Made by a program: the position numbers and the translations under genes. 38,876 bases of DNA from Acidimicrobiaceae bacterium (GTDB lineage Bacteria; Actinomycetota; Acidimicrobiia; Acidimicrobiales; RAAP-2), in contig PKXH01000027.1 of the NCBI GenBank assembly GCA_003133405.1, forward strand, positions 32,247 to 71,122, written 5' to 3'. Numbering within the stretch: position 1 is the stretch's first letter; every line of letters starts with the position of its first letter. The notes below the pieces were generated by a model, which had not been told where the DNA came from, did not search any database, and saw nothing but the letters and a program-made list of their open reading frames with translations. Positions 1-38,876 of this stretch are shown here, one piece after another.

Positions 1-14
1 CCCCCCTCGCCCAC
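1..14. repeat. Left direct repeat, candidate attL core
   Basis: This is identical to 14978-14991. The string ctcgccca resembles a tRNA acceptor-stem 3' strand plus discriminator base following a C-rich T-stem, so the repeat may be the end of a tRNA gene lying just outside the window. That tRNA is an inference and cannot be seen here. Confidence 0.6.
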
Positions 15-17
15 GAC

Positions 18-39
18 GTGGCGTCCGAAAGGACGCCAC
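18..39. repeat. Left-end palindrome GTGGCGTCC-gaaa-GGACGCCAC
   Basis: A perfect 9-bp inverted repeat around a GAAA tetraloop lies three bases inside the left direct repeat. Its core CGTCC-N4-GGACG recurs at 14720-14733 and 14947-14960 at the other end of the element. It could be an arm-type binding site for the integrase or its accessory factor, an operator, or a short terminator for a gene outside the window. Confidence 0.6.
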
Positions 40-73
40 CGGCGACCAGCCGCACACTTCGCCAGGCGGAGCA

Positions 74-838
74 TTGCCACGTCACATTCGAGCCCCACGT
101 CATTTCGACGAGTTGGATTCTGTGTCCATTCTGGACGGTTGCGCTGATGATCCCGGGTTCGAAATTCCGGTTGAAATTGGTTCTTTCGAAGAACCCTCAA
201 AAGCAAGTATTTATACCGGTAAAAGTGACTCACTTTTGGGCGCCGAGAGTGTTTTTTGGGGCACCACGGACAGCATCATTGACATGCCCAACAACGGACT
301 TTTGGTCAAGCACCAAGCAGACAATCTGGTAGCCAACATACGTGGTCGCCACGCTCGTATCGCCGCCGCCGCCCCCTTCCGAACGCGATTCCAATTAGCA
401 GAAATCCTGCCAATTTCCCCCGCCGCTCCGGCACTTGATTTTCCACTTACCACGCGCGCCATCGGTTCGAGCAGCCGAATCCGCTTCACCATCAATGGTC
501 AGACCCTCGCCGATATTCTCGATTGGAGGCCAGGACTTCTGGCCACCAGCCTCGACGGAGCCTGGGTCGTGTTGTGCCCCGATAAGTCCGGCCTTCCGTT
601 GCGCCGTCACGACGGTCGTGCTTCTTACTGTGAAGACAACCGCCTCCGTCTGTCAAGGGCACTTACTGTCAAGCTCGAACTTGATCTCGGCGACGAGGTT
701 GCCATCGTTGTTCTCCCCCGGCACGGCGCAATCGCTCTCTGCAATCCAAACCAATTTTTCAATGGCGCCCCACTGTCATTACTTACTGCTTCAACCGAGG
801 ACATTGCCAGCAATATTTCGAAAGGAATGACTCTATGA
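74..838 (+). CDS. AbrB/MraZ-like protein coupled to integrase
   Basis: This open frame of up to 254 residues is not fully recognised. Near residues 185-225 the stretch NRLRLSRALTVKLELDLGDE followed by a short beta-rich segment ending ALCNPNQF resembles the swapped-hairpin fold of SpoVT/AbrB or MraZ-type DNA-binding proteins. The N-terminal 180 residues match nothing I know. The stop overlaps the integrase start in ATGA, so the two are translationally coupled. That suggests a regulator of integration or an excisionase-like directionality factor, which is inference. The start is uncertain: the first codon is TTG at 74, with alternatives at TTG 113 or GTG 122, and none has a strong ribosome binding site. 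Confidence 0.6.
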   Translation: MPRHIRAPRHFDELDSVSILDGCADDPGFEIPVEIGSFEEPSKASIYTGKSDSLLGAESVFWGTTDSIIDMPNNGLLVKHQADNLVANIRGRHARIAAAAPFRTRFQLAEILPISPAAPALDFPLTTRAIGSSSRIRFTINGQTLADILDWRPGLLATSLDGAWVVLCPDKSGLPLRRHDGRASYCEDNRLRLSRALTVKLELDLGDEVAIVVLPRHGAIALCNPNQFFNGAPLSLLTASTEDIASNISKGMTL

Positions 839-2058
839 ACAACTCAAATGCTATCGATCCCATCGTGGGAATGCTTAACGCTCTCGGTTTAACTGTCGAG
901 GATCTTGTCGCCCATGTGGCATCCAATGAGACCGGTGACACCAATGCTGTGACTCTTGCTACTTACATCAGTTCAGCGAGCCGTAGTCTTTCCAAAACCA
1001 CGAAGAAGAGTTATTCCACTCACTTCAGGCATTTGATCAACGGCGTACCTCGGCAGTGCACATGCACATGCGACGTTTGCCTCAAGGCATGGAGCGATGC
1101 CGCGATGTGTAGTTGTGAGTGCGGCACTTGCAAAGATGCACTCGCGTTCCCCGCGATGGGAGATCGTTTCGTGTCACCACGATCTTTCACACAGACAGAA
1201 ATCGAGCCCCTTGCTCAGATCGTCGAACGTGCGGCAATCAAGCGCGCGATGCTGGAGAACGTTGTTCGTGCCAAGAGAGGACTGGCGCCCAAGCCTACGC
1301 ACGGTCAGGGTGCGCGTGAGATGTGCGTCACTGCTTTGCGATTCCTCTTCGTAAGGATGGTCAAGGACGAGCTAATTACAAAGAGCCCCGCCGCCGAGAT
1401 CTCAAAGGGAAAGCGAAGCGTCTCAAAACGTCGCGCTATTTCGGACAATGAGTTGGCTGAACTCTTGGAGATCGTGGCAACTGGAGGCGACGACCCGATG
1501 CTTGACCTCGCCATCAGCTGGGCCGAGTTTGAACTTGGTGCGCGTCGCGGTGGTGTCTTGAAGATGAACATTGGACACATTGATCGCATTGGACAACTCA
1601 TCAGCTTGTGGGAGAAAGGAAATCTCTTCCGACCACAGCCCTGTTCACTCGAACTCATCAATTTTTTGACGAACCTCGCCACTTCCAGAGGGGGTTCAAG
1701 TTGCATCGCTGGTCACCCAGACTTCAATCCGAATGCACCAGTGTTCTACTTTTCTGACGCAACCCCAGAGTTTCCGCACGGCCTTACGGGCCGTCGTTTC
1801 GACACATTGCACAAGCGCATTCAACTCAAACTGCCTTGGGCTAATTCAATCCTTTACACGGGTCACGCTTTGCGCCACACAATAAGCACGATGGTAGAGC
1901 GCATCGCTGGATTCGAAACTGCGAAGACCATGCTCGGTCACGCTGGCGGCACTCCGACCGACACATACGTGAAGGCAGGCCTGCCGGAAGTCGCGCGCGC
2001 CATAGCGGACATCACGGGGAGACCGCACCCGCTTGCCATCGATGAAGAGTCCGAATAA
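835..2058 (+). CDS. int: Tyrosine recombinase (integrase) with eight-cysteine module
   Basis: This 407-residue site-specific recombinase should integrate and excise the element. The catalytic set is visible: R237 in GARRGG, H344 and R347 in HALRHT, H369 in LGHA and nucleophile Y378 in TDTYVKA. A core-binding-like helical region spans roughly residues 120-195. Between residues 74 and 99 the protein carries two copies of C-x-C-x-C-x-x-C separated by ten residues, which is not a normal part of phage-type integrases and looks like a metal- or cluster-binding insertion. The start ATG overlaps the stop of the upstream AbrB-like gene. A short hairpin with a T-rich tail follows the stop. Its place next to the left repeat fits an element integrase. 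Confidence 0.93.
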   Translation: MNNSNAIDPIVGMLNALGLTVEDLVAHVASNETGDTNAVTLATYISSASRSLSKTTKKSYSTHFRHLINGVPRQCTCTCDVCLKAWSDAAMCSCECGTCKDALAFPAMGDRFVSPRSFTQTEIEPLAQIVERAAIKRAMLENVVRAKRGLAPKPTHGQGAREMCVTALRFLFVRMVKDELITKSPAAEISKGKRSVSKRRAISDNELAELLEIVATGGDDPMLDLAISWAEFELGARRGGVLKMNIGHIDRIGQLISLWEKGNLFRPQPCSLELINFLTNLATSRGGSSCIAGHPDFNPNAPVFYFSDATPEFPHGLTGRRFDTLHKRIQLKLPWANSILYTGHALRHTISTMVERIAGFETAKTMLGHAGGTPTDTYVKAGLPEVARAIADITGRPHPLAIDEESE

Positions 2059-2068
2059 GGGTCAATTC

Positions 2069-2092
2069 GCCTCACATGAGGCTTGTTTGCTT
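2069..2092 (+). terminator. Possible terminator after integrase
   Basis: GCCTC-acat-GAGGC is followed by ttgtttgctt ten bases after the integrase stop. The stem is only five base pairs, so this is a weak intrinsic terminator candidate. Confidence 0.4.
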
Positions 2093-2144
2093 CACTCTGC
2101 TCTCATCATGAGGGCCAGTCACACCCAAGAGCGATACTGCGAAC

Positions 2145-2750
2145 GTGAGTATGACCCATTACGAACTGCTCGGAGTGTCTCAAGACGCCACCCTCGAGGA
2201 GATTGAGAGCGCATACCGACGTGCATCCAAAGCCTTCCACCCCGACGCAGGCGGTCCAGTATCCAATCCTGCGCTATTTCGAATGGTTGTCGAAGCACGC
2301 ACGGTTCTCGCAAACAGGAGCGACAGGGAAGATTATGACGCTGAGCTTCTCGGCGCTCAGTACTCTCAGCGCTCTGCCAACGTGAGCGGACCAACTCCGC
2401 CGCAGCAATCAAGAAAAGGGAAGACAACTCGGCCTCCATCGAATTCTTCGGCCCCCACGCGCAGCAAGAAAATGCAGCGGAGCTATTCGCTGTTGGCAAT
2501 CGCAGGAACGGACTATGTCGTAAGCAGATGGATCATCCAGTTCGGATTTCGAATTCACGTAGGACTGGTCTCGAATTTTGGCCACCAACTCATGGGGTTG
2601 GCGTTCATTCCCGTCATCGCCTTCGTAATCATCCCAAGAGAGCGCATCTTGAGACTTTGGGTTCGATTCCGAGCAGTGATGTCAAAGCACCACAAGATCA
2701 GTGCAACCAGGTTTAGGACGACTCGTACCGCATCGAATTCAAAAGGTTAA
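2145..2750 (+). CDS. J-domain protein with C-terminal membrane segment
   Basis: Residues 4-70 form a DnaJ-type J-domain: HYELLGVSQDATLEEI, then the HPD signature at residues 32-34, then the helix-IV-like NRSDREDYDAEL. Such domains stimulate the ATPase of DnaK/Hsp70. The middle (about 75-115) is Ser/Pro/Lys rich and probably disordered. Around residues 145-165 the hydrophobic run LMGLAFIPVIAFVIIP suggests one membrane span. The protein lacks the Gly/Phe and zinc-finger regions of DnaJ, so it is a specialised co-chaperone. Either GTG 2145 or ATG 2151 could be the start; the J-domain begins directly after the ATG. On a mobile element it may help replication or transfer complexes, as J-proteins of some phages and plasmids do, but no partner is indicated. 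Confidence 0.8.
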   Translation: MSMTHYELLGVSQDATLEEIESAYRRASKAFHPDAGGPVSNPALFRMVVEARTVLANRSDREDYDAELLGAQYSQRSANVSGPTPPQQSRKGKTTRPPSNSSAPTRSKKMQRSYSLLAIAGTDYVVSRWIIQFGFRIHVGLVSNFGHQLMGLAFIPVIAFVIIPRERILRLWVRFRAVMSKHHKISATRFRTTRTASNSKG

Positions 2751-2848
2751 GATTTCTTGCGGCACAGGCCGGTATTACAGATTTTTCGATAGATTCGTAG
2801 TTCGTTCAGGAACTTTCAAGACGAGATTGAATATTTACGCCCCTATAC

Positions 2849-2877
2849 TTGACAAATCGTGAATAAAAGGCTACTTT
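2849..2877 (+). promoter_or_regulatory. Promoter of the defence operon
   Basis: A perfect TTGACA at 2849-2854 is followed after 17 bases by TACTTT at 2872-2877. Transcription would start near 2884, leaving about 40 bases of leader before the ATG at 2924. It lies in an AT-rich gap between the J-domain gene and the unknown gene and would drive all four overlapping genes to 8953. The HTH-ImmA protein is the obvious candidate regulator. Confidence 0.7.
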
Positions 2878-2923
2878 GCTGGACACGCATATCATGTCAG
2901 ACAAAGAGGGTGGAATCCAATCA

Positions 2924-3577
2924 ATGACTAACGAAGAACTAGAACGAGTCTTCACTTCGCAGATCCCCGAGGCATTCCAGCGAAGGGCGTTGGGCTCAGT
3001 CTTCGCCTCTTATCGCATAAGCAAAGAGCAGTGTCGGATTCAGTTCGCCCCTACTGAAGCCGTAAACGTTGAGCCATTTTATCGACGCGGCGTGCTTGAA
3101 GGGCAACTGAGGGACTCCGCGGGACTATCCCCGGAATTGATCGCGCGAACTGCGCGTGCCGAGGGGAGTAATTGGAATCACACGGAGATTCAGGGTGGCC
3201 AAGTCGTCCTAACAGCAAGCGCCGTACCCAGCGCCGGAGCAGTGGTGAGGAAGGCCGACTACCGCATTGACCTCGCCCAAACTAATGCTCCCACTTTGTT
3301 CAGCGCATTTAATGAGAATGAACAGACGCCGTTGTACGCGATTCTGATTCACAGCCGAAGTCTCTGGGATACCCATGAAGAGCGTGCCAAATTCGGTCAT
3401 CTTCCTGGCTCGGCTTACATCGCTTTTCCCGACCAATCACTTGATGGGTACATGCACAAGTTCAATCTCTTTGAAAAGTACCCTGACATCGTGGAGCGTC
3501 ATCAGCCCGACGACTTGAGTGGTTTGGCAAAACTTCGTTACATCCAGCGATCTCAGGCTGGTTTCTGGGCAGCATGA
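2924..3577 (+). CDS. Unknown protein, first gene of restriction operon
   Basis: I do not recognise this 217-residue protein. It is soluble, without signal peptide, membrane segment, cysteines in pairs or any catalytic motif I can name. Notable stretches are PLYAILIHSRSLWD in the middle and LAKLRYIQRSQAGFWAA at the C-terminus. The open frame begins at TTG 2876 inside the promoter -10 box; ATG 2894 would be almost leaderless, while ATG 2924 has a purine-rich ggtgga upstream, so 2924 is preferred. Its stop overlaps the start of the HTH-ImmA gene in ATGA, which implies tightly coupled production. It may be the substrate, inhibitor or sensor partner of the protease-regulator, or an accessory subunit of the restriction system; the sequence does not decide. 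Confidence 0.75.
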   Translation: MTNEELERVFTSQIPEAFQRRALGSVFASYRISKEQCRIQFAPTEAVNVEPFYRRGVLEGQLRDSAGLSPELIARTARAEGSNWNHTEIQGGQVVLTASAVPSAGAVVRKADYRIDLAQTNAPTLFSAFNENEQTPLYAILIHSRSLWDTHEERAKFGHLPGSAYIAFPDQSLDGYMHKFNLFEKYPDIVERHQPDDLSGLAKLRYIQRSQAGFWAA

Positions 3578-4782
3578 AGAGTGGCACGCCAGGATTTGTT
3601 GGAGGACGGCTTCGTGAAGCACGCGAGGCACGGGGACTTTCAGCGATAGCGCTGTCAGACATCGCGGGCGTCACGCGTCAGACAATGTCGCAATACGAAA
3701 AGGATCAAGCGACCCCAGGGCCAGAAGTCTTGGCACGCATTTCTTCAAGACTGAATCTTCCCGAACAATTCTTTATGTTGCCACTGCGGGAAACAGAGCG
3801 CGGAACCATTTTTTTCAGATCGATGGCTGCTTCGACAAAGACAGCTCGCACGCGCGCAGAGAGTCGCTTTGCGTGGCTGCAGGATATTACTGAATACCTG
3901 ACAGAGTTTGTTGAACTCCCTGAAGCAGATTTTCCAGTCTTGTCGTTACCTGAAGATCCCTTATTGATCTCTGACGACGACATCGAGGAAGCCGCCGCAA
4001 ATTTACGCGCATACTGGAACCTAGGCGAGTTGCCAATCGCCAATATGGTTTCGCTTCTTGAAAACAAGGGGGCAATAATCGCTCGCGGCGCACTGGGCGC
4101 TGAAACCTTGGACAGCCTTTCTGAGTTCGCCCCCGGGCAAAAGCGTCCATTCATATTGATCGGCACGGACAAGGGGACATCATCTCGTTGGCGTTTCGAC
4201 GCCGCGCACGAACTCGGTCACATTATTTTGCACGCTCACGTCCCGCCAAGTTTGCTGGCAAAGGCCGACAGATTCAAACTGATTGAAAGCCAAGCGCATC
4301 GTTTTGCCGGTGCGTTTTTACTGCCATGCGCTTCGTTTGGAGATGATCTTTACGGCGCCAATCTCGATAACTTCAAGACACTGAAACTGAGGTGGAAAAT
4401 ATCGATCTCTGCAATGGTCATGCGTGCTCGTCAATGCGGAATGATCACAGAGGAAACAGAACGACGATTATGGATCAACCTATCTCGAAGGGGTTGGCGC
4501 AAGTTGGAGCCGTATGACGACACGATGCCTCCAGAAGAGCCGAGACTACTAAGAAGTGCAATCGAACTCATTCTTGAGCAGGGGGGACAGACACCGGATG
4601 AGATCCTGGGCAGGCTGGCACTGTCATCGTCTGATCTCGAATCTCTCACCGGTCTTCCAGACGAGTTTCTCACTTCGTTCTCTCGGGTCTCACTACGACA
4701 GCAGAGTTTCGAAGCCGAGACTACGTCTGAGACCTCAACGGCCCAAATCATTCCTCTAAGACCTCGCCGCCGGACTGTCTAG
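3574..4782 (+). CDS. XRE-family HTH fused to ImmA/IrrE zinc peptidase
   Basis: Residues about 10-65 are a Cro/C1-type helix-turn-helix (LSDIAGVTRQTMSQYEKD). The central part carries the zinc peptidase motif HELGH at residues 212-216 and the downstream acidic helix IESQAHRFAGAFLLP with the probable third ligand E238. ImmA of ICEBs1 and IrrE of Deinococcus cleave separate repressors to induce genes; here DNA binding and protease are in one chain, a common fused architecture. The C-terminal 100 residues (after about 300) are less conserved and may sense a signal. The gene is sandwiched by overlaps between the unknown gene and Mod, so it probably regulates this restriction operon. Its substrate is unknown. 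Confidence 0.9.
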   Translation: MKSGTPGFVGGRLREAREARGLSAIALSDIAGVTRQTMSQYEKDQATPGPEVLARISSRLNLPEQFFMLPLRETERGTIFFRSMAASTKTARTRAESRFAWLQDITEYLTEFVELPEADFPVLSLPEDPLLISDDDIEEAAANLRAYWNLGELPIANMVSLLENKGAIIARGALGAETLDSLSEFAPGQKRPFILIGTDKGTSSRWRFDAAHELGHIILHAHVPPSLLAKADRFKLIESQAHRFAGAFLLPCASFGDDLYGANLDNFKTLKLRWKISISAMVMRARQCGMITEETERRLWINLSRRGWRKLEPYDDTMPPEEPRLLRSAIELILEQGGQTPDEILGRLALSSSDLESLTGLPDEFLTSFSRVSLRQQSFEAETTSETSTAQIIPLRPRRRTV

Positions 4783-6578
4783 TGGCGATCGACAAGCCCA
4801 AGAAGATGCAACCACTCTCGACGCCCCGGGAGAAAGTAATGGGACTTGCTGAAGCTTTGGACGAGCTCATTGTCCTACGGCTGCGCTTGGAGCGGAAGGA
4901 ATCTGAAGCCGGGTTCGGTCTCGTCTGGGAAGACATTCAGGAGAACGTAGAAGGACTTCTAGTAGCGGAGGTTCCCGTCTTGGCCTCCGTTTCCACTCTC
5001 GATGTCAAGGGGGGCAAACCATACGAAGCACCTCACGTATTGATCGAGGGGGACAATCTTCACGCGCTGCACACTCTGCAAGCCACTAATCGCGACACGG
5101 TGGACGTCATCTACATAGACCCTCCATACAACACGGGAAAGGAGTTCATCTATAACGACAAGTTGGTCGATGCCGAAAGTACATTCCGTCACTCGGCTTG
5201 GCTGTCGTTCATGTCGAAGCGTCTGCGACTTGCCCACAGTCTTCTTGCGCCAAGCGGGCTGATCTTCATCAGTATTGACGATAACGAACAGGCAAACCTC
5301 AAGTTGCTCTGCGACGAAGTGTTTGGCGTATTGAACTTCGTGACCTGCGCCCCAACCATTATGAACCTGAAGGGCAACCAAGATCAGTTTGCCTTCGCCG
5401 GAACTCACGAATACACGCTGGTCTACGCAAAGGACAAGACACAGTCCATTGTTGGGCAGTTCGAAGTAGATGAAGAAGCGATGCTTGACGAGTGGGAGAC
5501 TGACGAGTACGGATGGTGGAAACGCGGCGCCGGTCTCAAGGCCACTGGTGTTAATGCCCCCCGCTCAAAACGCCCGAACCTTTGGTATCCCCTCTATGTG
5601 GCTAAAGACTCAACGTACGTTTCACCTGTGCGTCAAAAGTCCACCGATGTTGAGATCTGGCCGAAGACTTCTGGCAATGAAATGTCATGGCGGTGGTCGT
5701 CGACTACCGCGGACGAGCGAAGTTATGACCTCATCGCGGTCGGCACTTACCCCAACTTCACGATTTACAAAAAACAGCGACCCGGCCTAGGTGACCTCCC
5801 AAGCAAGAAGCCGAAGAGCACGCTCTACAAGCCCGAATACTCAACTACGAATGGGACCAACACGCTCAAGAAAATCCTCGGAGACCGAAGCTTTCCCAAT
5901 CCAAAGCCGGTCGATCTGATCAAAGATCTCGTGTCGCTCTGTGCGCTTCGCGACGATGCAGTCGTTCTCGATTTCTTTGCGGGTTCAGGCACCACACTTC
6001 AGGCAGTGGCTGAACTCAACGCTGAAGACGGCAAGCACCGCCGCTGCATTCTCGTGACGAACAACGAGAACAACATCTGCAGAGAAGTCACGCAACCTCG
6101 AATTGCCGCGATTCTCTCTGGCAAGTGGGCCGACGGAAAACACGAAGCCCTCCCAGGATCACTGGCGTTCTATAAGACAGACTTCATCGTGCGCCGCAAG
6201 AACCTGGACCGAATGCGATCCGATATCGCCAGGCACACGGTGGATCTTGTCGCCATCAAAGAAGGGGCACAGCGCAAGGGTCTTACAGGCACCGACTTCA
6301 CAATGCTGACTGGCCCGGCGAAAAGCATCGCAGTAGTGACTTCTCTTTATCCCGATCACGCCGCTGTGCACGAAGCCGCAACGTCTGCGGCTCGGGCGGA
6401 CGACGCCAAAAGCGCCTACCTCTTCACTTGGAGCGATCAGGGCATCGAAGCCGAATTAGTGGAGCAGTGGGAAGGTTGGAATGTTCAACCACTGCCTGCC
6501 GAAATGCTCGCAGCGCTGAGACGCCTTGCGCCCACTCAGTCACTCTTTGATGAAGCGAGCACGGGAGAAGAGGGTTGA
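4782..6578 (+). CDS. mod: Type III restriction-modification methyltransferase (Mod)
   Basis: This 598-residue protein would methylate adenine in a short asymmetric site and supply sequence recognition to the Res subunit. Motif IV is DPPYNTG at residues 113-119, and the AdoMet-binding motif I, VLDFFAGSGTT, is near residues 394-404. This IV-then-I order is the beta class used by type III Mod proteins. The recognition domain lies between them (about 170-370), containing the variable stretch around GWWKRGAGLKATG. The GTG start shares its first base-pair overlap with the TAG stop of the HTH-ImmA gene, and its own TGA overlaps the Res start. Length is close to the family norm. Specificity cannot be read from sequence. 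Confidence 0.92.
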   Translation: MAIDKPKKMQPLSTPREKVMGLAEALDELIVLRLRLERKESEAGFGLVWEDIQENVEGLLVAEVPVLASVSTLDVKGGKPYEAPHVLIEGDNLHALHTLQATNRDTVDVIYIDPPYNTGKEFIYNDKLVDAESTFRHSAWLSFMSKRLRLAHSLLAPSGLIFISIDDNEQANLKLLCDEVFGVLNFVTCAPTIMNLKGNQDQFAFAGTHEYTLVYAKDKTQSIVGQFEVDEEAMLDEWETDEYGWWKRGAGLKATGVNAPRSKRPNLWYPLYVAKDSTYVSPVRQKSTDVEIWPKTSGNEMSWRWSSTTADERSYDLIAVGTYPNFTIYKKQRPGLGDLPSKKPKSTLYKPEYSTTNGTNTLKKILGDRSFPNPKPVDLIKDLVSLCALRDDAVVLDFFAGSGTTLQAVAELNAEDGKHRRCILVTNNENNICREVTQPRIAAILSGKWADGKHEALPGSLAFYKTDFIVRRKNLDRMRSDIARHTVDLVAIKEGAQRKGLTGTDFTMLTGPAKSIAVVTSLYPDHAAVHEAATSAARADDAKSAYLFTWSDQGIEAELVEQWEGWNVQPLPAEMLAALRRLAPTQSLFDEASTGEEG

Positions 6579-8953
6579 TGTCCGGCCCGGAGCCAAAGGA
6601 GTACCAGTCGGAGGCAATCGTCAAAATTGCCGACGCTCTTACCCAGCTTCTTGTCATTCCAGAGATCGATGACCGCTTGCTCGTTCTAAAGGCACCCACC
6701 GGCTCGGGTAAGACACTGACCGCCGCATACGCCCTTTCGAAAACACACGACAGACCTCAGAATCCACCATTCATTATTCTGTGGCTCTCTCCAGGTAAGG
6801 GCAACCTTCACAAACAATCGGCTAAAGCACTGTCGTCGATTTTGGCCAACTCCTCGCTTGACGTCAAACTCCTCGATACTCGAGACGACATCGTGGCCAA
6901 CTCGACGCCGGTGAGTGGTTCGTTGTTCGTTGTGAACTGGGAGAAGTTGCGCACAGAAAGGGACGGCGAATGGGCGAACAAGATGCTCCGAAAAGGCGAG
7001 ACTGCCAACCTATTTACGTTGCTCTTCAACACAACGAAGCAAGGGATGGACATGATCGTCGTTATCGACGAGAGTCACACTCAGTTGGACGGCCCTCAAA
7101 CGGTGAAGCTGATGGCCGCGATCAAGAGCTTTCGCCCTTTTATTCAGTTCGAGATATCCGCAACGCCCACGAGAGCGCTCGACGAGGAGATGCGAGAGGA
7201 GGGCGTACACCATTCGGTCGTCATTCCGTTTCGCAAAGTGGAGGCCGCCGGTATGGTGCGCCGCTCCGTATTGCTCAACCCAGACTTTGAGGAAGTTCAG
7301 AAGGAGCATCCAACCGACACACTTGACTTGCAAGTGCTCTGGGCAGCATGGGAAAGAACTGAACAACTCAAAAGGCAGTTCGAAGCCACCGGTTCGCCGG
7401 TGAAACCACTCATGTTGATTCAATACCCCGACGGCGCGGAAGCCAGGCTTCGTGCGGAAGTCGTGGAGAAGTTTCTGAGGGACCGGGGCTTATTGTCCAA
7501 CTCAACCTATGCGACTTGGCTGACGGAAGAGCACTCGCCCAACCTCGATCTCATCGCACAGAATTCAAGTTCCTATCGAGCACTAATTTTTAAGCAGGCC
7601 ATCGCTACGGGCTGGGATTGTCCGCGTGCCCAGGTACTGGTCCAGTTCCGCAAACCTGGATCTGATACGTTCCAGATTCAGACGCTAGGTCGATTGATGC
7701 GAACGCCCGAGCAGAAGCACTACGACAATGAAGACCTAAACGTTGCTTACGTTTATTCGGACTTGGCCGGTGTCACGGTCAAGATTACGAGCGACGAGCC
7801 GGGCTTCGCGCTTCGAGACACAACGATCACTCGCGGCCCACTGTATCCGAGCGTGGGTCTCAAACTACGGTCAGTTTTCCAGCCTCGCCGTCGCGAGTTC
7901 CACTATCCGACCACCTCAACTCTTGAGCCAGCACTATTTTCAGAACTCAATGTGAAGGTCAAGCCTTTGCTCGTAAAACCACCGATTCGAGAAACGCGTC
8001 GCGATGTTCTCGTGGACGGTTCGCTCGACGCCAAGGCGGTAGTCGGCGGAAGCGAAGCCGCGTTCGACGGCGCCTTCGTTGATGGGGTGCTCGGCGAACA
8101 ATTCGTCCAGGCACTTTACGACCAGGTAATCACTTCTCGCATTGGTCCATACCGTTCACGTGAACAGAGCCGTTCTCGGATTAAGACATCACTTGTCAAA
8201 TGGTTTCAGTCTGAGATCCAGTGGCAGCCCGACGAGATCCAACACTTCGTGCTTGAACAAAGTGGGACGGTCTCTGAGGCCATCGATGCCGCCTGTCACA
8301 TTGCATCCGCATCGGACGAAGCAAAGGCCATCATTGACGCGCGACTTCGGCGTCGCACCACAGACGACTGGGAAGTGCCTCGCTCCGAACTAATAGCCAG
8401 TGACAATTGGGAGAAGCCGGAGGCTATCGGTACGCTGTTCATTCCTCCCCTTGTTCCCATTGGTCGTAGTAAACCCGAACTCCGCTTCGAACATTGGCTC
8501 GGCATCGAGGTGAATGCAAACCGCGTCGTCTGGTGGTGGAAAAATGGTGTGCGCGATGAGAAGTACTTGGGAATTCCTTACAAACTCATCGCACCGGTAA
8601 CGGGTGTAGCGAGCGAAGAAATTACTTACCCCGACTACATCGTGATGAGCGCTTCGGAAGAAGTCTGGATCATTGAAGTCAAGGACATCGATGATCCAGA
8701 CGGCGAGGCTGGAGGCGCAACTTCATGCAAAGCTCGCGGCCTCGCGGTCTGGGCCGAAGAGATGAGCGCGCTCCATCAGACGAACACTGAACTCCTGAGT
8801 TTGACGCCGGTGCGGGCTGTCGTAGTCGTTCCAGGAGCAGGCGGTGAAAACGACATCTCTGTAAAAGTAGGTTCACCATCCGACTGGCAAGAGCCAACTC
8901 CAGCGAACCACTCCACTGGTCATGGTTGGACGCCTATCAACTTCGCCGACTGA
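6578..8953 (+). CDS. res: Type III restriction enzyme helicase-nuclease (Res)
   Basis: This SF2 translocase cuts DNA after ATP-driven signalling between unmethylated sites. From ATG 6578 (the TTG at 6575 is less likely), Walker A is APTGSGKT at residues 39-46, the DEAH-type box is VVIDESHTQ near 160, motif III is ISATPTRA near 190-200, and QTLGRLMRTPE near 365-375 is motif VI. A PD-(D/E)xK nuclease lies at the C-terminus: YPDYIVM and WIIEVKD near residues 683-701. At 791 residues it is somewhat shorter than the classical EcoP enzymes but complete in domains. The start overlaps the Mod stop (TGATG-type coupling), as expected for subunits of one complex. Confidence 0.92.
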   Translation: MSGPEPKEYQSEAIVKIADALTQLLVIPEIDDRLLVLKAPTGSGKTLTAAYALSKTHDRPQNPPFIILWLSPGKGNLHKQSAKALSSILANSSLDVKLLDTRDDIVANSTPVSGSLFVVNWEKLRTERDGEWANKMLRKGETANLFTLLFNTTKQGMDMIVVIDESHTQLDGPQTVKLMAAIKSFRPFIQFEISATPTRALDEEMREEGVHHSVVIPFRKVEAAGMVRRSVLLNPDFEEVQKEHPTDTLDLQVLWAAWERTEQLKRQFEATGSPVKPLMLIQYPDGAEARLRAEVVEKFLRDRGLLSNSTYATWLTEEHSPNLDLIAQNSSSYRALIFKQAIATGWDCPRAQVLVQFRKPGSDTFQIQTLGRLMRTPEQKHYDNEDLNVAYVYSDLAGVTVKITSDEPGFALRDTTITRGPLYPSVGLKLRSVFQPRRREFHYPTTSTLEPALFSELNVKVKPLLVKPPIRETRRDVLVDGSLDAKAVVGGSEAAFDGAFVDGVLGEQFVQALYDQVITSRIGPYRSREQSRSRIKTSLVKWFQSEIQWQPDEIQHFVLEQSGTVSEAIDAACHIASASDEAKAIIDARLRRRTTDDWEVPRSELIASDNWEKPEAIGTLFIPPLVPIGRSKPELRFEHWLGIEVNANRVVWWWKNGVRDEKYLGIPYKLIAPVTGVASEEITYPDYIVMSASEEVWIIEVKDIDDPDGEAGGATSCKARGLAVWAEEMSALHQTNTELLSLTPVRAVVVVPGAGGENDISVKVGSPSDWQEPTPANHSTGHGWTPINFAD

Positions 8954-9012
8954 ACTCATGCCAAAATGCTTAATCAGCGAGGCCCCGCAGTCGTCGTTCC
9001 GGGCCTACCATC

Positions 9013-9255
9013 GTGAGTATGACCGACCTCTACGAGAACTCCATCACCTTCATTCGCACAGATGGAGGGCACGAGATCATCGAGCGCATACCTGGTTATT
9101 GGCCAGTGCCTATCGGCGGGACAGTCGAACTCGGCAACCCTAACCGCGACTATGGCGTCGTCAGCGTGAGGATTCGAGTGAACAGCACAGACGCACCTCC
9201 GAAAATAGACCTCTACCTGGACTGCGCGTTGCTCCCCACAGGTTTGGGTCTGTAG
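9013..9255 (+). CDS. Small hypothetical protein
   Basis: This 80-residue protein is beta-rich (FIRTDGGHEIIERIPGYWPV, SVRIRVNSTDAPPKIDLYLD) with no recognised domain. It lies 60 bases after Res in the same direction, behind a short inverted repeat AGGCCC/GGGCCT (8980-8985 and 9001-9006), and ends just before the convergent TraD-like gene. It starts gtgagtatgacc, the same twelve bases that open the J-domain gene at 2145, so ATG 9019 is an equally possible start. It could be a late member of the defence operon or an independent cargo gene. Confidence 0.55.
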   Translation: MSMTDLYENSITFIRTDGGHEIIERIPGYWPVPIGGTVELGNPNRDYGVVSVRIRVNSTDAPPKIDLYLDCALLPTGLGL

Positions 9256-9260
9256 CCACC

Positions 9261-9279
9261 GCGGGCCTCAACGACCCGC
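9261..9279. terminator. Possible terminator between convergent genes
   Basis: GCGGG-N9-CCCGC is followed on plus by tcatttt between the stops of the small gene and the TraD-like gene. The stem is short and the T-run imperfect. Confidence 0.35.
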
Positions 9280-10503
9280 TCATTTTGAAATGTCAAGTGG
9301 CCGAGCGATCGCGACATGAGCCCACCTCCCACTCTGAATTACTGCAGCTTCTCCGTTTGGCAAAGACCTCAACATGTCCGGCGGAACCCTGTACTGCTGC
9401 TGCAAGCGTCCGCTCGTCGCCACTCGGACTCCCAGACCGTCGGCCATCTGCGAGTCCTCCCACACCTGAACCGTTCCGGCGAGTTCCACGATGGCATCTG
9501 GCAACGGTGTGCGATGACTGATCACCGTGCCACATGTCTGGAGCAACCGGTCGGCGGCACCACCTAGGCTCGCCACGGTCTGCGCGCCGATAACGATCGC
9601 AATGCCCGCGGACCTTGTTCTCTCAACCAAACCCGCCAGAAATTGACTAGCTCGTTGGTCTTGTCCTACCGCTGAGAACTCGTCCAGACAGATAATTGTT
9701 CGTCGATTATCCGGGGACGCGGCGAGTTCGCCGATCATTGCGAGTAACCACGAAGCGACGTCACCCGCTGTTTGAGGAGCGGATGTACCCGGCACACTGA
9801 TCCACGCTGCATCGACTTCTCGAAGGCTCCATGCCAAGGGGCAACTATCGAAGCGGTCCCCAACAGTGGCGGCGATTGCTCGAAGTCGTAGATAAACAGA
9901 GTTCCACTGGGCGTTAGCGAACGACGACGCTTCGGCTTTCAGTGCGAGTGATCGCTCCGTCACCTGAAGTTCGTAGAGAGCCGACGTTACGCCAGGGCGT
10001 ACTCGCTCGATGAGTTCGGCCAACGAGCGAGGAGGTGAACCGGCACCTAGCGCGAGGTCGAGCATGGTCACCGCTTCGGCATGGTGGAACGGACTCTCGC
10101 CGCCGTGGAATAGACCACTCAGCCGCTCGCGCAACTGCGCAACATTTCCGTCGAAGCCGCGCAGCGGTTGTTCGGGCCAGTAGCGGATGTTCCGGTAACC
10201 CCTGTCCCACGCGAGTTCACCGAACTGTTGTCGGTTCTGGTCAGCTAGCCCTTTTGCATCTATGAAAAGAATTCGTATAGGGGGTTCGCCTGGGTTCGCC
10301 TGGCTGAGCCGCATAAAGGTACTCACAAGTCGAAGTTGCGTGACGGTCTTGCCTGTTCCGGTGCCACCGATAATGCACAGATGGCGCGTGAGGTCTTCAA
10401 ACGAGAGACCCACGAGAGAAGTCGGTCCACACGGCCCGACAGCACTCCGCACGGCCAACGCTCGTAGGTCTCCGTCGAGCATCGTGCCCAGGATGGCCCT
10501 CAT
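9280..10503 (-). CDS. TraD/VirD4/HerA-like DNA-transfer ATPase
   Basis: This 407-residue P-loop ATPase has Walker A IIGGTGTGKT near residues 39-48 and Walker B TIICLDEFSAVGQD near residue 270. The later motif IAIVIGAQT resembles the sensor strand of coupling proteins. The family pumps DNA to or through a secretion or conjugation channel. It has no membrane segment of its own; the immediately upstream 178-residue membrane protein overlaps it by ATGA and could supply the membrane anchor, a split arrangement compared with single-chain TraD. It is the last gene of the minus-strand operon. Assignment to the coupling-protein superfamily is firm, the exact subfamily is not. Confidence 0.75.
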   Translation of the reverse strand: MRAILGTMLDGDLRALAVRSAVGPCGPTSLVGLSFEDLTRHLCIIGGTGTGKTVTQLRLVSTFMRLSQANPGEPPIRILFIDAKGLADQNRQQFGELAWDRGYRNIRYWPEQPLRGFDGNVAQLRERLSGLFHGGESPFHHAEAVTMLDLALGAGSPPRSLAELIERVRPGVTSALYELQVTERSLALKAEASSFANAQWNSVYLRLRAIAATVGDRFDSCPLAWSLREVDAAWISVPGTSAPQTAGDVASWLLAMIGELAASPDNRRTIICLDEFSAVGQDQRASQFLAGLVERTRSAGIAIVIGAQTVASLGGAADRLLQTCGTVISHRTPLPDAIVELAGTVQVWEDSQMADGLGVRVATSGRLQQQYRVPPDMLRSLPNGEAAVIQSGRWAHVAIARPLDISK

Positions 10504-11036
10504 CGGCTCACCTCGGGAATGTCACCTGAACGGTGCCACCGGCGCAGTAGTTGCAGACGTCGTGCTTGCTGACGCTGCCACACTCGTAAGTCCACGGTCG
10601 TCCGATTGACGACGCGTCGGTCAAAGGCCATAAAGGTTGCAACGGCCAGCATGGAAGCGATCAGTTCAACGCAGTAGCCAAGGGCTACTGCAAGTGGCAT
10701 CCCAACATGAGAGGAACGACTCCAGGTGAAAGTGTGCACAACTGTGATGAGAAAGACCGAGGGTCTGGCGAAGATCGACGCGATAGCGAATCCAGTAATC
10801 ACGTACGCTCCGGCTACTCGTATCAGTTCGACAGGTCGCAACTCGAGCAACCAGGTCATGGCAATCACTTCGCCGAGGACCAGCAAGCCAAATGGGGGAA
10901 CCAGAGATACCACGACGGCCACAAGCACTCCAATGTGCCAAAGCAATTCCCTCGCACCTCGCGGCGCGGCAAGTGGCACCAAAGGCCAACGCTCTTCGTC
11001 GCGGTGGTGCCCACTTGCGTTACGCATTACGGCCAC
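10500..11036 (-). CDS. Small membrane protein, partner of transfer ATPase
   Basis: This 178-residue protein has about four hydrophobic segments: ELLWHIGVLVAVVVSLVPPF, LVLGEVIAMTWLLEL, VAGAYVITGFAIASIFA and VALGYCVELIASMLAVATF, followed by a basic tail (WQRQQARRLQLLRRWHR). No family is recognised. Start and stop both overlap neighbouring genes (10 bases with the relaxation-like gene, 4 bases with the ATPase), so it is part of the same transfer operon. A membrane anchor for the soluble ATPase is the simplest role, by inference. Confidence 0.7.
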   Translation of the reverse strand: MAVMRNASGHHRDEERWPLVPLAAPRGARELLWHIGVLVAVVVSLVPPFGLLVLGEVIAMTWLLELRPVELIRVAGAYVITGFAIASIFARPSVFLITVVHTFTWSRSSHVGMPLAVALGYCVELIASMLAVATFMAFDRRVVNRTTVDLRVWQRQQARRLQLLRRWHRSGDIPEVSR

Positions 11037-11758
11037 CGGACTATGTGCAATCTCGACGCAAGATCACCGGGTAGACGCTCTTGAGCGTGGGTTACCACCG
11101 AGATCGCCTCGTCAGTGGCGTAATAACACACGGCGTGGTAACGCGGCGGCAACGACGCGACGACAACGTCACTGGTGGCGTCGTAATCGTATCGACGGGT
11201 CAGTAGACCCATCTGGATATTTCTGGTTCGCTCAATTGTTTTGGCGACACGCTCGCGCTCAATGGCCACGATTCGACCGTCGGGCATAAGCACTTCACCG
11301 TCAGGGAGGTGAGGTGAACTCTGCCCGCGAGTACGCGGCGGGACCACGGCTCGAATAGATCTCTCACTTCGCCAACCAATGTCATTTGGGTAGCCAGTCT
11401 GAATAGTAAGTCGAATGGCGACGACATCAGCGTTGTGCGAGAGGGTTGAAAGCGCAGGCTCTTCGCTCGGAAAGCTCTGCCCGCTGACGCGCATCCCTGC
11501 CGCAGTCAGCCAGACAAAAGGTGGCTGGCCACTCAGCAAGGTTCGGCTTGTGGCCCACCCGCGATCGAGCCAACGACTGACGGTCTTACGCGCAGCGTCG
11601 GGGCTGACAGGTCGTTGATCGACCTGAGAGAAAAGCGTCGCAAGTTGGTCGATCCGCATTGCGCCCTGGTCTGCACACCAGTTCATACCGACGAGATCGC
11701 GAGTTCCGTAACGAACGCTACCGGCGTCGCGTCGCCGTCTTTTTGTATCGCTCACCAT
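11027..11758 (-). CDS. Replication-relaxation-like protein
   Basis: This 243-residue protein resembles the actinobacterial plasmid replication-relaxation family. An N-terminal winged-helix region (IDQLATLFSQ, then TVSRWLDRGWATSRTLL and PPFVWLTAAGMRVSG, residues about 35-95) is followed by an alpha/beta part with HNADVVAIRLTI, LMPDGRIVAIERERV and RRYDYDATSDVVVA. The last part has a restriction-endonuclease-like look (D-x-E-x-E strand), though nuclease activity is not shown. A perfect GGAGG precedes the start by three bases to ATG 11758; GTG 11755, one codon later, has better spacing. It is the first gene after the structured intergenic block and may act on an origin located there. Confidence 0.6.
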   Translation of the reverse strand: MVSDTKRRRRDAGSVRYGTRDLVGMNWCADQGAMRIDQLATLFSQVDQRPVSPDAARKTVSRWLDRGWATSRTLLSGQPPFVWLTAAGMRVSGQSFPSEEPALSTLSHNADVVAIRLTIQTGYPNDIGWRSERSIRAVVPPRTRGQSSPHLPDGEVLMPDGRIVAIERERVAKTIERTRNIQMGLLTRRYDYDATSDVVVASLPPRYHAVCYYATDEAISVVTHAQERLPGDLASRLHIVRWP

Positions 11759-11777
11759 TGTCCTCCTTGCTTTTACG

Positions 11778-11853
11778 TTTTTCTTTCCCTTTCTTTTTCT
11801 CTTTCTCTTTCTCTTTCATTGTTTTCTTTTTCTTTTTCTTTTTCTTTTCCTCT
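11778..11853 (-). repeat. Polypurine/polypyrimidine low-complexity tract
   Basis: On plus the stretch is almost pure C/T, with uninterrupted pyrimidine runs at 11778-11817 (40 bases) and 11822-11853 (32 bases) built of ctttct and cttttt units. On the coding minus strand it becomes a GAAA-rich leader directly upstream of the replication-relaxation gene. Such mirror-like tracts can form triplex DNA and melt unevenly. It stands out sharply against the surrounding GC-rich DNA. Confidence 0.85.
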
Positions 11854-11882
11854 ACTTCTTCTCTTTTACTTTGATTGCTATT

Positions 11883-11940
11883 TCTTTCTTCCCAACCCCA
11901 ATATCTCGTTTTGCTGAGAGGGTGGGGTTGGGAAGAAAGA
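11883..11940. repeat. 18-bp perfect inverted repeat
   Basis: The arm at 11883-11900 (tctttcttcccaacccca) is perfectly complementary to 11923-11940, separated by 22 bases. No T-run follows on either strand, so it does not look like an intrinsic terminator. It adjoins the polypurine tract and a second hairpin. Confidence 0.85.
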
Positions 11941-11950
11941 GAAGCAATCC

Positions 11951-11982
11951 CTGGAGGTCGCTCTCTAAGGAGTGACCTCCAG
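11951..11982. repeat. 13-bp inverted repeat with 6-base loop
   Basis: ctggaggtcgctc at 11951-11963 pairs with gagtgacctccag at 11970-11982 with one mismatch (a G-U pair in one strand's RNA). Together with the neighbouring 18-bp repeat it occupies the 327-base gap between the helicase and the replication-relaxation gene. Candidate roles are an origin, a nick site or a protein binding site. A smaller repeat TCCGCT-c-AGCGGA lies near 12081-12093. Confidence 0.8.
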
Positions 11983-12085
11983 TAGATGACCGTCCGGGGA
12001 GTTGATTGGTCGGCACGTATTGGACGCCGTTTGGCCAAGAGAGCGACCGGCATTAGGCAGTAGGTCGGTGACTGTAAGGTTCCGC

Positions 12086-13465
12086 TCAGCGGAGTCTTAT
12101 CCCCTGGTAGTGGAAACGGTTCGCCTTCCCCCGACGGCGCCGGGTGACCGTATCGACGAAGTTCATTCGGTGACCGAACTCTTGTTGTTGCATCGTCGGA
12201 CGGTCCACTTGTCCGCACCACTGCAAGTAGGTTTCGTAAAGTTCAGCGGCTCCCGTAAATGCTCCGCCCACGATCTCCGCGCATTCTTCGAGAAACGCGC
12301 TGAGTACGTCCTGCTCACTGCGGTAGTTATTGGTCGCTGCATTCCACGTCTTTGGAAGGGTAGGAAGTGCGCCTCGCTGGTACCAACTCACTGCGCCCTT
12401 TACGGCCCAGGCAACAACGCCCTCAAGTTCTGCATGAAGATCCGACGGTAACGCTTTGTCGGCTCCGACTTCGAACTCCCTTTCGAACGGCACTACGACC
12501 AGTCGGCGCCAAATTCCTATATCGCTTCCGCGCACTGTCGGCAGATGGTTTGTCGCCAGGAAGTATTTTGCTTGGGGTATGAATTCGGTGTAGTTCTCGT
12601 ACAGCTTGCGAGCAGTCATGGAATCGCCAGCAATAAGTCCTTTCACTCGCGACTCGTTAATGGTCTGGCCAAAGTCAGTCTCAGTGAGTATGGCGCAACG
12701 CGCTCCTTGCAAACGAGCGAGGTCACTATTCGCTCCGTTTGAAGCGGGACGACCGAGCAAGACTGACTCAGGGGTTTGTTGCGCATAATCGGAGCCCAGC
12801 GCTGATTTGACCGTATGTAAGAGCGTGCTCTTACCGTTGGAACCCTTGCCGACGAGCAGCCACATCTTCTGCTCAGTGGTATCGCCGGTCAAGGTGTATC
12901 CGATGAGTTCTTGAAAGTACTTCTGAACGTCCGCACTCGGACCAAGCACCTCCTTCAAGAAACGCTGCCATCGCGGGGCGGATGCCTTAGGGTTGTATGA
13001 CACCGGGAGACGCTTTGTGACTATCTCGCTACGGTCGAACGATCGAATCTTTCCAGTCCGTAAGTCCAGTACTCCATCTGGCGTACCAATGACGTCGGAC
13101 GAGGCGTCAATCGACGCATTCGACACCTGAAGTTGAGCACTTCTACTCGCCAGAGAAATGACACCATTGATGCCGCTGTTGTTCATTAGACCTCGACACT
13201 TCCGGGGGCGCCACTTCTTGAAGTTTCTGAGTTCAATTCCTTTCAAGGCATCCGATGGTTCCATTGTCTCGAGGTGCCGGAGCGTTTCAATGACCAACGA
13301 AGTTAGGCGGGAACTTTCGTGGTCCCATGTCCAACCGCTCGCTTGATCAAAAACGAGCCATTTCTGTTGCGAGGAACTGAATCGAATGTCTTCGCCATGC
13401 AGTTCAATCACTGATTCGACAACTTCCACCGGTGTGATGTCACCCGGGAGTTCGCTGATGGTCAT
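12086..13465 (-). CDS. D5/P4-family plasmid-phage helicase (primase C-terminal part)
   Basis: This 459-residue protein has the D5-N region (TPDGVLDLRTGKI near residues 130-145) and an SF3 helicase: Walker A LVGKGSNGKSTLL near 205-217, Walker B-like CAILTETD near 255, and the sensor AKYFLATNHLP near 295, followed by IWRRLVVVPFE. Proteins of this family unwind replication origins of phages, satellites and integrated plasmids. An N-terminal primase-polymerase domain, common in the family, is absent, so priming must come from elsewhere. The start overlaps the stop of the upstream methyltransferase (ATGA). It supports autonomous replication of the excised element. Confidence 0.9.
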   Translation of the reverse strand: MTISELPGDITPVEVVESVIELHGEDIRFSSSQQKWLVFDQASGWTWDHESSRLTSLVIETLRHLETMEPSDALKGIELRNFKKWRPRKCRGLMNNSGINGVISLASRSAQLQVSNASIDASSDVIGTPDGVLDLRTGKIRSFDRSEIVTKRLPVSYNPKASAPRWQRFLKEVLGPSADVQKYFQELIGYTLTGDTTEQKMWLLVGKGSNGKSTLLHTVKSALGSDYAQQTPESVLLGRPASNGANSDLARLQGARCAILTETDFGQTINESRVKGLIAGDSMTARKLYENYTEFIPQAKYFLATNHLPTVRGSDIGIWRRLVVVPFEREFEVGADKALPSDLHAELEGVVAWAVKGAVSWYQRGALPTLPKTWNAATNNYRSEQDVLSAFLEECAEIVGGAFTGAAELYETYLQWCGQVDRPTMQQQEFGHRMNFVDTVTRRRRGKANRFHYQGIRLR

Positions 13466-14748
13466 AGGTCTCTCTCCTTCTTGAGGGTTTTGTGTCCCCG
13501 TTTTTCACCGGAGGATGCCCGGCTACCACTTGATGGTTCGGACTTACGGCGCGGACGCACGGAGGTTGATTGGACGCCGGACGAACCCCGGCGAACTGCC
13601 GTTTTGTCTTCTTTGTTTTGCGTGACACGATCGATTCGAGCTTCAATGAGGGACCAGTAACGCGGCTCCAGTTCGCAGCCGACAACGTTGCGCCCACACA
13701 GCAGCGCTGCTTCGGCAGTGGTCCCACTTCCAAGAAAAGGATCAAGGACAACCTGACCGGGCCGACTTACTGCTTCAATGAGACGGCTAATTAGAAGGAG
13801 TGGTTTTACCGTTTCGTGCTTCACGCCATCGGCTCCGACCGGGCGCTCAGCTTTGCTCGCCTTGGCAACCGAGAGCAGGCCATGTCCGATTGAAGTCTCA
13901 GAAAATAGATGGGTCGCGTACATCGCGCCCTCTTGGTCGTCAAGACGACAGAGGCAAACTGCCTCCGCACAATCACTGTCGTGAACGAACCACACGTTGG
14001 ACGCGAGGCGGTCGCTCCCCGTAATGGCTCTATGATCAAGAGCTCCGACGCCGAACTCGATAACGTTTTCTATGGTCTCGACATCGTCGTCGAATGGCTT
14101 TCGGGCGACCACTATCGGTTCGTGTCCCGGACGCAACGTGGAGCGGTGGTCTGACAACTGTTCGGCGAGCCGCGCGTCATCGTAGTCGGCGGCTACCCGA
14201 CCAAGATCCCGTGTGGCCTGCCGACCTGGTGCGTAAACCCAATTGATGAGGTCACGAACTTCGAAGCCCGCGAGTTGGATCGCCACTTGGGTGAGCCCTA
14301 CGGTTCGCGTGGCGGCAAATGCAAGAAGAAAACCACCGGGGGCGAGAACGCGGAGGACTTCGCGCCAAAGTTCGGGGCCGGGTACCGAGTTGTCCCAATC
14401 AGCTCCGTCGTAACCATTGCTGTCGTTATAGAAAGTCTCGCCCTTTAGCCACGCGTGCAGCATGTCCTCGAGTTCGAGGTTGCTTGTCAGCCCATAGGGA
14501 GGGTCGCAAACGACCGCGTGAACACTTTCGGACGCTACATTTTTTAGTTGCTCGGAAGCGTCGCCTTTCAGAAAGGTGAAGGAGGGAGGCAGAATAACTT
14601 TCTTCACTTGACAGACCGTCCCGAGCGGCGGCGCTGGGACCTTTTGTTTTGATGAACTTTTCAGTTGTGTTTTGATCACGAGTTGATGATGTGGATTTCG
14701 CAATGAAACACACGCTCTGCGTCCTATTGGACGCTTCGTAGCCAACAT
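13462..14748 (-). CDS. Orphan beta-class DNA methyltransferase
   Basis: The catalytic motif IV is CDPPYGL at residues 81-87 and the AdoMet motif I is LDPFLGSGTT at 335-344, with motif X-like KHETVKPLLLISRLI before it. The order IV then I is the beta class (adenine-N6 or cytosine-N4). Phage-type enzymes with the central GHEPIVVARKP motif (about 208-218) often methylate adenine or cytosine without a cognate nuclease, and none is adjacent here. The basic C-terminal tail after 385 is disordered. Overlapping the helicase gene, it may protect the element from host restriction or mark its origin. The first 55 residues are not conserved-looking, so a later start is possible. Confidence 0.88.
   Translation of the reverse strand: MLATKRPIGRRACVSLRNPHHQLVIKTQLKSSSKQKVPAPPLGTVCQVKKVILPPSFTFLKGDASEQLKNVASESVHAVVCDPPYGLTSNLELEDMLHAWLKGETFYNDSNGYDGADWDNSVPGPELWREVLRVLAPGGFLLAFAATRTVGLTQVAIQLAGFEVRDLINWVYAPGRQATRDLGRVAADYDDARLAEQLSDHRSTLRPGHEPIVVARKPFDDDVETIENVIEFGVGALDHRAITGSDRLASNVWFVHDSDCAEAVCLCRLDDQEGAMYATHLFSETSIGHGLLSVAKASKAERPVGADGVKHETVKPLLLISRLIEAVSRPGQVVLDPFLGSGTTAEAALLCGRNVVGCELEPRYWSLIEARIDRVTQNKEDKTAVRRGSSGVQSTSVRPRRKSEPSSGSRASSGEKRGHKTLKKERDL
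14719..14734. repeat. Palindrome GCGTCC-tatt-GGACGC
   Basis: This second copy of the CGTCC-N4-GGACG motif found at the left end overlaps the first codons of the methyltransferase gene, where a bound protein could also block its expression. Confidence 0.55.
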
Positions 14749-14977
14749 CGAAGTGTGGCTAATTCGCGACCGCGTTTTAGATTTACACCGCCGATTTCGA
14801 GAACCGAAAATTCAGCGAAGTTTTAGCCTCGGGGTTCGCCGAGGTTCGCATTATCAAACTGGCGCCGTGGTCACACCAGAGTTACATTGGCACTATGACT
14901 AATCCACACCCCAACAGGGTGCGGCAGTCGTCGGGTAGTCGTGAAACGTCCAAAGGGACGCCTGAGGGAGGGCCAGT
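14749..14977. other. Right-end non-coding region of the element
   Basis: No convincing gene is present, although the plus frame from 14895 stays open by chance into the next gene. It holds a 6-bp hairpin CCTCGG-ggttcg-CCGAGG at 14827-14844, an AT-richer patch that should contain the methyltransferase promoter (no clear boxes found), and the third end palindrome. Confidence 0.5.
14947..14960. repeat. Palindrome CGTCC-aaag-GGACG
   Basis: This third copy of the end palindrome lies 17 bases inside the right direct repeat. It mirrors the left copy at 22-35, which lies just inside the left repeat. Confidence 0.55.
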
Positions 14978-14991
14978 CCCCCCTCGCCCAC
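14978..14991. repeat. Right direct repeat, candidate attR core
   Basis: This is an exact copy of 1-14. To its right the composition rises and host metabolic genes begin; to its left lie the end palindrome and element genes. Confidence 0.6.
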
Positions 14992-15158
14992 TACCGTCGC
15001 CGGCTCCTATCCGGATTCCCTGCAAGATCTCGGCTTTGGCCCACTGTTCATTCACGTCGCTCGCCGTCGTTCGCCTGCGTCGCGCGTTGGTCGGAGAGGT
15101 GTTCGTTGGTCGGCCGTCGACCCGTGACGATGCGCACGATGGCGAGTACTGTGAACCA

Positions 15159-16277
15159 ATGAGCCAGCGCCAGAGCCCTCCGTTTCGCGCCGATCACGTC
15201 GGTAGCTTCCTGCGTCCCGCCGAGTTGCTGGCGGCTCGACGCGACGCCGCCGACGGACGCCTGGACGCCGAGGGGCTGCGCGCGGTCGAGGACCGGTCGA
15301 TTCGCGACGTCGTCGCGTTACAAGAGGGCCTGGGCTTCCAGTCGGCGACCGACGGTGAGTTTCGCCGGACGTCGTGGCACATGGACTTCATCTACCAGCT
15401 AGGCGGCGTTCGCCGCTCCGACGAGCAGCTCGAGGTCGCCTTCAAGAACGCGGAGGGGACCACGTCATTCACCTCGGCCGCCCTCAAGATCGACGGACCG
15501 GTGCGCATCGACCAGACGATCTTCGCCGACGCCTTCACGTTTCTGCGCGACACCGTCACGACCGCGTTGCCCAAGATCACCATCCCCTCGCCGAGCATGG
15601 TCCACTACCGCGGCGGCATGGCCGCGATCGACCCGTCGATCTACCCCGACGTCGAGGAGTTCTGGAACGACCTCAGCGCCGCCTACGCCGAGGAGATTCG
15701 GCGCCTCGGCGCCCTGGGCTGTCGATACCTCCAACTCGACGACACCTCACTCGCCTACCTCAACGACCCCGCCCAGCGCGAGATGATCGCGGCGCGCGGC
15801 GACGACGCTGAACACCAGCACCTGCGCTACATCCGCCAGATCAACGCGGCGCTCGCCGGACGCCCCGAGGGCATGGCGGTGACGACGCACTCGTGCCGCG
15901 GGAACTTCCAGTCCTTCTGGGCGGCCGAGGGCGGGTACGACTTCGTGGCCGAGGCACTCTTCTCCGAGCTCAACGTCGACGGATTCTTCCTCGAATACGA
16001 CGACAGCCGCTCGGGCGACTTCTCGCCGCTGCGCTTCGTGCCCCCGGGCAAGATGGTCGTGCTGGGGCTCGTGACGACCAAGCGCGGCGACTTAGAGTCC
16101 AAGGACGAATTGAAGCGCCGCATCGACGAAGCCAGCCAGTTCGTGCCGCTCGATCAGATCTGCCTCTCGACGCAGTGCGGGTTCTCGTCCACGGTGGAGG
16201 GGAACTCCATCACCTACGCCGACCAGGTCGCCAAGTTGCGGCTGGTCAAAGAGACGGCCGACGAGGTCTGGGGCTAG
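15159..16277 (+). CDS. MetE C-terminal-like (cobalamin-independent methionine synthase) family protein
   Basis: The 372-residue product from ATG 15159 matches the single-domain relatives of the MetE catalytic barrel (YxjG type): FRADHVGSFLRPAELL at the N-terminus, ATDGEFRRTSWH, LQLDDTSLAY and the C-terminal LSTQCGFSSTVEGN, which contains the zinc-ligand cysteine. The family moves methyl groups between thiols and folates or related donors. The longer track ORF from 14895 adds 88 residues of unlikely composition crossing the element boundary, so the internal ATG is preferred. It converges on livM, the stops sharing CTAG. In this neighbourhood it might handle methyl groups released from methoxyaromatics, but that is speculation. 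Confidence 0.8.
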   Translation: MSQRQSPPFRADHVGSFLRPAELLAARRDAADGRLDAEGLRAVEDRSIRDVVALQEGLGFQSATDGEFRRTSWHMDFIYQLGGVRRSDEQLEVAFKNAEGTTSFTSAALKIDGPVRIDQTIFADAFTFLRDTVTTALPKITIPSPSMVHYRGGMAAIDPSIYPDVEEFWNDLSAAYAEEIRRLGALGCRYLQLDDTSLAYLNDPAQREMIAARGDDAEHQHLRYIRQINAALAGRPEGMAVTTHSCRGNFQSFWAAEGGYDFVAEALFSELNVDGFFLEYDDSRSGDFSPLRFVPPGKMVVLGLVTTKRGDLESKDELKRRIDEASQFVPLDQICLSTQCGFSSTVEGNSITYADQVAKLRLVKETADEVWG

Positions 16278-17368
16278 GCGCCCGGTCCGCCAGACGGCTC
16301 TGTCGACCTCTCGACGGAGCGCCGCGGCCACGGCCGTCGTCTCGCCGTGGCCGACTCCTCGACCCAGTGGCCCACCGGCAGGATCTCGGCGTGGAAACGG
16401 TCACGGACCGCTCCCCAGATCCCTCGCGGCTGCCACAGAGCGACGACGACCGCCACCGAACCAAAGATGATGAGATACCACGCACCTTGCTGCTGAAGCG
16501 ACTGCTGAAGCGCGAAGAAGATGATCGATCCGACGATCGGCCCTTCGATGGTGCCGAGTCCTCCGATCATCGAGACGAAGAGCATCTCGGCCGCCCACTG
16601 GAGACTGAAGACGCTGGTGGGTTGGACGAACGGCTGACTGATCGTGAGCACGGCGCCCGCCGCCCCGCAACCCGCCGCCGCGATGATGAACACCGTGCGC
16701 CGGGCCGCTCGGACGTTCGCCCCCGAACTTCGCGCAGCGACCTCGTTGTCGCGAATCGACGACAGCACTAGACCCAGGCGGCTGCGCAGGAGGAGGCTGG
16801 TCCCGACGACCACTACGAGAGCGACCAGCCACGCGGCCAGGTAGGAGTAGTGAGCGGTCTCGGCCGGACTGAGGTTCTGCAGGCCGGGCATCAGACGTCC
16901 GGTGCCGCCTCCGAGGATGGCCACGGTGCCGATGACGATCATCGCGGTGTCGGCCACCACCCAGGTCGCGATCGAGAAGTAGCCCCCGCGCAGACGAAAG
17001 AGCAGGTAGTTGATCGGCACGGCGATGAGTCCACAGACCAGGACCGAGAGCGGGATCGTGACGAAGGGATTGATCCCCTTGAGCGCGAAGTACAAGGTCG
17101 CGTACGCACCGAGGCCGACGAACGCCTGCTGGCCAATCGATACCATCCCCGCGTAGCCGGCGAGCAGGTTCCACATGGTGGCCATGATCACCAGGATGTA
17201 GAAGTTCGTCAGCGTCGTCGAGAACTGGGCCGGCAACACCCACGGGGCGACGGTCAACAGTCCGACCACGATCGGAGCGCTGATCAATGTATAAAGCGGG
17301 GAACGCAGTGAGCGCCGGACCCGCACGTTGCCGCTGCGACCGATGCTGACCTCGGAGCGCGCCTTCAC
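16274..17368 (-). CDS. livM: Liv-type ABC permease LivM
   Basis: This 364-residue inner-membrane permease is the second channel subunit of a branched-chain-amino-acid-type importer. The signature core MWNLLAGYAGMVSIGQQAFVG and the loop LGLVLSSIRDNEVAARSSG (EAA-like, contacts the ATPase) are clear, with about nine hydrophobic spans. The true start is GTG 17368, overlapping the livH stop as GTGA; the track ORF beginning at 18298 runs backward through livH in the wrong frame and is not real. A charged C-terminal tail of about 50 residues is extra. In this locus the substrate is more likely an aromatic acid than an amino acid (inference). Confidence 0.9.
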   Translation of the reverse strand: MKARSEVSIGRSGNVRVRRSLRSPLYTLISAPIVVGLLTVAPWVLPAQFSTTLTNFYILVIMATMWNLLAGYAGMVSIGQQAFVGLGAYATLYFALKGINPFVTIPLSVLVCGLIAVPINYLLFRLRGGYFSIATWVVADTAMIVIGTVAILGGGTGRLMPGLQNLSPAETAHYSYLAAWLVALVVVVGTSLLLRSRLGLVLSSIRDNEVAARSSGANVRAARRTVFIIAAAGCGAAGAVLTISQPFVQPTSVFSLQWAAEMLFVSMIGGLGTIEGPIVGSIIFFALQQSLQQQGAWYLIIFGSVAVVVALWQPRGIWGAVRDRFHAEILPVGHWVEESATARRRPWPRRSVERSTEPSGGPGA

Positions 17369-18237
17369 GCGAAGGCCGTCTTCCGGCCGAAGAGTCCCTG
17401 GGGCCGAACGGCTAGGACGAGGAGGAACAGGAGATTGCCGGCCAGTATCTGGTATTGGGGGTTGATATGCGCGCCGATCTGCTGGGCCACGCCCAACGCG
17501 ATTCCGCCCACGAGGGTCCCCCACAGCGACCCGATGCCGCCGATGACCACCGCCTCGAAGGCGAACAGGAGGTTCACCCCTCCCGAGGTCGGGGCGAACT
17601 GGGTCATCATCCCGTAGGCGATCCCAGCCAGCGCCACCGTGGCGAACGCAATGGCCGCCGCGATGCCAAAGACGTGCCGGTAGTTCGCGCCGCTCAGTTG
17701 CGCCGCCTCGCGGTCGTCGGCGACCGCCCGGATCAGGCGGCCCATACCCGTGCGAGACAAGAAGAGCTGCAGCAACGCCAGTACCAACACGGCCACACCG
17801 AGGACGGTGAGGGACACGTAGGAGATGTACACGATCGAGGTGGGGTGCCACGACTGGGTGATGAGCGAGCCGATGTTGACGACCTGGCCGTTCGCCGAGT
17901 AGATCTCGAGCAGGAGGTTCTCGATCACAACCGAGAGCCCGAAGGTCACGAGCAGCGTGGTGAAGGGATCGCGGTCGATGCTCTTTTGGATCAGCGTGCG
18001 CTGGACGAGATAGCCAATCAGCCCGAACAGGGGCACGACGACGAGGAACGCCCACACCTCGGGCAGATGCAGATGCGGCGTCAAGAAGACCGCGACGTAG
18101 GCCGCGACGACCGCGATGTCGCCGTGGGCGAGATTGATGACCTTCAAGACGCCGAACATCAACGAAAGTCCGCAGGCGAACAACGCGTAGAACCCGCCGA
18201 TCAAGATGCCCTGGATGACGACGTTGGTCCACGTCAC
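17365..18237 (-). CDS. livH: Liv-type ABC permease LivH
   Basis: This 290-residue permease begins with the typical GILIGGFYALFACGLSLMFG and HGDIAVVAAYVAV. The ATPase-contacting loop is MGRLIRAVADDREAAQLSG, and GGIGSLWGTLVGGIALG marks the C-terminal half. About eight membrane spans are seen. The GTG start overlaps the livF stop (GTGA), and its own stop overlaps the livM start, so all permease and ATPase genes are translationally coupled. Confidence 0.93.
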   Translation of the reverse strand: MTWTNVVIQGILIGGFYALFACGLSLMFGVLKVINLAHGDIAVVAAYVAVFLTPHLHLPEVWAFLVVVPLFGLIGYLVQRTLIQKSIDRDPFTTLLVTFGLSVVIENLLLEIYSANGQVVNIGSLITQSWHPTSIVYISYVSLTVLGVAVLVLALLQLFLSRTGMGRLIRAVADDREAAQLSGANYRHVFGIAAAIAFATVALAGIAYGMMTQFAPTSGGVNLLFAFEAVVIGGIGSLWGTLVGGIALGVAQQIGAHINPQYQILAGNLLFLLVLAVRPQGLFGRKTAFA

Positions 18238-18977
18238 GGCGCCACCGTCCCGGGTGGTGGCGTCGGCGAGAGTTCAGCGCCAAAGTACGCGTGATCAATC
18301 TGCTCTGAAGTCAAGTCAGCCGGCACCCCGACCAGCGAGGTTCGCCCTTCCAGCAGGCAGTGAACCCGATCGGCCACTGCCACGCCCTGGGCGACGTCCT
18401 GCTCGACGATTAAAATGCTCACCCCGTGCGCGACGATGTCGGGCACCAGGGCGTAGATCCGCTCGATCACGATCGGGGCCAATCCCAGCGACAACTCGTC
18501 GAGGAGCAGGATGCGCGGATTGGCGACTAACGCGCGGCCAATCGCCACCGCCTGTTGTTCGCCGCCAGAGAGCTGGCCCGCGCGCTGACGGCGGCGTTCG
18601 GGCATCCAGTCGAAGAGCTCGTAGATCCGATCGATCGTGAAGGGCCCCTTCCTTGCGTGGTACGCGCCCACCCGTAGGTTCTCCTCCAGCGTCATCGACG
18701 AGAACAGCCGGCGACCCTCGGGCACGAGGGAGATCCCCATCTGCACCCGCCTATGGGGGGACATCTTCGCCAGGTCTCGCCCGTCGACGGCGATCGTGCC
18801 CGAGGTCGCGCGGTGCAGACCGGCGACCGTGCGCAGCAGCGTCGACTTGCCGGCGCCGTTGGCGCCGATCATGGCGAGGACCTCACCGTCGTTCAACGTG
18901 AACGAGACGTCGTCCACGGCCTTGAGCTGGCCGTGGTGCACCACGACGTTGCGGACCTCCAGGAGCGCCTCGCTCAT
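18234..18977 (-). CDS. livF: Liv-type ABC ATPase LivF
   Basis: This 247-residue cytoplasmic ATPase has Walker A GANGAGKST near residues 37-45, signature LSGGEQQAVAIGRAL and Walker B RILLLDELSLGLAP. The latter is the typical LivF form. It pairs with LivG to power import. The start overlaps the livG stop in ATGA. Confidence 0.93.
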   Translation of the reverse strand: MSEALLEVRNVVVHHGQLKAVDDVSFTLNDGEVLAMIGANGAGKSTLLRTVAGLHRATSGTIAVDGRDLAKMSPHRRVQMGISLVPEGRRLFSSMTLEENLRVGAYHARKGPFTIDRIYELFDWMPERRRQRAGQLSGGEQQAVAIGRALVANPRILLLDELSLGLAPIVIERIYALVPDIVAHGVSILIVEQDVAQGVAVADRVHCLLEGRTSLVGVPADLTSEQIDHAYFGAELSPTPPPGTVAP

Positions 18978-19714
18978 GTGGGGAGCACTTCGTTGATTAT
19001 CTTTCCGCCCATGTAGACCGCGCGAACGGCGTCCGACGCCAGGACCTCACGGGGCTCCCCGTCCGCGACGATCGCCCCCGCAGCCAGGCACACGAGTCGA
19101 TCCACCGTCGAGAGCAGGGCGCGGACCACGTGCTCGATCCACACGACGGCGATGCCCTCGGTCTTAAGCCCGCGCACGATCGCCGTCAGTTCGTTCACCT
19201 CGAGGTCGGTCAGTCCACCGGCGATCTCGTCGAGGAGCACGACTCGCGGGCCTGAGGCCAGCGCGCGGGCCAACTCCAGACGCTTGCGGTGAAGGAGAGT
19301 CAACTCGCCGGCGGGTCGGTTGGCGTAGTCGGCCAGGCCGGTACGCTCCAGCGTCTCGTAGGCCTGAGCGTGGCTTCGCCGACCCATCAATCGCGCACCC
19401 TGCTGGGCCGCGACCAGCGCGTTTTCGAAAACGGTCATGTGCTCAAAAGGGCGCGGCACCTGATACGTCCGACCGATCCCGGCCTTGGCGCGTTTGGCGG
19501 GCACGAGGTGCGCCAGGTTGATGCCGTCAAACAAGATCGCGCCCGCGTCGGGGCGGATGTCGCCCGAGACCATGGCGAACAGCGACGTCTTGCCCGCACC
19601 GTTCGGTCCGACGATGCCCACGGCGTCGCCCGCCGCGATCTCGAGGGAGATCCGCTCCGCCACCACCACCTGGCCGAACTTCTTAGAGACGTCGACCAGC
19701 TGAAGCAACGCCAC
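18974..19714 (-). CDS. livG: Liv-type ABC ATPase LivG
   Basis: This 246-residue ATPase has Walker A GPNGAGKTS near residues 36-44 and Walker B RVVLLDEIAGGLTD. The signature is GELTLLHRKRLELARAL in place of the usual LSxGxQ motif, a variant found in some LivG-like proteins of this transporter class, so loss of function is not implied. It follows the binding-protein gene by 11 bases. Confidence 0.9.
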   Translation of the reverse strand: MALLQLVDVSKKFGQVVVAERISLEIAAGDAVGIVGPNGAGKTSLFAMVSGDIRPDAGAILFDGINLAHLVPAKRAKAGIGRTYQVPRPFEHMTVFENALVAAQQGARLMGRRSHAQAYETLERTGLADYANRPAGELTLLHRKRLELARALASGPRVVLLDEIAGGLTDLEVNELTAIVRGLKTEGIAVVWIEHVVRALLSTVDRLVCLAAGAIVADGEPREVLASDAVRAVYMGGKIINEVLPT

Positions 19715-19725
19715 GGGAACCTCAG

Positions 19726-21171
19726 TTAGGCGTTGGTCGGCTCAAGAGTCCCATTGAGCGGCACGTGCTTGTTCAAGGAGTTGTCAACGACCCATTGCGA
19801 CCAGGCGTACTTCTTGTGACCCACCAGGTCCTTCGAGCCGGGCTTCCACTGGACGCCGACGGGCATGATCATCCCAATCCCCTTAGCCGGACTGGCGAGC
19901 ATCGGGTTGGAACTCTTCAGGTTCATGTTGATCGGGCCGCACATGCCGTTGTATTTAACCGTCTGGAGCGCGTGGGCTACCGCCAGCCGGCTGTGCGGGT
20001 TGGACACTTTCTTGAGCGCCTGGATGGCGATCTCGAACAGTGAGTATGTCGAACCCATCGACTGGACCCACTGGCCGTGGCCCTGGGCCTGGTAGGCCGC
20101 GCAGAACGCGCTGGCGCTCTGGCCCGTCAGAGATGACTTGTAGGGCGAGTACGGCGTGAACCACGCGTCGGTCGCGATGTTGTTCGACAGGCTCCCTAGC
20201 GCGTAGGCGTCGGTTGGGAAGAGCATCACCTTGGCCACCGTCGCCAACTTCGGGTTGTAGTTCTGCTGGGACGCCTGGGTCCAGAACGACTGGAAGTCGG
20301 GCGGCAGCGGACAGTTGATGAAGAGGTCGCAGTTCGCTCCGCCCTTCCCGCCGGTCTTGAACATCTCGATCATCGACGTGTAGTCCGTCGTGAGGTCGCT
20401 GTACCCGCCACCGTCGACGAAGTTGTAGCCGCCGTTGGGATAGATCGCCCCGACAGTCGGGGGGAACGCCGCGCGGAAGGCGTTGCCGTCCGCGTCATTC
20501 GGGAACATCTCCGCCACGTTGGAGTTGCACTTGACCATTTTCTGGACACGCTGCCACATCGGCACGAAGCAGCCGACAAACTGGGGAACCCCGAAGAAGA
20601 ACATCGAGTTGTAGGTCGGTCCGGTTCCCGCCGCGCCGCCCTGAGGCGAGATGGAGGCGCCAGCGAAGCCGCCCCACCAGGCCTCCCACGGAACCACCGT
20701 CGACAGACACGGCACCTTGTACTGCTCGCAAGTGGTCGCGACCGGGATGGTGGTCTCGGGGGCGGAACTCGTGAGAATCAGGTCGGCCCCCGAGTTGATC
20801 AACTCCTGGGTGACCTGCACGGCGATGTTGGGCTGAGACTGCGTGTCCTTCTCGGTGATCTCAATCTTGTAGTGGGTCTTTCCGATCGTGATGCCCTTGG
20901 CGTAGTAACTGGATCTCTGGATCTGGGCGATCACGAACGCGTCCGGTCCGGCGAAGTCGGCGAGCGAGCCGGTGCGCGGCGAGACGTAGCCGATCTTGAT
21001 CGTGCCCGACTTGGTCGCCGCGTGAGCGGCCGAGACGTCGGCGAGCGTCGCCAGAGCTCCCGATGCGGCCATGGCGGCGAAGGCCTGGATCCCCAATCGC
21101 CGTCCAAACTCGAACGTTCGCCAACTGGAGAACTCGCTCGGCGTCGCGGGCTTGTTGTCCTCATTCATCAT
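19726..21171 (-). CDS. ABC substrate-binding protein (Liv/aromatic acid type)
   Basis: This 481-residue exported periplasmic-binding-fold protein has an N-terminal signal with paired arginines (FEFGRRLGIQAFAAMAASGALA) and cleavage-like ADVSAAHA, suggestive of Tat export. The mature part starts GTIKIGYVSPRTGSLADFAG, typical of Leu/Ile/Val-type receptors (peripla_BP_6). Family members in catabolic clusters bind benzoate-like compounds, and the position after a Rieske oxygenase supports an aromatic ligand. A GGGGGG tract precedes two adjacent ATG codons. The 93-base gap upstream is AT-rich and may hold a promoter, but I found no clear boxes. Confidence 0.88.
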   Translation of the reverse strand: MMNEDNKPATPSEFSSWRTFEFGRRLGIQAFAAMAASGALATLADVSAAHAATKSGTIKIGYVSPRTGSLADFAGPDAFVIAQIQRSSYYAKGITIGKTHYKIEITEKDTQSQPNIAVQVTQELINSGADLILTSSAPETTIPVATTCEQYKVPCLSTVVPWEAWWGGFAGASISPQGGAAGTGPTYNSMFFFGVPQFVGCFVPMWQRVQKMVKCNSNVAEMFPNDADGNAFRAAFPPTVGAIYPNGGYNFVDGGGYSDLTTDYTSMIEMFKTGGKGGANCDLFINCPLPPDFQSFWTQASQQNYNPKLATVAKVMLFPTDAYALGSLSNNIATDAWFTPYSPYKSSLTGQSASAFCAAYQAQGHGQWVQSMGSTYSLFEIAIQALKKVSNPHSRLAVAHALQTVKYNGMCGPINMNLKSSNPMLASPAKGIGMIMPVGVQWKPGSKDLVGHKKYAWSQWVVDNSLNKHVPLNGTLEPTNA

Positions 21172-21264
21172 TTACCCCCCTAAACAATGGTTGAGTGATT
21201 CTTAACACACCGTTTGGTACATTAGGACGACTTTTAGTAAAAACTTTTCCAACTGGTGGCCCGA

Positions 21265-22293
21265 CTAGGACGACAACGCCGCTTCGGTCATCGCGGCGAG
21301 CAGCCGCCGCGCGGCCAGTCCCCCGCGATCGATCTTGATGCTGACCTCGTTGAACTCCGGCGCGCTCTGCGTGCGGGCCTGCAGGACGTTCAGCGCGTCG
21401 ACGTCTTCCTGGACGACCCCCGTCTGCATCTTGGCCAGAAACGCGTCGATCTCCCGATCAACCACGCAGAAATCTCGCGCCAGCACCCAGAAGTCGTGGA
21501 CGCGGCCCTCGCTGGCGGGCGTCAGACCGTAGAGGATCTTCATGTGAAAGGCGTGGTTGTCGGAGCCGTCGGGCATCGGCGGACGTCCGACGGGGCCGAT
21601 GCGCGCGTGCAAGAGGTAGAAGCCCGGCGGCGAATAGTCAATGTCCTGCCATCGGTCGACGTGACCGTCCAAGCCCGTCGTGCGCGAATAGAAGGGTGGG
21701 CACACGACGTCGTTCATATGCCGGAAGACCCGAACGACCCGGGCGTCCTCGTCGACCTCGACCTCGATTGGGGTCGTCGAGACCTCGGGCGTCCCGATGG
21801 ATCCGCTGTGCAGGTACGTCTCGTGCGAGAGGTCGAGCAGGTTTTCGACGAGCAGGTCGAACGAGGCGTCGATCGTCGCGACGCCCGCGACGCACGACCA
21901 GACGTCGGCGTCGGTGAGCCACGGGGTATCGGGAAGGGCCGACTCGTCCGCCTCGCCGTGGCCCATCCAGATCCACACCCACGGGCCGCGCTCAATCGAT
22001 GGGTACCTGCGCACGGACAGTCGACTCGGGATGCGGTCCTGGCCCGGCACGGCGACGCAGGTTCCGGCGCAGTCGAAGGTGAAGCCGTGATACCCGCAGA
22101 CCAGCTGTTCACCCACGACCGTACCGAGCGAGAGCGGATACCCGCGGTGCGGACACTGGTCCGCGAGCGCGACAACCTCTCCGGACGCGACGCGATACAG
22201 CGCCACGTGCTCACCCAGGATCTGACGAGTGATGGGCTTCGTGGTGAGCTCGGAACTGAGAGCTGCGACGTACCAGTGATCACGTAGAAACAT
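21265..22293 (-). CDS. VanA-like Rieske aromatic oxygenase
   Basis: From ATG 22293 this is a 342-residue oxygenase subunit. The Rieske cluster ligands are C47-P-H49 and C66-G-Y-H69; the mononuclear iron site is D154LSHETYLH with H157 and H162. Length and the opening MFLRDHWYVAAL match vanillate O-demethylase oxygenase and relatives such as dicamba or toluate-type demethylases. The expected product of vanillate is protocatechuate plus formaldehyde. No reductase (VanB) is in the window, so electrons must come from elsewhere. The 79 extra residues of the track ORF upstream are in non-conserved DNA and are dropped. It heads the uptake operon, suggesting co-regulation with transport. Confidence 0.85.
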   Translation of the reverse strand: MFLRDHWYVAALSSELTTKPITRQILGEHVALYRVASGEVVALADQCPHRGYPLSLGTVVGEQLVCGYHGFTFDCAGTCVAVPGQDRIPSRLSVRRYPSIERGPWVWIWMGHGEADESALPDTPWLTDADVWSCVAGVATIDASFDLLVENLLDLSHETYLHSGSIGTPEVSTTPIEVEVDEDARVVRVFRHMNDVVCPPFYSRTTGLDGHVDRWQDIDYSPPGFYLLHARIGPVGRPPMPDGSDNHAFHMKILYGLTPASEGRVHDFWVLARDFCVVDREIDAFLAKMQTGVVQEDVDALNVLQARTQSAPEFNEVSIKIDRGGLAARRLLAAMTEAALSS

Positions 22294-22362
22294 GGTTCCC
22301 CGACTTCGACGACGGATTCCCGCCGGTCGCCACTTGACACTCGGGTGGCGGCGGGTGTGCGA

Positions 22363-22391
22363 AGAGTACCAGAAGTGTTGTAAGCACACAA
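22363..22391 (-). promoter_or_regulatory. Possible promoter of the Rieske-uptake operon
   Basis: On minus, TTGTGT (22386-22391) is followed after exactly 17 bases by TACTCT (22363-22368), about 70 bases before the ATG at 22293. The -35 box is only half consensus. Confidence 0.4.
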
Positions 22392-22479
22392 GAAACTTTG
22401 TACTAGGGGATACATTATGCCGTTTTCGATGGCGCACGCTGGCAGGGCAATATCTCGCTGGGCGGGTGGCGACCAGGTG

Positions 22480-22679
22480 GCGCGAAGTGCGCTCATCGAT
22501 GAGAAGCAGCGCGACTCCGGAGCCATCCACATCCCGTCGCTGACGAGGCGGTCATCCCCTTTGGCGGCAAGAGGATCTCAGGCAACGGCTCACGGATGGG
22601 CGGCCTGGCCAACCTCGACACCAACACCGAGACCCAATGCGTCACCGCGCAGGCCGACCTGCCCTCCTACCCCTTCTAG
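22480..22679 (+). pseudogene. Remnant of vanillin/benzaldehyde-type aldehyde dehydrogenase
   Basis: The frame ending at TAG 22677-22679 reads ADEAVIPFGGKRISGNGSRM and ends ETQCVTAQADLPSYPF, which matches the extreme C-terminus of vanillin and benzaldehyde dehydrogenases (VPFGG..ASGNGSRFGG, ...PPYPF). Just upstream, in another frame, RDSGAIHI matches the preceding strand (AGMVHINDQTV). The junction fits a loss of about ten bases removing NDQ and shifting the frame. The rest of the roughly 480-residue enzyme is missing. Its stop overlaps the pobA stop on the opposite strand. Upstream boundary is approximate. It shows that a vanillin-oxidising gene once stood beside the vanillate gene. Confidence 0.8.
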
Positions 22680-23857
22680 AGGCTGTTGAGGTCGACGTAG
22701 TTGCGCGCGAGAACGGTCGACGCTTCGCGCGTGCGCGCCGCCTGGCGTAGTCGCGCGAGTTGCACACCATTCTCAAACCCGTCGCCGACCACGGGATGGA
22801 GCATTTGGGTCATGTAGTTCGAGAACTCCTCGGCGCGCCACACGCGCTCGAGGCACGTGGCGGAGTACGCGTCAAGCAGGGCGTCGCCCTCGCCGAGGAA
22901 ATGGGCGCGCATCGCAGCGAAGAGCACGCGCACGTCAGCTAGCGCGAGGTTCATGCCCTTAGCACCCGTGGGCGGGACGATGTGCGCGGCGTCGCCGGCG
23001 AGGAACAGGCGTCCGTAGCGCATCGGCTCGATGACGATGCTGCGCATGGCCGTGATGCCCCGGTCGACGATCGGCCCTCGCACGACCTCGGGCTGCTCGT
23101 CGGTCGCCAGGCGCAGGCCGATCTCCTCCCAGATCCGTTCGTCGGGCCACTGATCCAGCGAGTCGTGGGGACTCACGCCCAGGTAGAGGCGGCTCACCGT
23201 GGGCGACCGCATCGAGTACAAGACAAAGCCCCGCTCGTGTCGCCCGTAGATCAGTTCCTCGTTCGCCGGCGGAGCCTTGGCGAGAATACCGAGCCACGAG
23301 AACGGGTACGTGCGCTCGTGGCGGCGCACCACGTCGCTCGGCAGGGCCCGGTGCGCGACGCCGAAGGAGCCGTCGCACCCCGCGACGAAGTCGCACCACA
23401 CCCGTACCGGACCGGCGGGCCCGGTCGCGTCGACGAACGCGCGATCGTCCGTGAGGTCGCCCAGTGACGTCACGTCACTGTCGAAGAGTAACGGTGCGCC
23501 CGACGCCACCCGCAGGGCGACCAGGTCCTTGACCACCTCTTGTTGACCGTAGACCGTGATGGAGCGCCCGTCGGCGAGTTCGCTCAGCGGGATCCGGTGC
23601 GATTGCTGGTCGAATCGAAACTCAACCCCGTGGTGGACGAGTCCCTCTCGGCGCATGCGCTCACCCGCGCCCGCCTCCTCAATCAGATTGGCGATGCCGA
23701 ACTCGATGACACCGGCGCGCACGCGTCGCTCGACGTACTCGCGGCTGCGCTGCTCCAAGACCACGGTGTCGATTCCCTCACGTGAGAGCAGTTGGCCGAG
23801 CAACAGACCAGCGGGTCCGGCCCCGACAATCGCGACCTGCGTGCGGATTTCCTCCAC
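22676..23857 (-). CDS. pobA: 4-Hydroxybenzoate 3-monooxygenase
   Basis: This 393-residue FAD monooxygenase converts 4-hydroxybenzoate to protocatechuate with NAD(P)H and oxygen. It has the FAD-binding VAIVGAGPAGLLLGQLL at residues 8-24, the PobA-typical RRVRAGVIEFG, GERMRREGLVHHG and TVYGQQEVVKDL, and the second FAD motif LFLAGDAAHIVPPTGAKGMN. Length equals known PobA. The GTG start follows a GGGGG tract. It diverges from ligK across a 146-base control region, so it is probably induced together with the cleavage pathway. Confidence 0.95.
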   Translation of the reverse strand: MEEIRTQVAIVGAGPAGLLLGQLLSREGIDTVVLEQRSREYVERRVRAGVIEFGIANLIEEAGAGERMRREGLVHHGVEFRFDQQSHRIPLSELADGRSITVYGQQEVVKDLVALRVASGAPLLFDSDVTSLGDLTDDRAFVDATGPAGPVRVWCDFVAGCDGSFGVAHRALPSDVVRRHERTYPFSWLGILAKAPPANEELIYGRHERGFVLYSMRSPTVSRLYLGVSPHDSLDQWPDERIWEEIGLRLATDEQPEVVRGPIVDRGITAMRSIVIEPMRYGRLFLAGDAAHIVPPTGAKGMNLALADVRVLFAAMRAHFLGEGDALLDAYSATCLERVWRAEEFSNYMTQMLHPVVGDGFENGVQLARLRQAARTREASTVLARNYVDLNSL

Positions 23858-23916
23858 GGTCCCCCTTGGCCCGCACGACCTCTCGTCGACACCACGAAAT
23901 GTCGGGCGGCCACGAA

Positions 23917-23946
23917 TTGGTAGTGTACTGTTCAGTTAATTAGACC
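23917..23946. promoter_or_regulatory. Candidate operator in pobA-ligK divergent region
   Basis: The AT-rich patch in this GC-rich gap contains the near-palindrome ACTGTTCAGT (23927-23936) and CAGTTAATTAGACC (23933-23946). The latter matches 11 of 14 bases of CAGTTAGTTGGTCC on the minus strand at 30594-30607, just upstream of the TetR gene. A shared TetR site controlling both is a reasonable inference. Confidence 0.4.
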
Positions 23947-24003
23947 CTACAGCACGTCTCGGCGGACCTTCGACGGGCTCCGCCGGACGATCGAAAGGAC
24001 CGA

Positions 24004-24690
24004 ATGGTCGTAGTCGTGCGCAACACGCCGCGAGCCGACGGAGACATCGTCGACGCGCTCGGACGCCTCGGCGTAGCGACGGTGCACGAGGCCCAGGGGC
24101 GCATCGGACTGCTCTCGCCCCGCCTGCGTCCCATCTTTCGCCCCGCGCGCGCGGCGGGCACGGCGCTCACGTGCGAGGTGGCGCCGGGCGACAACTGGTC
24201 GATCCACGTGGCGGTCGAGATGGCGCGACCGGGTGACGTCCTCGTCGTGACGCCGACCAGCCCATGCGACGACGGCTACTTCGGCGAACTACTGGCGACC
24301 AGCTTCGTGGCCCACGGTGTGCGAGGACTGGTGATTGACGCCGGCGTGCGCGACGTGGCCGACCTCACTGAAATGGGATTCCCGGTGTGGTCAAAGACCA
24401 TCAGCGCCCAAGGCACCGTTAAAGAAACTCCCGGGAACGTCCAGACGCCGATCGTGTGCGCCGATGCGTACGTCGAACCCGGCGACGTGATCGTGGCCGA
24501 CGACGACGGCGTCGTGGTCGTGCGCCGCCTCGACGCCGCCGAGGTCCTGGTCGCCGCTCGCGCGCGAGCGGACAGCGAGGCCGAGAAGCGTGACCGCCTC
24601 GCCGGCGGCGAGTTGGGTCTCGACATGTACGCGATGCGCGAGAAGCTCGCCCAACGCGGACTGCGCTACGAGGAGTCCCCGCCCGCGTGA
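24004..24690 (+). CDS. ligK: 4-Carboxy-4-hydroxy-2-oxoadipate aldolase (RraA-like fold)
   Basis: This 228-residue protein is the last enzyme of the protocatechuate 4,5-pathway, splitting CHA to pyruvate and oxaloacetate with a divalent metal. It has the family features [31 protein letters not shown] and the active-site [14 protein letters not shown] with the metal-binding Asp. Length matches LigK/ProA/ChaL. A good ribosome site (gaaagga) precedes the ATG. Its stop overlaps the next start as GTGA. First in the operon although last in the pathway. Confidence 0.9.
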
Positions 24691-25784
24691 GCGCCCAGAG
24701 AGCGATCCGGTGCTCGGTGATTCGAGGGGGCACCTCCAAGGGCCTCTACTTCCGAGCCGAGGACCTGCCCCACGACATGGCGACCCGGGACCGGGTACTC
24801 CTGGCGGCGATGGGTTCGCCGGACGTCCGCGAGATCGACGGCATGGGCGGCGGCCACCCGCTCACGTCCAAGGTCGCCGTGGTGCAGCGCTCGCGGCGCA
24901 CCGACGCTGACGTCGACTACCTCTTCTTGCAGGTGTGGCCCGATCGGGCCGAGGTTGCCGATAATCAGAACTGCGGCAACTTGCTCGCCGGGGTCGGGCC
25001 CTTCGCCCTCGAAGAGGGGCTGATCGCTCCCGACGGCGACGAGACGTCGGTACGAATCTGGATGGAGAACACCGAAACGATCGCGGTCGCTCGGGTCCAA
25101 ACACCGTCGGGACACGTTCGCTACGACGGGCACGCTCGGATCGACGGCGTACCGGGCACCGCCGCCCCAATCCCCCTCGAGTTCCTCGACGTCGCCGGAT
25201 CGACTTGCGGGAGTCTGCTGCCCACGGGACACGTCGCCGACCGCGTCGCCGGTGTGGAAGTGACGTGCATCGACAATGGGATGCCCGTCGTGTGCGTGCG
25301 CGCCGACGACGTCGGCCTGACGGGCTACGAGGAGCCGGCCGAGATCGAGGCCAACTCCGCCGTGTGTGAGCTGGTCGAGTCGATCCGCCTCGCCGCGGGT
25401 GCCCTTATGAATCTGGGAGACGTGACGGCGAAAACGGTTCCCAAAGTCAGCTTGCTCGCGCCCGCTAAGGGTGGCGGCACCCTCAGCACGCGAACCTTCA
25501 TCCCTCGACGGGTCCACGAGGCCATTGGCGTCTTCGGCGCGGTCTCGGTCGCGACGGCCTGCCTCCTGCCGGGATCGGTCGCCAACGTGGTATCGGGCGT
25601 CCACCCGTCCGACGGCGAAACCACGCTGGACATTGAGCACCCCACGGGTTACTTCAGCGTCTCACTCCGAGCACGCCACGATGGCGACGGAGTTGTCGTG
25701 ACGTCGTCGGCGCTCTTGCGCACGGCCCGACTCCTCATGCGCGGCGAGGTCTTCGTCCCTGGCACCGTGTGGGCCGACGAGTGA
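24687..25784 (+). CDS. ligU: 4-Oxalomesaconate isomerase/tautomerase (PrpF family)
   Basis: This 365-residue member of the PrpF-like diaminopimelate-epimerase fold starts [19 protein letters not shown], then [14 protein letters not shown] and [19 protein letters not shown] with the conserved Cys region, and the late [19 protein letters not shown]. LigU of Sphingobium and GalD of Pseudomonas, in the same family, isomerise 4-oxalomesaconate before hydration. The neighbours on both sides are LigK and LigJ, which fixes the role; whether the chemistry is LigU- or GalD-type cannot be told from sequence. Confidence 0.88.
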
Positions 25785-26800
25785 TCATCGACTGCCACGG
25801 TCACTTCACGACCGCGCCCGAGGCCCACGGTCTGTGGCGCGCGGCGCAGGTGGCGGCGTTCCACGCCGGCGAGCCATTCCCGGCGTACCCCGTGATCGGC
25901 GACGACGAGATCTACGAGGCGATTGAAACCAATCAGCTTCGGATATTGCGCGACCGGGGCGCCGACTTGACGATCTTCTCACCGCGGGCGTCAGCGATGG
26001 AACACCACGTGGGCGACCACGCGGTCAGCCTGGCCTGGTCGCGCGCGTGCAACGACCTCATTGCTCGCGTCGTCACCTTGTACCCCGAGACATTCGTCGG
26101 GGTCTGCCAGCTCCCCCAGTCGCCCGGGGTCGCCATCGAGCAGTCGATCCCCGAACTCGAGCGGTGCGTCACCGAGCTCGGCTTCGTGGGACTCAACCTC
26201 AGCCCGGACCCCAGCGGCGGCAAATGGAACTCCCCGCCGCTGACCGACCGTTCGTGGTACCCGCTCTACGAGAAGATGGTCGAGTTGGACGTCCCGGCGA
26301 TGATTCACGTGTCGGCCAGTTGCACCCCCGTCTTTCACACGACCGGCGCGCACTACATCAACGCCGATACCACCGCCTTCATGCAACTGCTCCAGGGCGA
26401 CCTCTTTTCCGACTTTCCCGAGCTGCGCATCATCATCCCCCATGGCGGCGGGGCCGTCCCGTACCACTGGGGGCGCTACCGGGGCCTCGCCGACATGCTT
26501 GGCCGTCCCGACCTGTCGACGCACTTGATGCACAACGTCTTTTTCGACACGTGCGTCTATCACGAGGCGGGAGTACGACTCCTCGTGGAGGTCATCGACG
26601 TCGACAACATCCTGTTCGGTTCTGAGATGCTCGGCGCCGTGCGCGGGATCGATCCCACGACCGGCCACCACTTCGACGACACCAAGCGCTACGTCGACGC
26701 CCTCGATCTAGACGCCGAGCAGCGCGAGCGGATCTACGAAAAAAACGCCCGACGAGTCTTCCCGCGTCTCGACGCCCGCCTGGTGGGACAGGGACGCTAG
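25781..26800 (+). CDS. ligJ: 4-Oxalomesaconate hydratase (amidohydrolase fold)
   Basis: The product of about 339 residues begins [15 protein letters not shown], the LigJ hallmark with zinc-binding HGH. Further conserved parts are NLSPDPSGGKWNSPPLTD and IPHGGGAVPYHWGRYRGLAD. The enzyme hydrates oxalomesaconate to 4-carboxy-4-hydroxy-2-oxoadipate. GTG 25781, overlapping the ligU stop in GTGA, is chosen over GTG 25769 because known LigJ proteins start right at IIDCHGH and the rest of the operon uses such overlaps. Confidence 0.92.
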   Translation: MIIDCHGHFTTAPEAHGLWRAAQVAAFHAGEPFPAYPVIGDDEIYEAIETNQLRILRDRGADLTIFSPRASAMEHHVGDHAVSLAWSRACNDLIARVVTLYPETFVGVCQLPQSPGVAIEQSIPELERCVTELGFVGLNLSPDPSGGKWNSPPLTDRSWYPLYEKMVELDVPAMIHVSASCTPVFHTTGAHYINADTTAFMQLLQGDLFSDFPELRIIIPHGGGAVPYHWGRYRGLADMLGRPDLSTHLMHNVFFDTCVYHEAGVRLLVEVIDVDNILFGSEMLGAVRGIDPTTGHHFDDTKRYVDALDLDAEQRERIYEKNARRVFPRLDARLVGQGR

Positions 26801-26802
26801 CG

Positions 26803-27696
26803 ATGGCCACGTACACCGTCGACGCCGATTGGTTGACCTTCGATCCCGAGCCGTCGCGTCCCACCTTCACCTTGCCCAACGGTGCGGTCGACGCGCACTG
26901 CCACGTCTTTGGACCGGGAGACCGGTTCCCGTACTCGCCCTCGCGCAAGTACACGCCGGCGGACGCCACCAAAGAGGACCTGTTCGCGCTGCGCGACTGG
27001 TTGGGGTTCACCGCCAACGTGATCGTGCAAGGGACCTGTCACGGGTCTGACAACAGCGCGATGACCGACGCGCTCGTCGCCGCGAAGGGCCGGGCCCGAG
27101 GCGTGGCGACGGTGGAGCCGGGAGTCTCAGCGGCCCAGCTCAACGAGCTGCACGACGCCGGGGTACGCGCCGTGCGCTTCAACTACGTGCGACGCCTGGT
27201 CGACCCAGAGCCCGACGAGTACTACCTGCGCATTGTGGAAAAGATCGCCCCGCTCGGATGGCACGTCGACGTCTACTTCGAGGCCGACGACCTGGCGCGC
27301 CGGTGGGACCTCTTCACGTCATTGGACAGCATCGTCGTGGTCGACCACATGGGGCGCCCGGACGTCACCCAGCCGGTCGACGGTCCCGAGTTCGGGCAAT
27401 TCCTGCGCCTGATGCGCGAGCACCAGAACATCTGGGCCAAGGTCACGTGTCCCGAACGCCTCAGCCTGTCGGGGCCGCCCGAGTGGTCCGACACCGTGCC
27501 CTTCGCGCGCCGACTGGTCGAGGAGTTTCCCGATAGGGTCCTTTGGGGAACGGACTGGCCGCACCCGAACCTGAAGGAGTACATGCCCGACGACGGCCAG
27601 CTCGTCGACGTGATCCCGCGCATCGCGACCACCACCGACCTCCAGCACCGACTGCTCGTCGACAACCCCACCCGCCTCTTCTGGAAGGAGAACTGA
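26803..27696 (+). CDS. ligI: 2-Pyrone-4,6-dicarboxylate hydrolase
   Basis: This 297-residue amidohydrolase opens the pyrone PDC to oxalomesaconate. It has NGAVDAHCHVFGPGDRFPYS with the HxH motif near the N-terminus, SRKYTPADATKEDLF, NVIVQGTCHGSDN, and VLWGTDWPHPN with the catalytic Asp near residue 250. Known LigI works without an essential metal. It starts two bases after the ligJ stop. Confidence 0.94.
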   Translation: MATYTVDADWLTFDPEPSRPTFTLPNGAVDAHCHVFGPGDRFPYSPSRKYTPADATKEDLFALRDWLGFTANVIVQGTCHGSDNSAMTDALVAAKGRARGVATVEPGVSAAQLNELHDAGVRAVRFNYVRRLVDPEPDEYYLRIVEKIAPLGWHVDVYFEADDLARRWDLFTSLDSIVVVDHMGRPDVTQPVDGPEFGQFLRLMREHQNIWAKVTCPERLSLSGPPEWSDTVPFARRLVEEFPDRVLWGTDWPHPNLKEYMPDDGQLVDVIPRIATTTDLQHRLLVDNPTRLFWKEN

Positions 27697-27699
27697 AAG

Positions 27700-28934
<1,235 letters not shown>

Positions 28935-28937
28935 CCG

Positions 28938-29897
28938 GTGGCGGACCTGCGCGTCGCCGTCGCCGGCGCGGGAGCCTTCGGCATCAAGCACCTCGACGCC
29001 CTGGCTCGCATCGCCGAGGTCGAGGTCACCGCCGTGGTGAGCCGCACACCAGAACAAGCCCGCGACGTCGCCGCCCAGTACAACGTGGCCGTGGCCGCGA
29101 CGGACCTCGCCGAGGTTCTCGCCTCACCCGACGTGGACGCGGTGATCTTGTGCACGCCGACCCAACTCCACGCCGAACAGTCCATTGCGACGATGCGCGC
29201 GGGCAAGCACGTCCAAGTCGAGATCCCCCTCGCCGACTCCTGGCGTGACGCTCAAGCCGTGGCCGCGGTCGCGGACGAGACCGGCCTCACCTGCATGGTG
29301 GGCCACACCCGGCGCTTCAACCCGTCGCATCAGTGGCTGCACCGGCGCATCGAGAAGGGCGAGCTCGCCATCCAGCAGATGGACGTCCAGACCTACTTCT
29401 ACCGACGCACGAATACCAACGCGCTCGGCCAGCCCCGCAGCTGGGTCGATAACCTCCTGTGGCACCACGCCGCACACACCATCGATCTCTTCGCGTACCA
29501 GACCGGCGAGCCGGTGAGTGTGGCGAACGTCCTCGCCGGACCACCCCACCCACAGTTGGGCATCCCCATGGACATGTCGATTCAGCTGGCAACGGCATCG
29601 GACGCTCTGTGCACCGTGTCGCTCAGTTTCAATAACGACGGTCCCCTGGGCACGGTCTTTCGCTACATCTGCGACAACGGAACCTTCGTCGCGCGCTACG
29701 ACGATCTCTTCACGGGCCACAACGAACAGATCGACGTCTCGTCAGCGGCGGTCTCGAGTGACGGCATCGAGCTCCAGGACCGCGAGTTCGTCCGGGCGCT
29801 ACGAGATGGCGGCGAGCCCAACGCGTCCATCAGGTCGGTCATGGGCTGCTACCGAGTCCTCGGCGCACTTCAAGAACAGCTCGACGGCGCTCGCTGA
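28938..29897 (+). CDS. ligC: CHMS dehydrogenase (Gfo/Idh/MocA fold)
   Basis: This 319-residue NADP-dependent enzyme oxidises the cyclic hemiacetal of CHMS to 2-pyrone-4,6-dicarboxylate. It shows the Rossmann glycine motif VAVAGAGAFGIKHLDAL, the EIPLADSWRDA segment in place of the EKP of other family members, and WVDNLLWHHAAHTIDLF, all as in LigC. It follows ligB by three bases and ends the operon seven bases before the convergent TetR gene. Confidence 0.93.
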   Translation: MADLRVAVAGAGAFGIKHLDALARIAEVEVTAVVSRTPEQARDVAAQYNVAVAATDLAEVLASPDVDAVILCTPTQLHAEQSIATMRAGKHVQVEIPLADSWRDAQAVAAVADETGLTCMVGHTRRFNPSHQWLHRRIEKGELAIQQMDVQTYFYRRTNTNALGQPRSWVDNLLWHHAAHTIDLFAYQTGEPVSVANVLAGPPHPQLGIPMDMSIQLATASDALCTVSLSFNNDGPLGTVFRYICDNGTFVARYDDLFTGHNEQIDVSSAAVSSDGIELQDREFVRALRDGGEPNASIRSVMGCYRVLGALQEQLDGAR

Positions 29898-29903
29898 GCG
29901 CGC

Positions 29904-30566
29904 CTACGCGGGCGGGCTGGTGAGGTAGTCCACGACCACGTCGCCGATCATGCGCCGATAGGCGGAGCGACGACGCGGCTCCACCAGGTTCCGGCCGAAG
30001 TTCGCTGCGAAGGTGTAGCGGTTGTTAATCCGAAAGAAGCAAAACGAACTGATCAACATGTGCATGTCGAGGGCGTCGACGTCGCGGCGAAAGACACCCT
30101 CATTGCGGCCGCGCGCAAGCACCTGCTTGAGGATCTTGATCCCCGGACGGTCCAACCCCGGAAAGCCCTTCGCCGCCGTGACGAAACGGGCCTGCTGGAC
30201 GTTCTCGTGGCTGACCAGGCGACTGAAGTTGGGGTTGGCCTCGTGGCGGTCGAAGGTGGCCTCGGCCAGGCGACGGATCGCGGTCACCGGGTCGAGCGTC
30301 TCGACGTCGATGTTCTCCTCCACGACGCGGATGTCCTTGTAGGCGCGCTCCAGCGCCGCGACGTAGAGCAGTTCCTTGGAGCCGAAGTAGTAGTAGATCA
30401 TCCGCTTGGTCGTGCGGGTCCGATCGGCGATCTCGTCGACCCGCGCGCCCGCGAGGCCACGGTCGGCGAACTCCTCGGTCGCCACCTCCAAGATCTCTTG
30501 GCGCGTTCGTTCGGGGTCACGTTGGCGGCGCTCCGCCTTCACCGTCTTGGCCTGCTCGACTTTCAT
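29904..30566 (-). CDS. TetR-family regulator of the lig cluster
   Basis: The 220-residue protein from ATG 30566 has the N-terminal TetR helix-turn-helix (RVDEIADRTRTTKRMIYYYF, residues about 42-61) and a ligand-binding C-terminal domain with FSRLVSHENVQQARFV, similar to TetR C-terminal domains found in catabolic repressors. GAGGGG precedes this ATG; the track start at 30680 adds 38 unlikely residues. Facing ligC end-to-end, it probably represses the aromatic operons, but ligand and sites are inferred only. Lig clusters of proteobacteria usually use LysR-type activators, so TetR control would be different. Confidence 0.85.
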   Translation of the reverse strand: MKVEQAKTVKAERRQRDPERTRQEILEVATEEFADRGLAGARVDEIADRTRTTKRMIYYYFGSKELLYVAALERAYKDIRVVEENIDVETLDPVTAIRRLAEATFDRHEANPNFSRLVSHENVQQARFVTAAKGFPGLDRPGIKILKQVLARGRNEGVFRRDVDALDMHMLISSFCFFRINNRYTFAANFGRNLVEPRRRSAYRRMIGDVVVDYLTSPPA

Positions 30567-30593
30567 CCGGACCCCTCGTCTCGTCACATCGAC

Positions 30594-30607
30594 GGACCAA
30601 CTAACTG
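30594..30607 (-). promoter_or_regulatory. Candidate TetR operator upstream of its gene
   Basis: CAGTTAGTTGGTCC on minus resembles the site at 23933-23946 before ligK. It is 28 bases before the TetR ATG. The rest of 30608-30805 shows no gene or motif I can support. Confidence 0.35.
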
Positions 30608-30805
30608 CTTGGAACAATCCCACGGTAGCCGGACTCGGTACGGACGCGAGGCAACATTGCCGACGCAACGGCGAGGCCATCTCGCCGTCGACGCGTCCAG
30701 ATCCTTGGGGACAACCTCATCGTCGTACTGATGCACTGGCGCGCTGAAGTCGAAGAACCTGACGAACAACACGCCGCGACCAATTCGACGGAACCGTCCG
30801 GGACC

Positions 30806-33367
30806 TCAGGGTGCGAAGCGCACCACACCATCGGCGTTGAGCGGCAGCGTTCGCAGCCGGACCCCAATGAGATCGAAGACGGCGTTGGCGATCGCCGGGG
30901 CCACGCAAATCATTGGCGTCTCGGCCGCCCCGGCCGATGGCTGATCCGGACGATCGAGCAGCACGACGTCGATTTGGGGCACGTCACTGATCCGCGGAAC
31001 GCGATACGCCGAGAAGGAGCCATTCGTGATGACGCCATCGGTGAAATGGATTGCCTCGAACAGTGCTCCACCTAGCGCCATGACCGCGGCCCCTTCGATC
31101 TGGTTCGCCACCGTCTGGGGATTCACCTCAGCTCCGCACTCGTACGCGGTGACAAGACGGGTGACCCGAAGACTCCCCTCGACACGTTCGACCCCGGCCA
31201 CGGTGGCCACTCGGCCACCCTTTTCAAAACCCAGCGCGATGCCCTGGCCGGCGCCGCTCCCGGCCAGCCAGCCGAAACGCTCGGACGCGGCTCGCAGAAC
31301 CGTAACCAGTCGCTCGTCGTCGAGATTGCGTACACGGAATTCGATCGGATCCATGCCGAGCTGATGGGCGAGTTCGTCCATCTGCGATTCCCGCGCGAAG
31401 TTGTTGGCGGTGGCCGCGAGAGCTCGGTAGGAGGCCTGAAGGAGAGGGCTGCTCGCGGGCTGGTAGTCGATCCGCTGATTCGCCACCCGGTACGGTGTCG
31501 CGATCGCCGCCGGACCCGAGTTCACGTTGGTGAAAGTCCAAGCGGACAGTGCGCCGTCCGCTGTCGTGGCGCCGGCCACGTCGATGACCGCCGCCGGACG
31601 CAGGGTGCCCGACGTGAACTCCTCATGACGCGTCCACGAGACTTTGACAGGAGCACCGACCTCTCGAGCCATGACGGCCGCCTCCGTCGCCACGCCGCCT
31701 CCGTGCTTACCGCCGAACCCGCCGCCGGTCGGCGGCACGATAACCCGGACCCGCTCCTCGTCGACATCCAGTTCGGCCGCCACCTGGGCGCGGGTGGGAA
31801 ATGGCGTCTGGGTGCCGACCCAAACCGTCAGGCGTCCGTCGTCGTCCCACTCCGCCAACGCACCGCGCGTCTCGAGCGCCGCGGGGGCAATGTAAGCCGT
31901 TTGGTAGGTGGCCCGGCCCCGCACCGGCGCGGCGACGAGCGCGCCGTCGGGGTCTCCGCGCTCCTCGTGCACCGCCTGGCCCCAACCCGAGGTCGCGGCC
32001 AACGGATGCGAGCGCAAGAACGCTTCGAGGTCGACGTCCGACGGCGCGTCGGGCACGTCCCACTCCGCGCGCAGGGCGCCCAGAGCGAGACGCGCCGTCG
32101 CCGGATCGTTCGCGACGACGCCGGTCACCTTGTGGGTTTGAACAACGTCGACGTCGTCACGTCCCTCCAACGCGCTGGCGTCGACGTGGCGAAGCGTCGC
32201 TCCGACCATCGGAGGACGCAGCACGGCGCCATAACGCAAACCCGGAAAGGTGAGGTCCGAGATAAAGCGTCGCGACCCGGTGACGGCGTCCACCGTTCCT
32301 TCGGGCACGTGGCCCTTTCCCGCGGCACGCCACTTCGTCGGCGCGGTGACCTCGGGCTCGCCGGTGACAACCTCGACGCGGCGTGAGCCGGCGGCCACCG
32401 GCAGCACGGTACGAGCGAAGGCCGCCACCTTGCGAAGCGCGTTGCCGGCGTCGGGCATCGAACGACTGCCGTAGGTACCCATGTCGTAGGGGCAGAGGTC
32501 GGTGTCGCCCATCGCCAGGTGGACCTTCGCCAAGGGAATGCGAAGTTCCTCGGCGACCAGGAGTCGTAGCGCGGTGCAGTTGTCCTGGCCGACGTCAACC
32601 TTGCCAGTAAAGGCCGTCACGAGTCCGCCGTCACTTACGTGCAGCCAGGCGCCCGCGCCAGTGGTCCAACTCCCCGGTTCGAGGGGAGGGGGCCGAAGCA
32701 CCACTACGAGCCCGTCGCCGAGTATTTCGAACCAGTCGCACTCCTCCGACTCGGTCATGTCCCACGGCCGAGCGGGACGCCGCCCGGGCGAACCGGGGTC
32801 GGGAATATCTCGACGGTCGGTTGCTGGCGTATCCGGCACCTGGTTCTCGACGGCGCCCTGCGCGCCCAACTCGACCGCACGACGCACCGCGCGGCGAATT
32901 TGCGGATAGCAGCCACAGCGACAGATGTTGCCCGCCAAGGCGTCATCAACGGCGGCGGCATCGGGGTTCGAGTCTCGTTGCAGGAGAGCAACCACAGAAA
33001 GGACCATCGCCGGCGTGCAGTAGCCGCACTGGGCGGCTCCGGTCTCGGCGAATGCTTGTTGGACGGGGTGCAACACTCCGGCGCTAGCGAGCCCCTCGAC
33101 CGTCAGGACACTTCGACCCGCTATGTCGTTGACCTGTTGCTGACAGGCCTTCGCTGGTTGACCGTCGACGAGCACCGTGCACGATCCGCACGCCCCTTCC
33201 CCACAACCCGGCTTCGCACCCGTGAGACCCAACACCTCGCGAAGCACCGTCAGCACGGTCGTCGTCGAAGGCACCGACCGGGCAGCACCGTTGACGAAGA
33301 GTGTGACACGCGGGGACGCTTCAGCGGGGATGGCGCCCTTGCTAATCGAATGTTCACCCGCGTCCAT
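30806..33367 (-). CDS. Fused 2Fe-2S/molybdopterin hydroxylase (xanthine oxidase family)
   Basis: This 853-residue protein joins two usually separate subunits. Residues about 20-170 hold a plant-type 2Fe-2S domain (CGEGACGSCTVLVDG) and the helical second 2Fe-2S domain (CGYCTPAM, ICRCGCYP). After a linker, the molybdenum cofactor domains follow: FTGKVDVGQDNCTALRLLVA, GTYGSRSMPDAG, PPTGGGFGGKHGGG and the C-terminal GAAETPMICVAPAIANAVF with the probable catalytic Glu. This resembles isoquinoline- or nicotinate-oxidising IorAB-type enzymes, which lack an FAD subunit and pass electrons to other acceptors. The substrate is likely an aromatic aldehyde or N-heterocycle. It converges with nothing and is followed by the TetR gene region. 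Confidence 0.85.
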   Translation of the reverse strand: MDAGEHSISKGAIPAEASPRVTLFVNGAARSVPSTTTVLTVLREVLGLTGAKPGCGEGACGSCTVLVDGQPAKACQQQVNDIAGRSVLTVEGLASAGVLHPVQQAFAETGAAQCGYCTPAMVLSVVALLQRDSNPDAAAVDDALAGNICRCGCYPQIRRAVRRAVELGAQGAVENQVPDTPATDRRDIPDPGSPGRRPARPWDMTESEECDWFEILGDGLVVVLRPPPLEPGSWTTGAGAWLHVSDGGLVTAFTGKVDVGQDNCTALRLLVAEELRIPLAKVHLAMGDTDLCPYDMGTYGSRSMPDAGNALRKVAAFARTVLPVAAGSRRVEVVTGEPEVTAPTKWRAAGKGHVPEGTVDAVTGSRRFISDLTFPGLRYGAVLRPPMVGATLRHVDASALEGRDDVDVVQTHKVTGVVANDPATARLALGALRAEWDVPDAPSDVDLEAFLRSHPLAATSGWGQAVHEERGDPDGALVAAPVRGRATYQTAYIAPAALETRGALAEWDDDGRLTVWVGTQTPFPTRAQVAAELDVDEERVRVIVPPTGGGFGGKHGGGVATEAAVMAREVGAPVKVSWTRHEEFTSGTLRPAAVIDVAGATTADGALSAWTFTNVNSGPAAIATPYRVANQRIDYQPASSPLLQASYRALAATANNFARESQMDELAHQLGMDPIEFRVRNLDDERLVTVLRAASERFGWLAGSGAGQGIALGFEKGGRVATVAGVERVEGSLRVTRLVTAYECGAEVNPQTVANQIEGAAVMALGGALFEAIHFTDGVITNGSFSAYRVPRISDVPQIDVVLLDRPDQPSAGAAETPMICVAPAIANAVFDLIGVRLRTLPLNADGVVRFAP

Positions 33368-33393
33368 AGCGGGATGTTAACCCTCCATCGCGA

Positions 33394-33412
33394 AAGGATC
33401 CGATGGATCCTT
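33394..33412. promoter_or_regulatory. Inverted repeat AAGGATCC-gat-GGATCCTT, possible operator
   Basis: A perfect 8-bp inverted repeat with a 3-bp spacer lies 27 bases upstream of the molybdo-hydroxylase start, a typical operator position. The remaining gap to 33659 also contains the 10-bp palindrome ctagtactag (33464-33473) and no gene I can support. Confidence 0.45.
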
Positions 33413-33659
33413 CACCTCGACTATCGCCAATCGGTTCACATTAATGGTGCACGCACGCACTCTCTAGTACTAGTGGATGACTCATCAACAGAGCCTGACG
33501 GTGTCGCTCTGTCCAGGTGATCGAGGGCGTGAAGAAACAACTGGTTACGCTCGATAACCTTCCGCCCCCACCAGCCGTCCCCCAGAACGTTGCCGCCAAC
33601 TCATCACACGCCGGGCGCACGGCCACGCTGCACCCGGCTCGGTCTTCTCGCCGACGGTA

Positions 33660-34394
33660 GTGTCAAAACCCATGGAGGAATCGAACCATTTGACGTTTGA
33701 CGTGGCGCAGTTGCGCGTCGTGCGAGGGGGCAACGAGACCTTGAAGTCGATCTCGTTTCGCGCCGTCCCCGGTGAGCTGATCGGTCTGCTCGGGCCGAGC
33801 GGCAGCGGTAAGAGCACCCTGATGCGCTCGCTCCTCGGCGTCCAGGCGATCACCAGTGGATCGGCGCGGATTCTCAACTCCGAGGTGGGATCGCCCGCGC
33901 TGCGCGGCCGGATCGGGTACATGGCCCAGGGCTCGGCCGTCTACCTCGACCTCACCGTCGAGGAGAACCTCCGCTACTTCGCCGGGGTGTTGCACCAAGA
34001 CCCCATAGAGGTTGCTCGGGTCATGGACGTCGTCGCCCTCACCTCCTTCGCAGGTCGCCTCGTGTCATCGCTCTCGGGCGGTGAGCAGACGCGAGTGTCG
34101 CTCGGCATTGCTCTCCTGGGATCGCCCCGCGTCCTCATCCTGGACGAACCAACCGTGGGCCTGGATCCAATTCTGCGTCGCGATCTTTGGCGCACCTTTG
34201 GAGATCTCGCCCGAACGGGTGTCACCGTCGTCGTGTCGAGCCACGTGATGGATGAAGCGGCCCGCTGCGCCAGGCTGCTGCTGCTACGTGACGGGATGCT
34301 GCTGTTCGATGACACGCCGGCGTCGCTGCTCGCCATCTCCGGGGCGTCGAGCTACGACGAGGCGTTCGAACGCCTGATCGAAGGTGCTCCGTGA
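33660..34394 (+). CDS. ABC exporter ATPase (CcmA/DrrA type)
   Basis: This 244-residue ATPase has Walker A GPSGSGKST near residues 44-52, signature SLSGGEQTRVSLGIAL, Walker B RVLILDEPTVGLDP and the switch histidine in VVSSHVMDEA. It pairs with the next gene, an ABC-2 permease, overlapping it by four bases. Substrate unknown; such pairs export drugs, lipids or polysaccharides. GTG 33660 or ATG 33672 may be the start; neither has a clear ribosome site. Confidence 0.88.
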   Translation: MSKPMEESNHLTFDVAQLRVVRGGNETLKSISFRAVPGELIGLLGPSGSGKSTLMRSLLGVQAITSGSARILNSEVGSPALRGRIGYMAQGSAVYLDLTVEENLRYFAGVLHQDPIEVARVMDVVALTSFAGRLVSSLSGGEQTRVSLGIALLGSPRVLILDEPTVGLDPILRRDLWRTFGDLARTGVTVVVSSHVMDEAARCARLLLLRDGMLLFDDTPASLLAISGASSYDEAFERLIEGAP

Positions 34395-35116
34395 ACCTTC
34401 ACCGAACACTGCTCACCACGCGTCGCATCCTCGAACAGTTGCGCCACGACCCGCGCACGATCGCGCTGCTGTTGCTCGTACCGACGGCGTTGGTCGGTCT
34501 TCTCGCATGGACTCTCACCAACCAGCCGGGAGCTTTCGACTCGATTGGACCAAAACTGCTGGGGGTCTTCCCCCTCGTGGTTATGTTCCTCGTCACGTCG
34601 GTCATCACGTTGCGCGAGCGCTCGCTCGGGACCCTCGAGCGACTCTTCACGACGCCCCTCACCAAGGCCGATTTCGTGGCCGGCTACGCGATCGCCTTCG
34701 GGGCGCTCGCCCTCGTCCAGAGCCTTCTCGTCTCGGTCCTTTCCTACACGTGGTACGGACTGGCCCACCAAGGCGTGCCGTGGCGCATCAGCGTCGTGGC
34801 GCTCTTGGCTGGCCTGCTCGGCACCGCGTTGGGGCTGGCGCTCAGCGCCGTGGCCCACTCGGAGTTCCAAGCCGTACAGTTCATGCCAGCGTTCATCTTG
34901 CCCCAGCTCCTCCTCTGCGGCCTCGTCATTCCCGTCGTCAAGCTCCCCGGCGTGCTGCGCGTCGTCGCCGACGTGTTGCCGATGACCGCCGCGGCGCACG
35001 CCATCGCCCCGCTGCAGTCGAACTGGTACTACATGGGCCAGTTCGCCATCATGCTCGCGTACATATTCGTCGCCCTCGCGGTAGGTGCGGCCTCCCTGCG
35101 ACGAAGGACCAAGTAA
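34391..35116 (+). CDS. ABC-2 type permease
   Basis: This 241-residue membrane protein has about six hydrophobic spans and the ABC-2 layout: TIALLLLVPTALVGLLAW first, then the coupling segment LRERSLGTLERLFTTPLTKADF (partly quoted as ERSLGTLERLFTTPL), and QFMPAFILPQLLLCGLVIP. The coupling segment is diagnostic. Its GTG start lies in the stop of the ATPase gene. Confidence 0.88.
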   Translation: MNLHRTLLTTRRILEQLRHDPRTIALLLLVPTALVGLLAWTLTNQPGAFDSIGPKLLGVFPLVVMFLVTSVITLRERSLGTLERLFTTPLTKADFVAGYAIAFGALALVQSLLVSVLSYTWYGLAHQGVPWRISVVALLAGLLGTALGLALSAVAHSEFQAVQFMPAFILPQLLLCGLVIPVVKLPGVLRVVADVLPMTAAAHAIAPLQSNWYYMGQFAIMLAYIFVALAVGAASLRRRTK

Positions 35117-35197
35117 CCTCAAGCGCCGGTGGGATATCGCTCAGAACAGCGACCACGTCACACTTCGATCGAATACGGTCGTCGCGATAAAGGGGGG

Positions 35198-35269
35198 ATG
35201 GGTTTCATGAGCGAAGCGACGTCGCGTCCTGTCCCTTGCTCGCCGTCGGGCCCCGGGAACGTGCCGTGA
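35198..35269 (+). CDS. 23-residue leader ORF coupled to ABC ATPase
   Basis: ATG 35198 follows a strong aagggggg and opens a short frame (MGFMSEATSRPVPCSPSGPG then NVP) whose TGA at 35267-35269 overlaps the GTG start of the next ATPase as GTGA. The ATPase itself has no good ribosome site, so its translation probably depends on this leader. Whether the peptide has a function is unknown. A 10-bp palindrome ttcgatcgaa lies upstream at 35164-35173. Confidence 0.5.
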   Translation: MGFMSEATSRPVPCSPSGPGNVP

Positions 35270-36195
35270 CGACGGGGCCGATACTCGAGGCCCGTGATCT
35301 CGTCAAGCGCTTCGGCGACCTGACGGCGGTCAAGGGCGTCAGTTTCGCCGTCGAGAAGGGCGAGAGTTTCGGACTCCTTGGCCCCAACGGCGCCGGGAAG
35401 ACCAGTACCCTGCGCATGATCTCGGCGGTCTCTGAGCCGACGTCGGGTTCACTCACGATTCTTGGCCTGGATCCCCGCCGCGACGGTCCCGAGATCCGTG
35501 GCCGTTTGGGCGTCGTGCCACAAGAGGACACCCTCGAACTCGAACTGACCGTACGCCAAAATCTCGAGATGTTCGGTCGGTACTTTGACCTCCCGCGCAA
35601 CGTCCTACGCGAACGAGCGTCGGAGCTCTTGGAGTTCACTCAGTTGTCCGAGCGGGCGAACGACAAGGTCGACGACCTTTCGGGTGGCATGAAGCGTCGC
35701 CTGACCATCGCCAGGGCGCTGGTGAACCAACCAGAGATCTTGATCCTCGACGAGCCCACGACGGGACTCGACCCCCAGGCGCGACACCTCGTTTGGGAGC
35801 GTCTCTACCGCCTGAAACGTGAAGGCGTCACGCAGATCATCACGACCCACTACATGGATGAGGCCGAGCAGTTGTGCGATCGCCTCGTCGTGATGGATCA
35901 CGGCACGATCGTGGCTGAGGGGCCGCCCAGCGAACTCATTGCCCGACACTCCACCCGCGAAGTGGTCGAGCTGCGCTTTGACACTGACTCACACGAAGAA
36001 CTCCACGAGCGTCTCTCGCCCTTCGCCCAGAGGGTCGAGGTCCTGCCGGATCGGATCCTGCTGTACGTCAACGAAGGCGACGACACGTTGCGAGAGCTTC
36101 ACGCCGTGGGCGTCGTGCCCACGAGCGCGCTCGTGCGTCGAAGTTCACTCGAGGACGTCTTTTTGCGCCTCACCGGCCGAACCCTGGTGGACTGA
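35266..36195 (+). CDS. DrrA/NodI-like ABC exporter ATPase
   Basis: The product of about 309 residues has Walker A GPNGAGKTS, signature DLSGGMKRRLTIARAL, Walker B ILILDEPTTGLDPQ and THYMDEAEQLCDR, followed by the C-terminal extension typical of DrrA/NodI proteins. It should energise the two permeases that follow. GTG 35266 is preferred to TTG 35236 because the conserved part begins at PILEARDLVKRFG and the leader ORF ends there. Confidence 0.9.
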   Translation: MTTGPILEARDLVKRFGDLTAVKGVSFAVEKGESFGLLGPNGAGKTSTLRMISAVSEPTSGSLTILGLDPRRDGPEIRGRLGVVPQEDTLELELTVRQNLEMFGRYFDLPRNVLRERASELLEFTQLSERANDKVDDLSGGMKRRLTIARALVNQPEILILDEPTTGLDPQARHLVWERLYRLKREGVTQIITTHYMDEAEQLCDRLVVMDHGTIVAEGPPSELIARHSTREVVELRFDTDSHEELHERLSPFAQRVEVLPDRILLYVNEGDDTLRELHAVGVVPTSALVRRSSLEDVFLRLTGRTLVD

Positions 36196-36197
36196 GC

Positions 36198-36995
36198 ATG
36201 TCGAACACCCTCGACGTCACCGCCGGCTGGTCCCGCTGGCGGCGCAGTTGGTGGTATCACGCGACGTACTACGCGCAAACGTGGCGAGGCTCCGTCGTGA
36301 GTACCGTTTTCTTTCCCATCTTCTTCCTCGCCGCCTTTGGCGTGGGAGTCGGACATCTCGTGACCGCCCACCACGGCCTGGTCCAAGGTCAGACCTACCT
36401 ACACTTCATCGCGCCGAGTCTGCTCGCCACGACCGCGATGCAACAGGCCGAAGGCGAGTCCCTCTGGCCCGTGCTCGCCGCAGTCAAGTGGCTGCGCACG
36501 TACCACGCCGCGGCGGCCACCCCGCTCGAGCCCGAGGACATCTTTTATGGGAAATTGGCGTGGGTCGTCACCCGATCCTTCCTCACCGGGGTCTTCTACA
36601 CGATCGTCATTGGCTGTTTTGGCGCCATCGAGTCCTGGTGGAGTCTGACGTTGCCCATTATCGGCGCGCTCGTCTCGCTGGCCTTCGCCGCACCCCTGGT
36701 CGCCTTTGCCGCCCGTTCGCAGTCCGACGGATCCTTCGTCACGATCTACCGTTTCGCCTTCGTGCCGATGTTCCTCTTCTCCGCGACGTTCTACCCCGTC
36801 TCGGCCTACCCCGGGTACCTGCGGCCCTTAGTACAACTCGTCCCGCTTTACCACGGCGTCGCGCTCGCACGCGCGGCCGCCTTCGGCCAGGGTTCTTTGG
36901 GAGCGATCACGATCCACTTCTGCTTCCTCGTCGCGATGGCGCTGGTCGGCATTGCCTGGGGTCGACGCACGATGCGTCGGCGCCTGGTGGACTGA
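36198..36995 (+). CDS. ABC-2 permease (NodJ/DrrB-like), first of two
   Basis: This 265-residue membrane protein has about six spans, TPLEPEDIFYGKLAWV as the cytoplasmic coupling region, and the ABC-2 signature end RFAFVPMFLFSATFYPVSAYP. It starts two bases after the ATPase stop and overlaps the next permease at TGATG. Together with that protein it probably forms a heterodimeric channel. Confidence 0.88.
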   Translation: MSNTLDVTAGWSRWRRSWWYHATYYAQTWRGSVVSTVFFPIFFLAAFGVGVGHLVTAHHGLVQGQTYLHFIAPSLLATTAMQQAEGESLWPVLAAVKWLRTYHAAAATPLEPEDIFYGKLAWVVTRSFLTGVFYTIVIGCFGAIESWWSLTLPIIGALVSLAFAAPLVAFAARSQSDGSFVTIYRFAFVPMFLFSATFYPVSAYPGYLRPLVQLVPLYHGVALARAAAFGQGSLGAITIHFCFLVAMALVGIAWGRRTMRRRLVD

Positions 36996-37783
36996 TGCTG
37001 ACGCGCGTTCTTCCTCGTTTCGGTACGCGGCGTTCGACGCACATCTTCGAGCGCAACTTCATGGTGTACCGCTCACAGTGGCTCATGCTGGTCTCGGGCT
37101 TCTTCGAACCTTTCTTCTACCTACTCAGCATCGGGATCGGACTCAACAGCCTCGTCGGCAACTTTCACGTCGGCGGGCAAGTCATTACCTACGCCACCTT
37201 CGTCGCGCCCGCGATGCTCGCCACCTCAGCGATGAACGGTGCGGTGATCGACTCGATCTTTAATCCCTTCTTCCGACTCAAGATCTCCCACGCCTACGAA
37301 GCCGTGCTCGCCACGCCATTGGACGTGAACGACGTGGCGCTGGGCGAGGTCTGGTGGGCGTTGGCACGCGCTGGCATCTACGCCGCGTCCTTTATCGTCT
37401 GTATGGCGCTACTCGGCGACGCGAACAGCGTCTGGGTCGTGCTGTGTTGGCCCGCGGCCGTCCTCACCAGCTTCACCTTCAGCGCCTTGGGGCTGGCCGC
37501 CTGCACGTACATGCGCTCGTGGCAGGACTTCGACATCGTCGCCTTGGTTCAGCTACCTCTGTTCTTGTTCTCGGGAACGTTCTTTCCAATCTCGTCCTAC
37601 CCAGGGTGGCTCGGGGCCATCGTGAGCATTTCGCCGCTCTATCAGTCGACGTCATTGCTACGGGGTCTCGCCCTCGGACAGTTCGCGTGGATCATGACGT
37701 TTCGCATGGCCTACCTACTCGTGCTCGCCTTCGTCGGACTGACGCTCGCCGCTCGCCGCTTCCGACGGATCCTCGTGCCCTAG
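36995..37783 (+). CDS. ABC-2 permease (NodJ/DrrB-like), second of two
   Basis: From ATG 36995 this is a 262-residue relative of the preceding permease: ATPLDVNDVALGEVWWALA matches its coupling segment and QLPLFLFSGTFFPISSYPGW its signature. The pair looks like a tandem duplication. The track ORF from 35939 runs through the ATPase and first permease in the wrong frame and is rejected. Confidence 0.88.
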   Translation: MLTRVLPRFGTRRSTHIFERNFMVYRSQWLMLVSGFFEPFFYLLSIGIGLNSLVGNFHVGGQVITYATFVAPAMLATSAMNGAVIDSIFNPFFRLKISHAYEAVLATPLDVNDVALGEVWWALARAGIYAASFIVCMALLGDANSVWVVLCWPAAVLTSFTFSALGLAACTYMRSWQDFDIVALVQLPLFLFSGTFFPISSYPGWLGAIVSISPLYQSTSLLRGLALGQFAWIMTFRMAYLLVLAFVGLTLAARRFRRILVP

Positions 37784-37904
37784 GAAGCGTCGAGAAAAGC
37801 CCATTCCATCTCCAGCCAGCTTTCATCGTCCCCACAGTTCGACGCCCTCACGCCCGAGTCCCGTGCCGAGGGCAAACCTCTGAAGAAGTGGACACCTATT
37901 TATC

Positions 37905-38876
37905 TCACGACGGCTGCACCGACATCGTGACGAAATCGCGAGTGTCCCAGGATTCAAAGAAGCGTCCGGGTGGTTGGACCATCGTGGCGAGCAGATCCCT
38001 TCCATTGGCCGGCGACGCGGGCCCGTTGGAGCTTTGGGGTGAATATGTAGCGAAGACTGTCCAAAACGGATTCATGTCGAGCGGCATCGCTCGAATCGCG
38101 CCGGCCCGAACCAGGATTTCGGCGAGGTCAACGATATTCATTGGCCCCTCCACATAGACCAAGGCACCATTCTTGGTGACACCGAGCGCCGATCGTGGCG
38201 TATTTACCACTTGGCCCAGCGCACTGCCCCAGGTTGAAGTGTCGGCGGGATTGAGTCCGCGCACTGGTCGGCCCTTATCTACGAGCAGGGTCAGGTTCTG
38301 GCGAACCGCGACCACATTGGGCGTCATTCCAACGTCGCGCCCCCACTGGCCGACAGTCGCGAAGCCGTTGCGATAGATGACGAGCGATGCGCCGCCCGCG
38401 CGCAAGGGCGCCACCAAATGCCCTTCGCTGAAGTATCCGCCCTTGGTGTCCTTCATCAAGAAGCCACCGTTGAACGCCGCGACCAAGGTCCTTGACGCGC
38501 TCGGTGAAATCGGCGCCGTGTACTTCCAGAACTGCCCGCCCGGACTGAGACTCCCGGAGTAGAGCCGGGCTCGAAGAAGTTTGGTGTCCATCCAGGCAAT
38601 CCCGACCTCCACGCCGGAAGTCCCGGGCAAGCGAATCGAGGTGGTGTAAACCGCGGCGCGACCCGCCACCAGTCGGCCCGCCGCACGCCACACACCCTCT
38701 CCCTTATATCGAGTGCCCCGAAAGGGCGTTAGAGCCTCGGGCGTCGGCAGGGGCGCGGCCGATACGCGCAACTGCTTGCTCGTTACCGATTGGGCACGAA
38801 CGGAGTGCGCCACCGCCGTTCGTGCCGCGCCCGCCGAGTCAACACTCACCGCTGAAGCGAGGATCAAACCTGCGCC
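37905..38876 (-). CDS. Phosphodiester glycosidase-family (NAGPA/DUF2233) protein, 5' partial
   Basis: The frame is open to the right edge of the window, so the true start lies outside; the TTG at 38867 is not a reliable start. The visible 320 residues begin in an alanine-rich, signal-like stretch and continue with the family core: ASRTLVAAFNGGFLMKDTKG, YRNGFATVGQWGRDVGMTPN, RSALGVTKNGALVYVEG and AIRAMPLDMNPFW. The family includes the uncovering enzyme that removes N-acetylglucosamine from phosphodiesters and secreted bacterial homologues of unclear substrate. It is probably exported. It is convergent with the exporter operon; the 121-base gap between them holds nothing recognisable. Confidence 0.75.
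   Translation of the reverse strand, partial: GAGLILASAVSVDSAGAARTAVAHSVRAQSVTSKQLRVSAAPLPTPEALTPFRGTRYKGEGVWRAAGRLVAGRAAVYTTSIRLPGTSGVEVGIAWMDTKLLRARLYSGSLSPGGQFWKYTAPISPSASRTLVAAFNGGFLMKDTKGGYFSEGHLVAPLRAGGASLVIYRNGFATVGQWGRDVGMTPNVVAVRQNLTLLVDKGRPVRGLNPADTSTWGSALGQVVNTPRSALGVTKNGALVYVEGPMNIVDLAEILVRAGAIRAMPLDMNPFWTVFATYSPQSSNGPASPANGRDLLATMVQPPGRFFESWDTRDFVTMSVQPS

Follow-up and report, generated by a model that had tools for sequence, protein, structure and literature searches.

How does a type III restriction pair come to stand, in a tightly packed gene cluster, behind an HTH-protease gene and a further gene of less obvious kind, and do the four belong to one system? The question is raised by a 38,876-nucleotide stretch of an Acidimicrobiaceae genome (GenBank assembly GCA_003133405.1, contig PKXH01000027.1), here called the window, of which the following features are concerned, all numbered from its first letter.

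2849..2877, plus strand: putative promoter, TTGACA-N17-TACTTT, read directly from the sequence, 47 nt upstream of the first ATG
2924..3577, plus strand: rmrT, candidate RosmerTA toxin, 217 aa (PADLOC RmrT, iterated profile)
3287..3301, plus strand: APTLF codons, RmrT residues 122-126, a degenerate copy of an xxLF motif (family alignment)
3574..4782, plus strand: rmrA, XRE-HTH and M78 fusion, candidate RosmerTA antitoxin/regulator, 402 aa (PADLOC RmrA, Pfam)
4207..4221, plus strand: HELGH zinc-protease motif, RmrA residues 212-216 (alignments)
4782..6578, plus strand: mod, type III DNA methyltransferase, 598 aa, GTG start (Pfam, PADLOC, PDB matches)
6575/6578..8953, plus strand: res, type III restriction subunit, about 791 aa (ResIII, REase_III)

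An earlier reading made from the sequence alone had described four overlapping genes laid out like an operon, a fused HTH-ImmA protein as the second of them and a type III Mod-Res pair as the last two, all of which the present analysis bears out. In the ORF check the four genes lie where they had been placed, and neighbours overlap by 4 bases (rmrT/rmrA), by 1 base (rmrA/mod, the mod GTG start and the rmrA stop having one base in common) and by 1-4 bases (mod/res). Longer TTG or ATG starts are possible for rmrT upstream of the ATG at 2924; the latter is most likely the true one, since it is there that close homologues, when aligned, also start. The same reading had put the cluster behind one strong promoter, of which the TTGACA box (2849-2854) stands and the strength does not: the -10 element TACTTT, after a 17-bp spacer, matches TATAAT at three of six positions, and a sigma-70 scan left the site below threshold, calling no plus-strand promoter between 1500 and 10500. 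It is the sole TTGACA-N16-18-TANNNT site in the window, where 0.20 would be expected; at least one such site turned up in 18 of 100 shuffles of the window. A single promoter shared by the cluster is plausible. Repeats were searched for in the promoter region and none were found, hence no operator could be identified.

The restriction genes are the more easily placed. Mod matches N6_N4_Mtase in Pfam (4.2e-36), MTase_III in PADLOC (5e-79) and, in the PDB, Mbo45V (5.7e-56) and the EcoP15I Mod (2.3e-33); with DPPY near 5118-5129 and FAGSG near 5976-5990, its motifs follow the beta-class order, as expected of a type III Mod, i.e. a beta-class N6/N4 methyltransferase resembling known Mod proteins. 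The adjacent Res combines an SF2 helicase with a C-terminal nuclease, as type III Res subunits do (ResIII of Pfam, 2.7e-12; REase_III of PADLOC, 4.8e-13; a PD-(D/E)XK-like motif, PDY...EVK, read by eye at about 8620-8692). It is more divergent than Mod, reaching the EcoP15I Res by sequence at E 0.25 only. G242, a second genome from this genus, has a homologous Mod-Res pair (52% identity for Mod, 881 bits for Res).

Gene 2 matches the PADLOC RmrA profile over residues 1-374 (E 3.7e-129), and in Pfam it carries HTH_3, an XRE-type HTH (1.3e-11), and Peptidase_M78 (5.8e-11), the M78 part having CapP as its only PDB match. An XRE HTH fused to M78, RmrA-like along its length, is what characterises a RosmerTA antitoxin. 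Downstream of HELGH, E238 is invariant across the close clade in the alignments. An ImmA-ImmR arrangement, in which repressor and protease are separate proteins, does not apply, HTH and protease being united in one protein; a second XRE gene was sought within the cluster and none was found. In RosmerTA, a toxin-antitoxin family, the part of the antitoxin is played by an ImmA-type protease that frequently bears an HTH (PMC10440598); the family is validated as a toxin-antitoxin system and acts in phage defence (PMC10440598; PMC12322248).

Gene 1 had been called unrecognised, which remains correct for Pfam, NCBIfam and PHROGs, where it has no match, and fails for PADLOC, which recognises it as RmrT with a modest score (E 2.1e-9). 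Relatives of it from three further genomes of actinobacteria (L002, L003/L006 and L004) and from plasmids (L030-L034) are all located directly upstream of RmrA, and most of them score as RmrT in PADLOC. A profile iterated from gene 1 and its kin over the ORFs adjoining every RmrA found recruits about 50 proteins from the toxin position, all directly upstream of RmrA; its E-values come from a small, preselected set, so that the chain is supportive, not absolute. Along the same line, an ORF of toxin size abuts RmrA on the upstream side in 67 of 74 RmrA clusters (built at 90% identity). A tblastn search of plasmids and phages gave no close RmrT, and a search of genome contigs with four RmrT proteins returned two loci only, both already in the set. 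A RosmerTA toxin gene is expected to adjoin RmrA, and gene 1 does so, with a 4-base overlap; together with the PADLOC and iterated-profile matches, this makes it a candidate RmrT, the toxin partner of the pair. The suggestion that gene 1 might be an extra effector is supported, and its product may also be a substrate of the HTH-protease. Judged by sequence, genes 1 and 2 are a self-contained RosmerTA toxin-antitoxin pair.

The surroundings of the cluster look in part like those of a mobile element. A tyrosine recombinase gene lies upstream (835-2058, plus strand), and downstream, on the minus strand (9280-14748), are genes for a T4CP/HerA-like ATPase, a D5_N/DUF5906 primase-helicase and a second N6_N4 DNA methyltransferase; from about 14.9 kb on, the genes have a chromosomal look. 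To judge by these flanking genes, a mobile element may carry the cassette as cargo. Integration ends were sought, and no tRNA, att site or long direct repeats were found. Just upstream of rmrT there is a DnaJ-domain protein (2145-2750, plus strand); a DnaJ protein, also with an Mrr_cat nuclease domain, is found near the homologous Mod-Res of G242 (L050, 3406-4539, minus strand). At another locus (L051, 8239-15243), a protein of 1033 residues, PHP-like at its start and bearing an ATPase-like motif, stands between type III Mod and Res; here too a Mod-Res pair contains an insertion. An IS1-like transposase or a fragment of one lies directly beside RmrTA in L036 (2154-3023) and L061 (6006-6302, minus strand).

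Whether RmrTA and the restriction genes form one device can be asked from how often they travel together. Mod and Res are both present in the locus for only 3 of the 74 RmrA clusters, namely the window, L061 and L062. None of five plasmid RmrTA loci contains restriction genes; among 80 viral-contig Mod loci, of which 65 also gave a Res match, there is none with an adjacent RmrA; and the Mod-Res pair of G242 occurs without RmrTA. As each mostly occurs without the other, RmrTA and Mod-Res are independent modules. In two copies of a single viral-contig lineage (L095/L205), RmrTA and a divergent type III Mod-Res lie some 5 kb apart.

The association has nevertheless been made repeatedly. The gene order is toxin-antitoxin-Mod-Res in the window and Mod-Res-toxin-antitoxin in L062, while in L061 the restriction genes diverge from the toxin-antitoxin pair; across the three loci, Mod is 28-41% and Res 23-33% identical. 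In the RmrA tree the window groups with L037 and L036, both lacking Mod-Res, and L061 and L062 group with L010, which forces at least two changes of the Mod-Res label, the flanks being only partly covered in L036, which begins at the toxin gene, and in L010, which ends 1 kb after RmrA. Pairing of type III genes with close RmrTA relatives thus appears to have arisen at least twice.

These data bear on two other accounts of the cluster. According to the first, two independent modules merely lie side by side on a mobile element, as plain defence-island neighbours with no functional coupling; the low count of joint loci (3 of 74), the recombinase, D5-type primase and T4CP-like genes flanking the cassette and the IS1-like pieces beside RmrTA in L036 and L061 all speak for it, and the repeated pairing itself could reflect ordinary defence-island clustering. 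The 4- and 1-base overlaps at the rmrT/rmrA and rmrA/mod junctions and the two or more origins of the pairing within a group of close relatives speak against it, and I regard it as rather unlikely. The second account is that of the sequence-only reading: a dedicated, damage-inducible protease-regulator that delays Res until Mod has protected the DNA, with gene 1 as its substrate or sensor. The overlapping order with rmrA directly before mod, the control of an immune operon by M78 proteases such as CapP (PMC10904395) and the existence of repressors of restriction islands, e.g. RptR (PMC12255303), would agree with it. Yet homologues of the two upstream genes occur mainly without restriction genes, the very outcome that the sequence-only reading had named as refuting it, and Mod-Res occurs without RmrTA, the toxin-antitoxin genes do not lead an operon in L062 or in the divergent L061, and Mod and Res, following RmrA on what would be the same message, leave no obvious means of delaying Res. 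A protease-regulated restriction system in the dedicated sense is not supported by the neighbourhoods, and this second account is quite unlikely; autorepression of the shared promoter by RmrA might still set mod-res transcription. The best reading is a layered cassette, in which type III restriction is combined with an abortive-infection-type pair.

What, then, would RmrT do? Many RmrT proteins share a short motif that resembles the beta-clamp motif QL(S/D)LF, the consensus for binding bacterial sliding clamps (PMC9690074). In the RmrT alignment, the columns at xxLF hold F in 71-81% and L in 64-69% of sequences, and L129 and F130 are conserved at 90% or more in A9. The kin of gene 1 read QPNLF, QAGLF, QGQLF, QPSLF, TPDLF or NMDLF at this place, and beyond the iterated family the equivalent position in other RmrT proteins is occupied by QLSLF, QLELF, QGSLF or QEDLF; a conserved QL(S/D)LF-like motif across the family is what a group of clamp-binding toxins would be expected to show. 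The pattern Q..LF occurs in 20 of 64 non-redundant RmrT against 9 of 363 ORFs of comparable length from the neighbourhood (p=7e-12, for a motif noticed post hoc and mechanical control ORFs) and, once RmrT is shuffled, against a mean of 2.2 of 64, and it clusters near 57% of protein length. The alignment including L061-L063 is too divergent for a pattern scan.

The window protein is itself a poor example of the motif. Its APTLF has no glutamine and is not a canonical clamp motif, and its best clamp-type pentamer, scored with a PWM of such pentamers, is no better than chance (p 0.4). Its L125-F126 is among the most conserved pairs of the family and sits in the lowest-confidence loop of the AlphaFold2 model (pLDDT 59 for residues 121-130; pLDDT 90 and pTM 0.88 for the whole). 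By hhalign, APTLF falls opposite QLSLF of a distant RmrT group (probability 56%, E 1.1e-4 in a single comparison), and in the models of the window protein and of a distant member alike the elements run HHH-EEE-H-loop-E, the motif falling where H passes into the loop. Since its own motif is degenerate and scores no better than chance, a clamp target for this RmrT is inferred from family resemblance. The family motif agrees with RipA, a Rosmer toxin whose targeting of DnaN has been shown by genetics and whose toxicity suppressors map to the hydrophobic partner pocket of the clamp (PMC12795458). That paper, in whose main text the word "motif" is absent, is the only one in the literature searched that names both Rosmer and the sliding clamp.

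A PD-(D/E)XK-type nuclease toxin, rather than a clamp binder, is the other mode of action to be weighed. The alpha-beta-beta-beta-alpha-beta order of RmrT fits a nuclease core, and the models lean towards such enzymes, one weakly to EcoRV, Hjc and NucC (E 0.05-0.3), a second to Hjc (prob 0.87, E 0.027); fold searches gave no significant structural match, none falling below E 0.001, a D...(D/E)xK pattern is not conserved in the sheet, and conserved polar columns are few overall, all of which renders the nuclease improbable. A pore-forming RmrT, as in phage Kita (see below), is rejected for want of a TM helix (maximal 19-residue hydropathy 1.06).

Returning to the layered cassette with a clamp-blocking toxin, the course of events could be as follows. 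In the normal state, the XRE domain of RmrA would repress the shared promoter and RmrA would keep RmrT inactive, while host DNA would be protected by Mod and unmodified DNA cut by Mod-Res. The alarm would be ssDNA arising from phage replication or DNA damage, or else the loss of RmrA. For the M78 relatives PprI and CapP the activator is ssDNA (PMC10904395), which suggests it as the signal for RmrA as well, with replication intermediates or restriction debris as possible sources. RmrT would then be freed and the promoter derepressed, and the freed toxin would stop the cell, most likely by placing its xxLF loop in the partner pocket of the DnaN sliding clamp, so that replication is halted by clamp blockage, as proposed for RipA. 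The observations behind this scheme are family membership by sequence, gene order, the independence of the modules elsewhere, their repeated pairing and the family motif; the toxicity of RmrT, its neutralisation, regulation, trigger and clamp target are what I infer. Taken in full, with restraint by RmrA, ssDNA alarm and clamp-blocking RmrT, the composite defence cassette is the probable explanation of the cluster. A bolder version, namely that RmrT toxins are largely sliding-clamp poisons acting through the xxLF loop, here wired to type III restriction such that the M78 domain of RmrA is set off by ssDNA from phage replication or restriction and replication is shut down where restriction by itself does not suffice, is put forward tentatively, as possible rather than probable.

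The components of the cassette are all of known kinds. The closest parallel to the toxin-antitoxin part is RmrTA of the Gordonia phage Kita, which likewise joins an XRE-M78 antitoxin to an adjacent variable toxin; RosmerTA systems are mobile, often phage- or plasmid-borne, and the toxin-first order is also known among them (PMC10440598). The Kita toxin depolarises membranes and is predicted to have TM segments; the window RmrT lacks these and falls into a different toxin group, and of the two pairs only that of the window has type III mod-res behind it in one cluster. RipAB of S. pneumoniae (Spr1630-Spr1629) also couples a Rosmer toxin to an XRE-ImmA antitoxin, and the action of its toxin has been traced to the partner pocket of DnaN (PMC12795458), where the xxLF motif would lead one to expect it; it is only a distant relative, RmrA of the window scoring 208 bits with NF052239 (spr1629/RipB) against a curated cut-off of 335. 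SocB of C. crescentus resembles the proposed RmrT in acting on DnaN, which it binds via the usual clamp-binding motif (PMC9690074); its antitoxin logic differs, and no homology to RipA is reported (PMC12795458).

On the restriction side, the window shares with type III systems such as EcoP15I and Mbo45V a beta-class Mod beside a Res helicase-nuclease, its Res being short (about 791 aa vs 970) besides barely matching that of EcoP15I. For a toxin-antitoxin pair inside a restriction cluster there is a precedent in the RptR-DarTG2-type I RM-M48 island of E. coli, where DarTG2 lies within a type I system that is likewise accompanied by a transcription regulator (PMC12255303); that island relies on a type I RM, on DarTG and on a small repressor separate from these, whereas the window has RosmerTA, a type III system and the antitoxin itself as would-be regulator. 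As far as the literature searched shows, what is new is the RosmerTA-type III arrangement, in three loci and different orders, and the prediction of a clamp motif in RmrT.

To conclude, most RosmerTA toxins have no known target, and the motif found in many of them, which resembles a clamp-binding one, turns the single genetic case of RipA and DnaN into a family-wide prediction. The cluster in the window adds a further toxin-antitoxin pair joined to a restriction system, and this bears on how bacteria layer their defences and on the way in which a suicide system kept as back-up could sense that restriction has failed.
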